64,000 bases of DNA, taken from the NCBI RefSeq assembly GCF_007741495.1, contig NZ_CP036262.1, positions 3,782,001-3,846,000 on the forward strand. Direction: 5' to 3'. Within the stretch, counting starts at the first letter, position 1. The number at the start of each line of letters is the position of its first letter. Under the pieces are notes generated by a model. That model saw only the letters and a list, made by a program, of their open reading frames with translations. It searched no databases and was not told the origin of the DNA. A program made the translations under genes and the position numbers. The DNA comes from Roseimaritima multifibrata. GTDB taxonomy: Bacteria; Planctomycetota; Planctomycetia; Pirellulales; Pirellulaceae. Shown here piece by piece: positions 1 through 64,000 of this stretch.

Positions 1-175
1 GATTCACACTGGATGCGCGAACGTCGATCAGCAATTGACCTGCGGACCGCTCAGGGATAGCGATGCTGCCGACATGCAGTACGCCCGCGTTACCATAGTC
101 ATCGTAGATCATCGCTCGCATCATTCCCGCTTGCATCGTCATTTCCGCAGTTGTGTCTAATTTGGTTGGCATCAT
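1..175 (-). CDS. MDR-family zinc-type alcohol dehydrogenase / quinone oxidoreductase (N-terminal part)
   Basis: The window edge cuts this gene, so only about 58 N-terminal residues are visible. Two adjacent ATGs (complement of 173-175 and 170-172) can start it; an internal start at MRAMIYDDYG (about residue 19) is also possible. The visible part has the N-terminal pattern of the medium-chain dehydrogenase/reductase superfamily: MRAMIYDDYG, then a PERSAGQLLIDV strand and an ASSVN turn, which in this family leads into the GroES-like catalytic domain. Zinc ligands and the Rossmann fold lie outside the window, so zinc alcohol dehydrogenase cannot be told from zinc-free quinone reductase. Confidence 0.7.
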   Translation of the reverse strand, partial: MMPTKLDTTAEMTMQAGMMRAMIYDDYGNAGVLHVGSIAIPERSAGQLLIDVRASSVN

Positions 176-524
176 TCACTCCAGTACTTTAGCGTTGCGC
201 GTTATCAAACCATCGGGATCGGCATCGCACACACCCGAGAAAAAAATGAGTCTAGACCGTGCATCCCGAGCCAATGGCAGACGATTGACCTGCCAAATAT
301 CACAAGACCGTAGTCGATTCCTGGAGGACCAGAAATAACTTTGGTAGCGAAATCAGCCGGCATTCGTTTGCGACCTCGACACGGATGGCAAGTAAAGAGC
401 AACTACTGTGCCGCCAACTAGCTATCGATTCTCAGTTTTTTGGGATGGAATTGCGGTTAGGATTCAACCTCACCAGTCGCGGCTGTTTGGCACGAGAATC
501 GCTTTACAGCGTCCCATCTCGGTA
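176..524. other. Intergenic stretch, no gene seen
   Basis: Short open frames on both strands show no recognisable domain, no good ribosome binding site and no continuity with the neighbours. It probably holds the promoter of the minus-strand oxidoreductase, but no convincing -35/-10 pair was found. Confidence 0.4.
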
Positions 525-641
525 GCGAGGTGCGATTAATGAGTTGGCGGTTTCCTAGTGGATTGCAGTGGTCTGGCAAGAGACCAAAATCCCAACCCGT
601 TGCCTGCGACCTTACTCGCCAACCTATAAATCACACGTCCC
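525..641. mobile_element. Short TIR element (family copy 1), MITE-like
   Basis: About 117 bp bounded by imperfect terminal inverted repeats. The left end reads GCGAGGTGCGATTAATGAGT; the right end, complemented, reads GGGACGTGTGATTTATAGGT. Its left ~80 bp align closely with the start of the element at 24606-24787 (shared words GTTGGCGGTTT, GGATTGCAGTGGT, CCAAAATCCCAACCCG), but the palindromic core is truncated here. No coding capacity. It sits just upstream of the methyltransferase ATG, so the open frame that runs upstream of that ATG is element sequence and not coding. Confidence 0.65.
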
Positions 642-708
642 AACTGAGCCGGACTCGCCCGGAACTGCCCCGCAGACACTTTCCCCCTTCAGATTCAAAC
701 TCACTGAA

Positions 709-1311
709 ATGATCGATCACGCCGAAACGCACGAGGGTCGCGATTACTGGAGCCGATCCATCGCCGTGCTAAAAGAATCGCTCCGCCATCCGACGCAAGT
801 CGCTTCGATCATCCCAAGCTCTCACTTCCTAACGCGTACGATTGCCGATAGAGACGTTGTCAGAGAGGCAACGAAGATCGTCGACCTTGGACCGGGGACC
901 GGTGGGACAACAGAAGAACTGCTTTGGCAAGCCGCTGCGGATTGCCGCGTTCTTACCATCGAAAAGACGGCAGGTTTCATCGCCCCGCTGAAAGCCATCA
1001 ATGATCCCCGATTAACCGTGGTGGAAGGTGATGCCGTTAACCTTCCCGATATCTTAGCGTCAAACGATTTCGAATCGCCTGACGTTATCGTGTCGGGAAT
1101 CCCTTTCTCGGCGCTGCCTCCCCGTTCTTCTCAGTCGATCATGTTAGCGATCTACCAAGCTCTATCAGACAGCGGCACCTTTATTGCCTACCAGTTGCGA
1201 AATGATGTAACGAAGTACGCCGATCCCCATTTCGGGGCCCCCACGGTTCAATCGGTACTGCGAAACTTTCCTCCTCTCCGCGTGTTCACGTGGCGGAAGA
1301 GCGGCGTCTGA
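709..1311 (+). CDS. PmtA-like SAM-dependent phospholipid N-methyltransferase
   Basis: A 200-residue class I methyltransferase. SAM-binding motif I is VDLGPGTGGT (residues 58-67), followed by an acidic strand end (TIEKT) and motif IV-like SGIPFSALP near residue 128. The N-terminal VASIIPSSHFLTR stretch is typical of the phospholipid N-methyltransferase (PmtA) / rRNA-adenine-dimethylase-like family, which methylates phosphatidylethanolamine in membranes. The ATG at 709 is preferred because the upstream in-frame codons lie in a repeat element. The substrate is inferred from family resemblance; another small-molecule or rRNA substrate cannot be excluded. Confidence 0.7.
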   Translation: MIDHAETHEGRDYWSRSIAVLKESLRHPTQVASIIPSSHFLTRTIADRDVVREATKIVDLGPGTGGTTEELLWQAAADCRVLTIEKTAGFIAPLKAINDPRLTVVEGDAVNLPDILASNDFESPDVIVSGIPFSALPPRSSQSIMLAIYQALSDSGTFIAYQLRNDVTKYADPHFGAPTVQSVLRNFPPLRVFTWRKSGV

Positions 1312-1551
1312 TCGGCGACCTGAAAACTACACCTTGACGCACAGATTGGAACACGTATCTTTAGGCGGCGAGCATGGGACTTCGCTGCTCTGCATGCGTT
1401 CGCTGTTAATCGTCAAAGCTCACATCTTATCTAGCCGCGGCGTTAAATTTTGTAGTGGAACGGTTTCGGCCACCATCGCACTCGTCTCGTTTATTGGACC
1501 TGGAAATTTCCGACGACCCTTCGGATTTCAAACCAACGGTACCGATGCTTT

Positions 1552-2064
1552 ATGGAATCGGGGATGAACACTTCAGACCAGCCAAGTTCCGAGCCTTTGC
1601 TGGGAGCGAAACCTCGATTTGGCCGCTGGGCCATTCTATTTTCGCTGCTCTTAGGCATGCTGGCCGGCCTTGGCATGTTCACTTTCGGATATGGCAACGG
1701 AGCCAGCTATTTGAGCAACAACCCACAGACCTGTGTGAATTGCCATGTCATGCAGGACCACATGGATTCGTGGCAAAAGAGCAGTCATCATCATGTCGCG
1801 GTTTGCAACGACTGCCATCTGCCCCACGACTTCGTTGGCAAATGGGTGACTAAAGCGGACAACGGATTTTTCCACTCGCTGGCATTCACCTTGGGCAACT
1901 ATAAGAACCCGATTCAGATCAAACCTCGTAATCGACGCGTCACGCAGAGCACTTGCATCGATTGCCACAAAGACTTTGTTCATTCCTTGTTGCCTAGTTC
2001 AGCAGGCCAAGACATGCAGTCTTGCGTTCATTGCCACAGCAATGTCGGACACGCATTGCGGTAA
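1552..2064 (+). CDS. nrfH: NrfH-type tetraheme cytochrome c, quinol dehydrogenase subunit of nitrite reductase
   Basis: About 170 residues: a short N-terminus, one membrane anchor (WAILFSLLLGMLAGLGMFTF) and four CxxCH haem motifs in the order CVNCH, CNDCH, CIDCH, CVHCH, the layout of the NapC/NrfH family. CVNCHVM puts a methionine right after the first haem site, as in NrfH. It takes electrons from the quinol pool and passes them to NrfA on the periplasmic side. The catalytic subunit nrfA starts 47 bp downstream on the same strand, so the two are one operon. ATG 1552 or ATG 1564 could be the start; neither has a strong Shine-Dalgarno sequence. Confidence 0.92.
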   Translation: MESGMNTSDQPSSEPLLGAKPRFGRWAILFSLLLGMLAGLGMFTFGYGNGASYLSNNPQTCVNCHVMQDHMDSWQKSSHHHVAVCNDCHLPHDFVGKWVTKADNGFFHSLAFTLGNYKNPIQIKPRNRRVTQSTCIDCHKDFVHSLLPSSAGQDMQSCVHCHSNVGHALR

Positions 2065-2111
2065 CTTAGACCATCCCCAAGCCCTTCTTTTCAAACATCA
2101 GACTTTCAAGC

Positions 2112-3653
2112 ATGGACAGACAAAAAAATCGAGGCTTCGTTTGGCTCCTGTTGCTCGCGGCGATCATGGCAGCCGGTACCTTTGGGGTCGTCGCTTTGCT
2201 GGTCAATATTTTTGAACGCAAACAAGAGGCTCGGGCTCCATTCGTTCGCTTGGTCGAGGTCAACGAAGTCAGCACCGATCCCGAACCATGGGGGATCAAC
2301 TTTCCGGAACAGTACGAAAGTTACCTTCGCACCGCGGACACCGAGCGGACGGAATACGGCGGTAATCACGCATTGCCCCCCAGCAAGCTTGAAAGCAGTC
2401 CGTGGCTAAAGCGATTGTACGATGGCTACGCCTTCAGCATCGAATACAGGGAAGCACGCGGACATGCATACATGTTGGGCGACCAAGAAGGGACCAAACG
2501 CGTCACCGAAGTGCAACAGGCGGGGGCTTGCCTGCACTGCCATGCATCGATTATCCCAACCTATCGCCGCATCGGTATGGAAGCCTTAGGAGAAGAAGTG
2601 ACGGAGGCGAAGCTTGGCGAATCGTTCCACCAGGAAGCGGTAATGGCAGGGTTTGAAGCGGTCAGTCAGATGAATTATGAGGACGTTCATGCTGAGCTTT
2701 CAAAGACACCTGACGGAGTCGTTAAAGCCACTCCCGGAGACCCGCATCTTGGCGATGCCCATCCTGTTGCTTGTATCGATTGCCACGATCCCGAAACAAT
2801 GGCTATCCGCGTGACCCGCCCCGGTTTCCTCCAAGGCATTGCGAAGCTGGCTCGGTCGGATGATCCTTTGCCTCACCTGCCAAGTATCCAACGTTGGCGC
2901 GATTCAAAATCGGACCAACCTTACAATCCGAACGTCGATGCGACTCGCCAAGAAATGCGTTCATTTGTCTGCGGACAATGCCACGTCGAATACTACTGTG
3001 CGAATAAAATGACGCTGACGTTCCCGTGGGGCAACGGTTTGAAAATGGAAAATGCCGAGCAGGAATGGGAGGAGACGACCTTTCCTGCCAGCGAAGATGG
3101 AACGCCCGGCGGAGAATTCTATGATTTCGTTCACAAAGAAACAGGGACGAAAGTCTTCAAAGCCCAACACCCTGAATTTGAACTTTGGAGCCAAGGCATC
3201 CACGCCCGTGCGGGCGTCAGTTGCAGTGACTGCCACATGCCTTATGAGCGGCAAGGGGCGACGAAGATAAGCAGCCACTGGGTTCGCAGCCCGATGTTGA
3301 ACATCAATAAAGCTTGTCAGACATGCCATCATGTTTCCGAGCAAGAACTAAAAGATCGAGTGGAAACGATCCAAGATCGCACCGTAGCAATCATGGACCG
3401 CGCGGCGATCGCAATGACCGACATGCTGGATGCAATCGTTGCGGCTGAGAAAGCTGGAGCAAGCGAAGCGGAATTGAAGCCGATCCGCACACTGCAGCGC
3501 AAAGCGATGTGGCGGTTGGACTACATCAGCAGCGAAAATTCGAAGGGGTTCCATGCCGACCAAGAAGCTGTGCGAATCTTGGGTGAATCGATTGACTACA
3601 GTCGACAAGCCCAAGCCGCAGCCTACAAACTGGACTCGGGGGCAAAAGACTAA
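2112..3653 (+). CDS. nrfA: Pentaheme cytochrome c nitrite reductase (ammonia-forming), catalytic subunit
   Basis: A 513-residue secreted or membrane-anchored protein with one N-terminal hydrophobic segment (residues 9-32). It has five haem motifs: CLHCH (140-144), CIDCH (221-225), CGQCH (287-291), CSDCH (371-375) and CQTCH (402-406). The [10 protein letters not shown] and [10 protein letters not shown] blocks are diagnostic of NrfA, which reduces nitrite to ammonium with six electrons. The first haem site, normally the active-site CxxCK, is CxxCH here, the variant known from some epsilonproteobacteria. Its electron donor NrfH is encoded just upstream. No intrinsic terminator was identified after the stop. 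Confidence 0.93.
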
Positions 3654-3728
3654 CCTGCGACGTGCATCGGCCCAACCCGACGAAGCCGTTGGGACGTGGC
3701 AAAGGCTCCATCGTTAGATTCCTGCAAC

Positions 3729-6700
3729 CTATTGACGTGCAGGGCGAACGATTAATTTCCCGTTCATGACCATCCAATGCCCGGGAAAGGTGCACAGGAA
3801 TGGATACGTTCCAGGTACTTCTGGAGCCGTAAACCAAATCGTTTGTTGTGCCCCGGGCGAGACGACATCGGTGTAACGCAAGACGTCCTCGGAACGGGGA
3901 ATATACTGACGAGCGAACGCTTTCGGATCGGCTATCAGCTGGTTCGCCAGCCCTCCGACGGTCGCCAACTTCCCTGGCCGAACCAAAACCCAATTATGCG
4001 GAACCACGTCTGGATTTAAAAAGTTCAACGCAATCGGCTCGCCCGCCTGAACTTCGAATTCAGGCGTTGCGTAGGTCAGGTTCTTGTCGGTTTGCAATTC
4101 AATCTCGCGAGCTCCTGCGATTTTCTTGCTCCACGGATTGGGAACCCGTTCAGCATTCCACTCCAGGTCGGTCAGAATCGGGTGGCTGGCAATCGTTTTC
4201 TCCGTCGGCTGATAACCTTCAAAATCTTCGAACGGGGCATCCAACGCATGCACTGTGACAAACAAGTCATGCCCTCGACCGACAGGTCCCCCCACAGGCA
4301 AAGCCTCTTCCGAATTGACGATCATCCGCAGGTGTAATTGATTCACCGGCTGCAGTTCCGGGATCTCTAAAAAGACAGAGTGACCATCGCTTAGCACGTG
4401 AGCAGACCGTATTTCCAGCGGATCATGTCCTTCGACGCCCGGATGGGTGGTTGAATATTCTGGCGACCCGTAGGCTCCGCTGTACCGGTAATTCCAGACT
4501 TGGGCGAAATGATTCCCGAGCGAATCAACTACTGCGGCATCGACAGGCTGCGTAAAACGGACTTGAATCCCGTTTTCATGCAGATGAAACGCGATGGGGG
4601 ACTGAACTTTTGAATCAACCAAACGAACTCGCTGAAAGCAGCCATCATGAATCGTATAGCTGCCCCAGCCCTGGCATCCCGACACATATAGATGACCATC
4701 GGCCGATGAAAAACGTGCACGATGAACCCCCGAAAGGAAATCGCCCGCCATTGGCACCGCGGCCCCTTGGGACTGCCCATCCACGACATCTTGCAGAAGC
4801 GTGAACCAAGTCCCCGTGCCAAACGACAGATGCAGCAAACTCCCTTCCCATTGATCCCAGGTCCCAGCAGGAACTTCCACTTGCCCACCACTTGAATTGT
4901 CTAATAGTCGAGGCAGATACGCCAAGGGCAGGGCAGGGGGCTGACTGTTTTTTGGTCCCCCGTAACCAAAATGAAGGGGTGACCGAAACGATTCTTTGGG
5001 AACCCGGCAGACCATCGACGCTGGGGTCCAGGAACCTTCCGAGCAAGGAACCGTAAGGCTTCCATCGGAAAGGATTCCGATTCCATCTGGATTGCGAAAT
5101 CCGGTCGCTACCACTTTTGCTTCTTTACCGTCTGGCGAGATCTGGACAATCCCTTGGTTACCCGATGCCGTGTAAAAAAAGCCGTCGACATCACGCTGCA
5201 AGCCGCAGATGAAGTCATGTCCCGCCGCTGAGGTTTGAAAAGCATTCGAAAAACACTCGTAGAAATCGGCGTGCCCGTCATCGTTTGCATCCGTAAGCCG
5301 AACCAATTGGTCCCGGCACTGCACGTAAACAACGTCATCGACGACAACCACTCCCTGAGGATGATTCAATCCCGAAGCAAAACGACTCCAGCGAGCCGTT
5401 CCCTCTTCTTCGACGCCGGTTTCAAGTCCCGACACATGCCATACATCACCATGGATCGTACAAACAAAGCCACTTCCGTCCGATGCGAAATCGTGCCCGC
5501 TGCAGAAGAGAGGGATCTGCCACGGATTCTGAATCGGCAATTCGATCGTATCGATCGCAAACGAAGGCTCGGTTCCAGGCATGATTTTTGTCGTCACGAC
5601 TTCTCGCGACCGGGCCTCTTCGTTGCCGATCCGATCACGCAGCGAATGCTGTTCGACCGGCGCTACTTCAGGGACGAATTCTCCATCGATGACCGCAGGC
5701 GAATCCAAATATTCGGTTTCGCCAATTCGATAGGAAAATACAATCTGTTTTCCTACCCGATAGAAACCGTGGTACTCAAACGGCTGCTCCGGTTTTGGTT
5801 TGACCGCCAGTTCCAGCGGGGTCCCCTGCAAACGAATACCATCTAAAAAGCCATGCCGATGGGCCGAGAAGGAAACAAAGCCATCCTTCCAAAACGCTTC
5901 GTACGACAACGTATCGGGATTGAAACAAACCGAAAATTTTTGGTCTGCTCCTAATCGCACACAAACCGCTCTTGGGATGGTCTGTTTTTGATGCCGAAAA
6001 ATTCCCAACTGAAAATCTTCCAGGATGACTTTGTTCCAGGCGTCACTCGCCCAAGTCTGTTCATCTTGGTTGCCCCAGTGCCCTTGATCGCCTCCATCCA
6101 ATCCTGGTGCGGAAGCCAACAGAATCGGGGTCTGCTCCGACTGCCGAAAGTGCTCAGCTTGTTTGGTGTAGAAATCATAAATGCGGTCCCGGTTCACATG
6201 TGCGGAGGCATGCGGCCAACGATCAGCGTCTAGGGGTTCACGGGTATGAGCAAAACCAGCAGGGCCATGATGCTGCGATTGACGCATCGCCTGTTGAATT
6301 TCTGACGACGAAGCAAAACCGACTTCGTCCAATTTGAGAAGAAAGGCGATCAAGTCCGCCTGTTGGGCTTCGGTCATCGCTGAGGTTAAACCGATTGGCA
6401 TCACGGTCGACCCAGGAACTTCGTCTTCAATATCATCAACATCGATCGTCACTTCGATCGCCGTTGCAGGGTCTCGGACGGTAATGCTCTGTTCGGTCTC
6501 CGCTACCTTGTAACCCTTAATCACTTCGCCATCGACGGTCAAAAACGTCCAAGCCACATATTCAGGCAACACTTCCCGGTCGGGCCAAAGGACTGCTTCG
6601 ACCAGTTGGGTTGGTTTGCGAACCTTGACGATCTCCGTCAATTCAGGTCCCACGGCACCGCCACGATCACCGACCTTATGACAGGACAAACAAGCTGTTT

Positions 6701-8330
6701 TTGCATCGGCAAACATGCGAGCCCCACGAAGCGGATCTCCACTGGACTTCGCCTTGGCCAGTAGCGCGTCGACCCGTTTGGGGTCGTATTGAGACTGCGC
6801 TTTATCATCGCTGCTTGGGGCTCCACTTTTTTTTGGAACTTCGACGCTTCCCCCGTCTCGCTTCCAAAACGCGATGGTTGCTTCATTAACCGATTGTGGT
6901 GGGGCATCTACATTGGAAACCGGCTGAACGTCCGAAGCGATATGCATCCATTCAATAGGACCGCTGCAGCGATGGTCGCGTTCAACCAGCCGGCCAATCC
7001 CAAGTGGGCTTGCGACGGGCGGTATTCCGACGGTGCGACGGATGTTTTGATCAGCAACGATTTCACCGTCGACGTACAAACGGACGCGTTGGGGTTCATA
7101 AACCATCGCCAAACGATGGGGTTTCCCGTCACATATCTGCTTTTTCGTATGAACATGATCGGGTGACGCGCCGGGAATATAAACCGTTAAGTTCCCACTA
7201 CCGTTCATCGAGAACATTTCCCAGTGTCCCGCGTAGGATTTTGTATTGCAGGCGACAAGAATGTTGTATTGGTTTTTGCGGTGCAACGTTGCCTGGACCT
7301 GAACGGTAAGAGGTGCCTCCGCATACTGGATGTTCGGTGGCAACACCGCAACGGTCGTCCCCGGATTCGTTGTCGTGCTGGACTGTGTTTTTGCTGGGAC
7401 CGCAGGTTTTGCTTTTGGAGTCTTCGGTTTTGGGCCTCCACTACCCGGTTTCAAAAGTTCCTTCTGGGCCCACTCAACTCCCTCAAGGTTCTCTTGCAAA
7501 GAATCCTTTGCATCCAGTTCATTGCGGTGATCCAGGATTCCAATCGGTCCTTCGTAACCACTTTCCTGGATCGACCGAATCATCGAAAGTTCAAATGGTC
7601 CCTTACCGATTCCCAGAATCTTAGGGTCCGCGTTCGCATTCATTCCGTTCAGATTCAGACAGTGCAGTAACGGCAGCATCGCTTGGAGGGACTCGTCCCA
7701 GTCTTTGATGTGCCCATGCCCATGGTGCAGGTTGTAGACGATGCCAACATGCGGGTAGCCCAGGGAATGCAGACGACGGCAGACCGCGACCAGATTTTTG
7801 GGTTCACCGCCCCAGCCACCATGGTTATACAGTCCTAACTTACACCCTAAATCCTTCGTGCGTTTCGCTAACGGAACCATTGCCTGAGCGGCCGCTTCGA
7901 CTTTTTCTTGCTGGTTTGCCCCGCCTGGGTCGGCTAAGGTCTGCCAAATTTGTGGGTGGAGGTCATACTTTTTGAACAGTTGAAAAGCATCCTCTTGCAC
8001 GCTCCAGAACGCAAAAAATTCGATCCCGTGTTTTTTGTACTGCAGTATCTCTTGTTCGAAAGTCGGGATGTGTTCCTGACGCCAATCGTAGGCAGACCGT
8101 TTGATGCCAAGGTCGTTCAACATCTGAGCCCGGGCTTCGGGGCCTCGGCGAGCGGCGTCGAAAGGGACGATGCACCAGGCGACTAAATTATCACGATCGA
8201 GGACCGCCGAGTGACGGTTTTGCTTCGCCTGGTCCGCCCCCCAAGCAGGATTCAAAATCAGACAGCAGAACGCCAACGTCCCAGCGAACTTCCAATCAAA
8301 CATGCCAATAACCTTCTGCATAGAAATCAT
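3729..8330 (-). CDS. Giant secreted fusion: sugar isomerase-like, LamG-like, cytochrome c, propeller and cupredoxin domains
   Basis: 1533 residues with a signal peptide (1-32). Residues ~40-295 look like a xylose-isomerase/AP-endonuclease-type TIM barrel (KLGLYNHGGWGG, VGIVYNLHHGHGH, IGILDHRNE). A Pro/Lys/Thr linker (~296-330) leads to a concanavalin/LamG-like domain (~335-470). A PVC-type cytochrome c domain follows, with CLSCHK at 547-552 and a likely Met ligand in STVMP (~644). A long beta-rich part resembles glucose-dehydrogenase-like propellers of planctomycete haem proteins. The last ~95 residues are an azurin/auracyanin-like cupredoxin with ligands in VPHNW, FLCTFPGHW and WMVMNG. It is divergent from the ThuA/NHL pair. 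A role in periplasmic sugar oxidation coupled to electron transfer is inference. Confidence 0.82.
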   Translation of the reverse strand: MISMQKVIGMFDWKFAGTLAFCCLILNPAWGADQAKQNRHSAVLDRDNLVAWCIVPFDAARRGPEARAQMLNDLGIKRSAYDWRQEHIPTFEQEILQYKKHGIEFFAFWSVQEDAFQLFKKYDLHPQIWQTLADPGGANQQEKVEAAAQAMVPLAKRTKDLGCKLGLYNHGGWGGEPKNLVAVCRRLHSLGYPHVGIVYNLHHGHGHIKDWDESLQAMLPLLHCLNLNGMNANADPKILGIGKGPFELSMIRSIQESGYEGPIGILDHRNELDAKDSLQENLEGVEWAQKELLKPGSGGPKPKTPKAKPAVPAKTQSSTTTNPGTTVAVLPPNIQYAEAPLTVQVQATLHRKNQYNILVACNTKSYAGHWEMFSMNGSGNLTVYIPGASPDHVHTKKQICDGKPHRLAMVYEPQRVRLYVDGEIVADQNIRRTVGIPPVASPLGIGRLVERDHRCSGPIEWMHIASDVQPVSNVDAPPQSVNEATIAFWKRDGGSVEVPKKSGAPSSDDKAQSQYDPKRVDALLAKAKSSGDPLRGARMFADAKTACLSCHKVGDRGGAVGPELTEIVKVRKPTQLVEAVLWPDREVLPEYVAWTFLTVDGEVIKGYKVAETEQSITVRDPATAIEVTIDVDDIEDEVPGSTVMPIGLTSAMTEAQQADLIAFLLKLDEVGFASSSEIQQAMRQSQHHGPAGFAHTREPLDADRWPHASAHVNRDRIYDFYTKQAEHFRQSEQTPILLASAPGLDGGDQGHWGNQDEQTWASDAWNKVILEDFQLGIFRHQKQTIPRAVCVRLGADQKFSVCFNPDTLSYEAFWKDGFVSFSAHRHGFLDGIRLQGTPLELAVKPKPEQPFEYHGFYRVGKQIVFSYRIGETEYLDSPAVIDGEFVPEVAPVEQHSLRDRIGNEEARSREVVTTKIMPGTEPSFAIDTIELPIQNPWQIPLFCSGHDFASDGSGFVCTIHGDVWHVSGLETGVEEEGTARWSRFASGLNHPQGVVVVDDVVYVQCRDQLVRLTDANDDGHADFYECFSNAFQTSAAGHDFICGLQRDVDGFFYTASGNQGIVQISPDGKEAKVVATGFRNPDGIGILSDGSLTVPCSEGSWTPASMVCRVPKESFRSPLHFGYGGPKNSQPPALPLAYLPRLLDNSSGGQVEVPAGTWDQWEGSLLHLSFGTGTWFTLLQDVVDGQSQGAAVPMAGDFLSGVHRARFSSADGHLYVSGCQGWGSYTIHDGCFQRVRLVDSKVQSPIAFHLHENGIQVRFTQPVDAAVVDSLGNHFAQVWNYRYSGAYGSPEYSTTHPGVEGHDPLEIRSAHVLSDGHSVFLEIPELQPVNQLHLRMIVNSEEALPVGGPVGRGHDLFVTVHALDAPFEDFEGYQPTEKTIASHPILTDLEWNAERVPNPWSKKIAGAREIELQTDKNLTYATPEFEVQAGEPIALNFLNPDVVPHNWVLVRPGKLATVGGLANQLIADPKAFARQYIPRSEDVLRYTDVVSPGAQQTIWFTAPEVPGTYPFLCTFPGHWMVMNGKLIVRPARQ

Positions 8331-8854
8331 TCGCCTACCGCTGTGATGTCGTTACCTAAATGGGATGGATCGCCGTTCGATCGTTGACGGCCGCTAGATT
8401 CGATCCGCCGTAAAGCGAATGCCTACACTCTCCCTGGATGCCGAACTCTCCCAGATCGAAAGTCCCGCACCACCGACGAAACGTCCTTTTGTGAACACAC
8501 ACACGAAACGACAAGCCGGTTCTGAGACGTCAACGCAGAAGCAAGGGTAGGTAGGGTCACCGAGGAAGCGTCTTGCCAGTTTAACACGAAATCATGTGGC
8601 AGACCGCAAGTTGTGGATTCGCGACGAACCAGGAGGCATCTGATATTTGGAAGCTGATATCTTCCTGCAAAATTGCCAGTCGGCGGGATCTTTTATTGCA
8701 GAAGGTAAGGGAAACTGTCGCAAAAGAGGCTGGAGAGGGCAGCGAAGATCCTCTTTGCGAATGCCACCCCATGGGGCGTTGATGAGTTAGAATGGGCCTG
8801 CTTGTTTCTTACGCACGTTCTGCGCACACCGTTTCCAGCCAGAGAACCTTCTCC
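8331..8854. other. Divergent intergenic region
   Basis: Lies between the minus-strand fusion gene and the plus-strand ThuA gene and must carry both promoters. A small plus-strand open frame (8594-8782) has no recognisable domain or clear ribosome binding site and is not called. No repeat or terminator was seen. Confidence 0.4.
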
Positions 8855-9751
8855 ATGACCTTTTCATTTTCACGGCATGTAGTGCCGCTTGTGATCATCA
8901 CCAGCTCCCTTCTTTTCGCCAGTCAGAAACTGACGGCCGAAGAGCCCGCCGCGAAGGGCGCTCCGCTGAAAGTCCTGTTGGTCGCGGGAGGCTGTTGCCA
9001 CGATTATTCGGCTCAGGCCAAACTACTTAAGGAAGGAATTGAGAAACGGATTCGTGCCGAAGTGACCGTTGAGCTAAGCGAAAGCAAAACGACGGACACC
9101 ACATTCCCCATTTATGACTCCGCCGATTGGGCAAAAGGTTATGACGTCGTCATCCATGACGAATGTTCAGCGAATGTGACGGAGCGACCTTATGTCGATC
9201 GAATCCTGGCCGCTCATCGTCAGGGGACTCCTGCAGTGAACCTGCATTGTGCGATGCATAGTTATCGCTGGGGCGATTACCGCTCACCAGTCGATCCGAC
9301 GGCCGAAAACGGAGGCTGGTACCAAATGTTGGGCGTCCAATCGACCGGACATGGTCCCAAGCATCCCATTGCTTTACTAAGTACAAACACCTCACATCCC
9401 GTAATGAAAGGCTTCGAAGACTGGACAACCATCAACGAAGAACTTTACAACAACATTCGCGTTTACTCTGGAACCGATGCCCTCATCCGGGGCAACCAAG
9501 CAGTTCCACCAAACAAAAAAGCCTTGGAAAAGAATCCAAACGCCGAACCGAAAGAAGCGACAGCCGTCGTCGCCTGGACGAATCTTTACGGTCCCGAAAA
9601 GACAAGAATTTTCAGCACCTCGTTGGGGCATGAAAATATGACCGTTGCAGACGATCGCTATATGGACCTTGTCGTTCGCGGCATTCTATGGACCACCAAC
9701 CATCTGGACAAAAGTGGTGATCCAACCGTTGAATATCGACTGCAACAATAA
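8855..9751 (+). CDS. Secreted ThuA-like domain protein
   Basis: About 298 residues from ATG 8855, which directly precedes a signal peptide (MTFSFSRHVVPLVIITSSLL...). The open frame could begin at 8792, but that would place non-signal residues in front of the signal peptide. The body has the ThuA / class I glutamine-amidotransferase-like fold: VLLVAGGCCHDY at the start, YDVVIHDEC, then PAVNLHCAMHSYRWG, GHGPKHPIAL and a TSLGHENMTV segment near the end. Planctomycetes carry many secreted ThuA-like proteins of unproven activity, often with sugar-processing genes. The NHL protein gene follows by 59 bp, so the two probably form an operon. Confidence 0.85.
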   Translation: MTFSFSRHVVPLVIITSSLLFASQKLTAEEPAAKGAPLKVLLVAGGCCHDYSAQAKLLKEGIEKRIRAEVTVELSESKTTDTTFPIYDSADWAKGYDVVIHDECSANVTERPYVDRILAAHRQGTPAVNLHCAMHSYRWGDYRSPVDPTAENGGWYQMLGVQSTGHGPKHPIALLSTNTSHPVMKGFEDWTTINEELYNNIRVYSGTDALIRGNQAVPPNKKALEKNPNAEPKEATAVVAWTNLYGPEKTRIFSTSLGHENMTVADDRYMDLVVRGILWTTNHLDKSGDPTVEYRLQQ

Positions 9752-9810
9752 TCGATTGCGATTCCGCCCCTTCCACCTCGACTCCTGTTCCCTTAGGTAA
9801 GCCTCCCACA

Positions 9811-10815
9811 ATGCGATTCTCTTCGAACTGTTTATCCGCTCTCTTAACGCTGACGCTATTTTCGGTTTCCTTTGCTCAGGAAAAAGTGCAGCCGGTAAGG
9901 ATGGGTGCCGGGATAATGACTTTTGATACGGTCCCCGGTTGGGGACTTCGCCCCGATGGGCATTCGGCGATCGGAGCCACGCACGGTGGAGTTGTGATCG
10001 ACAAAGCCGGGAACATCTACACCAGCGCCAAAGCAGGCGTCTTTGTTTTCTCCCCAGAGGGCGCGGTGATTCACTCCTATCTAGGAGAGGATTACTCCAA
10101 CCTGCATGACATAGAAATCCGCAGCGAAGGCGACGAAGAATTCATTTATGGAGCTCGCAATCAAAACGCAGAGGGCATCAAATTCAATGCCCACACTGGC
10201 GAAATTGTCCTCCACCTCCCCTATCCTGAAGAATCGGGGCTGGGAAAGATCAAGTTCAGTCCGACCGCAATCACCGTCGCGCCGAACGGGAACATCTATC
10301 TATCCAACGGCTACGCCAGCAATCATATTTTCATTTTCGACAAAGAGGGAAAATACCTTTCTCACTTTGGCGAAAAAGGGAATGGGATGAAGCAATTCAA
10401 CACTGCCCACGGGATGACGCTGGATACGCGGTATGAACCGAATCGGTTGCTGATCTGCGATCGGAATCACCAGCCTAAAGGGCGTTTGCTCCATTACGAC
10501 CTTGACGGTCAGTTCATTGAAGAAGTGATCACCGGGCTTGGAATGCCAACGTCCGTTTCAATCCAAGGCGACTATGTCTCGGTCCCCGACCTACAAGGAC
10601 GCCTGGTTATCCTGAACAAACGGAACGTCATCATGGCCGTTTTGGGGCACAACCCCGATCCGAAGAAAGGTGGAAACTACAACGTTCCTCAAGACCAATG
10701 GGTCGAAGGCATCTTCAGTGGTACCCATGGTTCGTTCTGGGATGCGAGCGGGAACCTTTACATTCAGGACTGGAACGTGGACGGTCGGATCATGAAATTG
10801 GTTCGAGTGAAATAG
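9811..10815 (+). CDS. Secreted NHL-repeat / six-bladed beta-propeller protein
   Basis: 334 residues with a signal peptide (MRFSSNCLSALLTLTLFSVSFA). Repeated blade motifs are visible: HGGVVIDKAGNIYTS, TAITVAPNGNIYLSNGY, ILNKRN and WDASGNLYIQDWN. These are typical of NHL/SMP30-like six-bladed propellers, which act as binding platforms or lactonase/lyase scaffolds. No catalytic residues can be assigned from the sequence alone. It follows the ThuA-like gene in the same orientation and probably shares its transcript. Confidence 0.83.
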   Translation: MRFSSNCLSALLTLTLFSVSFAQEKVQPVRMGAGIMTFDTVPGWGLRPDGHSAIGATHGGVVIDKAGNIYTSAKAGVFVFSPEGAVIHSYLGEDYSNLHDIEIRSEGDEEFIYGARNQNAEGIKFNAHTGEIVLHLPYPEESGLGKIKFSPTAITVAPNGNIYLSNGYASNHIFIFDKEGKYLSHFGEKGNGMKQFNTAHGMTLDTRYEPNRLLICDRNHQPKGRLLHYDLDGQFIEEVITGLGMPTSVSIQGDYVSVPDLQGRLVILNKRNVIMAVLGHNPDPKKGGNYNVPQDQWVEGIFSGTHGSFWDASGNLYIQDWNVDGRIMKLVRVK

Positions 10816-10854
10816 TCCATTTCAGCAATCGACACCAAGGTCTTCGGATCCCGA

Positions 10855-11901
10855 TTAGGGGATTCGATGACCGAAGGAGTCGCAGCGGCCATGCGTTGGC
10901 GCCGGAGTCGGATCGGGATAGTCATTGGTCCTGATCAAAGGGTCAACGTACTCCATGTGCATCAGGCGATCCGAACATAAATCTGGAACCGGTCGGTCGG
11001 CAAGGAATTCGGCCAAAGATTGAAACCGACTTGCGTCCAGGAATGCCCGAATACCTTGCAATATATTGCGGATGGCGTCGGGTCCTGCGCGGTAGATTTC
11101 AGAAGCGATCATCACCGCGTCAGCTCCTGCGACCATCGCTTTGACGGCGCCCTCCCCGGTGCGGATTCCGCCACTTGCCGCAATCGACACTTTGCCGGCA
11201 CCTGTTCTCGCGTGAACAATCCCCTCAAGAATCGCTCCTAAGGATTGCTGCGGCGTCAATTCCCAACGGATATTCCACTGCATCCGATCGACGCAAACAT
11301 CCCAATGAGGGCGATGAGCAAACAAGATCAAACCATCGACGCCCAGTTTCTCCAGCTTGGAAGCGACCGCAGCGATATTTGTAAAATGCTGAGTCAATTT
11401 AACCGCTACCGGGATCGAAACCCTTTGACGCAACTCCTTCACCAAATCAAGCAGCCTGGATTCGATGTGGTCGGAAGATTCGGTCGGTCCAGTGACGCCG
11501 CTACGCCAGTTCAATTCAATAGCGTCCGCACCGTTCGCCTCGACCTCGTTCGCAAATTCCAGCCATGATCCTCGCGATGTTCCGCTCAGGTTAGCGATCA
11601 CCGGTGCCGAGCAACAATCTTTCAGTTTTGCCAACGTCTGCAGATAGGCGACAGGACCGCCGTTGAATTCATCTTGCTGTGGCTGATATCCACTACGTTG
11701 CACCGCGCCGTCTGGATCTTGATCCTTCAGACGCTGAAAATCCAACTGCTCCTGCAAAATAGAAGGAAGCACAATAGCGCCTGCCCCCGCATCGACCATC
11801 TGACGAACCTTCTCCGGTTCAAGGGTCAACGGACAAGCTCCCACGATTATCGGGGTCTCCAACTTAAGTCCGAGATACGCCGTCGAGAGTTCCGTAGTCA
11901 T
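10855..11901 (-). CDS. Dihydroorotate dehydrogenase-like flavoprotein
   Basis: About 348 residues from the ATG at 11901 (MTTELSTAYLGL). The alternative upstream start adds only five residues. It shows the FMN TIM-barrel pattern of class 1 dihydroorotate dehydrogenases: LETPIIVGACPLT near the start, VIANLSGTS, DAIELNWRSG, IPVAVKLTQHFTNI, IAASGGIRTGEGAVKAMVAGADAVMIAS for phosphate binding. This subgroup is annotated as dihydroorotate dehydrogenase-like and is often not the pyrimidine enzyme. No pyrimidine genes are adjacent, so the substrate is uncertain. Its 3' end converges on the NHL gene with a 39-bp gap. Confidence 0.82.
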   Translation of the reverse strand: MTTELSTAYLGLKLETPIIVGACPLTLEPEKVRQMVDAGAGAIVLPSILQEQLDFQRLKDQDPDGAVQRSGYQPQQDEFNGGPVAYLQTLAKLKDCCSAPVIANLSGTSRGSWLEFANEVEANGADAIELNWRSGVTGPTESSDHIESRLLDLVKELRQRVSIPVAVKLTQHFTNIAAVASKLEKLGVDGLILFAHRPHWDVCVDRMQWNIRWELTPQQSLGAILEGIVHARTGAGKVSIAASGGIRTGEGAVKAMVAGADAVMIASEIYRAGPDAIRNILQGIRAFLDASRFQSLAEFLADRPVPDLCSDRLMHMEYVDPLIRTNDYPDPTPAPTHGRCDSFGHRIP

Positions 11902-12195
11902 AAAATGAAATCCCATAGGAATCGTCTGAAAGAACCGTTACGTTCAGTTCTTATTGTAGGCTCTGATGAAGTCGTCGTCGTTTGCACTCATGGTCGACAT
12001 CCACGTTGCTGACTACCGCAATTATCATTCCACTTAACGAGCGAGACGATGCGCCGCGGGAGTTATGCTTTGGAAGTTCCCACGCTTGTGAACGATGCGA
12101 GCGGGTGATTTCAAAATTACCAGCGAATTAGCGGGACAAAAGCGGGGTGCATGGAGCCCCCAACCGGATTTTTTAACCTCAAACCAAGGCCGAGC

Positions 12196-13350
12196 ATGAA
12201 GGGAAAAGATTCACTTCGTCAATTGGTGTTGCTAGGGATTGGGCACACAAATGCACACGTGCTACACGAATGGGCAGAACACCCCATTCCAAACTGCGAA
12301 CTGATCTGCATTAGCCCCTTCGCTTCGGCAACCTATTCAGGGATGCTGCCGGGGACTCTGGGCAAACAATTCTCCGACTCGGAGATGCGAATCGATCTTC
12401 GTCGATTGACAGATGCGGCGGGCGCCACATTGATCGTGGGTACGGCCAGCAAAATCGACATCCAGAACCAATCGATTCTTTTTCCCGACGCCTCCTCGAT
12501 TTCATACGACGCGTTGTCGATCGGGATAGGTTCGGTTCCAGCAGGCTACGCCGACCACCAATCGTCACCGATACTGGTCTCGACCAAGCCGATGCAAACT
12601 TTCTTGCAACGCTTGGAAGAACGCACAAGTCAATCGAATGCGAATGCGAATGCCAAAGGGGCACTGCGTTGTGTGATCGTAGGAGGAGGGGTCGCCAGCG
12701 TCGAAATTGCACTCTGTTTTCAACAGCGATGGAATAGCCAACCGGACCCTGTGCGTCCGATCGAGATCCAGATTTTCACCGCAAGTGAACGGATCGCTAA
12801 CGGGATGAACTCTAGCGCGATAACCAAACTGGAAAAAATCCTAGCTTCGCGCAAAATCGAAATCCATACTTCCCAACGAATCGTAGAGGTCTCTGATCAT
12901 TCGATCCAAACGGCCGATGGCAAGGAGCAGGCAGCCGATGTCGTTATCTGGGCAACCGGCGCAACCGCGTCACAGTGGCTTGCCGACGTCCCTCTAGAAC
13001 ACGACCCAAAAGGTTTTATCGCCACGCACAAGACTTTGCAGTCACTGACAAAACCAAACATCTTTGCCGTCGGTGACTCGGGCACCATCATCGAATCGCC
13101 TTCCCCCAAAGCGGGAGTCTACGCGGTTCGCCAAAGTCCAATCTTGTGGCACAACTTGCAAGCGTTTTTCGATGGAGGGCCGATGCGTGAGTTCGAACCG
13201 CAGGGAGACTTTTTGAAAATTTTGAATACGGGAGACCAGAAAGCACTCCTCGATTACCGCGGATGGTCCGTCCACGCCAAATGGTGCTGGCATTTAAAGA
13301 AATGGATCGACAAAGGTTTTATCCAGGACTACCAACTCCCCCCGACCTAG
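12196..13350 (+). CDS. FAD-dependent pyridine nucleotide-disulfide oxidoreductase of the SelD-associated (NDH-2-like) family
   Basis: About 384 residues from ATG 12196; an ATG at 12151 in frame would add 15 residues. The N-terminal LVLLGIGHTNAHVLHEW and ATYSGMLPGTLG blocks are characteristic of the NADH-dehydrogenase-like family found fused or linked to selenophosphate synthase SelD. A second dinucleotide fold follows (RCVIVGGGVASVEIAL), then VVIWATGATAS and NIFAVGDSGTI, the FAD-binding end. No selD, selA or selB is visible nearby, so it stands alone here. The electron acceptor is unknown. Confidence 0.78.
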   Translation: MKGKDSLRQLVLLGIGHTNAHVLHEWAEHPIPNCELICISPFASATYSGMLPGTLGKQFSDSEMRIDLRRLTDAAGATLIVGTASKIDIQNQSILFPDASSISYDALSIGIGSVPAGYADHQSSPILVSTKPMQTFLQRLEERTSQSNANANAKGALRCVIVGGGVASVEIALCFQQRWNSQPDPVRPIEIQIFTASERIANGMNSSAITKLEKILASRKIEIHTSQRIVEVSDHSIQTADGKEQAADVVIWATGATASQWLADVPLEHDPKGFIATHKTLQSLTKPNIFAVGDSGTIIESPSPKAGVYAVRQSPILWHNLQAFFDGGPMREFEPQGDFLKILNTGDQKALLDYRGWSVHAKWCWHLKKWIDKGFIQDYQLPPT

Positions 13351-13483
13351 CTCGCAACTTTTTCGTCCCAAGGCAACCCACTCAGAGGGCGGTTTCGCCG
13401 TTTCGAAAATCACGTCGGCGTCCGCTGAAAAGGATTTTGCAGCCGCGATGATGCCGACGCCGGCGACACCGGCGACTAGCGCA

Positions 13484-13525
13484 TAAAAAAAGCTTCCGAA
13501 GCATCATAAAGAGACTTCGGAAGCT
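13484..13525 (-). terminator. Rho-independent terminator of groESL
   Basis: Perfect 11-bp stem: AGCTTCCGAAG (13491-13501) and its complement (13515-13525), with a 13-nt loop. On the minus strand it is followed by a run of seven T (A7 at 13484-13490 on the plus strand). It lies 44 bp beyond the groEL stop codon. Confidence 0.93.
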
Positions 13526-13568
13526 AATTTGTTTAGGAGACTATCGGTAAAAACCGTTAGAAGGTGTC

Positions 13569-15194
<1,626 letters not shown>

Positions 15195-15231
15195 CTATCT
15201 TGCTTGTTTTGTGAGGTTAGGAAAGGGAGGA

Positions 15232-15549
15232 TTACTCAACAACTGCCAAGATGTCGTCTTCACGCATCAGCAGGTATTCAACGTCATCGATTTCCACAGT
15301 TTCACCGGCATAGCTAGTGAAGAGGACGCATTCGCCTTCTTTCAACTGGGGAGCCGAGCGAGTTCCGTCATCGAGCAATTTGCCTGTGCCAACAGCGACT
15401 ACGGTCCCGCGAGCTGGCTTTTCCTGTGCCGAACCCGGCAACACGATCCCACCCGCGGTCTTCTCTAAGCCCTGGTCACGCTGCACGACGATCCGTTCGC
15501 CCATGGGTTGCAGCCGAATTTTGGTCTTTGCTTTCGTGGCTGTTGCCAT
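15232..15549 (-). CDS. groES: Co-chaperonin GroES (Hsp10)
   Basis: 105 residues with the Hsp10 fold pattern: RLQPMGERIVVQRD at the start, the mobile-loop region EKTAGGIVLPGSAQEKPARGTVVAVG, and a YAGETVEIDDVEYLLMREDDILAV end. It caps the GroEL ring. A GGAGG Shine-Dalgarno sequence lies 10 nt before the ATG. First gene of the groES-groEL operon. Confidence 0.97.
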   Translation of the reverse strand: MATATKAKTKIRLQPMGERIVVQRDQGLEKTAGGIVLPGSAQEKPARGTVVAVGTGKLLDDGTRSAPQLKEGECVLFTSYAGETVEIDDVEYLLMREDDILAVVE

Positions 15550-15926
15550 CTCTATCTAGCCTCCGAGGGAATAAAAAAAGTGTTTGGAAAGGGGTGAATT
15601 CTATTTTTGTTCGTTCTATCGAAGTTTGACTGTGACAGCCAAACCTCTCCGACGTGCCACAGTAGCAAGCGGTGTGCCGAAAACCAAAAACCATCACGCA
15701 AGCCACACGTCAGAAAGGACTTACGAATTTTACAGGCATTTCACAAGGCATTTGACGGCCCCTCTTAAGCAACGCCGTCCCTTCCTTCCTGTCACAGTGG
15801 CACTCCGACATGCGGTACCATTCGGTTTCCTTTACAATCCAGGTCCCCACTCGCCGGCGTCCGGCCCCATCCTCCGGGTGGCCCCGCCAGCGTCTAAACC
15901 GTTCTCCCTAGCAAGGTGCATTCTCC
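15550..15926. other. Divergent region between groES and the lactonase gene
   Basis: Holds the groESL promoter on the minus strand and the lactonase promoter on the plus strand. It was searched by eye for the CIRCE element (TTAGCACTC-N9-GAGTGCTAA) and none was found, so control by HrcA at this site is not supported. Small open frames here show no recognisable domains. Confidence 0.45.
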
Positions 15927-17090
15927 ATGATTTCACATCTATCGATTCCATTCCCCTATTTTGCCTCCATCCTTCTCGCCTGTGCAGTCGTCCAAGTTGG
16001 CGGAATCGCTCAGGCGGACGTTGTCGATGTCTGGTTCGGGACGACCACCGGCAAAACGGGCCCTAGCAAAGGGATCTATCACGCCAAATTCGATACCGAC
16101 AATGGGCGGCTGACGGCTCCACAATTGGCAGCCGAAATCGACAGCCCCGGATTCTTGACGCTCCATCCCACACTGCCAATCCTGTACAGCGTTGGATCGG
16201 TCGACGGAGAAGCTTCCGTGGTTTCGTTTCAGATCGGAGACGATGCAAACGCCACGCTAACTCAATTAAATGCTCAGGCCGTCGGTGATGGCGGGGCTGC
16301 TCACCTTGCGGTCGATCACAAGGGGACCGCGTTGATCACGGCTCAGTACGGAGGCGGATCGACCGCCCTTTTCCCGTTGTCGGCAGACGGTTCGATTCAA
16401 CCTCGCAGCCAGCTAGAAAAGCACCCCGCAGGCTCCGGTGTCGTTGCCAATCGTCAAGACAAAGCCCATGCCCACTGGACCGGGTTCTCGCCTGACAATC
16501 GCTTTGCGTTTGTACCCGATCTTGGTTTAGACCAAGTGGTTATCTGGAACTTTGAAACCGAGAATGGCAAACCAAAATTGACCAACCACGGCGCGGGCGT
16601 TTGCCCTCCCGGCAGTGGTCCCCGTCACATGAAATTTAGCCCCGACGGCGATATCGTCTATGTCCTGAACGAACTCTCGCTTACGGTCACGGTCTTTCAG
16701 TACGATCCAGCCGCAGGAACGATGACTGCCATCCAAACCATCCCAACACTAAGCGAAGCCCAGAAGGCGAAAGAGTCCTTCAACAGTGCCTCGGAAATCC
16801 GTGTCCATCCGACCGGCAAGTTTGTCTACGCAGCAAATCGCGGGCATGATTCGATCACCGTATTTTCGGTCGATCCTGAAACGAGCAAGCTGACTCTCGT
16901 CGAGCAGGAACCGATCCGAGGCGGATGGCCACGGAACTTCAACATCGATCCAAGCGGAAAATGGTTGATGGCTGCAGGCCGTGATAGCCATACCGCTTCG
17001 GTATTCGCAATCGATCCCGAAACGGGCGAACTTCAGTACAGTCGAATGATGCAAACGGTCCCAGCACCGATTTGCGTGCTGTTTCGATAA
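15927..17090 (+). CDS. Secreted 6-phosphogluconolactonase-type seven-bladed beta-propeller (lactonase family)
   Basis: 387 residues with a signal peptide (about 1-30, ending near IAQA). The repeats match the YbhE/Pgl lactonase family: FLTLHPTLPILYSVG, GGAAHLAVDHKGTALITAQYGGG, HWTGFSPDNRFAFVPDLG, GPRHMKFSPDGDIVYVLNEL and IRVHPTGKFVYAANRGHDS. Cytoplasmic members hydrolyse 6-phosphogluconolactone; exported planctomycete members probably act on other sugar lactones, which is inference. It converges on the kinase-like gene over a shared hairpin. Confidence 0.88.
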   Translation: MISHLSIPFPYFASILLACAVVQVGGIAQADVVDVWFGTTTGKTGPSKGIYHAKFDTDNGRLTAPQLAAEIDSPGFLTLHPTLPILYSVGSVDGEASVVSFQIGDDANATLTQLNAQAVGDGGAAHLAVDHKGTALITAQYGGGSTALFPLSADGSIQPRSQLEKHPAGSGVVANRQDKAHAHWTGFSPDNRFAFVPDLGLDQVVIWNFETENGKPKLTNHGAGVCPPGSGPRHMKFSPDGDIVYVLNELSLTVTVFQYDPAAGTMTAIQTIPTLSEAQKAKESFNSASEIRVHPTGKFVYAANRGHDSITVFSVDPETSKLTLVEQEPIRGGWPRNFNIDPSGKWLMAAGRDSHTASVFAIDPETGELQYSRMMQTVPAPICVLFR

Positions 17091-17112
17091 GCGAAACGGT
17101 ATAGGGAAAAGC

Positions 17113-17139
17113 CGCCCGCAAAACTAGCGTTTGCGGGCG
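17113..17139. terminator. Hairpin between convergent genes, possible bidirectional terminator
   Basis: CGCCCGCAAA (17113-17122) pairs perfectly with TTTGCGGGCG (17130-17139) over a 7-nt loop, between two convergent stop codons. No long T-run follows on either strand, so termination efficiency is uncertain. Confidence 0.5.
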
Positions 17140-17158
17140 TTCGTTCGCGGACGATCGC

Positions 17159-18772
17159 CTACTGCGATCGTTTTAGCGCTTCCAACTTATCTTCGGCGAT
17201 CAAGACCAACGGCTGGACTCCATCGTTGTCTCCGTACAGTTCTAGAATACTGTTCCAGATCTCTTTGGCCTCGAAGACTTCGTTCGCCTGCATCAGTTTG
17301 TCGGCTTCCGACAATCGTTGACGCAAAATTCGCTCGGCTTCACCGCTGCGGATCCCTTGCGATTCGATTTCGGCGATTTGCCGTCGAGCCAAATTGACAT
17401 AGACGCGATGGTCCGGTTCGTTATCGAACAGGGTTACCAAAGAACGGTACTTATCGATTGCCGTTGAAGGGTCGCCAAATTGTTCGAATCGCTGAGCGTC
17501 TGCGTACCTTCGTTCGGCTTCGTTGCGTAGTTTCATACCGCGGCGAAGTTTTACCGACAGCGCGTGATCGGTTTCGACCATTTCAACTTGATCGATTTGA
17601 TCTCTCGCCCAATCTGCATTTTCTCCGTCAGGAAACCTCCGCACCAGAGGTTCCAGACATTGCGATTTTGCTTGCCCCATGTTGATCCGTCCTCCTTCGG
17701 CCAACAATTTCTCAGCTCGCGCACGAAGCTGGCTTTCACTTGGTGGCCACAGGACCCAGCCGATAAACGTGCATAGCAGGACCAGCATCACACTCAAGAA
17801 CCAAGCTCGTTCCCACAGCGGTGGCTTAGGAGCAACCGGCTCTCTCAATTCCAGTTCAGCCCGCCCCAAAAGCTCTCTAGCTTCCTTACTATCAGCCTGC
17901 ACCTTTAGAGGGCTAAAGCCCGACGAGACGTGTTCAGCGACTCCGGTTCCTGCGGCGGAACGCCGGCGAACTTCGCGAATCGCCATCCTGACCGCGTCGG
18001 CTCCGTGCGGGCGATCAACCGGCTCTTTCTGTAGCAATTGCTCGACGACGGCACTTAAGAAGGTTGGGCAGTCGAAAACTTCCGTCGAGACATTGGGCGG
18101 AACTTGATGGACTGCATTTTCGGCCAGCTCTTCCGGAGTGCTGCCTGTGATCGGGTGCCGTCCGGTCAACGCATAAAACAGGATCCCACCGAGCGAATAA
18201 AGATCGCACTTCGGCGACATTGCCCCGGGATCCTGGATCAATTCGGGCGCCCGGTAGGCAAAATCTTCGATCGTCGGCGGGCGTTGGACTCGGAAAACCG
18301 AAGTCGCTCGCTCGGCTCGGAAATCAACGATCACTGGCGACAGTCCCGCCATGCGAATTTTGTCAGGCTCCAAACCACCGTGAACGACTCGTCGATCGTG
18401 GGCATAGGCCAACGCCTCGGTCAGCGGATCGGCCAAATCCAAAACCGCTTGCCAGGGTAGGGGACCTCGCGATTCGACCTGCTCACTTAGCGATTCGCCC
18501 TCGATCATTTCGTAGGCCAGATAGGCATCTTTGCCTTCAAAACCGCCCCCGTAGCAGCGGGCGATCGCCGGTTGCCTTAATTTTTTTAACGTTTCCCATT
18601 CGTTCATGAATTCCCGTTTGGTTTCGGGCGTCCCCCCAAAGGGGATGGAAAACATCTTTACGGCCACATTCCGCCGCTGCTCAATATGCACCGCGCGCCA
18701 GTATCCGCTGGTCCCGGAGGACTGCCCTAACGGAGATTCAAGAGCTAGAGGACCAAGACGAGAACGAGCCAT
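17159..18772 (-). CDS. Ser/Thr protein kinase-like membrane protein, probable pseudokinase
   Basis: 537 residues. Residues ~7-270 have a protein-kinase fold: VAVK with Lys39, YEMIEGESL at the hinge, FAYRAPEL for the APE motif (175-177) and CDLYSLGGILFYALTGRHP after it. The catalytic HRD is HGG (131-133), the KPxN segment is EPDK, and DFG is DFR (150-152). The proton-accepting Asp is therefore missing and one magnesium-site motif is altered. A single membrane helix lies at about 323-342, followed by a ~190-residue charged helical tail with TPR-like character. The likely role is a signalling scaffold or regulated pseudokinase, though weak activity is not excluded. Confidence 0.85.
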   Translation of the reverse strand: MARSRLGPLALESPLGQSSGTSGYWRAVHIEQRRNVAVKMFSIPFGGTPETKREFMNEWETLKKLRQPAIARCYGGGFEGKDAYLAYEMIEGESLSEQVESRGPLPWQAVLDLADPLTEALAYAHDRRVVHGGLEPDKIRMAGLSPVIVDFRAERATSVFRVQRPPTIEDFAYRAPELIQDPGAMSPKCDLYSLGGILFYALTGRHPITGSTPEELAENAVHQVPPNVSTEVFDCPTFLSAVVEQLLQKEPVDRPHGADAVRMAIREVRRRSAAGTGVAEHVSSGFSPLKVQADSKEARELLGRAELELREPVAPKPPLWERAWFLSVMLVLLCTFIGWVLWPPSESQLRARAEKLLAEGGRINMGQAKSQCLEPLVRRFPDGENADWARDQIDQVEMVETDHALSVKLRRGMKLRNEAERRYADAQRFEQFGDPSTAIDKYRSLVTLFDNEPDHRVYVNLARRQIAEIESQGIRSGEAERILRQRLSEADKLMQANEVFEAKEIWNSILELYGDNDGVQPLVLIAEDKLEALKRSQ

Positions 18773-18854
18773 AGAACGTGCAGTGCCGATTGGCGAAAGA
18801 AATCATACGAACGAACTATTGTGATCCACGGCGTCCGTATTTACCAATGCTAAG

Positions 18855-19286
18855 TTATGCGTCCCGCCGTACGTCCGCACAACTTTCTTCCGATTCCCAA
18901 ATAACCACACGCTCTGCTCGAGCTCCGGTCCCCTCAAGGATTTGTTCGGAAGCCTCAAACAGCAGGTAGGTCGCCAAATTTTCGGCCGTTGGATTGTAGG
19001 GCAGTTTGAACAATCGATGAGGATTGGTTTGCTGGATCGCCGCGATCGCTTCGACGTCTTCGTCCCAAAGCAAGAAGGCGTGATCCCAGTGCTCGTCCAG
19101 CCACCCTTTGCAACGTGTTTTCAGCAGTTTGAAATCAATGACACGTCCGACCGAATCTTGTTGGTCGGCCGTCACGTAAAATTCGGCAACGTAGTTGTGG
19201 CCATGTAAATTGACACATTTGCCATCATGATTCAGCAACCGATGGCCGGCACAAAATGTCACCCGGCGCATGACAGTTAACGACAT
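18855..19286 (-). CDS. queD: 6-carboxy-5,6,7,8-tetrahydropterin synthase / 6-pyruvoyl-tetrahydropterin synthase family
   Basis: 143 residues. Zinc ligands are His15, His28 and His30 (FCAGH, LHGHNY), the nucleophile is Cys24 (GKCVN), and a DHAFLLWDED block plus a late VVIWESEE glutamate complete the active site. QueD makes the second intermediate of queuosine and 7-deazaguanine synthesis. An internal Met6 start is possible. It is the last gene of the cysH-rrf2-queD operon, 11 bp after the regulator; no other queuosine gene lies nearby. Confidence 0.9.
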   Translation of the reverse strand: MSLTVMRRVTFCAGHRLLNHDGKCVNLHGHNYVAEFYVTADQQDSVGRVIDFKLLKTRCKGWLDEHWDHAFLLWDEDVEAIAAIQQTNPHRLFKLPYNPTAENLATYLLFEASEQILEGTGARAERVVIWESEESCADVRRDA

Positions 19287-19297
19287 AAAAAAACCTT

Positions 19298-19723
19298 TTA
19301 GATGTAAAACATGGATTCTGCAGGCTCATCACAGCGAGTCGCCAAATCACTCAGGCGAGTCTTCGCAAGCTTGTCGCGAAAGGCATCGCTTGCCTCTTCC
19401 CAAATCGCTCGCAGAACTTGCGATTCACGCGTTGCGTCATCATCGCCTCCGCAGCCGCCATCGCCACATCCAATCTGCTGGACAATATCTAACAACGTAA
19501 GGCTTTCGGGCTCCACCAATAACCGATAGCCTCCCTGAGCACCACGTGTACTGGAAACCCAGCCCGCTCCCTTAAGCTGTTGCAGGATCTGCACCAAAAA
19601 CGGCTGGGGAATCCCTTGCCGTTTTGTGATTTCACGCAGCGCGACCGGCTTCGAACGGTTGGCATGCGACGCCATGTCCAGCATCGCCAGACAACCGTAA
19701 TGAACTCGAGCAGGAATTTGCAT
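19298..19723 (-). CDS. Rrf2-family transcriptional regulator (IscR/CymR-like)
   Basis: 141 residues with a winged helix (residues ~25-70: VALREITKRQGIP, FLVQILQQLKGAGWVSS, RGAQGGYRL), the Rrf2 hallmark. The loop that carries three cluster cysteines in IscR is GCGDGGCGGDDD, with Cys86 and Cys91; the third candidate, Cys131, lies near the C-terminus. A 2Fe-2S or other redox cofactor is plausible but atypical. A strong GAGGAG Shine-Dalgarno precedes the ATG by 7 nt. It lies 57 bp downstream of cysH, and an IscR-like operator lies over the cysH promoter, so autoregulation of the operon is likely. Confidence 0.88.
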   Translation of the reverse strand: MQIPARVHYGCLAMLDMASHANRSKPVALREITKRQGIPQPFLVQILQQLKGAGWVSSTRGAQGGYRLLVEPESLTLLDIVQQIGCGDGGCGGDDDATRESQVLRAIWEEASDAFRDKLAKTRLSDLATRCDEPAESMFYI

Positions 19724-19780
19724 TCGTTATCTCCTCAAAGGATGCACCCACGACCCATTCACCGATCGTGGCGAACCGGG

Positions 19781-20638
19781 CTACGAAGTGTGCAGACCGC
19801 ACTCGGTTTTCTGAAATCCACTCCAACGTCCTGCTCGCTCGTCTTCGCCAATCTGCACAACTCGTGTGCAGGGTTCGCAGCCGACGCTCGGGAACCCTTT
19901 ATCGTGCAGTTCGTTGTAGGGAATGCTCTCTTTGCTGATCAAACTCCAAACGTCCTTCTTCGTCCAGTTCGCTAACGGACTGATCTTCACCAGCTGAAAT
20001 TTACGATCCCAGCCAACGATCGGCGCCCGTGCCCTGTCGGGACTCTGGTCGCGGCGAATGGCACTCGCCCATGCATGCCACCCGCGAGCCGCTTTATGCA
20101 GCACACGAATCTTGCGGTCAAAGCAGCAACGGTTGGGATCGGTCTTATAAAGCGGACCACCATGTTGCTTTTCGTATTCTTCTACCGTCGTTTCAGGCAG
20201 CTTAAATTCGACTTCGATCCCGTAACGCTCTTTTACGCGTTCACGCAAAGCCAGGGTTTCGGCGAACTGATACCCGGTATCCAGATTGAAAATGGGCGTT
20301 TCCGGAGCGATCTCGGAAAGCATGTGGATGATCGTCATCCCCTCGGGCCCAAACGCAGTCGCCATGGTGAACTTGGGGGCGTAGCGATCGACCGCCCAAC
20401 GCAAGATTTCCTGCGGGGTCGCTTTCTCTAACGATTCGCTTTCCTTGGCCAGCGAAGTCAAAAAGGCTTCATCGGGCACCAAAGGAGGATCGGCCGCCAA
20501 GGCACCTCGAGAGGCATCCTCCCCTGGATCGTCCGAGAAAACCTGCAGAGTGGGAGGCAAAGGCCCGTTAGGGGGCATCTGAGCCTTCACAGACGGCGGA
20601 TCGGCCGAGACAGCTTGCGGCTGAGGTTTGGGAACCAT
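19781..20638 (-). CDS. cysH: Assimilatory adenylyl-sulfate (APS) reductase, CysH family with 4Fe-4S cluster
   Basis: 285 residues from the ATG at 20638, which has GGAAAG about 9 nt upstream. It reduces APS or PAPS to sulfite with thioredoxin-type reductant. The pair Cys171-Cys172 (NRCCFDRK) and Cys254/Cys257 (GCEPCTR) bind a 4Fe-4S cluster and mark the APS-using type; Cys280 in ECGLH is the catalytic thiol. ATAFGPEGM, NLDTGYQFAET and PIVGWDRKFQ are family blocks. The first ~60 residues are Pro-rich and not conserved. First gene of the cysH-rrf2-queD operon. A longer frame begins upstream but lacks support. Confidence 0.93.
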   Translation of the reverse strand: MVPKPQPQAVSADPPSVKAQMPPNGPLPPTLQVFSDDPGEDASRGALAADPPLVPDEAFLTSLAKESESLEKATPQEILRWAVDRYAPKFTMATAFGPEGMTIIHMLSEIAPETPIFNLDTGYQFAETLALRERVKERYGIEVEFKLPETTVEEYEKQHGGPLYKTDPNRCCFDRKIRVLHKAARGWHAWASAIRRDQSPDRARAPIVGWDRKFQLVKISPLANWTKKDVWSLISKESIPYNELHDKGFPSVGCEPCTRVVQIGEDERAGRWSGFQKTECGLHTS

Positions 20639-20726
20639 CGCGCGATCTTTCCTGAGCGTTAAACCTGGACAGGATATTGCCTGTCCAATGAATCGAGTAC
20701 GTACAAATCGGTGAAAAACTATCAAA

Positions 20727-20781
20727 GGCTCGTCGACTGACGAGCCTAAATAGTAGATACATGATCTAAATAGTCAAGTAT
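20727..20781 (-). promoter_or_regulatory. cysH promoter with IscR-type-1-like operator and a leader hairpin
   Basis: On the minus strand a -35 box TTGACT (20772-20777) and a -10 box TACTAT (20750-20755) are 16 bp apart. The 25-bp site 20757-20781 covers the -35 box and spacer. It begins ATACTTGACT and ends TCATGTAT, so its ends form a dyad, and it matches my recollection of the E. coli IscR type-1 consensus at about 21 of 25 positions. Just downstream, GGCTCGTC and GACGAGCC (20727-20746) form a perfect 8-bp hairpin near the predicted RNA start. The Rrf2 regulator is encoded in the same operon. Confidence 0.65.
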
Positions 20782-20821
20782 CGGGATTTGTCCGCCTCAG
20801 GTTTAACAAAATCGCCTGGGA

Positions 20822-21817
20822 CTATTTGGAGAGTAGTTCGCGGTACATATCGATCCCGGCGGGGCCAATCAGGACCACAAAAATCCCTGGAAAGATGAAA
20901 AGGACCAGCGGGAAGATCAGTTTCACGGCGGTTTTTGCAGCTTTCTCTTCCGCCATCTGGCGGCGTTTGGTTCGCATCGAATCACTTTGCACCCGCAGGG
21001 CCTGACCGATGCTACTGCCAAATTTATCGGCTTGGATCAGGATCGACGCGAGGGCTTTCAGGTCATCGACGCCACTTCGATAGCCGAGAGCCTGGAGCAC
21101 TTCGGAGCGGGAGCGACCGTATTGAAGCTGAGCATTGGCGACCACAAATTCGTCGGCGATTTGGGGATACGATTTCTGTAGTTCTTCGGAAACCTTCCGC
21201 ATCGCCTGGTCCAGTCCCAAACCGGCTTCGACGCAGACGACCATAAGGTCAAGTGCATCGGGAAGTCCCAGGAAGATGCTGTTCTTGCGACGTTTGATCA
21301 AGAAGGAAAGGATCAATTCAGGAATGAAGTACCCGATTCCGCCACCGATGATGGTTTTCGTGAGCAGTGCCATCGTCAACCCAGACGTCAACAAACCGAA
21401 CACTCCACCGAAGAACAGCCCGACGCCGGCAAAGATCAGCTGTGCCCCTTTAAAGACGACCGGGGCAGCTTCCCTGCGGTACCCAGCGTGAAGCAATCGT
21501 TCCCGAAGCTTGCCAAGTTCTTTTTCGTTTTTCGGTTTCACCGAATTACCGAGAGGGGACGTTGCCCGTTCCAACACGGCGGTTAGAGCTTGCGCTTTCT
21601 TCTTGTCACGGTCTTCGGCACCATCGACCGTTTCAACCGTTCGCTTGCGTGGACTTCTCAGTTCATCCAAACGAGCTTCCGCACGCGGTTGACTTTCGCC
21701 GCTGACGCGTCCCAACAGCAAAAATGCGATTGCAGAGACGGCGACGAATAGAGCGACCGGCACGATCACGAAGACCAGCGAAGTTTCGGCAGCGAGTAAC
21801 ATGGCAACAGGTTCCAT
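20822..21817 (-). CDS. tadC: Tad pilus inner-membrane platform protein TadC (type II secretion F domain)
   Basis: 331 residues: an N-terminal membrane helix, a charged linker, two central helices, the cytoplasmic T2SF domain (LPDALDLMVVCVEAGLGLDQAM, QADKFGSSIGQALRVQSDSMRTKRR) and a C-terminal helix (IFPGIFVVLIGPAG). With TadB it forms the platform on which the TadA ATPase drives Flp pilus assembly. It is last in the tadA-tadB-tadC order, 76 bp after tadB. Confidence 0.9.
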   Translation of the reverse strand: MEPVAMLLAAETSLVFVIVPVALFVAVSAIAFLLLGRVSGESQPRAEARLDELRSPRKRTVETVDGAEDRDKKKAQALTAVLERATSPLGNSVKPKNEKELGKLRERLLHAGYRREAAPVVFKGAQLIFAGVGLFFGGVFGLLTSGLTMALLTKTIIGGGIGYFIPELILSFLIKRRKNSIFLGLPDALDLMVVCVEAGLGLDQAMRKVSEELQKSYPQIADEFVVANAQLQYGRSRSEVLQALGYRSGVDDLKALASILIQADKFGSSIGQALRVQSDSMRTKRRQMAEEKAAKTAVKLIFPLVLFIFPGIFVVLIGPAGIDMYRELLSK

Positions 21818-21893
21818 TTAACAATAAATTTGAGCAGTGATGATTTGGTGCGGCAAGCTTGCGATGCAGCCGTTTTGCGTCGTCTGTAAGATC

Positions 21894-22901
21894 CTAAACT
21901 TTGATCGTGACAATCTTTCGGATCACCAAGGCTCCGATGACCTGCGTCACGATTGCAACGACCAGCAGCTTTTGCCCGATCGGGTCATTAAATAGCTTCA
22001 TGATGTATTCTTTGTTCATCCATAGCATTACGAAGAACAGCAGCGGAGGCATCGCCAGCAGCACGATTCCGCTCAAACGTCCTTCCCCGGTCAATGCTTG
22101 AACCTGTCCCAAAATCTGAATGCGTTCGCGGACAAGGTGTCCGATTTTGTCGAGGATTTCCGCAAGGTCGCCCCCGGTTTGTCGCTGTAGGATGACCGCG
22201 GTGGCAAAAAACCGAACGTCCATATTGGGGACTCGGTCGGCCATGTCATCGAGCGCTTCTTCCAACGGAATACCGAAGTTCTGTTCCTGGAAGACGCGTC
22301 CAAATTCAACGCTGATCGGTTCCGACATTTCCGAAGCAATCAACCCAAAACCAGCCGCCAACGAGTGCCCTGCGCGAAGCGACCTGCCGAGCAATTCCAA
22401 GGCTTCGGGAAGCTGGCGGCCAAGCAGCCCCAAGCGGCGAGCCCGAGCCATCTTCAGCCAAGCCATGGGAACCACGCCAAGTATCAGTCCGGCGAACGGA
22501 GCGAAGATGATTGGCAGTCCCGGTGTCAACGAAGCGATTATCACTCCGGCCCCGCAAGCTCCGGCACAAATTCCCATGAACTGCGGAGGAGTTAGGCGAA
22601 TGTTGGCTTGTTCCAGATAGGTTCCCAGAGCTGGCACCGATCCGGTAATCACATGGGACCAGTGTTTCGAATCATCTAAACCCCCCGCCAACAACAGCGA
22701 AGGTTCGTCACCGGCGTCGGCGCCTCCCTTTGGCCGTCGACGCGCCAATTCCTGCAACCGATCTTCAGCCTGGGTACTATCGGACCCTGGCATAAAAGCG
22801 GTTACTGCGAACGCAACCAAAGAGGCACATCCGATACCGGCGGCGATGATTACAAGAATTGGAGTCATAACAGTTAGCCCAAACAGGAGCGTGTGGTTCA
22901 A
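21894..22901 (-). CDS. tadB: Tad pilus inner-membrane platform protein TadB (type II secretion F domain)
   Basis: 335 residues with an N-terminal helix (ILVIIAAGIGCASLVAF), paired central helices (GVIIASLTPGLPIIFAPFAG), a T2SF domain (LPEALELLGRSLRAGHSLAAG, TAVILQRQTGGDLAEILD) and two C-terminal helices. The LPEALELL and QTGGDL blocks are typical of TadB. It lies 38 bp after tadA and upstream of tadC. Confidence 0.9.
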   Translation of the reverse strand: MNHTLLFGLTVMTPILVIIAAGIGCASLVAFAVTAFMPGSDSTQAEDRLQELARRRPKGGADAGDEPSLLLAGGLDDSKHWSHVITGSVPALGTYLEQANIRLTPPQFMGICAGACGAGVIIASLTPGLPIIFAPFAGLILGVVPMAWLKMARARRLGLLGRQLPEALELLGRSLRAGHSLAAGFGLIASEMSEPISVEFGRVFQEQNFGIPLEEALDDMADRVPNMDVRFFATAVILQRQTGGDLAEILDKIGHLVRERIQILGQVQALTGEGRLSGIVLLAMPPLLFFVMLWMNKEYIMKLFNDPIGQKLLVVAIVTQVIGALVIRKIVTIKV

Positions 22902-22939
22902 AAGCGGTTAGATCAAAAGCGAAACAGCAGAGCCGTTCA

Positions 22940-24262
22940 TTAAGCCTGCATGATGATTCGTTCGCGGAACGCACTGGCAGGCAAACGAACGCCAGCGGAT
23001 TCCAATTTGTGCATGAAGGAAGGCCGAACTCCGGTGCATTCGAAGTGCCCGAACGCTTTGCCGTGTTCATCGACCCCTTCTTGCTTGTAGCGGTAGATGT
23101 CTTGCAACACGATCGTGTCCTGCTCCATCCCAACGACTTCGGTGATGGCCGTGACACGGCGGGGGCCACCCTGCAAACGGTTGGCCTGAATCAGGACGTC
23201 GACAGCTCCGGAGATCTGTTGGCGAATCGCCTTTCCGGGCATATCAAATCCGGCCATCATGACCAGCGTTTCCAGACGTGAAATTGCATCGCGAGGTGTA
23301 TTGGCGTGAACCGTCGTCAACGAACCATCGTGACCGGTGTTCATAGCCTGCAACATGTCCAGGGTTTCGCCACCACGGCATTCCCCGATGATGATCCGTT
23401 CAGGACGCATACGCAGTGCATTGCTGACCAAGTCGGTTGCAGACACTCGCCCGTTTCCTTCAATGTTTGCTGGGCGAGTTTCCAAACGGACAACGTGGTC
23501 CTGTTGCAATTGAAGTTCCGCCGCGTCTTCGATCGTCACGATCCGGTCGGAGTGACTAATGAAGGAGGAAAGCGTGTTCAGGAGCGTGGTTTTACCGGAA
23601 CCGGTACCGCCAGCGATGATCATGTTCAGCCGAGCCTTGATGCAGCCTTCCAGCAACATCACCATTTCAGGCGTGAAGGCTCGGTAGTTCAGCAGGTCTT
23701 CCAACTTCAGTGGATTGCTACCAAACCGCCGAATACTCATGCAGGCTCCATCCAAAGCCAACGGTGGAATGATCGCGTTCACACGACTTCCGTCGTCCAA
23801 TCGAGCATCGACCATCGGGCAGGTCTCGTCGACTCGCCGACCGACTTTACTGACGATCCGGTCGATGATTTGCATCAGATGTTTGTTATCGCGGAATTCA
23901 ACTTCCGTTTTCTCCATCTGGCCGCCTTTTTCGACGTAGATGTTTTTCGGACCGTTGATCAAAATATCGCTGATCTTAGGATCTTTTAGAAGCAGTTCCA
24001 AAGGTCCCAAGCCAAACGTCTCGTCAAGAACTTCCTCGACGATTCGGTCGCGTTCTTGGCGATTCAGCAGAGTCTCTTCGCTATCGCAAAGGTGCTCGAC
24101 CACCATCTTGATTTCGCGTTTAAGGGTTTCCCCTTTCATGTCGCCAACCCGCGACAAATCAAGTTTGTCAACTAATTTACCGTGAATCCGACTCTTGATT
24201 TCTTCGAATTGAGCTTGGCGATTATTGTCGGCACTACGAGGCGTTTGAGTTGGAGTTCGCAT
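22940..24262 (-). CDS. tadA: Tad/Flp pilus assembly ATPase TadA (CpaF family)
   Basis: 440 residues, a type II/IV secretion ATPase of the CpaF subfamily. The N-terminal helical domain precedes [15 protein letters not shown], the arginine-rich CMSIRRFG, a Walker [13 protein letters not shown], the Asp box [10 protein letters not shown], Walker B-region [14 protein letters not shown] and the His box [14 protein letters not shown]. It powers Flp pilus assembly together with TadB and TadC, encoded downstream. Pilin, prepilin peptidase and secretin genes are not in this window. Confidence 0.94.
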
Positions 24263-24605
24263 AAGATCACAAGTTGGATGTGTATGGATTTTATCGATAA
24301 CAATTGGATCCCGGGCGGTCCTTGGCCTGCTCTCAAAGGACTGTTCGGTATCGATCCACGGAAAGATAGGTCACAGATTTAGCGCTGTTGCAAAAAAACA
24401 ACAAAACCCAACCAGCGACCGTTTTTGGGCATTCCCTACGGGCCGCGTTTTGCAGAACCATTCCCCCAATTCACTCATTTCCGTAGCGGAACGGAGCAAG
24501 CCCAATAGCATCTGCGGGCGGTATTTCTAGGCCCGAAGGGTCGACACAATCACTGCCGGGCATGAAGCCCCCGGAATGGGGAGAAGTGCCAGCAAAAAGG
24601 CCCGA
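24263..24605. other. Intergenic region with palindromic repeat fragments
   Basis: Upstream of tadA. It contains short palindromic words seen elsewhere in the window: GTAGCGGAACGGAGC near 24485, related to the 47.6-kb tandem unit; GGCCCGAAGGGTC at about 24532; and GCCGGGCATGAAGCCCCCGG near 24557. The same GGCCCGAAGG word recurs at the edge of the next element. No gene was recognised. Confidence 0.5.
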
Positions 24606-24787
24606 AGGACGTGCGATTTATAAGTTGGCGGTTTTCGAGCGGATTGCAGTGGTGTGGCAAAAGACCAAAATCCCAACCCGCTGCGTCAGCGAGGGATAGC
24701 GGCCTGTTCTTTCCGTCCCTCGCCTACGCAGCAGGTTAGGGGCTTGGCTGCCGGCGACTCATTCGCAAGTTGTAAATTGCACGTGCC
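24606..24787. mobile_element. TIR element (family copy 2) with a palindromic core
   Basis: 182 bp. The left end is AGGACGTGCGATTTATAAGT and the complemented right end is GGCACGTGCAATTTACAACT. The core is a large imperfect palindrome whose arms carry AACCCGCTGCGTCAGCGAGG and a complementary version ending in GCAGCAGGTT. One frame of this palindrome reads PTRCVSEG, a peptide word I recall from many spurious planctomycete ORFs. The flanks GGCCC and GGGCC suggest insertion into a short palindrome. No coding sequence. Confidence 0.7.
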
Positions 24788-24867
24788 AAGGGCCGATACA
24801 AAAACAGAGGGGAATGCATCCAGATAACGCAACTTCAAAGCGCGTAAGCAAGGGATAGTAAGTACTG

Positions 24868-24905
24868 CACGCGATCCCTCGCTGACGCAGCGGGTTGGGA
24901 TCTTT
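24868..24905. repeat. Solitary half of the element-core repeat
   Basis: CCTCGCTGACGCAGCGGGTT in this stretch is the inverse of the core arm at about 24675-24697, including flanking bases (TTGGGATCTTTTG). It lacks the terminal repeats and is a fragment of the same palindrome family. Confidence 0.6.
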
Positions 24906-25008
24906 TGATGCATTGCCGCACTTCAGCAGCCTATTGGGAAACCGTCAGTAATACTCTTCACGTCACGAAGGGCTCGGCTACGTGCAAACGCAGGAAAGAA
25001 ATGCATCT

Positions 25009-25464
25009 TTACCCGCAACTTGGGCAACTGCGGCGATAACGTGTCAGCCCACCGCCTGCTAATCGCGTCGTGAGACGGTCTCCACAGGAAGGGCAGAAAT
25101 CGTCTTCGGTTTCGGGATCCGGCTTCGATAGGCAGGCCGCACATCGAACGGTGTCGGGAAAGATCTCCAGACGTTCGGGCATCAGCGTCTCGCGACAAAC
25201 CTCACAACGACGGGCCTCCCCCCAGAATTCTGGATCCTCTTCTTCGACGACTTGCGACCGCAATTCCAGATCGGCGGAGCCACAGCCAGAACAAGAGAGC
25301 TGGGGCAGGCTGGTCACGAACAATTCCTGAACCAAATCCGGTTCGGGGTTCTTGGCCCGCCGCAGTTTCCCAAGAGCATGCAGAGTCCGCAATTTCTCGG
25401 AATAGCCGACCACCTTCTTATGTTGGCAGGCAGGGCAATGGATAGATTGGAGCAAACCGGACAT
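25009..25464 (-). CDS. Small zinc-ribbon protein with a DksA/TraR-type C4 zinc finger
   Basis: About 151 residues from the ATG at 25464, chosen because the first zinc knuckle begins at residue 10. Six CxxC pairs are visible: 10/13, 58/61, 87/90, 108/111, 124/127 and 147/150. The central pairs with MPERLEIFPDTVRC between them match the DksA/TraR C4 finger; the outer pairs look like zinc ribbons. A regulatory or RNA-polymerase-binding role is possible but unproven, and the acidic DksA coiled-coil tip is absent. The ATG lies 11 nt after the T-run of an intrinsic terminator, and no Shine-Dalgarno is visible, so expression may depend on the leader. Confidence 0.72.
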   Translation of the reverse strand: MSGLLQSIHCPACQHKKVVGYSEKLRTLHALGKLRRAKNPEPDLVQELFVTSLPQLSCSGCGSADLELRSQVVEEEDPEFWGEARRCEVCRETLMPERLEIFPDTVRCAACLSKPDPETEDDFCPSCGDRLTTRLAGGGLTRYRRSCPSCG

Positions 25465-25475
25465 GGCATCGATAT

Positions 25476-25516
25476 AAAAAAATCCTAAGCCGCCCCCAAA
25501 ATGGGAGCGGCCTAGG
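25476..25516 (-). terminator. Intrinsic terminator or attenuator just before the zinc-ribbon start codon
   Basis: On the minus strand CCTAGGCCGCTCCC (25503-25516) pairs with GGGGGCGGCTTAGG (25484-25497) in a 14-bp stem with two G-U pairs, followed by T7 (25476-25482). The ATG of the zinc-ribbon gene is only 11 nt further on. Confidence 0.88.
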
Positions 25517-25745
25517 AATTGTACCAGTGCATCAAGACGGACAATATGTCTGCCTCGATGCACCGCAAAAATTTCACTGAGAAGCGACCTGCCGAGACGA
25601 TTGACCCAGTAACCGTCGCCGCGAGGCCATTGTGCTTCTACCCAGGAGGAAGGCTAACAAACGATTCCCGCAAACCATTTGCTAACAGTGAAATTTCCAA
25701 AAGGTTCTGAATCTCTTGGGATATCGGAGAACTACCAAGTGGAAT
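25517..25745 (-). ncRNA. Candidate structured leader or small RNA
   Basis: No convincing ORF. Read on the minus strand, a perfect -35 TTGACA lies at 25753-25758 (the -10 is weak). The transcript could then fold as nested stems: AAATTTCACTG with CAGTGAAATTT closing a ~110-nt domain; GTTAGCAAATG with CGTTTGTTAGC inside it; GCGAC with GTCGC; then a ~17-bp hairpin with arms GTGCATCGAGGCAGACA and a complementary arm ending GATGCAC; then the terminator. I compared it with SRP, tmRNA, RNase P, 6S and common riboswitch motifs from memory and found no match. It is either an independent sRNA or a regulatory leader. Confidence 0.55.
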
Positions 25746-25935
25746 TCCGGGGTGTCAACCTGAAATTCTCGACAGAATGATTTTCGAACCGGCGGAAAAG
25801 ACCGCGGTTACCTGTATTTCCTGCGGGCGACGGCTTCTCAGGTTATGGAAAAAGGATCGTTCGGTTCCCTGATCGGCCTGTTCTTGGCAGTTCCGTTCGG
25901 TGCCCCTCCGCTCCCTATCCCCCCTTGTCCGCTGG

Positions 25936-25966
25936 TTGACAGATACGGGGGAAAGCGGAATAAACT
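25936..25966 (+). promoter_or_regulatory. Possible tpx promoter
   Basis: TTGACA (25936-25941) and ATAAAC/TAAACT (25960-25966) are 18-19 bp apart, about 50 bp before the tpx ATG. The -35 is perfect; the -10 and spacing are poor. Confidence 0.35.
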
Positions 25967-26015
25967 GGCATAACCAAGCGACCATTCTCAACCTTTTTAC
26001 AGACCGAGTGCTTTG

Positions 26016-26516
26016 ATGGCTGATTTCAAACTTAAAGGAAATCCTTTCCACACCTGTGGCGATCTACCTTCGGTAGGTGCTGACGCTCCTGCGTTCTCGC
26101 TCGCAAAAATCGACTTGAACGAAACGACTCTTGCAGACTATGCCGGCAAACGCGTCGTCCTAAACATCTTCCCCAGCATTGACACGCCTACCTGTGCGAC
26201 CAGCGTTCAACGATTCAACGCGGAAGCCAACAGCTTGGACAACACGGTTGTGCTTTGCGTTTCCCGCGACCTTCCGTTTGCACAGAAGCGATTCTGTGGA
26301 GCCGAGGGCCTGGATAACGTGGTATCGGCTTCCGATTTCCGCAGTGGTGATTTTGGCCGCACCTACGGCGTTCAAATCGAAGACGGCCCGCTTGCTGGCC
26401 TGCTGGCACGGTCGGTTGTTGTGATCGACGAAAACGGAAAAGTCGTCCACTCGCAACTGGTCGAAGAAACCGCTGACGAACCAAACTACGACGCCGCTTT
26501 GGCAACGCTTCGCTAG
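26016..26516 (+). CDS. tpx: Thiol peroxidase Tpx (atypical 2-Cys peroxiredoxin)
   Basis: 166 residues from ATG 26016; an in-frame TTG one codon earlier is not needed. The peroxidatic Cys60 is in TPTCATS and the resolving Cys94 in KRFCGAEG, the Tpx spacing. [13 protein letters not shown] near the start and [16 protein letters not shown] near the end are family blocks. It reduces peroxides with thioredoxin. Monocistronic, with its own terminator; convergent with the potassium-channel gene. Confidence 0.96.
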
Positions 26517-26546
26517 TCGCTAATTGCGATGGCAAAATGGCTCTCC

Positions 26547-26575
26547 GCCCGACAGCTTCGGTTGTCGGGCTTTTT
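26547..26575 (+). terminator. Rho-independent terminator of tpx
   Basis: GCCCGACA (26547-26554) and TGTCGGGC (26563-26570) form a perfect 8-bp stem with loop GCTTCGGT, followed by T5. It begins 30 bp after the tpx stop. Confidence 0.92.
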
Positions 26576-26642
26576 GATGCGCAACACGTAAATCAAACGG
26601 ATGAGACCAACGCCGTGGGCCGGTCACTGACGGACGGTGGCA

Positions 26643-27602
26643 CTAATCACGTGGCAAACGTGTGCCGCAGCGATGGCAAAATATGGCTCGCTTCAATTGC
26701 ACATTCTCTTCGCAGGCAGGGCAGGTTATGTCTCCGATTTCCCCCCGCGATGCAGACTGCGCATCCGTACAATCAGCGGACTTTTTGATCTGCTTGCGGG
26801 TCTCATTGAATTCAGCGCTAACAAAACCGGTCGGGACAATGATCAGACTGTATCCCAGCAGGATCAGTGCCGCACTAATGATCTTTCCGACGGTCGTCTC
26901 AGGTACGATGTCTCCGTAGCCAACGGTGGTCATCGTGACAATCGCCCAGTACATCGACTGCGGAATCGAATCGAATTTCGAATCGACCACCGCATCGGGA
27001 TGGGTCTTCTGATATGGCGAATTCTCCACCTGATACATCAACGCGCCACTAATGGTTACAGCAACCATCACCACCGAAAGGAAGACAACGATCTTGCCTC
27101 GCGACCGCCAAATAACCTCCCCGAGGACATCGGCTTCGCTCATCAATCGCCACAGTTTCATGATCCTAAAGACCCGCAGCAAACGGACAGAGCGGAGAAT
27201 CACAAAAGCGTTCTGACGCATGGCCCCCAGTCCCACCAGCAGCGATGGAAGGAAACTTAGCAGATCGATCACGCCCCAAAAACTGAAGACGTATCGCAGC
27301 GGGCGACGGGTGCAATACAGACGCAGGACGTATTCGATCCCGAAGAGGATGGCAAAACCGATTTCACAGCGAAGGTACATGGCAACCTGCGCCTCGTCGT
27401 CGCGGACCGATGGCAGGGTCTCAAAAGCAACCACCGCGATACTACCGACGATCGCAAGCAACAAGATGATGTCGAACATTCGCCCCCAGTACGACTCGGC
27501 GCCAAAGATGATGTCATACATCGACTGACGGAGCCCCGGTTCAAGGGGTCGTTGGCGTTCCGGAGCGACTCGCCCTCGCCGCTTTAGTTTCACTTTCGAC
27601 AT
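26643..27602 (-). CDS. Voltage-gated potassium channel with C-terminal zinc ribbon
   Basis: 319 residues from the ATG at 27602. Six membrane segments are visible; S4 carries Arg/Lys at every third position (RSVRLLRVFRIMKLWR, 137-152), and the pore has the selectivity filter TVGYGD (226-231) before S6. After S6 a short linker leads to a zinc ribbon with Cys294/297 and Cys309/312. The Kv/KvAP-like architecture implies a tetrameric K+ channel in the inner membrane. The zinc ribbon tail is unusual for the family. A longer frame starts at 27659 but adds only an Arg-rich leader. Confidence 0.9.
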   Translation of the reverse strand: MSKVKLKRRGRVAPERQRPLEPGLRQSMYDIIFGAESYWGRMFDIILLLAIVGSIAVVAFETLPSVRDDEAQVAMYLRCEIGFAILFGIEYVLRLYCTRRPLRYVFSFWGVIDLLSFLPSLLVGLGAMRQNAFVILRSVRLLRVFRIMKLWRLMSEADVLGEVIWRSRGKIVVFLSVVMVAVTISGALMYQVENSPYQKTHPDAVVDSKFDSIPQSMYWAIVTMTTVGYGDIVPETTVGKIISAALILLGYSLIIVPTGFVSAEFNETRKQIKKSADCTDAQSASRGEIGDITCPACEENVQLKRAIFCHRCGTRLPRD

Positions 27603-27809
27603 CGGTAACTCTTTGCAAAAACGTCTTCGGACTGGACGACGGTGTCGTCCTCCCACCAAAACTGGAGCCGTCTGGTGAGCCTGGATTCCTTCCCAGGCAA
27701 CGGATGGCAGCCGAGCGGTTCCAATCGAATAGCCGGATTGTGGTCGGTCCGTTAGTAAAAGCTTAGAATAGCGTTTCCGTGGTCTTCGGAAACCGTGAAG
27801 AGGGGCAAG

Positions 27810-29030
27810 ATGACACCACCAGCAGAAAACCGAGGCAGGGAGGGACCGTCGGCGAAGCCATTCAAGCGTGCGGATTGCTCAGGTCGACGTCCGTTTTTCA
27901 AGACGCCCGAACTTCATGCGATCGTCTGCTCACGACTTGGTCGCGACCTCCGTCAACGGAGCGAAACCTTCGCATTTCTACGCGTCGCGGTGCAGCAGGC
28001 TCGGTTCGCAGGCAGAGTGCTTTTAGTCGCTGACGGAACCGCCGCGGCGCCTTGGGTACGACGAGCCGCCCAGCTGTTTGACGTTCCCACCGCCGAACTG
28101 ACGGATCGATCCCGTAGGAAACCAGCATCCCAGTCCGTCGATTCCGAGCTGATTGAACGCGCTGACCGGGTCAGCGCCATCTGGGTGCGGAAAAAGGGGT
28201 TGATCGCAGACGCCCTTCGCAGCCGCTTGAGAAAACGTCGCGACGATTCGACCTGGGTCGCGGTATGTGCGGACCCGAATTCCGACGCGGCCGACCTGAT
28301 CCAGTCAGGGGCCATCGGGTGGTATCGCCCTCACGCCCCCTCCGTTGACCCTGCTAGAGGAAAACCCGGAAACCGTTGTACAGAAACGGAAACAGAAACA
28401 GGAGCAAAAAATTCTCAATCATCGCCCTCGGCCGATTGGTCCGAGTACCTGGTTCACTGCACACGAGCCCAAACGGGGCAGATCGCTGGTCAGTCGAAAC
28501 AACAGTTCCAGGATGAACTGATCCTTGGCGGGGTGGCCGCAAACCCGATCAGCCCGTTTGATGCTCTGCTTTCGATCCTGAGTAGCGGCTGGCTGTATGC
28601 GGGCGCCAGGTTGTCATGCCAGCGTTTCCCTGTGGTCTGTTGGTCCGCGGTCCCGCTGCCACAGCTGCTCAAACGGCGAACGTTTCGCTCGGCCGTGGGA
28701 CGCTGGGATTATCAGCCGTATGGGTTCGCAATCCACCGCAGGGTTTGCAGTCGACTAGGTGTCCAGCCCGTGGTCTATGGCCTACCCAAGGAACGCGGGC
28801 GTTTACCAAGCGACCAACATTGGCGGTTTCAGGCTCTCGGAAACGGCGTCAACTGGCAAGAAGAACGCGAATGGCGTTGCCGAGGGAGCTTCGATTTGCA
28901 ACAGATATCACCGCACGACGGGTTCGCCTTTGTTCCGCACGCCTGGCAAAAAGAATCTATCCGTGAAATTTCCAGGTGGCCGGTCCATGTCATCGACGGA
29001 TGCCCCCACACCGACAAATCGGTACAATAG
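27810..29030 (+). CDS. Uncharacterised two-part protein
   Basis: About 406 residues from ATG 27810, which follows a GAGGGG Shine-Dalgarno; a GTG at 27795 is less likely. The N-terminal ~165 residues alternate strands and helices in a Rossmann-like way (FAGRVLLVADGTAAAPWVR, DSTWVAVCADPNSDAADLI). A Glu/Thr-rich linker follows. The C-terminal ~190 residues contain VVCWSAVPLP, RWDYQPYGFAIHR, VQPVVYG and EREWRCRGSFDL, a pattern seen in poorly described bacterial proteins. I do not recognise a named family and assign no function. It is divergent from the channel gene and 45 bp upstream of nadA. Confidence 0.6.
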   Translation: MTPPAENRGREGPSAKPFKRADCSGRRPFFKTPELHAIVCSRLGRDLRQRSETFAFLRVAVQQARFAGRVLLVADGTAAAPWVRRAAQLFDVPTAELTDRSRRKPASQSVDSELIERADRVSAIWVRKKGLIADALRSRLRKRRDDSTWVAVCADPNSDAADLIQSGAIGWYRPHAPSVDPARGKPGNRCTETETETGAKNSQSSPSADWSEYLVHCTRAQTGQIAGQSKQQFQDELILGGVAANPISPFDALLSILSSGWLYAGARLSCQRFPVVCWSAVPLPQLLKRRTFRSAVGRWDYQPYGFAIHRRVCSRLGVQPVVYGLPKERGRLPSDQHWRFQALGNGVNWQEEREWRCRGSFDLQQISPHDGFAFVPHAWQKESIREISRWPVHVIDGCPHTDKSVQ

Positions 29031-29075
29031 CTCTCGTAGCACGCGATTTAGTCAATTTGATACCGGAGATAGTTT

Positions 29076-30215
29076 GTGAGTACGGTTGCCGATTCGGATA
29101 CCCTACACCCGCTTGCCCCCTACAAGTCGTTAGAAAATGACACGCTTCGCGACCGAATCGAAGCGGTACGCAAGGAATTGGGAGAGCGACTGTTGATTTT
29201 GGGGCACCACTATCAGCAGGACGAAGTGATCGCACACTGCGACCTCCGGGGCGACAGTTATCAGCTAAGCCAAATGGCGTCTGCCAGTGAAAAATGCGAG
29301 CAAATTGTATTTTGCGGCGTTCACTTTATGGCCGAAACAGCCGACATCCTGGCCAATCGTCCAGAACGTTTGAAGAGTCGCGACCAACGCCGTGTCCCTG
29401 TGATCCTGCCTGACCTGGCAGCGGGCTGCTCGATGGCTGACATGGCCGCGATCAATCAGGTCGACGCCGCCTGGGAAGACATGGGCGAAGTGATCGACAC
29501 CAGCGAAGTCATCCCGGTAACCTACATCAACAGCGCCGCCAGCCTAAAAGCATTTTGCGGGCGGAACGGCGGAATTGTTTGCACAAGCAGCAATGCCAAA
29601 GCGGTTCTGGAATGGGCTTTTGAACGAGGCAAGCGAGTCTTCTTTTTCCCGGATCAACACCTCGGACGAAACACTGCCCTGAAAATGGGAATCGATGTCG
29701 AGCAGATGCCGGTTTGGGATCCGTACGCGATGGAACTTGGTGGGATCACCGAATCCGCCCTCGAAAATAGCCGAGTCATCCTCTGGAAAGGGCACTGCAG
29801 CGTCCACCAGATGTTCCGCCCAGAACATGTTCATCAATTTCGGGAGCAACATCCTGGTATTCAAATCTTGGTGCACCCCGAATGCCCGCGCGAAGTCAAC
29901 GATTTGGCCGACATATCGGGAAGCACCGGGGCGATCATCCAAGCGGTGAAATCCAGCCCCGCGGGAACGAAATGGGCGATTGGTACTGAATTGCATCTGG
30001 TCAATCGCCTGAAGGCGGAGCATCCGGAACAGGAGATTCATTTTCTCTCGCCGGTGCTTTGCATGTGTGCCACGATGTACCGAATCGACCTAGCCCACTT
30101 GGCTTGGTGCCTGGAAAATCTCCGCGACGGGCATCCGGTCAATGTTATCTCAGTCGATGACGATACGAGTGCCTGGAGTCTAGTGGCCCTGGAACGGATG
30201 CTTGCCGTCAAGTAA
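29076..30215 (+). CDS. nadA: Quinolinate synthase NadA
   Basis: 379 residues starting at GTG 29076, with GGAG suitably placed upstream. It condenses iminoaspartate with dihydroxyacetone phosphate to quinolinate in NAD synthesis. The 4Fe-4S ligands are Cys118 (AAGCSMAD), Cys241 (KGHCSVHQMF) and one of Cys329/331 (LCMCATM). Other blocks include ILGHHYQQDEV, CGVHFMAETA, TYINSAASLKA and HPECPREV. No nadB or nadC is adjacent. hisA follows after 41 bp and may share the transcript. Confidence 0.96.
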   Translation: MSTVADSDTLHPLAPYKSLENDTLRDRIEAVRKELGERLLILGHHYQQDEVIAHCDLRGDSYQLSQMASASEKCEQIVFCGVHFMAETADILANRPERLKSRDQRRVPVILPDLAAGCSMADMAAINQVDAAWEDMGEVIDTSEVIPVTYINSAASLKAFCGRNGGIVCTSSNAKAVLEWAFERGKRVFFFPDQHLGRNTALKMGIDVEQMPVWDPYAMELGGITESALENSRVILWKGHCSVHQMFRPEHVHQFREQHPGIQILVHPECPREVNDLADISGSTGAIIQAVKSSPAGTKWAIGTELHLVNRLKAEHPEQEIHFLSPVLCMCATMYRIDLAHLAWCLENLRDGHPVNVISVDDDTSAWSLVALERMLAVK

Positions 30216-30256
30216 CCTGTTCGCTTTCGATCGTTCATTTAACATGGAAAGCGACT

Positions 30257-30982
30257 GTGGAAATCTGGCCAGCAATTGACCTGCGTCGCGGCCGCTGCGT
30301 GCGACTGCAACAGGGCGACTACGACCGAGAGACTGTATTCGGAGACGATCCAGCCGCGATCGCCAAACAATGGGTCGATGCGGGAGCAAAACGTCTCCAC
30401 TTGGTCGACCTGGATGCAGCTCGAGGCGACGATCCCTCCCAAAATTTGGCGGCCGTCCGCTCCATCATCGAATCGATCGACGTCCCTTGCCAATTAGGCG
30501 GTGGCGTCCGAGACGAGGATACGATCGAAACGCTACTAGCGTTGGGATTGGCCCGTCTGGTGGTCGGCAGTGCAGCTCTAAAGCAGCCCGCTTGGTTCGC
30601 CGAAATGTGCGATGCCCATCCGGGGAAACTGGCTGCCGGTATCGACGCACGCAACGGAATGGTCGCAACCGACGGTTGGCTGGAAACAAGTTCCACCCCC
30701 GCGATCACGCTAGCCCAGGACCTCCGCGCACGCACCCAGAATATCGCGGCGGTTATCTATACCGACATCGCCAAAGACGGCATGCTGCAAGGTCCTAACC
30801 TTGAGGGGCTGATCGAAATGGCGAACGCAACCGACATCCCGTTGGTAGCCAGTGGCGGAGTGACCACCATGGCCGATGTCCAAGCTTTGGTAGACGCAGA
30901 AATGCCAGCAGCCATCATCGGCAGAGCCCTCTACGACGGGCACCTCGATCTGGCAGCCGTTCTAGAACTAGCCAACGATTAA
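30257..30982 (+). CDS. hisA: Phosphoribosylformimino-5-aminoimidazole carboxamide ribotide isomerase HisA
   Basis: 241 residues with a GTG start. The (beta-alpha)8 barrel has the catalytic Asp8 in PAIDLRRGRCVRL, the phosphate-binding loops GGGVRDEDTIE and ASGGVTTMADV, and the second acid in YTDIAKDGML. It catalyses the Amadori isomerisation in histidine synthesis. No other his gene is present, so the pathway is scattered, as is usual in planctomycetes. Confidence 0.95.
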   Translation: MEIWPAIDLRRGRCVRLQQGDYDRETVFGDDPAAIAKQWVDAGAKRLHLVDLDAARGDDPSQNLAAVRSIIESIDVPCQLGGGVRDEDTIETLLALGLARLVVGSAALKQPAWFAEMCDAHPGKLAAGIDARNGMVATDGWLETSSTPAITLAQDLRARTQNIAAVIYTDIAKDGMLQGPNLEGLIEMANATDIPLVASGGVTTMADVQALVDAEMPAAIIGRALYDGHLDLAAVLELAND

Positions 30983-31070
30983 TCGCACCAGTCGTATGGA
31001 CATGCGAGTAAGGCTACCTGCAAAACAAAGCATCTGCAGTGAGCCCGCAATCTAGCGCAGGAACTTTTAT

Positions 31071-31378
31071 AGCCCGGAGGGCGGCAGATACTTGCCGTTG
31101 TCGTAAGCCAACGGAAACCTAGCGTGCGTGCCCACGAAAGCCCAGCGGGCGACAGACAATGGTGGTTTTCTGTCGCCCGCTGGGCTTTCCTTTTCGCAAT
31201 CCCCACTCCGGCGGCTCGCACCGCCGGCAAGTATCTGCCGCCCTCCGGGCTACCTGTTCACTCGGCCCCATGTAGACACGACGCGAAAGAATCCACCCCG
31301 GATCTCGACTGACATTCACCAATGCCGTGTCGGTCTGCAGCGCGACCATTTCTCCGCAACATGCGCAGGCACCGCGCC
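31071..31378. repeat. Palindromic block, copy A of a tandem duplication
   Basis: Outer arms of 27 bp: AGCCCGGAGGGCGGCAGATA... at 31071-31097 and its complement at 31225-31251. They enclose a second hairpin with arms AAAGCCCAGCGGGCGACAGA and TCTGTCGCCCGCTGGGCTTT (about 31138-31188). A further ~127 bp to 31378 is also shared with copy B. No gene. Confidence 0.85.
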
Positions 31379-31444
31379 GAAGGAAAGGGGTCAGGAGCCG
31401 TTTAGGTTCACACCGCGAAAAAACGTCCTTAGTGCAGTGCTTTG

Positions 31445-31750
31445 AGCCCGGAGGGCGGCAGATACTTGCCGTTGGCGTAAGCCAACGGAAACCAAGCGTG
31501 TGAGCGCATGAAAGCCCAGCGGGCGACAGACAACGGTGGTTTTCTGTCGCCCGCTGGGCTTTCCTTTTCACGTTACCCACTCCGGCGGTTCGCACCGCCG
31601 GCAAGTATCTGCCGCCCTCCGGGCTACCTGTTCACGCGGACCTATGTAGACGCGACACGAAAGAATCCGCCCCGAATCTCGACTGACATTCACCAATGCC
31701 GTATCGGTCTGCAAAGCGACCATTTCTCCGCCACATGCGCAGGCACCGCG
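31445..31750. repeat. Palindromic block, copy B of a tandem duplication
   Basis: Near-identical to copy A in the same order and orientation, from AGCCCGGAGG at 31445 to AGGCACCGCG at 31750, with scattered substitutions that mostly keep the pairing. The two copies are separated by 66 bp of unrelated sequence. A third, partial and inverted copy lies at 53240-53369. Confidence 0.85.
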
Positions 31751-31782
31751 AAAACCTCGATGCTGCGAAAATCGCGTACCGC

Positions 31783-32982
31783 TTACGTCGTATACAGCGA
31801 ATTGAAATCGACGTAAGCATTGGTCAAATCGCTTGCCCAAAATTCGGCTTCGCCGGAGCCACTCCCGACGGTCAGATCAAGCTTGACCGACTTGGAATCT
31901 TTCATCGCTTTGCTGAGCGCCGCAGCATCGAATTTCAGAGGTTGGCCGGCTTCAAAAACGGCTTGCCCGAGGATGCTTAAACAGGTTTTGTTCACTTCAA
32001 TTTTAGGACCCGCGTATCCAGCGGCTGAAACGATTCGTCCCCAATTCGGATCGCCACCGGTGATCGCTGTTTTGACCAGCGGACTTGCACAGACGACTCG
32101 AGCAATCTGTTCCGCGTCGTCCGTCGATTGGGCTCCGCGAACGCTTAAGTGCATGATCCGCAACGCTCCTTCGCCGTCAGCAGGCAACTGCTTGGCCAGC
32201 TGAATACAAAGGGATTCCAATGCGGCTTGAAATGCAGCGAAGTCGTCACCGGACAAAGTCTCTGCTTCGTTGGCTGCCAACAAAACGACCGTATCGTTTG
32301 TGCTGGTGTGCCCGTCGACGCTGACTCGATTGAAACTCCGGTCGCAGGCGACCGAAAGCGACTGCTGGGCATCCGCGGTCGTCAACGGTGCATCGGTGGT
32401 GATCGTCGCCAACATGGTAGCCATGTTGGGAGCGATCATTCCCGCTCCCTTCGCCATTCCGACGATCCGATAACGATGCGTCCCGATCTTAAAATCGACC
32501 GCGGCAACTTTCCGCCCTTGGTCCGTCGTCAGAATCGCGTCGGCGGCGGCCTGAAAACCGTCCGCGCCGTGACTCAGCACGTCCCCAGCTGCGGTGACTC
32601 CGCTTTGAATCTTTGCCATCGGCATCGGATGCCCGATAATCCCGGTACTCATGACGAGTACCGATTGAACGTCAGCGTCGATCGCATCGGCGGCCCACTG
32701 GGTCATCTGAGCCGCGTCGCGATCTCCTTGTTCGCCGGTACAAGCGTTGGCGTTACCACTGTTAATCACAACCGCACGCACGTTCGCCGAAGGCGTCCGC
32801 GAGCGACTGAGGACCACCGGTGCGGCCACCACTTGGTTGGTTGTGTAAACCGCTGCGGCGACCGCCGGACGATCCGAAACAATCAATGCAAGATCGGGAC
32901 GACCGCTCTTCTTAATGCCACAGGTCACCCCGGCATATCGATAGCCAGTCGGCAAATCATCTGCTTGTACCGCGGTACTCAT
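31783..32982 (-). CDS. argJ: Bifunctional glutamate N-acetyltransferase / ornithine acetyltransferase ArgJ
   Basis: 399 residues from the ATG at 32982. ArgJ recycles the acetyl group between N-acetylornithine and glutamate in arginine synthesis. It is made as a precursor and cleaves itself before the nucleophilic Thr in GMIAPNMATMLATI. INSGNANACTG, GHTSTNDTV and GDPNWGRI are family blocks. The ATG lies one base after the stop of the upstream phosphofructokinase gene (TGA-G-ATG), so translation is probably coupled. Confidence 0.94.
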   Translation of the reverse strand: MSTAVQADDLPTGYRYAGVTCGIKKSGRPDLALIVSDRPAVAAAVYTTNQVVAAPVVLSRSRTPSANVRAVVINSGNANACTGEQGDRDAAQMTQWAADAIDADVQSVLVMSTGIIGHPMPMAKIQSGVTAAGDVLSHGADGFQAAADAILTTDQGRKVAAVDFKIGTHRYRIVGMAKGAGMIAPNMATMLATITTDAPLTTADAQQSLSVACDRSFNRVSVDGHTSTNDTVVLLAANEAETLSGDDFAAFQAALESLCIQLAKQLPADGEGALRIMHLSVRGAQSTDDAEQIARVVCASPLVKTAITGGDPNWGRIVSAAGYAGPKIEVNKTCLSILGQAVFEAGQPLKFDAAALSKAMKDSKSVKLDLTVGSGSGEAEFWASDLTNAYVDFNSLYTT

Positions 32983-32983
32983 C

Positions 32984-34267
32984 TCAGCTATCAACACAGG
33001 TTTCGAGGAATCGAGCCAATCGATGGAAGTCACTCTTCGGATCAATAAAGCGAACTTTGGTGACCAATGTCTGAGGATCGATCAATTCGGTAAACGGAAC
33101 GAACTTCAGATCGAACTGCCGTTCCACCGAAACCATCACCCCGTTCAATTTTTCTTCAACCAAAGCACGGTAAGCTCCGACTCCCAACTGGGCTCCAAGG
33201 ATCACGTCAAACGCGATCGGAGGTGCACAACGTGATTCGTACCCCATCTGCAAACCGTTGACCTTGCGGTTCCGACCGGTTCGTTCGGTGTATCGTTTGG
33301 AAAGCAACGCCGCAATCATCTGCCCAAGGTTTAGGGAAGAGATATTGATATGACCGTGGTCGTCGCGATCGATACCATCCAGGTGAGTGGAAGGCAGGAA
33401 TTCTGCCAACCCTTCAGCGATCACGATTGTGCCATATTCACGACCTTCACGTTCACGGGCCAGCATCATGTCGACCATACGATCGATAACACGATCCATA
33501 GCCATGACTTTACGAGTTTCGCCGGTTTCGGCGTTGACGACTTCTTCTTTGGCCAACGCTCCGGTAACGTCTTCGACGCTTAATACCATGCTTGCTTCAC
33601 CAGCGATCGCAGCACCGTATGCCAACCAACCGGCACTACGTCCCATCGCTTCACAGATGAAGTACGACCGGCCTGCCGAAGCGTCAAAGTTAAGATTGCG
33701 AATTTCTTCGGCGAGGGTTTCGACCGCGGTGAAATAACCGAACGTGAAATCGATTCCCGTGTAATCGTTATCGATGGTTTTTGGCAGGTGAACGATTGGG
33801 AACCGGCGAGCCGATTCAGGCAAATTGTCCTGGAACAATTTCAGTTTGTTAGCCGTTTTCAGCGTGTCGTCTCCGCCGATCGAAATCAGTGCATCGACTT
33901 CCAAAGAGCAAAGCCCTTCGTAGACGCGGCGAAGCGGTGCAACCAATTCGGGATCTTCAAGATGTTCGGGACTGCTAACGTGTTTCCCGGGGTTGGTACG
34001 GGCCGTGCCGATCATAATTCCACGACTGGTCCGCGAATGGGTCAGTGTTTCGTGGGTAAATCGCAGGTAATCCGCTCCCTCTTGCAAAGGCCCCGCAGCG
34101 GTGTACTCGGCCAAGCGACTGTAACCGTGCTTGATGCCAAAAACCTGAGCACCTTCCTCTAGAAACGAGAACGCTGCGGTCGAGATAACCGCATTGGCTC
34201 CTGGTGCCGGCCCGCCTGCGAAAAGAATGGCGACTCGTCGAATATCTAGATTGTGTTTGTCTGCCAT
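32984..34267 (-). CDS. pfp: Pyrophosphate-dependent 6-phosphofructokinase
   Basis: 427 residues from the ATG at 34267. LFAGGPAPGAN binds phosphate; the GGDDT motif (131-135) has Asp where ATP enzymes have Gly, and PKTIDND (162-168) is the PPi-type active-site sequence. It interconverts fructose 6-phosphate and fructose 1,6-bisphosphate with pyrophosphate. MGRSAGWLAYGAAI and ESRCAPPIAFDVILG are further family blocks. argJ follows with a one-base gap. Confidence 0.93.
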   Translation of the reverse strand: MADKHNLDIRRVAILFAGGPAPGANAVISTAAFSFLEEGAQVFGIKHGYSRLAEYTAAGPLQEGADYLRFTHETLTHSRTSRGIMIGTARTNPGKHVSSPEHLEDPELVAPLRRVYEGLCSLEVDALISIGGDDTLKTANKLKLFQDNLPESARRFPIVHLPKTIDNDYTGIDFTFGYFTAVETLAEEIRNLNFDASAGRSYFICEAMGRSAGWLAYGAAIAGEASMVLSVEDVTGALAKEEVVNAETGETRKVMAMDRVIDRMVDMMLAREREGREYGTIVIAEGLAEFLPSTHLDGIDRDDHGHINISSLNLGQMIAALLSKRYTERTGRNRKVNGLQMGYESRCAPPIAFDVILGAQLGVGAYRALVEEKLNGVMVSVERQFDLKFVPFTELIDPQTLVTKVRFIDPKSDFHRLARFLETCVDS

Positions 34268-34597
34268 AATTCTCAAAACCCTTATTTTGTATTCTCAAGT
34301 TAAACCAGATCAGCCGTGGCCGTTTTGCCTCTTTCCCTTGGGATTCCCGTAGAAAAGCAGAAAACGGATCCGACAGACGATACTGCATTGGAGCAAATTT
34401 TAGAGGGTCAACGGAAAAATCCTAGACGGGTTCCCGGAGACCTACCGCGGCATGGCACCTTGACGAACTGGGAACACCAGTTTTCGGCCGTACCAGAATT
34501 GGAAACGCACACGTCGTTTCCAGTCGCAATACGCCGGCCCTTCCGATGGAGGCAGGAAACCTCACAACGAATACCGGCATGTTATCAAGCGGGCCGA
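34268..34597. other. Intergenic region, no gene called
   Basis: It lies upstream of the minus-strand pfp-argJ pair and beyond the stop of the FHA gene. A plus-strand open frame of 100 codons (34316-34618) overlaps the FHA gene and has no recognisable domain, so it is not called. The pfp promoter should lie here. Confidence 0.4.
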
Positions 34598-37500
34598 TTA
34601 GCTGACGGAAGCTGGTGAAGACGGTTCATCGTCTTCAATAGCTGTCAGGGCCTGCTGAAGATCATCCCCTTCACGCTTGTCGGATCGAGCTTTCAGGTTC
34701 TCCAGTTCAGCCGTCTGACGAGCATTCCGAAGTTCCAATTGCAACCCAGAGTGGACTCGGATCGCTTCCCAAATCCAAAAACCGGCTAACAAAAACAGGC
34801 AGCCCGAAGCCATCAATTGCCAGTTCAATCCAAAGCGACTGACGACTAAAAAGATCATGCCGCCAACAAATCCGCCAGCGGCCATTGCGAACTTTCGAAT
34901 CACATTCGAATGAATCTGTTGCCGAACGCTACGTTGAATCGCGTCTCGAGCCGAAACGTTTGCAAGCTCACGCATCGCCGCCAGATTGCTCGTTCGCTCG
35001 GGAGCCTGAGAGCGAGGGATGTAGGGCGAGTCGGGATCAAGAGGCGTATCATCTTTTGCAAGTTCCGCGGTCAACGCTTCCATCTCTTCAGCCGCCACGC
35101 TTTTAACCGCAGCAACAGGAGCCGCCACGACCGCTGGTGCTCCACCTTCATTCGAATCCCCACGTCCCTGAACGCGTTGCAACAAACGGTTCATGTAGGC
35201 TTCGATCGAATCGTCATCAACCATCTCTGCCGATTCCGGAGCACCACTGCTAGCCGGCGTGGGCTGAACCGCGGGCGCCACAGTCGCTGGTTTGTCGGAA
35301 GCTTCCTCAGCCGATTCGGACTCCAAACGTTTCTTATAAGCCTCATAAGAATCGTCCTCGTCCATCCCAGATGAATCCGACTCCAGACTCCTGCCCTCAT
35401 CCAAGGAATCTAGAGACGACAATCCGCTGTCAGCACTGGCATGGTCGTTACTTGCATAATCTTCGCTGGAGTAAGCGTCTGCTGGTTCGGAAGAAACTTC
35501 GTCGCCATCCCCCAAATCGGAAATGCCCGAACCGCGACCGACAATCGAATTCATCGAATCTTCGTCGGCAAGATGAGTCGCATTCGTATCGTCAAACGCC
35601 GAATACGATTCCCAACCGGATTGCCCTGCATCCAATTCGGCTTCGGGGGATTCGTCTGCGTCACCCGATTCAATTTCCCTCAACAACTGGCTTGCCAAAC
35701 CTCCTGCTTCCACACCCGAATCGGAGACTGAATTTGAATCATCTTCCGTGGCGGAATCCCAAGGATCCATTCCCTCGATATTCGCCATGATCGAAGCGAA
35801 GTCTTGATCTTCGTCGGAATCGGATTCGTCGGCACTCGAATTCGCTTCGTCCTGAATCGGATCCGCGGCCGCATGCCCCCAAGGACCGTTTCCAATTCCC
35901 AACTCGCCTGGATCGTCGGATTGATCCGACTGTTCCGTGTGTCCAAATGGAGATTCCGATCCCGCGAACGAGGCAAACCCATCCTGCTGGTCGATCTCTT
36001 GGGCGTCGGTTCCGAGTTCACCCTCAACGACTTGATCGTCCGTTATTTCCTCGCTGGTCGTTTCCTCGCTGGGCTCACTAAAGGAGGCCCATGGGTTTTC
36101 AGCCAACTCGCTCGCCGCTTCGTCTTCGGCCTGCACCAAATCTTCCGATGGACCTAGATCTTCGGCCCGAACTTCTTCTTCACGACTATCCGAAACCGCA
36201 AACGGTGAAGCATTCGAAAGATCATTCTGGTCGTCGGTTTCATCCGACCACTCAACACTATCATCGCTGCCCTCTAACGATGCGGAATCGATAGGATCGG
36301 CGTCATAGATTTGACCAACAACTGGCTCCGCTTCTTCCTGGTTTATCGCTTCCCAGGCAGACGATTCATCATCACCTAAATGCGATTGTCCCAAGTGGGC
36401 ATCGCCGAATGAGTCAGCAACATCGCCTTCATCATCCGAACCAACAACTGCCTGCGACGCGTCGGGACCGAGGACGTCTCCAAAAGATTCGTCTTCGACG
36501 GTCGAATCGGCTTCTAATGCAGCGGCCGAAAAGCCTGAACCGAGTTCGGCGATTGCGGAGGAGTCCGAATCAGCAGGCTCTTGCCGTTCCTGCGTCTCTG
36601 GGGTTTGGACTTTGTCGTAGGTTGGCCACCCGCTATTAAGCGAATCGAAATCCAACCCTTGCTCGTCATGATGGAAGCCGCTACCCGAATCAGCAGCAGG
36701 CGACTCTTCTCTCGCAGCTTCCAACGCCATCTTCTCGATCGACGCATCCTTTTCGGCGTTTTCACGATCGATCACCTGGTCGACTCGATCGTATTCTTCG
36801 CGAAGCTGCAGAAGTTGCTGCTCGGTCGTTTCCAAACGCTGACGGATCGTTTCGATTTCGTCCGGCGTTGGACGTGTTTCCAGCGTCTGTTCCGCCTGCT
36901 CCAGGTTCTGTTCGGCTTCCAACAGTGCCCGCTTAGTTTCCTGCAAATCCTGATTCAAAGCTTCCGCGGTGGCGTTGCTGTCGGTCAGATTGGCGACTGC
37001 AACGGCCAAATCCTGACTAACCCGCTGCACGTTATCGCGAAGCTCGGCGGCTTCTTGTTCCCAACTTTCACGATCGGTCTGACGCGCTGAATCGGATTGT
37101 TGGACCAGTCCTTCCAAACGCTCGACCGACTGAAATGCCTTCTGGCACTGTTCACGCAACTCTTCTGCTTCACGCCCTGCCTGCTCGACCGATTGCTGCA
37201 AATCATCGATTTGAGTTCGCAACTGGTCGATCAGTGCGGCCTGAGAATTCAGCTGATCCGCTTGCTCGGAAACCGTCGTCTGTGCTTGATCGCGTTCTTC
37301 GACCACCTGCTTCAATTCGGCGGTCAGACGATCGCGTTGGCTGGCGAAATCGCGGCAGGCTTGGTTTGATTTTTCAAGTTGTTCGGTAACCGCATCACAA
37401 CGACGGGTGAGGCTTTCGACGCTGGCGATCGCTTCGGCATGTTCCCGCAGCAGTTCCGCATTGTGCTGACGAGCCGTTGCGAGGTCGCGATTTGCCACCT

Positions 37501-38722
37501 CGGCTGCCGACAAAGCCTTCTCTTTTTCCTCTTGAATTTCTTCGCGTTCGACCTTCAGCACGTCGACTTGCGACGCAAAGGAATCGCGTTCCTGCGCCCG
37601 TGCCTGTGACGTAGCGGTGACGGTCTGCAGATGCTCCGTGACATCCATCAACTGCTGCTGCATTGCAGTGATCGCCGAACTGGTTTGCACACCTTGCTGC
37701 TGTGCATCCTCGAATCGCCGCATGACTTCCGCCAACTGTTTTTCGTGGCGAAGTTCCATCTGAACTCGCTCACCCTCCCACAGTTCTTTCGCAGCGGCCA
37801 CTTGTGCACGACTAGCTGCCTCGTTCGCCTGCAACGTTCGCTTCAGCTCGGCACGCTCCTCTTCAGCTTTTCGGTTGGCAGCCTGCTGCGCGGCACGTTC
37901 CTGTTCGTTACGTTCCTGCTCAGCTTTTCGACTGTCAGCCTGCCGCTGCTCAGCACGTTCCTGCTCAGCACGTTCCTGCTCAGCACGTTCCTGCTCAGCA
38001 CGTTCCTGCTCAGCACGTTCCTGCTCAGCACGTTCCTGCTCAGCACGTTCCTGCTCAGCACGTTCCTGTTCAGCTCGCTCCTGCTCTGCTCGCTCCTGTT
38101 CAGCTCGCTCCTGCTCTGCTCGCTCCTGTTCAGCGTCTCCGTCCTCTGTCCTACCTGAAAAAGCCGATGTTTCGCGACCGGCAAATCGAATTCCATCAGC
38201 GAAAGAGAGACGTGTCGACGATTTATGCTCGACAGGTGTGTCGGACGCATTGCGGTTCGCAACGGCCGACGGCTGCTCATCCGCGGGTACAGCGTCTCCT
38301 CGACTGCCGCCAACATCCCCCAGAAGTTCGAAGTGATAGACTCCCATCCGAACGACATCGCCAGTCTGCAATTCCGCTTCGCTGGTCAGCCTTCCATTCA
38401 GCTCAACCGGAACAGAGTAGGCACGAATGATGGACCGGCCTTGACTGCGCAATAGAACAGCGTGCAGTTCACGCAAAGTCGGATCTTCCAACCGGATCGC
38501 ACATCCCGCACCGTTGCCGAACGTATACCGGGTACCCGACAGACGCATCCGCCGATTTGGGGTTCCCGGGCGGGAGACACGAAACTCCAAGGACTCACTT
38601 TTTGCAAGTGTGGCGGTCCCTTCGTGTTCTTGATCCATGCTCACTTTGCTCTTCCCTGCACTGGCGGCCGACGAAATGTCTCCTCGCGTTACCTGCGTAG
38701 TCTCATCAAGAACTTCGGCCAT
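34598..38722 (-). CDS. Very large FHA-domain, coiled-coil membrane protein
   Basis: 1374 residues. An FHA phosphothreonine-binding domain lies at ~45-135 (RYTFGNGAGCAIRLEDPTLRE..., LNGRLTSEAELQTGDVVRMG). Then come twelve perfect AEQER pentapeptides (residues ~198-257), a long Glu/Gln-rich coiled coil to ~690, and an acidic Ser/Asp/Glu-rich disordered part to ~1230. A conserved-looking basic stretch and two membrane helices near ~1290-1335 (GGFVGGMIFLVVSRFG, LMASGCLFLLAGFWIW) end in a short charged tail. It probably tethers a cytoplasmic phospho-dependent scaffold to the membrane; partners are unknown. No kinase gene is adjacent. Confidence 0.85.
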   Translation of the reverse strand: MAEVLDETTQVTRGDISSAASAGKSKVSMDQEHEGTATLAKSESLEFRVSRPGTPNRRMRLSGTRYTFGNGAGCAIRLEDPTLRELHAVLLRSQGRSIIRAYSVPVELNGRLTSEAELQTGDVVRMGVYHFELLGDVGGSRGDAVPADEQPSAVANRNASDTPVEHKSSTRLSFADGIRFAGRETSAFSGRTEDGDAEQERAEQERAEQERAEQERAEQERAEQERAEQERAEQERAEQERAEQERAEQERAEQERAEQRQADSRKAEQERNEQERAAQQAANRKAEEERAELKRTLQANEAASRAQVAAAKELWEGERVQMELRHEKQLAEVMRRFEDAQQQGVQTSSAITAMQQQLMDVTEHLQTVTATSQARAQERDSFASQVDVLKVEREEIQEEKEKALSAAEVANRDLATARQHNAELLREHAEAIASVESLTRRCDAVTEQLEKSNQACRDFASQRDRLTAELKQVVEERDQAQTTVSEQADQLNSQAALIDQLRTQIDDLQQSVEQAGREAEELREQCQKAFQSVERLEGLVQQSDSARQTDRESWEQEAAELRDNVQRVSQDLAVAVANLTDSNATAEALNQDLQETKRALLEAEQNLEQAEQTLETRPTPDEIETIRQRLETTEQQLLQLREEYDRVDQVIDRENAEKDASIEKMALEAAREESPAADSGSGFHHDEQGLDFDSLNSGWPTYDKVQTPETQERQEPADSDSSAIAELGSGFSAAALEADSTVEDESFGDVLGPDASQAVVGSDDEGDVADSFGDAHLGQSHLGDDESSAWEAINQEEAEPVVGQIYDADPIDSASLEGSDDSVEWSDETDDQNDLSNASPFAVSDSREEEVRAEDLGPSEDLVQAEDEAASELAENPWASFSEPSEETTSEEITDDQVVEGELGTDAQEIDQQDGFASFAGSESPFGHTEQSDQSDDPGELGIGNGPWGHAAADPIQDEANSSADESDSDEDQDFASIMANIEGMDPWDSATEDDSNSVSDSGVEAGGLASQLLREIESGDADESPEAELDAGQSGWESYSAFDDTNATHLADEDSMNSIVGRGSGISDLGDGDEVSSEPADAYSSEDYASNDHASADSGLSSLDSLDEGRSLESDSSGMDEDDSYEAYKKRLESESAEEASDKPATVAPAVQPTPASSGAPESAEMVDDDSIEAYMNRLLQRVQGRGDSNEGGAPAVVAAPVAAVKSVAAEEMEALTAELAKDDTPLDPDSPYIPRSQAPERTSNLAAMRELANVSARDAIQRSVRQQIHSNVIRKFAMAAGGFVGGMIFLVVSRFGLNWQLMASGCLFLLAGFWIWEAIRVHSGLQLELRNARQTAELENLKARSDKREGDDLQQALTAIEDDEPSSPASVS
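37951..38130. repeat. 15-bp coding minisatellite, 12 units
   Basis: Twelve in-frame 15-bp units encode AEQER. The plus strand reads CAGCACGTTCCTGCT. Units 1-7 (37951-38055) are identical, unit 8 differs by one base, and units 9-12 form two copies of a 30-bp higher-order unit. The pattern points to recent slippage or unequal exchange. Confidence 0.95.
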
Positions 38723-38809
38723 CTCCCGTCGGTGGGGTTAGGCAAAAAAGACCCGCGAGGCAAAATCGTCGCAAAGAAAGGGAAGAACGGCCTGCAACGA
38801 CAATGCTAG

Positions 38810-40282
38810 CTAAGCGACAATCTCGTTTAGGACGTGCCCTTTGACGTCGGTCAGCCGCATATCTCGCCCGCCAAATCGGTAAGTCGACCGCGTATGGTCA
38901 ACGCCCAACAAGTGGAGCATGGTGGCGTGCAAGTCGTGAATTTCAACCCGGTTTTCAATCGCCTTGTAACCAAATTCATCCGTTGCCCCATAAATCGTTC
39001 CCGGCTTCACTCCGCCTCCCGCCATCCAGATGGTAAAACCAAACGGATTGTGGTCTCGTCCATTTTTCCCTTGGGCAAACGGAGTCCGACCGAACTCACC
39101 GGCCCATACGACCAGCGTCCGCTCAAGCAAGCCGCGTTGTTTGAGGTCGGCAAGCAGGCCTGCGATCGGCTGGTCGACTGCCAACGCGTTATTGGCGTGC
39201 CCCTTCTTCAGGTTGCTGTGCTGGTCCCAGCGGTCTGCACCAACATTCGGGCAAGTCAATTCGATAAACCGGACACCTCGTTCGACCAAACGCCGTGCCA
39301 ACAGGCACTCCGCTGCATAGATCCTCGTTTGCTCGTACTTTGCGTCCAGCCCATACAACTGACGAATCGATTCCGGTTCGTCCGCCAACGACATTAGATC
39401 GGGAACGGCCATCTGCATCTGGTAAGCCAATTCGTAGTTTCGAATCGCCGATTCAACACTGTCATGGCCTCCGAAACGGGGCAGGGCGTTTTGATCCAAC
39501 TGCCGCACCAGATCCAGCTTGGTTTGCTGCCGTCCCGCAGTCGATTCCGTCGGGTTGATGTTGGCGACCGCCGATCCCGACGGTTTAAAGACCGATCCCT
39601 GATAGCTTGCCGGCAGGAATCCACTCCCGAAACAGTCCAATCCTCCTGGCGGGATCAAGCCGCCATTCATGGCTACGAACCCGGGCAGGTCCTTGCATTC
39701 GCTTCCCAATCCATAGTTAACCCAAGCTCCCATACTCGGGCGTCCCTGCAGCCCACTGCCAGTATGCAAAAAATAGTTGGCAAACGTATGTTCAGGAAAC
39801 TCTGAAACCATCGATCGAACGACGCACAACTCATCGGCGTGCTTTGCGACATGCGGAAAAAGATCGCTTACGGGAATCCCTGAATCACCATACTTTTTAA
39901 ATTTCCATGGGCTTGCCAACACATTCCCATTGTTATTGAACTGAGTCGGTTCAACGTTGAACAAGCTGCCAGGGTTTTGCCCATTAAACCGATCGAGTGC
40001 CGGTTTCGGGTCAAACGTATCGACCTGGGACGGCCCACCATCCATATACAAAAAGATGACGTGATCGGCCTTGGCGGGAAAGTGAGTCCCATGCCCTGCG
40101 ATGCCCCCCAACTGCGTTTGAGCGTCAGAGGGGATTGCCAAAGTTTCGGCGTAGGCTTTATCCCGAGCCAAAGCGGCCAACGCAACAGCCCCAAATCCAC
40201 TACCACAGCGCGTCAACATTTCACGCCGCGAGAGTGGTCCCGATTGATAACGGCCACAGGGAAATTTGTTTTGATTATTCAT
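38810..40282 (-). CDS. DUF1501 (sulfatase-like alkaline phosphatase superfamily) protein, Tat-exported
   Basis: 490 residues from the ATG at 40282. A twin-arginine signal is present (LSRREMLTRCGSGFGAVALA). DUF1501 blocks follow: VIFLYMDGGPSQVDTFDPKP, TFANYFLHTGSGLQGRPSMG, LARRLVERGVRFIEL, LVVWAGEFGRTPFAQG and DHNPFGFTIWMAGGGVKPG. The fold resembles sulfatases, but the activity is unknown. Its ATG overlaps the stop of the PSCyt1 gene (ATGA), so the two are translated as a unit. This pairing is a planctomycete hallmark. Confidence 0.92.
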   Translation of the reverse strand: MNNQNKFPCGRYQSGPLSRREMLTRCGSGFGAVALAALARDKAYAETLAIPSDAQTQLGGIAGHGTHFPAKADHVIFLYMDGGPSQVDTFDPKPALDRFNGQNPGSLFNVEPTQFNNNGNVLASPWKFKKYGDSGIPVSDLFPHVAKHADELCVVRSMVSEFPEHTFANYFLHTGSGLQGRPSMGAWVNYGLGSECKDLPGFVAMNGGLIPPGGLDCFGSGFLPASYQGSVFKPSGSAVANINPTESTAGRQQTKLDLVRQLDQNALPRFGGHDSVESAIRNYELAYQMQMAVPDLMSLADEPESIRQLYGLDAKYEQTRIYAAECLLARRLVERGVRFIELTCPNVGADRWDQHSNLKKGHANNALAVDQPIAGLLADLKQRGLLERTLVVWAGEFGRTPFAQGKNGRDHNPFGFTIWMAGGGVKPGTIYGATDEFGYKAIENRVEIHDLHATMLHLLGVDHTRSTYRFGGRDMRLTDVKGHVLNEIVA

Positions 40283-43200
40283 CGCAGGAAAATAAACTCC
40301 TTGGTGTTGATCAGCGCGTGGGCGACATCGGTCCACACCCCATGGTCATCCATCCCTACCGCACGCTCTTTCGCTTGCGATTGAACAAACGCCGTCAAAT
40401 TTGCCAGTTCAACGCCGGAGGCAGGACGTCCGTAGGCCATCCAAACCATCCGCTCCACACGCTCAACTGCGACCTCCTGATCGGATTTCGCAGCGTCCGT
40501 TCCGGACACGTTTTCAGCGACCGATTGTTCCACCGAATCGGCAAGCAGACGCTTCGCCCACTCACCGGCTTGCTGCACAACAAACGGATCATTCATCAAA
40601 ATCAAAGCCTGTGACGGCACGTTCGAAACATTCCGCCGCCCCATGGAACTGAAAGGGACCGGAGTATCAAAGGCCAACATAAATGGAGAAAGAAAATTAC
40701 GTCGAACCGCGACATAGATCGAGCGACGTCCAGCCCCATCCAGCGGGCCGTTGGTGCCAGGCCTCCCTCGCCCATCCATAAAATTGGTTAGATGAATCGG
40801 AACTGGTTCGCCGTACATCGTCGGGTCCAACCGACCGGCAATCGACAACAACGAATCGCGAATCGCTTCCCCCTCCAATCGTTTCGGGGGGAGATAATGA
40901 AACCACTGATTTGTCGGATCCTGTTCCAGTGCAAGCGGGTCCGCTTCACTTGACATTTGATAAGTCCGAGACAGCACAATGGCGCGGATCATATTCTTGA
41001 TGGAAAGTCCTTCGCGGCGAAATTCGAGCGCAAGGTAATCGAGCAATTCAGGGTGCGTTGGACGCTCGCCAAGAAAACCAAAGTCATCCGTTGTGGGGAC
41101 AATCCCGCGGCCGATCAGATGGTGCCAGATACGGTTCACAATCACCCGGTGCGTCAGCGGGTTTTGATCCGAGTTGATCTCCGCGGCCAGTTCCAGCCTG
41201 CCACTTTCTGTCTGCAACGGCAGCGGGGAATCGCCCGAGATCGCAGTCAGGAAATGCCTTGGTTCAACAGGGCCCGGGTTATCACTACTCCCTCGCACCA
41301 GGATCACGTCATCTTCCCCGGTCCCATCACGCATCGCCATTGCCAGCCGAGACGTACGAATCACCTTCTTTTGCAAAGCATCCCGCTGTTTCGCCCATTC
41401 GCTAACCAACGAACCAATGGCTGCATCTGCGGCCGCCGATTGCTCATTTTGCAGAGACTCACGAATCGCATTCTCATAACCCGCCCAAGCCTGCTTAACA
41501 GAATCTAACTGCTGCTTTGTCGCGTTCTTCCATTCCTCCGAAGCCGCCTGAGCGACCATCACAACTTTCAGTGCCCGTTCTTTCTTCGGCGACCATTCCA
41601 AGTGAACGCGATGGCCAACGTAGCGTTTCAAATTCAAATTCACCCAACGTTGATCCGGCTTTATTTCCGCGATCGTTTCGCCATGCAGCGGCCCCTCAAC
41701 CAAACGGTGCGAATCGACGACGACAACAACCGTCCCTTCCCCTTCTACCAAGCAACTGACTGTTCCGTCTTTGACAACAAACGTCGGCGACCGCAACGTC
41801 CGTCCGCTCCGTGGCAAACTATCGACGCGGCCTCGCCGATTGATCCCTGATTCGGAAATCCCCTTAAGCCCTTGCCAGAAGGCATCCGTGACAGCGGCGG
41901 ATTCGCCAGCAACGGCAAGCTTGGCGTTACCATCCGACCGATCCAGGAACAGTTGTCCCGCATCCTGTGGTGCCGCGCCAAACAGAAATCCATCCTGGAT
42001 CCATGGAACCGCGCCGGAACCTGAATACCAAAACTCGATCTCCTCTGAATCGACTAGCGTCTGGGGAACGTTTCCGTCGGCCTGAGGTCGTTTCGCACCG
42101 ACAGGCGACTTCGCCAAAGCCTCCTCAATCTGAGCGCGGAAACGCTGATCCAGTTCAGCGAGTTCTGCCGCAACCTGGCGGTTCGATGCCAACGATTCAA
42201 ATCGTACCTGCTGGTAATCGCTACTTTGCAAAAAACCGCACAGCGAGTAGTAGTCCGCCGTCGAGATCGGGTCGAATTTGTGGTCGTGGCATCTTGCGCA
42301 TGCGACCGTTACTCCCAAGAAAGACTTCGACATCACATCGATCATGTTGTCAAAACGATCGGATTCGTCTTTGCGAATATCAACCGGGGAATGGACCCAT
42401 TCACCCAGAAACCAAAACCCGGTTCCCAAGATCGATTCGTTAAAACCTTCTTCCGGATTCAATCGAGGGCTGGTCAGTAAATCGCCCGCGACATGTTCAC
42501 GCACCCATTGGTCGTAGGGGACATCCGCATTTAGACCGCGGATCACGTAGTCGCGATACTGATAGGCGTTCCGCGTGTCCGCATCAAATTCATGCCCGCG
42601 CGATTCCGCATACCGCACCAAGTCCAACCAATGGCGTCCCCATCGTTCCCCAAAGTGAGGTGAATCGAGCAACTGATCGACCAGTTTGGAGATCGCTTCG
42701 GGGTCTTCATCGGCGAGCAATTCTTGAACTTGTTCGGGTGCTGGAGGCAATCCCGTCAGATCGAAGTACAACCGTCGCACCAGACCTGCCCGATCGATGT
42801 CCGCAGCCGGAGCGAGCTGTTCCGATTCCAACTTCGCCAACACGAATCGATCGATATCCGAGCGAGCCCAGTCCTTCCGCTCCGTCACAGGCACCGGATG
42901 CTCCACGATCGATTGCCACGCCCAGTGGGCCGCTTTACGTTTATCGATATCAAATGCTTCGGGGCTACTCCCCGCAGTCGCCGTCGGTTCCGGCTCATCC
43001 GGCCAAGGGGCTCCCATCTGAACCCACTTTTCCAGCGAGGCAATTTCTTTGTCGTTCAGTTTTCCTTTGGGAGGCATCTCATAGGATTCATAGTGCACTG
43101 CCTCGACCAGCAGGCTCGCCTCCGCATCACCAGGCACCATAGCGGCCCCCGAATCGCCCCCCTCCAACAGGCCGCTTCGGCTATCCATCAGCAAGCCGGC

Positions 43201-43404
43201 CTGAATTTTCTTGGCATCAACGCTATGGCAGCCGTAGCAATGTTCCGCAAACAGAGGCCGAACATTCGTCTCAAAAAAAGCCAACTGTTCAGCGGAGAAC
43301 GCATCATCAGCAACAACAGCCTTCCCCCCCAACAACCCGCTAGCATTTAAGCACAAGAAGGCCCCCAGCAAGCCTATTTTTCCAAGCAGAAAAAACCGCT
43401 GCAT
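40279..43404 (-). CDS. Planctomycete PSCyt1 / DUF1549 / DUF1553 secreted protein
   Basis: About 1041 residues from the ATG at 43404, which gives a clean signal peptide (MQRFFLLGKIGLLGAFLCLN); an in-frame GTG at 43473 would extend it. A cytochrome c-like haem site CYGCH follows within VRPLFAEHCYGCHSVDAKK. DUF1549 (RRLYFDLTGLPPAPEQV, WLDLVRYAESRGHEFD, CARCHDHKFDPIS) and DUF1553 (NPLTHRVIVNRIWHHLIGRG, LLDYLALEFRREG, SQALILMNDPFV) complete it. A LamG-like beta region lies between them. Function unknown; a role in polymer breakdown is often guessed. The second CxxCH (CARCH) may bind another haem. Confidence 0.92.
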   Translation of the reverse strand: MQRFFLLGKIGLLGAFLCLNASGLLGGKAVVADDAFSAEQLAFFETNVRPLFAEHCYGCHSVDAKKIQAGLLMDSRSGLLEGGDSGAAMVPGDAEASLLVEAVHYESYEMPPKGKLNDKEIASLEKWVQMGAPWPDEPEPTATAGSSPEAFDIDKRKAAHWAWQSIVEHPVPVTERKDWARSDIDRFVLAKLESEQLAPAADIDRAGLVRRLYFDLTGLPPAPEQVQELLADEDPEAISKLVDQLLDSPHFGERWGRHWLDLVRYAESRGHEFDADTRNAYQYRDYVIRGLNADVPYDQWVREHVAGDLLTSPRLNPEEGFNESILGTGFWFLGEWVHSPVDIRKDESDRFDNMIDVMSKSFLGVTVACARCHDHKFDPISTADYYSLCGFLQSSDYQQVRFESLASNRQVAAELAELDQRFRAQIEEALAKSPVGAKRPQADGNVPQTLVDSEEIEFWYSGSGAVPWIQDGFLFGAAPQDAGQLFLDRSDGNAKLAVAGESAAVTDAFWQGLKGISESGINRRGRVDSLPRSGRTLRSPTFVVKDGTVSCLVEGEGTVVVVVDSHRLVEGPLHGETIAEIKPDQRWVNLNLKRYVGHRVHLEWSPKKERALKVVMVAQAASEEWKNATKQQLDSVKQAWAGYENAIRESLQNEQSAAADAAIGSLVSEWAKQRDALQKKVIRTSRLAMAMRDGTGEDDVILVRGSSDNPGPVEPRHFLTAISGDSPLPLQTESGRLELAAEINSDQNPLTHRVIVNRIWHHLIGRGIVPTTDDFGFLGERPTHPELLDYLALEFRREGLSIKNMIRAIVLSRTYQMSSEADPLALEQDPTNQWFHYLPPKRLEGEAIRDSLLSIAGRLDPTMYGEPVPIHLTNFMDGRGRPGTNGPLDGAGRRSIYVAVRRNFLSPFMLAFDTPVPFSSMGRRNVSNVPSQALILMNDPFVVQQAGEWAKRLLADSVEQSVAENVSGTDAAKSDQEVAVERVERMVWMAYGRPASGVELANLTAFVQSQAKERAVGMDDHGVWTDVAHALINTKEFIFLR

Positions 43405-43551
43405 CGATATCAGCAAAACCTGGGCAAGGCCATCAAACAACCTGAGCTGGAACAACATGGGCAGAGCAGGCACTCAAAAGGAAGGAGGAATCCGCAGGGC
43501 AACAAAACCCCAGCCAATAGCATACCGCCCCAAACGCAAACCATCAAAGAC

Positions 43552-43746
43552 AAGGAGAGGGGGGAGTAGGGAGAAGGGGAGACAAGGAGAGGGGGAGTGA
43601 AGGAGAAGGGAGTGAAGGAGAAGGGAGTGAAGGGAGTAGGGAGACGATCACTCCTTGTCTCCTTGTCTCCTTGTCTCCTTGTCTCCTTCACTCCTTCACT
43701 CCTTCACTCCTTCACTCCTTCACTCCTTCACTCCTTCACTCCTTCA
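43552..43746. repeat. Purine tract followed by an inverted pyrimidine tract with 8-bp units
   Basis: The plus strand is almost pure purine from 43552 to 43644 (GGAGTGAAGGAGAAGGGAGT words). It then switches over GATCA to almost pure pyrimidine. The pyrimidine part is four CTCCTTGT units (43651-43682) followed by eight CTCCTTCA units (43683-43746). The halves are complementary enough for a long imperfect hairpin. It lies between the PSCyt1 gene and the 3' end of the peptidase gene. Confidence 0.9.
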
Positions 43747-43761
43747 CTCCTCCACTCCTTC

Positions 43762-44337
43762 TCAGACCTCGAAGGATTCGATAATCGTTGCTATGGCGGC
43801 TGCGGCCATGGCGGAGCTCATCGAAGGTAGGGGCGTTGTTTGAGCTGCGGCTTGGGCGGGGGTCAGGGGGAGGTGGATAAAGGCTACCTGACTTTTCAGC
43901 CGGCGTTCTGCTAGGTAATGCTGGGAAGAGAAGAGAGTTGCATTGCAGAGCACGGTTCCGGCATGATGCGAAACGCTGGCGGGGATCCCTGCTGCGTTCA
44001 GCCTCTTCTGCCAGCTCGGCAGATCCAGACTGGTCTGGTAGGCGGTTGGGGCCCCCTTCACCAGAGGATCACCGCAGGAGTCGACATTTAGACCGATCGA
44101 TTCCAATCGAATATGGGTCGTGCCGGGGGCCTGTCCTAGATGGAGGATTAGATCGTAATCCCCCTTTAGATCGTCGCCTAACTTCTTAGAAACGGCCTGA
44201 AAGCAGACCGGATAGCGACGAGTCGTCAGATGGCTGGAATCTTCCAGCCATCGGGTCAATTCGATGAGCGCCAACCAACTACTATTCTCGGTCCACTCTT
44301 CGTAGGGCTCAAAAGCAGTCAGAAGCACACTGGGCAT
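43762..44337 (-). CDS. pcp: Pyroglutamyl-peptidase I-like cysteine peptidase (C15)
   Basis: 191 residues. The catalytic triad of the C15 family is in place: Glu79 (RLESIGLN), Cys131 (GTVLCNATLF) and His155 (FIHLPLTPAQ). LLTAFEPYEEWTENSSW at the start replaces the common GFGPFGG-type motif and is somewhat divergent. It removes N-terminal pyroglutamate from peptides. It ends right beside a repetitive pyrimidine tract and is 15 bp downstream of an unknown gene, probably in one transcript. Confidence 0.82.
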   Translation of the reverse strand: MPSVLLTAFEPYEEWTENSSWLALIELTRWLEDSSHLTTRRYPVCFQAVSKKLGDDLKGDYDLILHLGQAPGTTHIRLESIGLNVDSCGDPLVKGAPTAYQTSLDLPSWQKRLNAAGIPASVSHHAGTVLCNATLFSSQHYLAERRLKSQVAFIHLPLTPAQAAAQTTPLPSMSSAMAAAAIATIIESFEV

Positions 44338-44352
44338 AAAGAACTCTTCACT

Positions 44353-44808
44353 CTAGTTTTCAACCGGGACGCCGCTGCCCAGTTGAGCCAAAACCTGCAA
44401 AACTCCATTCAGATGCGCCAATCGCGGTCCAAACCGGTCAACAAATTCATTAAGCATGAATTCACCGTCGACCAGACTCTCTTCATTTTCAGTGATCTCT
44501 TCGGTCAAGTTCTCCAGGAACTGGGTCTGCACGCGCGACAGGGTTTCTGCGGCCCTGCGACAAGCCCTTGTCAATTCTGGATTTGCGTCCTTCCACTGCT
44601 GAAGCTCGCTGACTCGCTGCTTCTGAATGGCCACTGTCTGCTGAACCAATTCAGTCAAAATCTTGTTCGTTTGCTGCTGCCCGACGACTAGCTGTCGAAG
44701 CAACATATCGTTGGAGGTCGGTTGGGTAGGATCGTTGGCCGAGGAGGGGCTATCGGCGGAGACGTCGATGCGGAAAACGGGGGAAACTTTACCAGAATCT
44801 TGCGACAT
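44353..44808 (-). CDS. Small coiled-coil protein of unknown function
   Basis: About 151 residues from the ATG at 44808 (MSQDSGKVSPVFRIDV). Residues ~35-150 are almost entirely helical and rich in Gln/Glu/Leu (LVVGQQQTNKILTELVQQTV, AIQKQRVSELQQWKDANPEL, QFLENLTEEITENEESL). This suggests a coiled coil or helical bundle. No signal peptide, membrane helix or named domain was recognised. It precedes the pcp-like gene by 15 bp on the same strand. Confidence 0.65.
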   Translation of the reverse strand: MSQDSGKVSPVFRIDVSADSPSSANDPTQPTSNDMLLRQLVVGQQQTNKILTELVQQTVAIQKQRVSELQQWKDANPELTRACRRAAETLSRVQTQFLENLTEEITENEESLVDGEFMLNEFVDRFGPRLAHLNGVLQVLAQLGSGVPVEN

Positions 44809-45042
44809 GATGAGGGCATTCCTGAAGTGCTCGAGGACGCGAATGTCCCGAGTATAACCACCTAAAATGAAGAATGTCGAGCAACTGGTAAGAGTCGGCA
44901 AATATTCGTTTCTTTGCCGACGCTAGCAAGATATTGCCGCGTTTATGCCTCTAACCCGCAAGGTCGTTAAAGTCGTCACCACCGGAACGCCGAAGTCCAT
45001 TCCAGGGATCTATGATTTTGCTTCGATCGACAAGGGAGTTGT

Positions 45043-45573
45043 ATGGCCGCGCCGCCGGATGCTATTGGATTTTACACCGTGCAGCAGTGCGAACGTGTGG
45101 GATGGACGGGGGGGTACCTAATGCTGAACGCTGCAGGTCGTCCGCTCGAATTTCATTGCACCCTACCGGTTCGTCCCAGTCGCGCCCACGAAATCCTCTT
45201 CGGACCGACTCTCCGAGAACACATTATCGGCGAGGCGATCGGCTGTGCATTGTTGCCCAAAGCCCGTGTTCAGCCAATTTTGATTTGCTGTGACCAACCC
45301 GAAGGCCTGCACCTAGACGTTCACCTACCCGCTCCGATCGGCCTTGTATCGGACGCTGCCTGCAGCGAAGAAGGCCCGATCACCGCCGACGACCTTCCCG
45401 GCTACGAAGCCCTCTCGATCGCCGGATCCGAAATCTGGGTCGCCATGGAGCGAGCGGAAGCGATGCGGGCCATCGTCGATCGATTTGCAGACCTTCCCGA
45501 TTTGATCGAACCGTTCGGACGTATTCGTGAAGCGATTCAAGAAGCCCAACAACAGGTAGCCCGCGCCGCCTAA
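45043..45573 (+). CDS. Conserved-looking hypothetical protein
   Basis: 176 residues starting at ATG 45043 with a GGGAG Shine-Dalgarno 6 nt upstream. It appears to be a compact soluble alpha/beta protein (IGFYTVQQCERVGWTGGYLML, ILFGPTLREHIIGEAIGCAL, PILICCDQPEGLHL) ending in a helical tail (FADLPDLIEPFGRIREAIQE). I do not recognise the family. A separate 58-codon frame from ATG 44945 overlaps its start in another frame; it could be a leader peptide or chance. A strong terminator follows. It is upstream of the SNF2 gene but probably separately transcribed. Confidence 0.65.
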   Translation: MAAPPDAIGFYTVQQCERVGWTGGYLMLNAAGRPLEFHCTLPVRPSRAHEILFGPTLREHIIGEAIGCALLPKARVQPILICCDQPEGLHLDVHLPAPIGLVSDAACSEEGPITADDLPGYEALSIAGSEIWVAMERAEAMRAIVDRFADLPDLIEPFGRIREAIQEAQQQVARAA

Positions 45574-45647
45574 CCGCGTTGACTACCGAAAGAAATGACC
45601 CGGTGCCGCCGCAAAACAGACCTAGCTTTTGCCGCCCCACCGGAAGG

Positions 45648-45691
45648 AACCTTTCGCTCGATCCCCGAAAGAGATCGAGCGAAAGGTTTTT
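45648..45691 (+). terminator. Rho-independent terminator
   Basis: AACCTTTCGCTCGATC (45648-45663) pairs perfectly with GATCGAGCGAAAGGTT (45673-45688) over a 9-nt loop, and a T5 run ends the structure. It separates the hypothetical gene from the helicase gene. Confidence 0.92.
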
Positions 45692-45786
45692 GACGTTGAA
45701 TATCCTCCTTGCCCCCTCCCGTGACAGGCCCTCTTAATCTCGTGTTGCCTCCAGTTACCGCACCGTCTGCTCCCTCCTCCCACACG

Positions 45787-47544
45787 ATGTCGTCGGGTTC
45801 AAACTCCGACGCGATTTCTGCTGCCGCTACAGAACGCATTTCAGTCGACGTAGATACGTCATGGTACGCCGATAACAGCTTGGTCCCCGACCGCTTCGCA
45901 ACCCTAACCCTCGGCAAAATTCCGATTCGTGGGTTTCCAATCCGCTTAAAAGCGTTGCCGATCCGAACGACGGGTTTCCAGTTTCCGGAATCGCCTGCAT
46001 GGAACCTACCCAACAGCGCTTCCGCGTTCGATTCCAGCAAAAGCAAACCAGACCCTGCAAAGAAGAAACAAAAGAAGACGTCCGAATCGAAAATCACTCG
46101 GATCAAACCGCCGAACGATGTGATCAAACTGCAGGACCGTCTGTATTACTTGCTTCAGCCACCGCTGGAACAACTGGTCGGCAGCGGGCAACTGAACTTT
46201 CCCTTTGAACCATTCCCATACCAACTGGACGGGATTGCGTTTCTCTTCCCCCGTTACGCGGCCATCTTGGCAGACGAAATGGGGCTGGGGAAAACGATGC
46301 AGGCGATCAGCACGATCCGCATGCTCCTCTGCAGTGGCGAATGCAGCAACGTCCTTCTTATTTGTCCGAAACCACTGGTCACCAACTGGCTCCGTGAATT
46401 CAGCGTTTGGGCTCCTGAAGTTCCGATCGCTGCGATTGAAGGCAACGCCGCCAAACGGGCTTGGCAATGGCGCAGCAACGAAGTTCCCGTCAAGGTCGCC
46501 AACTACGAACTACTGATGCGAGACCGCGACATCGTGCTGGGCGATGATGTCCATTTCGATTTGGTGACGCTGGACGAAGCCCAACGGATCAAAAATCAAA
46601 ACAGCACTACCAGCCAGATCGTTCGATCCATCTCAAGGACTCGATCTTGGGCCCTGACGGGGACACCCGTAGAAAACAGCCAGGACGACTTAGTCGGGAT
46701 TTTTGAATACCTCTCGCCGGGATACCTAAACCGCGACATGAAGCCGACCTGCATCGGCAAAGCGGCTCGCGACTACATCCTGCGACGAACCAAAGACGTC
46801 GTGATGGACGACATGCCTCCGCGACTCTACCGCGACCCTGAGCTTCAACTAACGCCGCAACAATGGGCGACCTACGAGAAGGCCGAAAACGAAGGGGTGA
46901 TTCGGCTGGAAGAAATGGAAACCGACCTGACGATTCAACACGTCTTTGAATTGGTGCTGCGACTGAAACAGATTTGCAATTTCGATCCAGTGACCGGTAC
47001 CAGCGCGAAACTGGACCGTTTGGTTGCAGACATGGAAGAGGTCGCCGCAAGTGGTCAAAAGGCGATCGTCTTTAGCCAATGGGTCAGCAGCATCGACAAG
47101 ATGCGAGACGCATTACAGCCGTTCGGCCCCTTGGAATACCATGGCAGGATTCCGCACAAACAACGCGACGGAGTGATCGATCAATTCAAGAACGATCCGA
47201 GTAAAAAAGTGATCTTGATGAGCTACGGCGCTGGCAGCGTCGGCCTGAACTTGCAGTTCTGCCGGTACGTCTTCCTGTTCGACCGCTGGTGGAATCCCGC
47301 AGTCGAAGATCAAGCGATCAACCGAGCCCATCGGATCGGCGTTAAAGGGGCGGTCACGATCACGCGAATGCTGGCCGTCAACACGATTGAAGAACGGATC
47401 GCAAAAGTACTCGATCAGAAACGAGAACTGTTCGACAGTATCTTCGCCGATACCGACGCCCCGCGAAGCTCCGGTGGCTTAAACCGAGACGAGATCTTCG
47501 GGCTATTCAACCTGCACAGCCCCAACGGCAAAATCAACGCCTAA
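45787..47544 (+). CDS. SNF2/SWI2-family DEAD-like helicase
   Basis: About 585 residues from ATG 45787; an in-frame TTG at 45709 would add 26 Pro-rich residues. Motif I is DEMGLGKT in ILADEMGLGKTMQAI, motif II is DEAQ (LVTLDEAQRIKN), motif III is ALTGTPVENS, and the C-terminal lobe has KAIVFSQW, MSYGAGSVGLNLQ, FDRWWNPAVEDQA and INRAHRIG. These make it a bacterial Snf2 translocase of the RapA/HepA-like group, able to remodel protein-DNA complexes. The short ~170-residue N-terminal region holds a Lys-rich linker (DPAKKKQKKTSESK). No restriction-modification genes are adjacent. Confidence 0.92.
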   Translation: MSSGSNSDAISAAATERISVDVDTSWYADNSLVPDRFATLTLGKIPIRGFPIRLKALPIRTTGFQFPESPAWNLPNSASAFDSSKSKPDPAKKKQKKTSESKITRIKPPNDVIKLQDRLYYLLQPPLEQLVGSGQLNFPFEPFPYQLDGIAFLFPRYAAILADEMGLGKTMQAISTIRMLLCSGECSNVLLICPKPLVTNWLREFSVWAPEVPIAAIEGNAAKRAWQWRSNEVPVKVANYELLMRDRDIVLGDDVHFDLVTLDEAQRIKNQNSTTSQIVRSISRTRSWALTGTPVENSQDDLVGIFEYLSPGYLNRDMKPTCIGKAARDYILRRTKDVVMDDMPPRLYRDPELQLTPQQWATYEKAENEGVIRLEEMETDLTIQHVFELVLRLKQICNFDPVTGTSAKLDRLVADMEEVAASGQKAIVFSQWVSSIDKMRDALQPFGPLEYHGRIPHKQRDGVIDQFKNDPSKKVILMSYGAGSVGLNLQFCRYVFLFDRWWNPAVEDQAINRAHRIGVKGAVTITRMLAVNTIEERIAKVLDQKRELFDSIFADTDAPRSSGGLNRDEIFGLFNLHSPNGKINA

Positions 47545-47577
47545 GCAGTTGGGGGTGAACGCTATCTCTACCTCTCT

Positions 47578-48029
47578 CCTAGCGGAACGGCGCGAGCCGT
47601 CCGGCAGGGGCATTGGAAAACACGCGGATTGGCCGGTCGGCTTGCGCCGATCCGCTAAGAAAATCGCCGGCCCCCAACTTCCTAGCGGAACGGCGCGAGC
47701 CGTCCGGCAAGGGCATTGGAAACCGCGCGGATTGGCCGGTCGGCTTGCGCCGATCCGCTAAGAAAATCGCCGGCCCCCAACTTGCTAGCGGAACGGCGCG
47801 AGCCGTCCGGCGGGGGCATTGGAAAACACGCGGATTGGCCGGTCGGCTTGCGCCGATCCGCTAAGAAAATCGCCGGCCCCAACTTCCTAGCGGAACGGCG
47901 CGAGCCGTCCGGCAGGGGCATTGGAAACCGCGCGGATTGGCCGGTCGGCTTGCGCCGATCCGCTAAGAAAAATCGCCGGGCCCCAACTTCCTAGCGGAAC
48001 GGCGCGAGCCGTCCGGCAGGGGCACTGGA
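47578..48029. repeat. Tandem repeat, about 4.4 units of 102-104 bp
   Basis: Units start at 47578, 47681, 47784, 47886 and 47990. Each opens with CTAGCGGAACGGCGCGAGCC, which contains a short hairpin (ACGGC/GCCGT). Each continues through a second palindrome (CGGATTGGCC...GCCGATCCG) to a CGCCGGCCCCCAACTT end. Units differ by a few bases. Open frames across it are by-products of the period and are not genes. Confidence 0.93.
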
Positions 48030-48049
48030 AACCACTCGTGCCTCCACAA

Positions 48050-48631
48050 CTAAATTTGCGGCGGAACTTCTTGACCTCGATTCGGTTGCGAGAATGACTG
48101 CTGCCTTTGATCGAACACCGCCAGCACCTCCGTCCGATTCATCGTTTTCCCCAGTTCAAACGCATACTTAACGTCGTTATGAACCATCAAGATGACTCCC
48201 CAAATCAGCAACCCTAAACTTGTCGGCGTGCAGTAGCAGGTGAACAAGCCCAGCGACAATGCACCAAATCCAGTGTATACCCAAAACGGATTTCGGAACT
48301 GGATCGCCTTCCATCCGGCAAGCATTTGCAAGGTTCCAATTAAAAACAGCCCCGACGCAATCACTCCATAAACCCCAACCACCATCCACATCTCTTCATC
48401 GGGCTCAACCTGGGCAATAAGGGCGATCACCGGAAACATCGCGGCGCAAAATCCCAACATGAGCACGATCCCACCGTGAATCATCAATAAAATTCCAAAC
48501 GGCAATACCTGCTGCACAATATTGGAAGGCTGAACGAAGGCCGGGGAGCCGTTGGGCGCATAGGGCTGTGCACTGCTATGCTCGGTTGTGTACGGATTAT
48601 GCGGGGGATTCGATCCGCTGGGATTACTCAT
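48050..48631 (-). CDS. Integral membrane protein of unknown function
   Basis: 193 residues. A ~40-residue Pro/Ser/Asn-rich N-terminus precedes four likely membrane helices (PFGILLMIHGGIVLMLGFCAA, MVVGVYGVIASGLFLIGTLQ, FWVYTGFGALSLGLFTCYC, SLGLLIWGVILMVHNDV). The cytoplasmic tail is Gln-rich. The layout is common among uncharacterised planctomycete proteins. Divergent from uvrA. Confidence 0.75.
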   Translation of the reverse strand: MSNPSGSNPPHNPYTTEHSSAQPYAPNGSPAFVQPSNIVQQVLPFGILLMIHGGIVLMLGFCAAMFPVIALIAQVEPDEEMWMVVGVYGVIASGLFLIGTLQMLAGWKAIQFRNPFWVYTGFGALSLGLFTCYCTPTSLGLLIWGVILMVHNDVKYAFELGKTMNRTEVLAVFDQRQQSFSQPNRGQEVPPQI

Positions 48632-48765
48632 CGATCAGGCCCAAAGAGGGAAAACGGACAACCGTATGGGGATAGAATGACAACTTCCGGTTGTCTTAAC
48701 CAGACCGTCCGTCGATAATTCGGTTTCATTCGCATCATCGAATTATTCCCTTCCGGATACCGATA

Positions 48766-51627
48766 TTGAATTCTGAACCTTCGATCGTCTCCAGCTCCGA
48801 TTCGCGATCCATCCAAGCACGTGGCGTTCGTGTCCACAATCTAAAAGAGGTCGATCTAGACCTTCCGCGAAATCAACTCATCGCGTTCTGCGGTCGCTCG
48901 GGAAGTGGCAAAACCAGTATGGCGCTGGACACTTTATATGCCGAAGGCCAACGCCGGTACATCGAAAGCTTCTCCGCTTACACTCGGCAGTTTCTGCAGC
49001 GCCTGGATAAACCGGATTGCGATTCCATTACCGGTCTCCCACCTGCCATCGCCGTCAGCCGCAGTGGTGCCGCGCGTGGCAATCGTAGCACCGTTGCCAC
49101 TGCGACCGAGGTCGCCGATCACCTCCGATTGTTGTTCGCCAAAATCGCGGGCTTGATCTGCTACCGCTGCCATCAGCCCGTGGTCACGTACGACCCACAA
49201 TCGACCGCAGCAGAAATTGCCAAACTGCCGCCGCGAACTCGAGTGATGTTGGGTTTCCGAATCCAGCTGGACAACCGTGAACATGCTTCGGAAGTCCTCC
49301 TCGGATTGCAGCAACAAGGGTACGTGCGGATCATCCTAAAGGATCGACTGTTTCACCTTGCAGAAGACGACCGCAGCGAAATCGCTAAAGCGATTCCAAA
49401 ATCGGGGATCGAAGGGATCATGATCGTCGACCGGGTCACCAGCGACGGCGATCTCCTCCGCACCAGTGAATCGCTGGAAGCTGCTTTTCAAGCGGGCGAC
49501 AACCAAGCCATCGCCTTGGTGGCAAGTGAAACGCCGCTTCCTGGGTCTTCGGCGGCACTCCAACTAGATGGCCGCCAATGGCTCCGGTTCGATTACTCGT
49601 ATCAACACCGGTGTGATGCCTGCCAAATCGATTACCCACCACCGCAGCCCAGCCTATTCAGTTTCAACAACCCGCTGGGTGCTTGCCCGCTTTGCGAAGG
49701 GTTCGGAGACCAAGTGGATGTCGACATGGGATTAGTAGTTCCCGATCCAACAAAGACCATCCGCGAAGGAGCCATCGCCGTCTGGAACAGCCCTTCCTAC
49801 AACCATGAACTGCACGAACTACTGGAACTGGCCGACGACTACAAAATTCCCGTCGATGTCCCTTATTCCAAACTCTCCAAGAAAGCGATCGCAATCATCC
49901 AAAAGGGAGTCCCCGAACGAGATTTCGGAGGCCTGGATGGATTTTTTGCTTGGCTGGAACGCAAGAAATATAAACTTCACGTTCGGGTCTTCTTGTCACG
50001 ATACCGAAGCTATTCAAAGTGCCGCGAATGCGACGGTCAACGACTCCGGCCCGAAGCTTTAGCATACCGCGTCCAGGGCAAGAACTTTGCCGAATGGACC
50101 GCCCTTCAAGTTGACGCCGCTGCGCAGGCCCTTTCCGAATTGGATTTCCAAGAACAGAAGAAGGCGATCACCGCAGAAATCCTTCGACAGATTGGAAACC
50201 GCTTGGGGTACCTTCAAGACGTCGGGCTGGGATACCTTCAACTAAATCGCACGCTCCGCACGTTGTCCGGCGGCGAATCGCAGCGAGTCGCTTTGACCAG
50301 TGCCCTGGGTAGTAGTTTGGTCAACATGCTCTATGTCTTGGACGAACCAACCGCAGGCCTGCATCCCATCGATGTCGACCGACTGGTCCATTCGATCACT
50401 GCGCTTCGCGAACGCGGTAATACCGTGATCGCCGTGGAACACGACGAAACCCTGATTCGAACCGCGGACTGGGTCGTAGAATTTGGACCGCAAGCAGGCG
50501 TCAGCGGAGGCGAATGCCTGTTCGAAGGAACTCCCCAAGAACTATTGGCCGACGCCGACAGTCTGACGGCAGACTATTTGACCGGACGCCGCGGCTACGT
50601 CCCCGATGAATCGACTCGGCGGTCCGCAAAGGGATCGATCACATTAAAGGGAGCAAAGGGGCACAACCTGCAAAACATCGATGTCACTTTCCCACTGGGG
50701 GTCCTCTGCTTGGTCACCGGAGTCTCTGGCAGTGGAAAAAGTTCGCTGGTGCACGACACACTTTACGGAGCCCTCTGTCGCAAGAAACAAAAGAAAGTTC
50801 CCGAAACTCTGGAGTACAGCGATGTCGTAGGTGCTGGGCAAATCGATGATGTCGTCCTGATCGATCAAGCACCGATCAGCCGCAGTGCTCGCAGCATTCC
50901 GGTCACCTATGTCAAAGCGTTTGATCCAATTCGAACCGTTTTTGCGGAAACCGTTGAAGCCCGGACGCGGAATTTTGCCGCCGGGCACTTTAGTTTTAAT
51001 AGTGATGCAGGCCGCTGCCCGCGTTGTGAAGGGGACGGAGTTCTGCAAATCGACATGCAATTTTTGGCGGACATATCGGTGGTCTGTCCCGATTGCCAGG
51101 GGACACGGTATCGACGCGAAGTCCTGCAGGTCCGCTACCGTGATCGCACCATTGCCGAAGTCTTGGCGATGACCGTCCGATCCGCTCATTCCTTTTTTCG
51201 CGGACAACCAAAAGTCCAAGCGAAACTGCAACGTCTGATCGATGTCGGACTCGGATACATCGGTCTAGGACAGCGGGCTACCACGTTATCGTCCGGCGAA
51301 GCCCAACGTCTGAAACTGGCCGCCTTCCTGACCGGAGCCCGACGGCGGCGAACGCTATTTCTGTTGGACGAACCAACGACCGGTTTGCACTTCGCCGACA
51401 TCGTCCAGTTGCAAGATTGTTTCGCGGCACTCCTTGAAGATGGGCACTCACTGGTGATTGTCGAACACAACGTTCAGCTGATGCTGGGGGCAGACCATAT
51501 CATTGATCTGGGCCCTGGGGCCGCAGCACAAGGGGGTAGGGTGGTCGCATCGGGAACCCCTGAACAAATATCCAAGGTGACCGAATCGGGAACAGGGCAA
51601 GTTCTTGCGGCTTCTTTTAAGTCTTGA
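48766..51627 (+). CDS. uvrA: UvrA-type excinuclease ABC ATPase, divergent
   Basis: 953 residues with a TTG start; no ATG fits. Two ABC ATPase halves are present: Walker A GRSGSGKTS (~43) with LSGGESQR (~498), and GVSGSGKSS (~654) with LSSGEAQRLK (~840). Zinc modules are CDACQ...CPLCEG, CRECDGQRL and CPRCEGDG...CPDCQGT. The UvrB-binding region after LLFAKIAG seems present. The canonical AISIDQK segment of the first half is AIAVSRS, and several other blocks deviate, so this may be a UvrA paralogue rather than the housekeeping copy. UvrA finds bulky DNA lesions. Confidence 0.85.
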   Translation: MNSEPSIVSSSDSRSIQARGVRVHNLKEVDLDLPRNQLIAFCGRSGSGKTSMALDTLYAEGQRRYIESFSAYTRQFLQRLDKPDCDSITGLPPAIAVSRSGAARGNRSTVATATEVADHLRLLFAKIAGLICYRCHQPVVTYDPQSTAAEIAKLPPRTRVMLGFRIQLDNREHASEVLLGLQQQGYVRIILKDRLFHLAEDDRSEIAKAIPKSGIEGIMIVDRVTSDGDLLRTSESLEAAFQAGDNQAIALVASETPLPGSSAALQLDGRQWLRFDYSYQHRCDACQIDYPPPQPSLFSFNNPLGACPLCEGFGDQVDVDMGLVVPDPTKTIREGAIAVWNSPSYNHELHELLELADDYKIPVDVPYSKLSKKAIAIIQKGVPERDFGGLDGFFAWLERKKYKLHVRVFLSRYRSYSKCRECDGQRLRPEALAYRVQGKNFAEWTALQVDAAAQALSELDFQEQKKAITAEILRQIGNRLGYLQDVGLGYLQLNRTLRTLSGGESQRVALTSALGSSLVNMLYVLDEPTAGLHPIDVDRLVHSITALRERGNTVIAVEHDETLIRTADWVVEFGPQAGVSGGECLFEGTPQELLADADSLTADYLTGRRGYVPDESTRRSAKGSITLKGAKGHNLQNIDVTFPLGVLCLVTGVSGSGKSSLVHDTLYGALCRKKQKKVPETLEYSDVVGAGQIDDVVLIDQAPISRSARSIPVTYVKAFDPIRTVFAETVEARTRNFAAGHFSFNSDAGRCPRCEGDGVLQIDMQFLADISVVCPDCQGTRYRREVLQVRYRDRTIAEVLAMTVRSAHSFFRGQPKVQAKLQRLIDVGLGYIGLGQRATTLSSGEAQRLKLAAFLTGARRRRTLFLLDEPTTGLHFADIVQLQDCFAALLEDGHSLVIVEHNVQLMLGADHIIDLGPGAAAQGGRVVASGTPEQISKVTESGTGQVLAASFKS

Positions 51628-51734
51628 TGAAGTCTGCCCGTTTTTCCCCTAAGCGTTTCGCGGTCTGCTAAATTGGTCTCCCCACTGGTTTTGCCAGGGA
51701 AGCCCTCACCTTGTTTTCTGCGAGATCCCACCCG

Positions 51735-52991
51735 ATGAAGAAGTCACTTCCCCTGCCCCTTTTTCTTCTGTTGACAGCGACGGCACTTTTGCCCGCAACC
51801 TTCGCCCGCGGCGAAGAAAACGACCCGCCGGCTCGTTGGTGGAAAGGAAACATCCACACCCATTCATTATGGAGCGACGGAAATGATTTCCCGGAAATGA
51901 TCGCCGACTGGTACCGCCAGCAAGACTACAACTTCCTCGCTCTTACCGATCACAACGTACTGGCTGAGGGGCAGCGTTGGATGCCGTTTGACAAAATTGT
52001 CGCCCGAAGTGACGCGGAGATTTTAGACCGTTACCAAAACCGTTTTGGCGACAGTTGGGTAGAAACCCGCGGCGAAGCAGGAACTCCCAAATTCGAAGTC
52101 CGTTTAAAGCCACTGGACGAATTCCGCTCACAGCTTGAAACCCACAAGAAATTTATCCTCATCCCTGCGGAAGAAATCAGCGACGGCGCCGAGGGCAAAC
52201 CGGTTCATATCAATGCGACCAATATCGCCGAAGCGATCCCGCCTGCTGGTGGTGATACCGTTCGCGAAGTGATGCAGAACAACCTGCGAGCCATCTTGGC
52301 GCATGAAAAATCGCATGGTCGTCACGTCCTGCCTCACATCAATCATCCAAACTTTCACTACGCAATCACCGCCGATGATCTGGCGGCTGTCGTGTCGGAA
52401 CGTTTTTTCGAAGTCTACAACGGACATCCAGGCGTTCACCACGAAGGCGACGAAGATCACCCTAGCATCGAACGAATGTGGGACCTTGCAAACGCGATCC
52501 GCCGAACAAACCTAAACGTCCCACCGTTGATGGGACTGGGAACCGACGACAGCCACAACTACAACGGCCACAAAGGTGCTAGTCCTGGACGTGGTTGGGT
52601 TATGGTGCGAAGCAAGTACCTCTCACCTGAGCATTTGATCAAAGCGATGAAGGCGGGCGATTTCTACGCCAGCAGTGGCGTGACGCTTAAAGAATTAGAT
52701 TACGCTGCCGATACGAAAACGCTCTCTCTGGAAATCGCCCCACAAGAAGGTGCAACTTACAAGACCCAATTCATCGGGACTTTAAAACCAACCGAGAACG
52801 AGACTCCCGCAGACGCCGAAAAGCGAGTTGGCAAGGTGCTGAAAACGGCTGAAGGTCTGAACGCTAGTTACAAACTGACCGGCGATGAACTGTACGTCCG
52901 AGCCGTCGTCACCAGCGACCAAGCTCCCGTCAACCCTTCCTTCAAAAACCAAAAGCAACAAGTCTGGACGCAACCCATTGGTTGGGAATAG
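51735..52991 (+). CDS. Secreted PHP-domain metal-dependent phosphoesterase-like protein
   Basis: About 418 residues from ATG 51735, directly before a signal peptide (MKKSLPLPLFLLLTATALLP). The PHP metal motifs are visible: NIHTHSLWSDGND near residue 45, LALTDHNVL, an EEIS acid, HINHPNFHYAI and GTDDSHNY. These fit the PHP/DNA-polymerase-X-like metallo-hydrolase fold. The C-terminal ~130 residues look beta-rich and may be a separate module. The natural substrate is unknown. It is 107 bp after uvrA with no clear functional link. Confidence 0.82.
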   Translation: MKKSLPLPLFLLLTATALLPATFARGEENDPPARWWKGNIHTHSLWSDGNDFPEMIADWYRQQDYNFLALTDHNVLAEGQRWMPFDKIVARSDAEILDRYQNRFGDSWVETRGEAGTPKFEVRLKPLDEFRSQLETHKKFILIPAEEISDGAEGKPVHINATNIAEAIPPAGGDTVREVMQNNLRAILAHEKSHGRHVLPHINHPNFHYAITADDLAAVVSERFFEVYNGHPGVHHEGDEDHPSIERMWDLANAIRRTNLNVPPLMGLGTDDSHNYNGHKGASPGRGWVMVRSKYLSPEHLIKAMKAGDFYASSGVTLKELDYAADTKTLSLEIAPQEGATYKTQFIGTLKPTENETPADAEKRVGKVLKTAEGLNASYKLTGDELYVRAVVTSDQAPVNPSFKNQKQQVWTQPIGWE

Positions 52992-53181
52992 GCTCCCTGT
53001 TGCAGGTTTTAATTTGGCTTAGTTCGCTCCTAAATTCACGCTCGCCCCAATCCGAAGCAAATGGTGTTTGCTTTGGATTGCGGGAGACGCGTGGACGTCG
53101 CTGTCGATCGTTTTCGTCGCTGCCGATCTACTGATTGTCGCCTTTCGCTCGGGACGTGAAAGAACGCTCACTTCAAGCTAC
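52992..53181. repeat. Intergenic region with a solitary terminal-repeat half-site
   Basis: No gene seen. TTTCGCTCGGGACGTGAAA at 53143-53161 is the same 19-mer that forms the end of the adjacent element: nearly repeated at 53182-53200 and inverted at 53423-53441. It is probably the remnant of another copy. Confidence 0.6.
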
Positions 53182-53441
53182 TTTCGCTGGGGACGTGAAA
53201 TTTACAAATGAAGGGTTTGCAGCAGGTGACGAGTCTAGCTGGGGCCGAGTGAACACATAGCCCGGAGGGCGGCAGATACTTGCCGGCGGCGTCAGCCGCC
53301 GGAGTGGGGATCGCGAAAAGGAAAGCCCAGCGGGCGACAGAACCATCCTTGTCTGTCGCCCGCTGGGCTAAAAGCACTGCACTCAGACTCAGATCGGCAG
53401 GGTTGAAATCGTCACCTATAAGTTTCACGTCCCGAGCGAAA
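53182..53441. mobile_element. TIR element (family copy 4) carrying the 31-kb palindrome module
   Basis: The ends are TTTCGCTGGGGACGTGAAAT at 53182 and, complemented, TTTCGCTCGGGACGTGAAAC at 53441, with further similarity inside. The segment 53240-53369 is an inverted partial copy of the repeat at 31071-31378, including the AGCCCGGAGGGCGGCAG arm, a GGCGGC/GCCGCC stem and the GCCCAGCGGGCGACAG hairpin. If the element proper starts at GGGACGTG, it sits inside the palindrome TTTCGCT-G-AGCGAAA with a 1-bp duplication. No coding sequence. Confidence 0.65.
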
Positions 53442-53547
53442 AGCTACACCTTAAATCGACTACCCGTTTTACGACGGGATGCGAATGGAGTGCAGAGTAG
53501 AAGAACAGGGCTTCAGGCTAACAGCCCAACCTACGTATCGCAGTTCT

Positions 53548-55553
53548 CTAATCCAGGGGCGCGACGCTGATGCGATGGAATCGGTATCGGCAATCGGAGG
53601 CACCAACGGAAAGCTTGCTGTTGTCTCGCGTGTTCCAATAATCGCTCGGGATGTGCGATATATAAGTTGACGGTTTGACAGCAGCTGGCACCTGCCCAGA
53701 CATCCAAGCGCCACGTCCCCTCGTCGGTTTACCCGACAGGAACGCAAGATTTGAAATTAGAGGTGGTTGTCCCCACGGTTTTCGCTTCCCGTTCGGATTG
53801 CCGCTGAAAGCGGCAATCCGAACGGGAGGCGTTTTTCTAGAGCCATGCGAACTAATTTCAAATCTTGGCTTCATGCCAGGCAAGCTGGCATGGGGCCTTT
53901 TCTCCCTGCCACACTCACTACTTATTTATCGCACAACCCCAGCGATTGACGATCTGCAGCTCCCTCCCATGTGAGGATTCGTTGCCCAGCCACGTCAACG
54001 TGTAGACTATCTTTTCGCACGGTCACAATCACCTGCGACAGCCGCCCCTGTTTAAAAACACTCCCCGATACGGTTGTCCGGTTTCCAACGTTCTGCCCAT
54101 CGACATTTTCTAGATCGCTGCGGACTTGGTCTCCGGTAACATACTGCAGCAATGCCGCCACGCGGTTGCCTTCAACATTCTGACCTAGAAGCAGTCCTTG
54201 CGGTGGATCGATCGGCTCCACGATAAGGCAAAGGCGATCGTCACCTTTTGGTTCGTAGGGCAATTCGATCCTGGCCCCGAAGGCCTTCGGACTTTGCAAA
54301 CGTCCATCGTTGAGCGACCACTCTCCGACCTTCCAATCCGTTTTAGGCTGAACTTGTTTCAGCAGATCGATCTCTTCAACACGCTACGGAGACGCGACGG
54401 CAGAGAGAGTTCCTGTATCATTGTTTTCTGGCCGAAGGTCGATCGACAAATTCGCCGGAAGCGGAGCTTGCTCAGGATCGCTGCGAACCTGAAAATAGCC
54501 CCACAGTTCCGCGGTCTCTCCGGTTTCTAACACGACGTCGATTCGATAACTAACAGGAGTCAGGCGGTCAAAGCTCCCCAGCCGAACCTTCGCAGGGGTA
54601 CCTTCGCTTGCCACTTGCTGACATTCGACCCACGCCCCGTCGATCGCGGTCTGAAGACGAACCCGCACCGATTTCACATCGACGTCAGCGGGCCAATTCA
54701 GATCCAGCTGCACCTCCTGCCCAGGCTTGGGGACCATCGGATTTGGCAACGCGGTGAAGCTGGAAAAAAGAACCTCCTGGAGATCGGGGTCAGTCTCCAC
54801 GGGATGCCACCCCATGCGTGACTTCTGCTCTTTGTCCAGCGAGGATTCATTGATCCAGCCACGGTACTGCCCCTGACTCATCACCGACCCGTTCCCCGGT
54901 TCTGGATGAGGAAGCCCTACAGTGTGTCCGCATCCTTCGTGATAGACAACACAATCACTGCCGCGGCAAGGGACTCGCCAACCATCACCGCTAACCAATC
55001 CCCAGCCCACCCCTCGACGGGCCAAGTAGGTCGCTCGTGATCCACCCGCTGCGGCGCCAGGGAAGTGTTGCCCCCTGTTCAAGTTCCCATCCATGACCCA
55101 GCCCTTTTCGCCATCCGGTTTCAACCGATAGAAATCATCCAGGGGTTGCCAATTGATATCGCTTAGCACCAACAGAATCCGGAAATGACCGTTCTGATCC
55201 TTCACAAATTTCAATCCTGCATCGACTTCCCCCAAAGTCCGAAAGAAGATCGCATTGGCATCCCCTTCTCTGAGACTGGAGGTCTGTGCAGCGGAAACAA
55301 ACGGTTCGGGATGAACATGAGTCTTCATGGTCGACTGATCCCCGAACTCACGTTTATGGAACTGTTCGATCCGGTTACAGAAATAGTCGACGCGATCTCG
55401 CCAATCCGGAAGCGGCGTCCGATCTTCGGGCACAAAATAGACGACCGTTACATCGATATTCTCGGTCGAATGTTTCCCATCCCACGTCGTGGTACTCCCC
55501 TTCGCGATCGGAGCAAACAACAGCGTCAACAAAAGTGCAAAGTGAAATTTCAT
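53548..55553 (-). pseudogene. Broken secreted metzincin-like metalloprotease gene with C-terminal beta domain
   Basis: A signal peptide (MKFHFALLLTLLFAPIAKG) starts a 389-codon frame with the zinc site HEGCGHTVGLPH (205-216) and a Met-turn NGSVMS, the HExxHxxGxxH metzincin signature. The frame stops at a TAG (54384-54386), but the same frame continues for 153 codons as a beta-rich domain (AFGARIELPYEP, LENVDGQNVGNRTTV) until TAA at 53922. Its natural end, SDYWNTRDNSKL...DCRYRFHRI, lies at 53548-53646, beyond a 292-bp inserted element. Deleting the element restores ...QSLSDYW in frame. The remaining TAG could be a second lesion or allow readthrough; the 389-residue product alone might still be made. 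Confidence 0.82.
53648..53939. mobile_element. 292-bp TIR element (family copy 3) inserted in the protease gene
   Basis: The terminal repeats GGGATGTGCGATATATAAGT and, complemented, GGGTTGTGCGATAAATAAGT match at 18 of 20 positions. Inside lies a second perfect inverted repeat, CAAGATTTGAAATTAG (53745-53760) with its complement (53852-53867). Within that is an 18-bp perfect hairpin starting CCCGTTCGGATTGCCGCT (53788-53805 with 53809-53826, loop GAA). The flanks AATCGCT-C and C-AGCGATT form a palindrome with one duplicated base. No ORF of note; non-autonomous. Confidence 0.8.
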
Positions 55554-55640
55554 GTTCGGCGCCGAGTGCTTCCAATGGTCGTAGTGACAGACGATGAACG
55601 GGCATTCTACGGTTTCGCTATCGACTGAGAACCGGCTTTG

Positions 55641-57032
55641 CTATTCAGCGAACTGCAATAACCGCTGCCCCTCCGCTGGCATCGCTTGAATCGCGGCGGA
55701 CAACTTGGCTTTGGCCTGCCGTGCCGCTCGCCTTCCTTCGAAGTCAGTGATCGGAGTTTTCTCTTTGGGATCGTTCTTGACATCGAAGAACCGTCCGTCT
55801 CCGTACAGCTTCCACCGCTGATCCCGTGCAAACCGCACCGGTTCAGACTTTTCAGGCCGAGGACAGTAGTAACAGTAAACCGACTGACGAGGCTTACCAG
55901 GTTCACCCATCAACTGTGGCCAAAAACTATACCCGTCTGCTCCAGCGAGTTGCGGACGGCCGGATAAATCGAGCAAGGTCGGCAAGAAATCCGAGAAATC
56001 GACAAGGTCCTCGTTCACGACGTTGGCGGCGATCTTATTGGGCCAATAGGCAACGAGGGGCTCGCGAGTCCCCGCGTCGGTCGTCTTTCCTTTTCCACCC
56101 CGAAAAGATTTCCCGAGATACTCCGACTGAATCGCAGTGTGCGTACCATTGTCGGCGGTAAACAAGATGACCGTATTGTCAGCCACCCCCAACGCTTCGG
56201 TCTTCTTGACAATGCGGCCGACCAGCTTGTCCATATAAGCGACCATGTCCACGAAATTCTTTTTCTTCCCTTTCGCGTTTCGGCTCTCGGAATCGGGTGT
56301 CGGTTCAAAGGGATTGTGGACCAGAATCATCGGATAATAAACAAAGAACGGTTGCTTAGAGGCTTTGGTATGCGATTCCATAAAATCGACGATGAAGTCG
56401 GTTGCCTTGTCCGGACCATAATCGTCCTTTCCGTAGGTGATCGTTTTCCCGTCCACATTCAACGTCGGTTGCCAGTAGCGATCTCCCAGCTGATCGACTT
56501 GCCATAAACAGAATCGGTCGAATCCCGCCTCGGCAGGCCACGTCCCCTTCAACTGAAATTGTTTGCTGTAGTGGTTCGCCCCCAGCAACTGCCACTTGCC
56601 AGCGACCAACGTTCGGTACCCCGCTTCCTGCATGTGATGACCGATGGTCTTTTGATCGCGATTCAGGATTGAAAACCCCGAATAGTTTCGCACGTTAGAA
56701 AGCCCCGTCATGATTTTGACTCGGCTGGGCGTACACAAAGGCTGAGAGTAGCAATGCTCGAATCGCATTCCCTCCTTCGCCAAACGGTCGATATTCGGCG
56801 TCCGATATTGCTCGCTGCCGTAACAGCCAAAGCACTCACGGCCGATATCGTCAGCCATGATCAGAATCACATTAGGGGGTGAAACTTCCTCAGCCACAAG
56901 ACGCGATACACCGACCAACGGAACCGCCACGACGACCGACACCGGAACAACCACCGACGTCCAGCGAGCCAGCAGACAGAAAACACCAACACAACAGCGA
57001 CCGAGCAAAGCAGCAAAATCGAACGGAAACAT
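55641..57032 (-). CDS. Secreted arylsulfatase-type sulfatase
   Basis: 463 residues with a long hydrophobic N-terminus acting as signal peptide (ends near VSRLVAEE). The sulfatase signature is CTPSRVKIMTG, where the Cys becomes formylglycine. Metal and substrate residues are seen in NVILIMADDIGRECFGCYG, VAGKWQLLG, VILFTADNGTH and SFRGGKGKTTDAGTREPL. Planctomycetes encode many such enzymes for sulfated polysaccharides; the specific substrate cannot be told. It lies 87 bp after the broken protease gene's start, on the same strand. Confidence 0.93.
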   Translation of the reverse strand: MFPFDFAALLGRCCVGVFCLLARWTSVVVPVSVVVAVPLVGVSRLVAEEVSPPNVILIMADDIGRECFGCYGSEQYRTPNIDRLAKEGMRFEHCYSQPLCTPSRVKIMTGLSNVRNYSGFSILNRDQKTIGHHMQEAGYRTLVAGKWQLLGANHYSKQFQLKGTWPAEAGFDRFCLWQVDQLGDRYWQPTLNVDGKTITYGKDDYGPDKATDFIVDFMESHTKASKQPFFVYYPMILVHNPFEPTPDSESRNAKGKKKNFVDMVAYMDKLVGRIVKKTEALGVADNTVILFTADNGTHTAIQSEYLGKSFRGGKGKTTDAGTREPLVAYWPNKIAANVVNEDLVDFSDFLPTLLDLSGRPQLAGADGYSFWPQLMGEPGKPRQSVYCYYCPRPEKSEPVRFARDQRWKLYGDGRFFDVKNDPKEKTPITDFEGRRAARQAKAKLSAAIQAMPAEGQRLLQFAE

Positions 57033-57205
57033 TTTGAAACCTCAGAGCATCCGCACCAGCAAGAAGCAAAGAGCGAAAAGGGCGATGCAAGTTAGACGAA
57101 CGGGGGCAGAGCCTATGATAACCCGCCGCCGGCCACACATGCGATTCGCCCATGTCTCCGAAGGAGAAAACGTGTCGCCCCAACAATGGGCTATTCCTGC
57201 TGCCC

Positions 57206-58624
57206 CTAGACCAGTTCTTTCACGACCTTGCCATGCACATCGGTCAAGCGGAAGGGGCGACCTGCAAAGTTGAACGTTAGTTTCTCGTGTTCGATGCCCA
57301 ACTGATACAGAATCGTTGCTTGAATATCGTGAACATGAACCGGTCGTTCGGTCACGTGGAAACCAAGTTCATCCGTTGCGCCGATTGTTTGCCCGGGGCG
57401 GATGCCGCCCCCCGCGAACCACATTGTGAACGCCTGAGGATGATGGTCCCGGCCTTGGCTTCGCCCCAGTGCAGCGCTCGCCTCGACCATCGGAGTCCGC
57501 CCAAATTCGCCTCCCCACACCACCAGCGTATCTTCCAGCAATCCTCGCTGCTTCAAATCCGAAACCAATGCAGCGGCCGCTTGATCGGTTTGCTGACACT
57601 GAGCTTTCACTCCGCCAGCGACGTTGGAATGGTGATCCCAGCCGCCATGATAGACCTGGATGAAACGGACGCCACGTTCCGCCATCCGACGAGCCAACAA
57701 GCAATGGTTGGCAAATCCCTTCGCCGAATTCCCCGGCTCCGCGCCGTACATTTCAAGCGTCTCGGCCGACTCTTGCGAATAATCCATTAACTCCGGAGCC
57801 CGTGACTGCATCCGAAAAGCCATTTCATAGGCGTTGATCCGGCTGACGATTTCTGGATCCTTTGTCACTTCGTACCGGCGGCGATTCAGATCGGCGATCA
57901 AATCCAGCGACTTTCGTTGCATCCGGGAATCGATGCCCTCTGGATTACCCACATGTAAGATTGGATCACCAGAGGACCGGAACGGAACCCCTTGATGCTG
58001 CGACGGCAAAAACCCGCTGCTCCACATCGAAGCGCCACCACTAAGCGCCCCACCGCTATTCAGCACAACAAACGCGGGTAGGTCATCCGCTTCGCTGCCG
58101 ATCCCGTAACTCAACCAAGAACCCATCGCTGGACGTCCTGGAATCGGACCGCCGGTGTTCACCAACAACTGTGCGGGCGCATGATTGAACTGGTCGGTAT
58201 GCACGCTACGGACAAAGGCCAGGTCATCGACGATGTTTGCCAAGTGCGGCAGACGGTCCGACAATTCGGCGCCCGATTGACCATGTTTTGCGAAAGGAAA
58301 CTGCGGTGCCAACACAGCCGCATCGGGCTGGATGAACGCATACCGTTGACCATCGATCACCGACGGAGGCAAAGGCTGTCCGGCCAGCTCCTGCAGTTTC
58401 GGTTTATAGTCAAACAGATCTAACTGACTAGGCGCCCCGGCCATAAACAAGTAGATCACTCGTTTCGCTTTCGGAGCCTGCGGCGTCGCAAACGAAGCGG
58501 GCACGTCCACATTAGATGCCTCCGCACTTCCTTTCATCAGAAGCGAAGCCAAAGCGACTTTGCCAACACCAACCCCACAGGTTTGAAACAATTGGCGTCG
58601 AGAAATCGATGAATCGATTTGCAT
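57206..58624 (-). CDS. DUF1501 protein, Tat-exported (second pair)
   Basis: 472 residues from the ATG at 58624. The Tat signal is ISRRQLFQTCGVGVGKVALA. DUF1501 blocks: RVIYLFMAGAPSQLDLFDYKP, NHAPAQLLVNTGGPIPGRPAMG, LARRMAERGVRFIQVYHGGWDHH, LVVWGGEFGRTPMVE and GRDHHPQAFTMWFAGGGIRPG. It is paralogous to the protein at 38810-40282 and has the same position relative to its PSCyt1 partner, whose stop is 20 bp upstream. Confidence 0.92.
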   Translation of the reverse strand: MQIDSSISRRQLFQTCGVGVGKVALASLLMKGSAEASNVDVPASFATPQAPKAKRVIYLFMAGAPSQLDLFDYKPKLQELAGQPLPPSVIDGQRYAFIQPDAAVLAPQFPFAKHGQSGAELSDRLPHLANIVDDLAFVRSVHTDQFNHAPAQLLVNTGGPIPGRPAMGSWLSYGIGSEADDLPAFVVLNSGGALSGGASMWSSGFLPSQHQGVPFRSSGDPILHVGNPEGIDSRMQRKSLDLIADLNRRRYEVTKDPEIVSRINAYEMAFRMQSRAPELMDYSQESAETLEMYGAEPGNSAKGFANHCLLARRMAERGVRFIQVYHGGWDHHSNVAGGVKAQCQQTDQAAAALVSDLKQRGLLEDTLVVWGGEFGRTPMVEASAALGRSQGRDHHPQAFTMWFAGGGIRPGQTIGATDELGFHVTERPVHVHDIQATILYQLGIEHEKLTFNFAGRPFRLTDVHGKVVKELV

Positions 58625-58644
58625 AATAATTCCAAGTGCAAGTT

Positions 58645-61600
58645 TTACGGTTTGGTGATGGCTTCGTCGGTATTCATCAGAGCCCTGGCCAACAAGAACC
58701 ACGCCTGAGCTGGAGAAACCTTGGCGGCAATTTGGTCGTTGTAGAAATCCAGCATCATCTCTTGCTCAGCTTTCTCGGCGGGCCGGATCAAAACGTGCCG
58801 GAACAACTGAGTCGCGATCAACGTTGCTTCCGCTCCATCCCCCGCATCGGCGACCGTTTTCTCCGCCAGCTGACGTGCGGTTTCCAAAAACATTTCATCG
58901 TTCAGCAACGTCAACGCTTGCAGCGGCGTATCGCTTCGCTGCCGACGTGCTGCACAGGCTTCGCCCGTCGGTGCATCAAACACGGTGTACGCGGCAAACG
59001 GAGCCGTCCGCTTGCGAAAGGTATACAGACTCCGGCGATACCGGTCGGCTCCCACCGAAGGTTCCCACTTGCCACTTCCGTATGCCAACGCGGTTACCGA
59101 TCCGGGCTGCGGCGGGTAAACGCTGGGGCCTCCAAATTGCCGGCTGATCGTTCCGCTGATAGCCAGGTTCTGATCGCGAATCGCCTCCGCAGCTAACCGA
59201 AAACGTGGCCCGCGACTAAGCCAACGATTGGTCGGATCAAAATCTGGATCTTTTTCCGAAGCCTGCCTGTACGTTGTGCTAAGCACCATTTCACGGTACA
59301 GCCACTTCATGGACCATCCATTTTCAATCCACTCGATCGCCAGATAGTCAAGCAGTGCCGGGTGCGAAGGCGGCTCCGATTGCGTCCCGAAGTCTCCGTC
59401 GGTTCGCACGAAACCACTCCCCAGCAAAGACCGCCAAATGCGATTGACCATCACTCGCGCCACCAACGGGTTCTCTTCACTGACCAACCACCGTGCCAGT
59501 TCCAAGCGGTTATGCGGGCGTTCGTCTCCTAACCCTCCAAACAACGAGGGGATGTCTGGTTCCACCAATTCCTTCACCTGCAGAAATTCCCCGCGGTGGT
59601 GCCGATGGGTCGCCCGTGGGTGCTCCGCAGGGCGTTCGGTAAAGACCATCGTCCGCGGCGGCGTGGGGACCTGCCGGCGCAGCGAATCCAATCTTTTGCG
59701 TGGTTCTTTCAGAAGGTCGGACGAATCCAAAAACAATCGCTGCAAATCGGCATAGCCGGGCAACGCTTCGGCCTCCTCGGTTGATTCGATCCCGGCAAGC
59801 TGCTGCAGTAAATCAACCGGCATCGATGTGGCCGCCATCGCTTGATCCGAATCGGTCGCCGAAATTCGGAAGCGTCCCAGGGGAGCCGCAAAGTGACGCT
59901 CGAACAACATTTCAATACGGAGCGTTGCAGGATTCTCCGCGTCGTTTTCGCCTGCGGCCGGATCAATCCGCTCTTTCAAATTGACCACTAATTGGCTTGC
60001 CTGTCCTTCCCGCCCCGACGTCGACCAACCGGTCGAACCTTCGCCGTCCAGAACAGAACTTGCTGCAGCGTCTCCCGAACCGACACTGATCTTGCCGTAA
60101 TCGTGGGATGCATTCTCTAACGCGATCGGCTTTCCATTCCAAAACACCTTGAACTCGCTGAGGAAAAAATCCCCTTTGCGACCTTCGTAATAAGCCATGC
60201 CGGGGCCGTTTGCCGGAAGCGAGGGATCGGGCAAAACTTCCAATCGCAACGCACTGACCGGAGCCTTTGGGTTGAACTCCAACTCATAGACATCTCGCTT
60301 GCTAACGTCTCCACCGGCAAGAATCGAATCGTCTGGCAGCCGTTCAAAATAGGGCGTCGTTGACTTCATCTGCTCAGGCCGCAGATTGCTCCACTCCGCT
60401 GCCTCATTGATTTGAATTTCAAGCCACCCCCGGAAAGCGTTGGCGATCGATTCCTCAACGTTCTCGGCAGGCGTCGCCTTGGAAGACTCCGCTGCAACCG
60501 GTTTCGGATCAGCCGTCGGCCGCGGCAGGTTCGTTAGATAACGTTTGACCAAGCGATTCTCTTCCGCATCGATCTGTTTTTGCAATGCGACCTCGGCCGC
60601 TTCAACCGCTTCGGTTTCCACCGCCATCTCCGGTTCATCAGCATTGTTCAGCAACGCCATCAACGCGTAGTAATCGGTGTGGGTGATCGGATCGTATTTG
60701 TGCGTATGACATTGGGCACAGCCGGTGGTCAGCCCCATCCACACCGTCCCCGTCGTGGCGACTCGATCGACCATCGCATAGAAACGGTATTCAAGTGGGT
60801 CGATGCCACCTTCTTCGTTCAACATCGTGTTTCGATGAAACCCAGTAGCGATACGATCTTCAGCCGTTGCGTTTGGAAGCATGTCACCCGCCAGCTGAGC
60901 GATCGAAAAACGATCAAACGGTTCGTCTGCAGCGATCGCTTGTAGCACCCAATCTCGGTAGGGCCAGATCGTGCGTGGTCGGTCTTTTTCATAACCGTTT
61001 GTGTCGGCGTATCGAGCCAAATCCAGCCAGTCGCGACCAACGTGTTCCGCGAACGCTGGCGAAGCCAACAAACGATCCACCAACCGCTCATAAGCGACCG
61101 GCGAATCATCGGCAGCAAACGCGTCCGCTTCCTCGACCGTTGGAGGCAATCCCGTTAGATCAAGCGACAAACGTCGAATCAACGTATACCGATCAGCAAG
61201 CTGTGAGGGCGGTTGCTCAGAAACGTTACGCAATCGCTCTCTGACAAAATGATCGATCGCCGACGATGCACGAGGTGCTTTCGAGAAATCGGCAACCGCG
61301 TTTGGAACCTCCGACTTGACCGGCGGCTCAAACGCCCAGTGCGTTTTGTATTTCGCCCCCTGTTGGACCCAAGCTTCCAAAGCCGCCTGTTCCTCCTGGG
61401 ATAGAACCGGCCCCTGATCAGGAGGCGGCATCCGGATATCCGGATCCTCGCTCCGCACCCGTTTCAACAGTTCGCTGGCCGCCGCATCTCCGCCGACCAC
61501 CGCAGCGTAGCCCCCCAGATCTTCGAACGCCCCTTCCTGAGTGTCCAACCGCAAACCGGCTTCACGCGCCCCTTCGTCGGGACCATGACAATGGAAGCAC

Positions 61601-61731
61601 TTGGCAGCCAGTATCGGGCGGATCTGAGTATTGAAATCAATCTCAGCGGAAAGGCAGGGACCGGCAGCCACAAAGGCTCCTAAAACCCAAGCAAAACTCA
61701 AAGACGTTAATCGTCGGCTAAAGTAGTTCAT
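58645..61731 (-). CDS. Planctomycete PSCyt1 / DUF1549 / DUF1553 secreted protein (second pair)
   Basis: 1028 residues with a signal peptide (MNYFSRRLTSLSFAWVLGAF). The haem motif CFHCHGPDEGAR is in a cytochrome c-like domain (~30-125). DUF1549 follows (RRLSLDLTGLPPTVEEADA, WLDLARYADTNGYEKDRPR, CAQCHTHKYDPIT), then a ~300-residue insert with a beta-sandwich look, then DUF1553 (NPLVARVMVNRIWRSLLGSG, SEPPSHPALLDYLA, PLQALTLLNDEMFLETARQ). Same architecture as the protein at 40279-43404. Together with DUF1501 it probably forms an exported pair of unknown activity. Confidence 0.92.
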   Translation of the reverse strand: MNYFSRRLTSLSFAWVLGAFVAAGPCLSAEIDFNTQIRPILAAKCFHCHGPDEGAREAGLRLDTQEGAFEDLGGYAAVVGGDAAASELLKRVRSEDPDIRMPPPDQGPVLSQEEQAALEAWVQQGAKYKTHWAFEPPVKSEVPNAVADFSKAPRASSAIDHFVRERLRNVSEQPPSQLADRYTLIRRLSLDLTGLPPTVEEADAFAADDSPVAYERLVDRLLASPAFAEHVGRDWLDLARYADTNGYEKDRPRTIWPYRDWVLQAIAADEPFDRFSIAQLAGDMLPNATAEDRIATGFHRNTMLNEEGGIDPLEYRFYAMVDRVATTGTVWMGLTTGCAQCHTHKYDPITHTDYYALMALLNNADEPEMAVETEAVEAAEVALQKQIDAEENRLVKRYLTNLPRPTADPKPVAAESSKATPAENVEESIANAFRGWLEIQINEAAEWSNLRPEQMKSTTPYFERLPDDSILAGGDVSKRDVYELEFNPKAPVSALRLEVLPDPSLPANGPGMAYYEGRKGDFFLSEFKVFWNGKPIALENASHDYGKISVGSGDAAASSVLDGEGSTGWSTSGREGQASQLVVNLKERIDPAAGENDAENPATLRIEMLFERHFAAPLGRFRISATDSDQAMAATSMPVDLLQQLAGIESTEEAEALPGYADLQRLFLDSSDLLKEPRKRLDSLRRQVPTPPRTMVFTERPAEHPRATHRHHRGEFLQVKELVEPDIPSLFGGLGDERPHNRLELARWLVSEENPLVARVMVNRIWRSLLGSGFVRTDGDFGTQSEPPSHPALLDYLAIEWIENGWSMKWLYREMVLSTTYRQASEKDPDFDPTNRWLSRGPRFRLAAEAIRDQNLAISGTISRQFGGPSVYPPQPGSVTALAYGSGKWEPSVGADRYRRSLYTFRKRTAPFAAYTVFDAPTGEACAARRQRSDTPLQALTLLNDEMFLETARQLAEKTVADAGDGAEATLIATQLFRHVLIRPAEKAEQEMMLDFYNDQIAAKVSPAQAWFLLARALMNTDEAITKP

Positions 61732-61898
61732 CCCGGCATTATAAACGCTATGCCATAAGATTAAATGCGAGCAACGCCAAACAGGGCTTTGATTTCTTGG
61801 CCGCCAGAACTTCGGCTCAGCAGCGGAAACGGCCAGTCACTGGCGATTTTCCGCTGCTACAGACGCTTTAGGCAGTGCCGTAAGGGAATCTCGGCGGA

Positions 61899-63245
61899 CT
61901 AGTAGCCCAGTCCCGGCCCGTTCAACAAAGCTGTGGGAACCGTGCCGCCTTGGACGTCAAACATCCCAGGAAAACGTTCTCGCCAGGCGTCGTTGCCGGC
62001 GGGACAATATTGCCGTCCGTTGCTCTCGATCGCGGCGACCGTTGGAATGTGAGCCGCCAGTGAAGCCGAATGCAGCAGCGACATGCCGACACAGGTTAAA
62101 TCTTGGACGCACAGATAAAGCCCAAGGTGCTGCGCCGCCGCCCCCATCAGCAGGGCTTCCGCGTGTCCTTTGCAGGCTTTCAGGGCCACGCCGCTATATC
62201 CTTGTTCTCGAGCCAACATCAAACTGGGCAATCCCAGCAGCGACTCATCGATCACAACCGGCAGTCGCTCGGCAACGCGGTGCATCGTGTTTTCTGGATG
62301 CGCCTGCAGATCGCGATGCGTCGGTTGCTCGATGTACTGAACTCGTTCAAGCGATTTTTCATCGGTCCCAGCAACGCGGTCCAGCATCTCCAGCACGTAC
62401 GCCTCATCTTGGCAACGCTCGTTGAAATCAAGCGAGAAAGCCCACTCGGCCGCCGCTCCTCGAGTCGACTGATCGGCAACCTTGCTAACTTCCAGAACGC
62501 GTCGAACATCCCAGTCCAAATCGTCACCAGAAAGTTTGATCTTCAGATGCGACAAACCATCGCGTTCGATCCAAGCGGCCAAGTCCTCCGGCAAGTGATC
62601 GCCAACCGGCTTTTCAACTTCGCTTGGGACCAAAGGATCCAGGGCTCCAACCAGATGATAGAGAGGCATCTTTGCCTGAGGCTCAGCACTGACAAACGAA
62701 TCCAACCGCAAGCCTTGGAAATCAGATCCCAAGTAGACGCCAAGGTCATTGGGCAGATGGTCTTTCCCCAGCAATTGATAACTACTGGTCTGACAAGCTT
62801 TCCCGTGAGCGTCAAACAGAGCCGCCTCCAGAGGGGAAGCCGCCATCAGGATTGCCAATTCCGGAATCGATTCCGACAATCCGAATTCTTGACGGACTTG
62901 TTCGGCCAGACCGGCGCGTCGTTCCCCAAGCTCAACACAGATATCAAGCGGGTGCCCACTCACGACATCGGTCGCAGCGTTCTCAACAATTTTTTTGGCC
63001 AAGCTAAGCACGGCGGCCAGCTTTTGATCGCTCTCGATCGCAGGACTAGGCCAAGCCCAAGCGACGCCCATCGTCATGCTACCGCCACCGACGGCACGCT
63101 TCGAAGCTCTGTTTTCAGCTTTGCAGGTGACCGTTACCAGGTCGACGCCATCGACGACCCGTCCCCCAAACTTCATCGGGGTTCGGTACTCGATCGACTC
63201 GCTTTGAAAATCAAGATCGTAAGCAACAAGATCAGACAGTGGCAT
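61899..63245 (-). CDS. Enolase-superfamily enzyme (mandelate racemase/muconate cycloisomerase-like)
   Basis: About 448 residues from the ATG at 63245. The longer frame to 63335 lacks a conserved N-terminus. Active-site elements of the superfamily are visible: the KxK pair in HLKIKLSGDD, metal-binding acids in SLDFNE, YIEQP and VVIDESL, and a late lysine in GVALKACKG. It therefore should abstract a proton alpha to a carboxylate. The substrate cannot be deduced; sugar-acid dehydration or dipeptide epimerisation are options. It lies between the PSCyt1 gene and the response regulator, same strand, with separate spacing. Confidence 0.85.
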   Translation of the reverse strand: MPLSDLVAYDLDFQSESIEYRTPMKFGGRVVDGVDLVTVTCKAENRASKRAVGGGSMTMGVAWAWPSPAIESDQKLAAVLSLAKKIVENAATDVVSGHPLDICVELGERRAGLAEQVRQEFGLSESIPELAILMAASPLEAALFDAHGKACQTSSYQLLGKDHLPNDLGVYLGSDFQGLRLDSFVSAEPQAKMPLYHLVGALDPLVPSEVEKPVGDHLPEDLAAWIERDGLSHLKIKLSGDDLDWDVRRVLEVSKVADQSTRGAAAEWAFSLDFNERCQDEAYVLEMLDRVAGTDEKSLERVQYIEQPTHRDLQAHPENTMHRVAERLPVVIDESLLGLPSLMLAREQGYSGVALKACKGHAEALLMGAAAQHLGLYLCVQDLTCVGMSLLHSASLAAHIPTVAAIESNGRQYCPAGNDAWRERFPGMFDVQGGTVPTALLNGPGLGY

Positions 63246-63444
63246 TGCGATTCCGCACAGATTGAAAGGGATATTTGCGACAGTTCGACGACACAAAAGT
63301 CGACAGAAATGGATTCGCGAACATCCTAACAACAACCGGTCGTTATCGCAGTAGTGCTGCGACGCGGGCCCAACAAATGCCTCTATCTGCTAATCAGCGG
63401 AAACAGTCGATCGGTATGAAATCGACGTTCCGCGTAAAGAGATC

Positions 63445-64000
63445 TTAGAACAAGTTCTTGCGAACGGCCCAAACAGCAGCTTGAGTACGATCGGTCACGC
63501 CGATCTTACGCAGGATGTGCTGAACGTGCTCTTTGACAGTCTCGTAGCTGATGCCCAAGGTCTTGGCGATTTCTTTGTTCGTCAGACCAAGCGCCATTTG
63601 CCGCAGGACTTCGCTTTCGCGCTGAGTCAGCGGAACTTCGATGTCGCCGGCTAGACGAGGAGTCGCCAAAGCACCGGTGACGCGACGAAGTTCTTCACGA
63701 GTCCAAGCCGATTCGCCTTTGGCAGCCGTCTGGACACATTCAAGCAATCGCTCGCGTGAAGAGTCTTTGACGACATAGCCCGCAGCACCCAGAGCAACGG
63801 CTCGAGCAACATACGTAGGGTTGTCGTAAGCGGAAAACAACAGGATTGGAAGCTCTTGGAAATCAAGCTTTATCCGACCCAAGGTGTTGAGGCCATCGCC
63901 CCCTTCCATACGGATATCCAGCAGGACGACGTCGGGATTGCACGTTTTGACTAACTCAAGGGCTTCAGCAGCCGATGTCGCTTCGCCACAAACTTCAATA
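63445..64000 (-). CDS. NarL/FixJ-family response regulator (C-terminal part)
   Basis: The gene runs off the window end; about 184 codons are visible. The receiver domain shows the phospho-acceptor Asp in VVLLDIRMEGGDG, the Thr/Ser site in LLFSAYDN, and the conserved Lys in GYVVKDSS. The LuxR-type helix-turn-helix follows (LTQRESEVLRQMALGLTNKEIAKTLGISYETVKEHVQHILRKIG in pieces), ending VWAVRKNLF. It should bind DNA when phosphorylated. No sensor kinase gene is visible. Confidence 0.95.
   Translation of the reverse strand, partial: IEVCGEATSAAEALELVKTCNPDVVLLDIRMEGGDGLNTLGRIKLDFQELPILLFSAYDNPTYVARAVALGAAGYVVKDSSRERLLECVQTAAKGESAWTREELRRVTGALATPRLAGDIEVPLTQRESEVLRQMALGLTNKEIAKTLGISYETVKEHVQHILRKIGVTDRTQAAVWAVRKNLF

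Follow-up and report, generated by a model that had tools for sequence, protein, structure and literature searches.

Planctomycetes possess an unusual and long-disputed cell wall, and their RNA biology has been little studied. Among the bacterial RNAs that invite comparison with the one described here, 6S RNA is a single long interrupted hairpin, and the mraW motif precedes the dcw cluster. Table 1 of a comparative-genomics study (PMC2864571) lists the mraW motif (RF01746) for Actinomycetales and a Rhodopirellula-1 motif for Proteobacteria and Planctomycetes; the latter has no Rfam number and is rated in that study as ambiguous as an RNA and probably cis-regulatory. A search of the open-licence literature found no description of a planctomycete RNA of the present kind and no second paper naming the Rhodopirellula-1 motif. 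Our locus lies on the minus strand of a 64,000-nucleotide stretch of contig NZ_CP036262.1 from Roseimaritima multifibrata, hereafter called the window. On comparative sequence grounds, it belongs to a real RNA family that is widespread in one class, nearly always single-copy, and new as far as this could be tested.

The initial annotation had described a structured leader RNA extending from a TTGACA box to a terminator. Its sequence and coordinates were correct, and folding upheld the structure. The 283-nt minus-strand region (25758-25476) reached −122.6 kcal/mol (z −8.25), and the predicted transcript of about 247 nt (25722-25476) reached −116.5 kcal/mol (z −9.22), far better than shuffled versions, 0 of 200 of which were as good in either case. 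The ends of this transcript are predicted from a promoter-like site and a U-tract. A −35-like TTGACA (25758-25753), 60 nt before the conserved core, is followed after 18 nt by a weak −10-like TAGTTC (25734-25729), which would place the transcription start near 25722. The minimum-energy and centroid structures of the predicted transcript agreed and showed independent domains. P1, a closing stem of 11 bp (5′ strand 25686-25696, 3′ strand 25569-25579), encloses P2, P3, and P4; P5 and then the terminator P6 with its U7 tail follow. P2 (25655-25684, 13 bp) carries the loop region UUGCGGGA, P3 (25640-25654, 4 bp) is a short hairpin with a CU-rich loop (CUCCCUCCU), and P4 (25580-25639) is a long, branched hairpin with the loop CUGGGUC. 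P1, P2, and P4 emerge from both the fold and covariation; P3 is drawn from the fold and varies in some lineages. This conserved core, P1 to P4, spans 25566-25698 as matched by a covariance model. On its 3′ side, P5 (25525-25565, 14+4 bp) is predicted by the fold, and P6 (25483-25517), an intrinsic terminator stem-loop of 16 pairs with a 3-nt loop, was found by the fold and by a terminator scan and leads into U7 at 25476-25482. All of the stems annotated at first were present in this fold, some with different lengths, the terminator having 16 pairs against the 14 bp noted.

The surroundings contain other features. A thiol peroxidase gene (NF001808) on the plus strand at 26013-26516 is divergent from the RNA, one intergenic region being common to both. 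The minus strand at 26643-27659 codes for an ion-channel protein (Ion_trans, Ion_trans_2) whose C terminus may contain a zinc ribbon, a match that falls short of the Pfam thresholds. An inverted repeat at 24667-24729 and 24842-24904 has 63-nt arms that are 83% complementary; each arm holds the exact 26-nt sequence TCCCTCGCTGACGCAGCGGGTTGGGA, and the repeat may represent a palindromic element of the dispersed kind.

When 60 genomes, among them that of the window, were searched at the nucleotide level, 21 had matches, chiefly in the P2 to P4 part. Alignment A1 was made with MAFFT from the window and 17 clear homologues; four of the 22 nucleotide matches (L017, L018, L021, and L022) were without the motifs and were omitted. 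Its consensus held 37 pairs, 28 of them with changes on both sides. In the window's genome, covariance model R1 matched a single place, the locus in question. For an independent test, the structure was taken from A1 and imposed on alignment A4, in which 77 homologues outside A1 and the window were aligned by sequence only; L168, L177, and L232 were left out of A4 because they repeat A1 members. Standard pairs made up 88.0% of the A4 cells, compared with 74.1% in shuffles and 39.5-48.0% with slid structures, although the 77 homologues had been found with R1, which favors sequences that keep its structure. Covariation among homologues, named as a check in the initial annotation, proved strong, with 502 cells changed on both sides against 163.5 in shuffles and 74-162 with slid structures. 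For both paired cells and two-sided cells, 0 of 500 shuffles reached the A4 values. One of the five measures was weaker, in that 28 pairs showed a two-sided change against 25.3 in shuffles, and 26 of 500 shuffles reached this number. A structure-fitted alignment gave 94.7% paired cells, a value that is higher as expected and comes from a set that included one chance row (L060).

This support was distributed unevenly over the structure. P1 was paired in 94.4% of the A4 cells and showed two-sided changes in 12 of 12 pairs, and P1, P2, and the tip of P4 were strongly supported by covariation. P3 and the base of P4 showed hardly any two-sided variation and hence carried little information, and the middle of P4, with a helix of at least 6 in 90/100 compared with a shuffled fraction of 0.56, was only somewhat better than shuffles. 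The GGG of the P2 loop and the UGGGUC of the P4 loop were invariant in 78 of 78 rows of A4. A P5-like hairpin of at least 11 pairs lay 3′ of the core in 148 of 152 loci, compared with 28 of 152 after shuffling. The P3 loop differed, as judged by eye, in L216, L222, L231, L237, and L241 and in a sister family (L056-L059). Anti-Shine-Dalgarno action by this loop (CUCCCUCCU) was not adopted as the core function because the P3 loop differs among loci while the P2 and P4 loops stay the same. Loop-loop pairing between P2 and P3 was considered by eye and is a candidate interaction, for which it should be kept in mind that an invariant loop cannot covary. We regard the molecule as almost certainly a functional RNA.

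The region had also been said to contain no open reading frame. This was nearly correct: the core is noncoding in homologues, and the exception is a frame from GTG 25563, an in-frame extension of the downstream gene that runs into the RNA. Among the homologue rows, no conserved open frame was found and no single frame stayed open in all of them; 32 of 99 lacked an open frame altogether. The spacing of the loop motifs kept to no fixed multiple of three, where spacings of 25-28 arise from a second CUGGGU in P3 and are to be disregarded. A protein-coding gene was ruled out by this variable spacing together with the absence of a common open frame.

The family was then delimited by its matches in wider genome sets. 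R1 matched 156 of 246 genomes of the order Pirellulales, with one match each; the 90 genomes without a match may reflect loss, divergence, or missing contigs. Family f8 of this order was not represented in the matched rows and may have lost the RNA or carry it in changed form. A second model, R2, built from 100 sequences, matched 164 of 347 genomes of the class Planctomycetia, in single copy except for one genome (G696) with two matches. A contamination of 4% is listed for G696, which may therefore be a mixed bin. Across 294 genomes from the phylum, of which 21 are listed as class members, R2 matched 18, all of them within the class. R1 matched 9 of 246 phylum genomes, of which G389 (E 6.5e-4) alone does not belong to the class. 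The G389 match (locus L060) was judged to be due to chance, as the P2 loop is missing, and it was left out of A3. One carrier is Blastopirellula marina DSM 3645 (locus L066), which is in culture. A scan with the exact motif pattern over titled species genomes gave 102 stretches; of the 80 listed, 79 had planctomycete titles and one was titled only "bacterium". No proteobacterial title appeared among these 80 listed matches, where the single "bacterium" leaves its affiliation unspecified, and an exact pattern gave no match on viral contigs, which were scanned for phage carriage. This distribution bears on whether the RNA is the Rhodopirellula-1 motif of 2010 and thus already described in name. 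A motif so named is indeed listed for Planctomycetes, with no known function (PMC2864571). Compared by its table description only, however, it is rated ambiguous as an RNA and is set against strong covariation here, the only match of our models outside the class was the weak one in G389, and the listed pattern matches all bore planctomycete titles but one. We consider this identity highly improbable.

That the RNA fits no known class, as the initial annotation had it, was borne out by Rfam 15, none of whose 4227 families reached threshold in the window. Two sets of homologous loci, 16 searched at E up to 0.5 and 12 at E up to 0.1, gave only a subthreshold Acido-Lenti-1 match at a separate place. 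This match, at L003:1955-2001, lies near the RNA in a congener and is just under threshold (34 of 37 bits). NsiR1 and NsiR4 (RF02399 and RF02677) were rejected with E values of 0.014 and 2.2 and subthreshold scores of 25 of 39 and 14.4 of 40 bits, respectively; the likeness was confined to the terminator and its preceding bases, and the RNA core was unmatched. A very divergent form of a known RNA, such as 6S, SRP RNA, tmRNA, RNase P RNA, or another Rfam family, might be suspected because the RNA is single-copy, well structured, and long-conserved, as housekeeping RNAs are, and because 6S RNA (RF00013) gave no match in the window's genome. The other three were nevertheless located elsewhere in the same genome: SRP RNA (RF00169) at C1:1904731-1904825, and tmRNA (RF00023) and RNase P RNA (RF00010), both over their cutoffs, at C1:6869500-6869875 and C1:3642765-3643183. 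Matches to 6S RNA occurred in 10 of 60 relatives, 3 of them above threshold, and lay away from our RNA in all 7 in which both could be placed. Together with the Rfam results for the window and the 28 homologous loci, this makes a disguised known RNA extremely improbable. Across the order, 6S matches were weak and patchy, and Rfam may model the 6S RNA of this group poorly.

Gene neighborhoods were compared in 152 loci, which remained of 180 after repeats had been removed by shared core sequence, a step that possibly merged near relatives too. The set is biased, since a pattern in which the P3 loop is obligatory supplied 80 of the 180 loci. Genes were called crudely by codon usage and labeled by BLAST to five seeds, whose families by NCBIfam were MurF, MurE, MraY, MurG, and MurB. 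Of the 152 loci, 93 had a same-strand Mur ligase gene as their nearest upstream gene (56 MurE-like and 37 MurF-like); in the others, this gene was another same-strand gene (32), an opposite-strand gene (24), or not called (3). Nine upstream proteins were spot-checked: 5 passed the MurE cutoff, 3 were below it, and the ninth (L220, not labeled mur) gave no match at the threshold used. Downstream, the nearest gene was a same-strand murG (24), mraY (18), or murB (4) in 46 of 152 loci, another same-strand gene in 49, an opposite-strand gene in 42, and not called in 15. By the labels from these sequence comparisons, the RNA thus lay most commonly immediately 3′ of a Mur ligase gene, in which case mraY or murG often came next. 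These counts indicate that the RNA is usually linked, yet not bound, to peptidoglycan genes.

Terminators and promoter-like sites were scanned in the 146 loci with enough flank, 136 of which also had a called downstream gene. Intrinsic terminators followed the RNA in 52 of 146 loci, compared with 8.7 expected from shuffles. Where mur genes flanked the RNA both upstream and downstream, 7 of 41 loci had one (2.3 expected), against 41 of 90 elsewhere; this difference, with p 0.002, omits five loci whose only adjoining mur gene is downstream (terminator in 1 of 5). Of the 88 loci preceded by a Mur ligase, 2 had a promoter-like site (5.9 expected), compared with 18 of the other 58 (5.8 expected; p 9e-7). 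Both p-values are too good because the genomes are related. In statistical terms, most copies set between two mur genes lacked a terminator, nearly half of the other copies had one, and promoter-like sites were enriched in copies without a preceding Mur ligase. Two patterns were picked after the sites had been viewed: in 9 other loci, TTGACN-N18-TATTYC preceded the core by 50-56 nt, and in 4 more, GTGACA-N17-TATTTA preceded it by 77-81 nt, none of these loci following a Mur ligase. The window equivalent, TTGACA-N18-TAGTTC at 60 nt before the core, was missed by both scans, and the stock promoter scan of the window gave no sigma-70 match by its own rule; the −10 TAGTTC is poor.

These data allow the RNA to be read as a cis element of the mur operon, acting as an attenuator or in processing or stabilization between murE/murF and mraY/murG; the copy in the window's genus would then be a displaced relic or a reused element. 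Such an element would explain the frequent same-strand mur position and the low number of operon-internal terminators (7 of 41, 2.3 expected), and it would agree with the sister family f21, in which the RNA also lies 3′ of murF (L056, L057, and L059). It accounts less readily for the fold and both loops being kept at loci without an adjoining mur gene, for the enrichment of promoter-like sites in copies not following a Mur ligase, and for the opposite-strand downstream gene in 22 of the 82 loci where a Mur ligase lies upstream and a gene was called downstream. We therefore hold a cis element to be rather unlikely, though a serious contender. Independence from any one gene is further indicated by the opposite-strand genes downstream (42 of 152) and upstream (24 of 152). 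An autonomous RNA, rather than a cis-acting one, is the probable reading of the locus comparisons, tempered by the weak promoter-like site in the window, which both scans missed, and by the frequent mur position, which fits a cis role too.

In the window, the next gene on the minus strand (25464-25009) encodes a 151-aa protein with six CxxC pairs in its translation, as annotated, and with zf-dskA_traR (28.6 bits) as its top Pfam match. The terminator ends 11 nt before its ATG (25464), and no GGAGG-like site is visible in the 11 bases between U7 and the ATG; these initial observations also hold. They had led to the proposal of either a transcription-attenuation riboswitch for this gene or a stand-alone sRNA. 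Homologues of the zinc-protein gene were found in 30 of the 60 genomes searched, and in 21 of these, the window's own included, the RNA could be placed as well. The two were adjacent in only 3 of the 21, namely the window's genome (G000) and two congeners (G001 and G002), all of one genus. Of the rest, one genome (G028) had them 3 kb apart, 5 had them at least 89 kb apart on the same contig, and 12 had them on separate contigs. A third congener (G003, 82% complete) had no zinc gene beside the RNA but one judged by eye to be nadA-like because it resembles the NadA of the window. A ligand-sensing attenuator controlling the zinc-protein gene would suit the short distance from terminator to ATG and the zinc gene directly after the RNA in two congeners (L002 and L003). 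The RNA and the zinc gene, however, were not neighbors in 18 of the 21 genomes or in the third congener, and the terminator scan found no terminator in the congener loci L002, L003, and L004, the first two of which do have the zinc gene. The minimum-energy and centroid folds contained no antiterminator pairing to P6, and the downstream gene lay on the opposite strand in 42 of 152 loci. The riboswitch proposal is thus largely refuted by synteny, and we assign it next to no probability; the stand-alone option is the one favored. Synteny and the terminator-less L002 and L003 indicate that the RNA does not serve as a dedicated zinc-gene leader; we judge this gene to be a neighbor and not part of the RNA system. 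In the window, P6 would simply end the RNA ahead of this gene.

The simplest reading is that the RNA rides on the mur transcript in many species and forms its own transcription unit elsewhere. In many relatives, it would be made within the mur transcript and then cut out. In the window's genus, it would be an independent gene that starts near 25722 and ends at P6. An autonomous RNA of this kind could act in trans as a protein-bound or base-pairing RNA, with the two near-invariant G-rich loops, UUGCGGGA on P2 and CUGGGUC on P4, as the putative contact sites, and it is perhaps tuned to cell-wall synthesis. More tentatively, we propose as possible that a class-specific mur-operon RNA forms a conserved ribonucleoprotein linking peptidoglycan synthesis to another process, e.g., translation or division, and became an independent gene in lineages such as the window's genus. 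If this were true, the RNA would be of housekeeping type and without a known counterpart in other bacteria. Our claim of novelty concerns the RNA family and not its mechanism. The family offers a concrete new lead, a single-copy RNA retained in a large part of a class, frequently neighboring cell-wall genes and not represented in Rfam, and it comes with a searchable model and two testable loops.

Compared with described systems, the family resembles the orphan RNAs of comparative genomics, to the extent that the motifs of PMC2864571 represent them, in combining a covarying fold and conserved loops with no known function. It differs from these motifs in reaching no Rfam threshold and in being seen in one bacterial class only. 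With 6S RNA it shares a single copy, a structured form, and a similar length, whereas the window RNA is built on a branched core with three hairpins. The mraW motif is likewise a structured RNA beside cell-wall genes. The present RNA belongs to another phylum, gives no Rfam match, occupies another position in the cluster, and keeps its form away from cell-wall genes.
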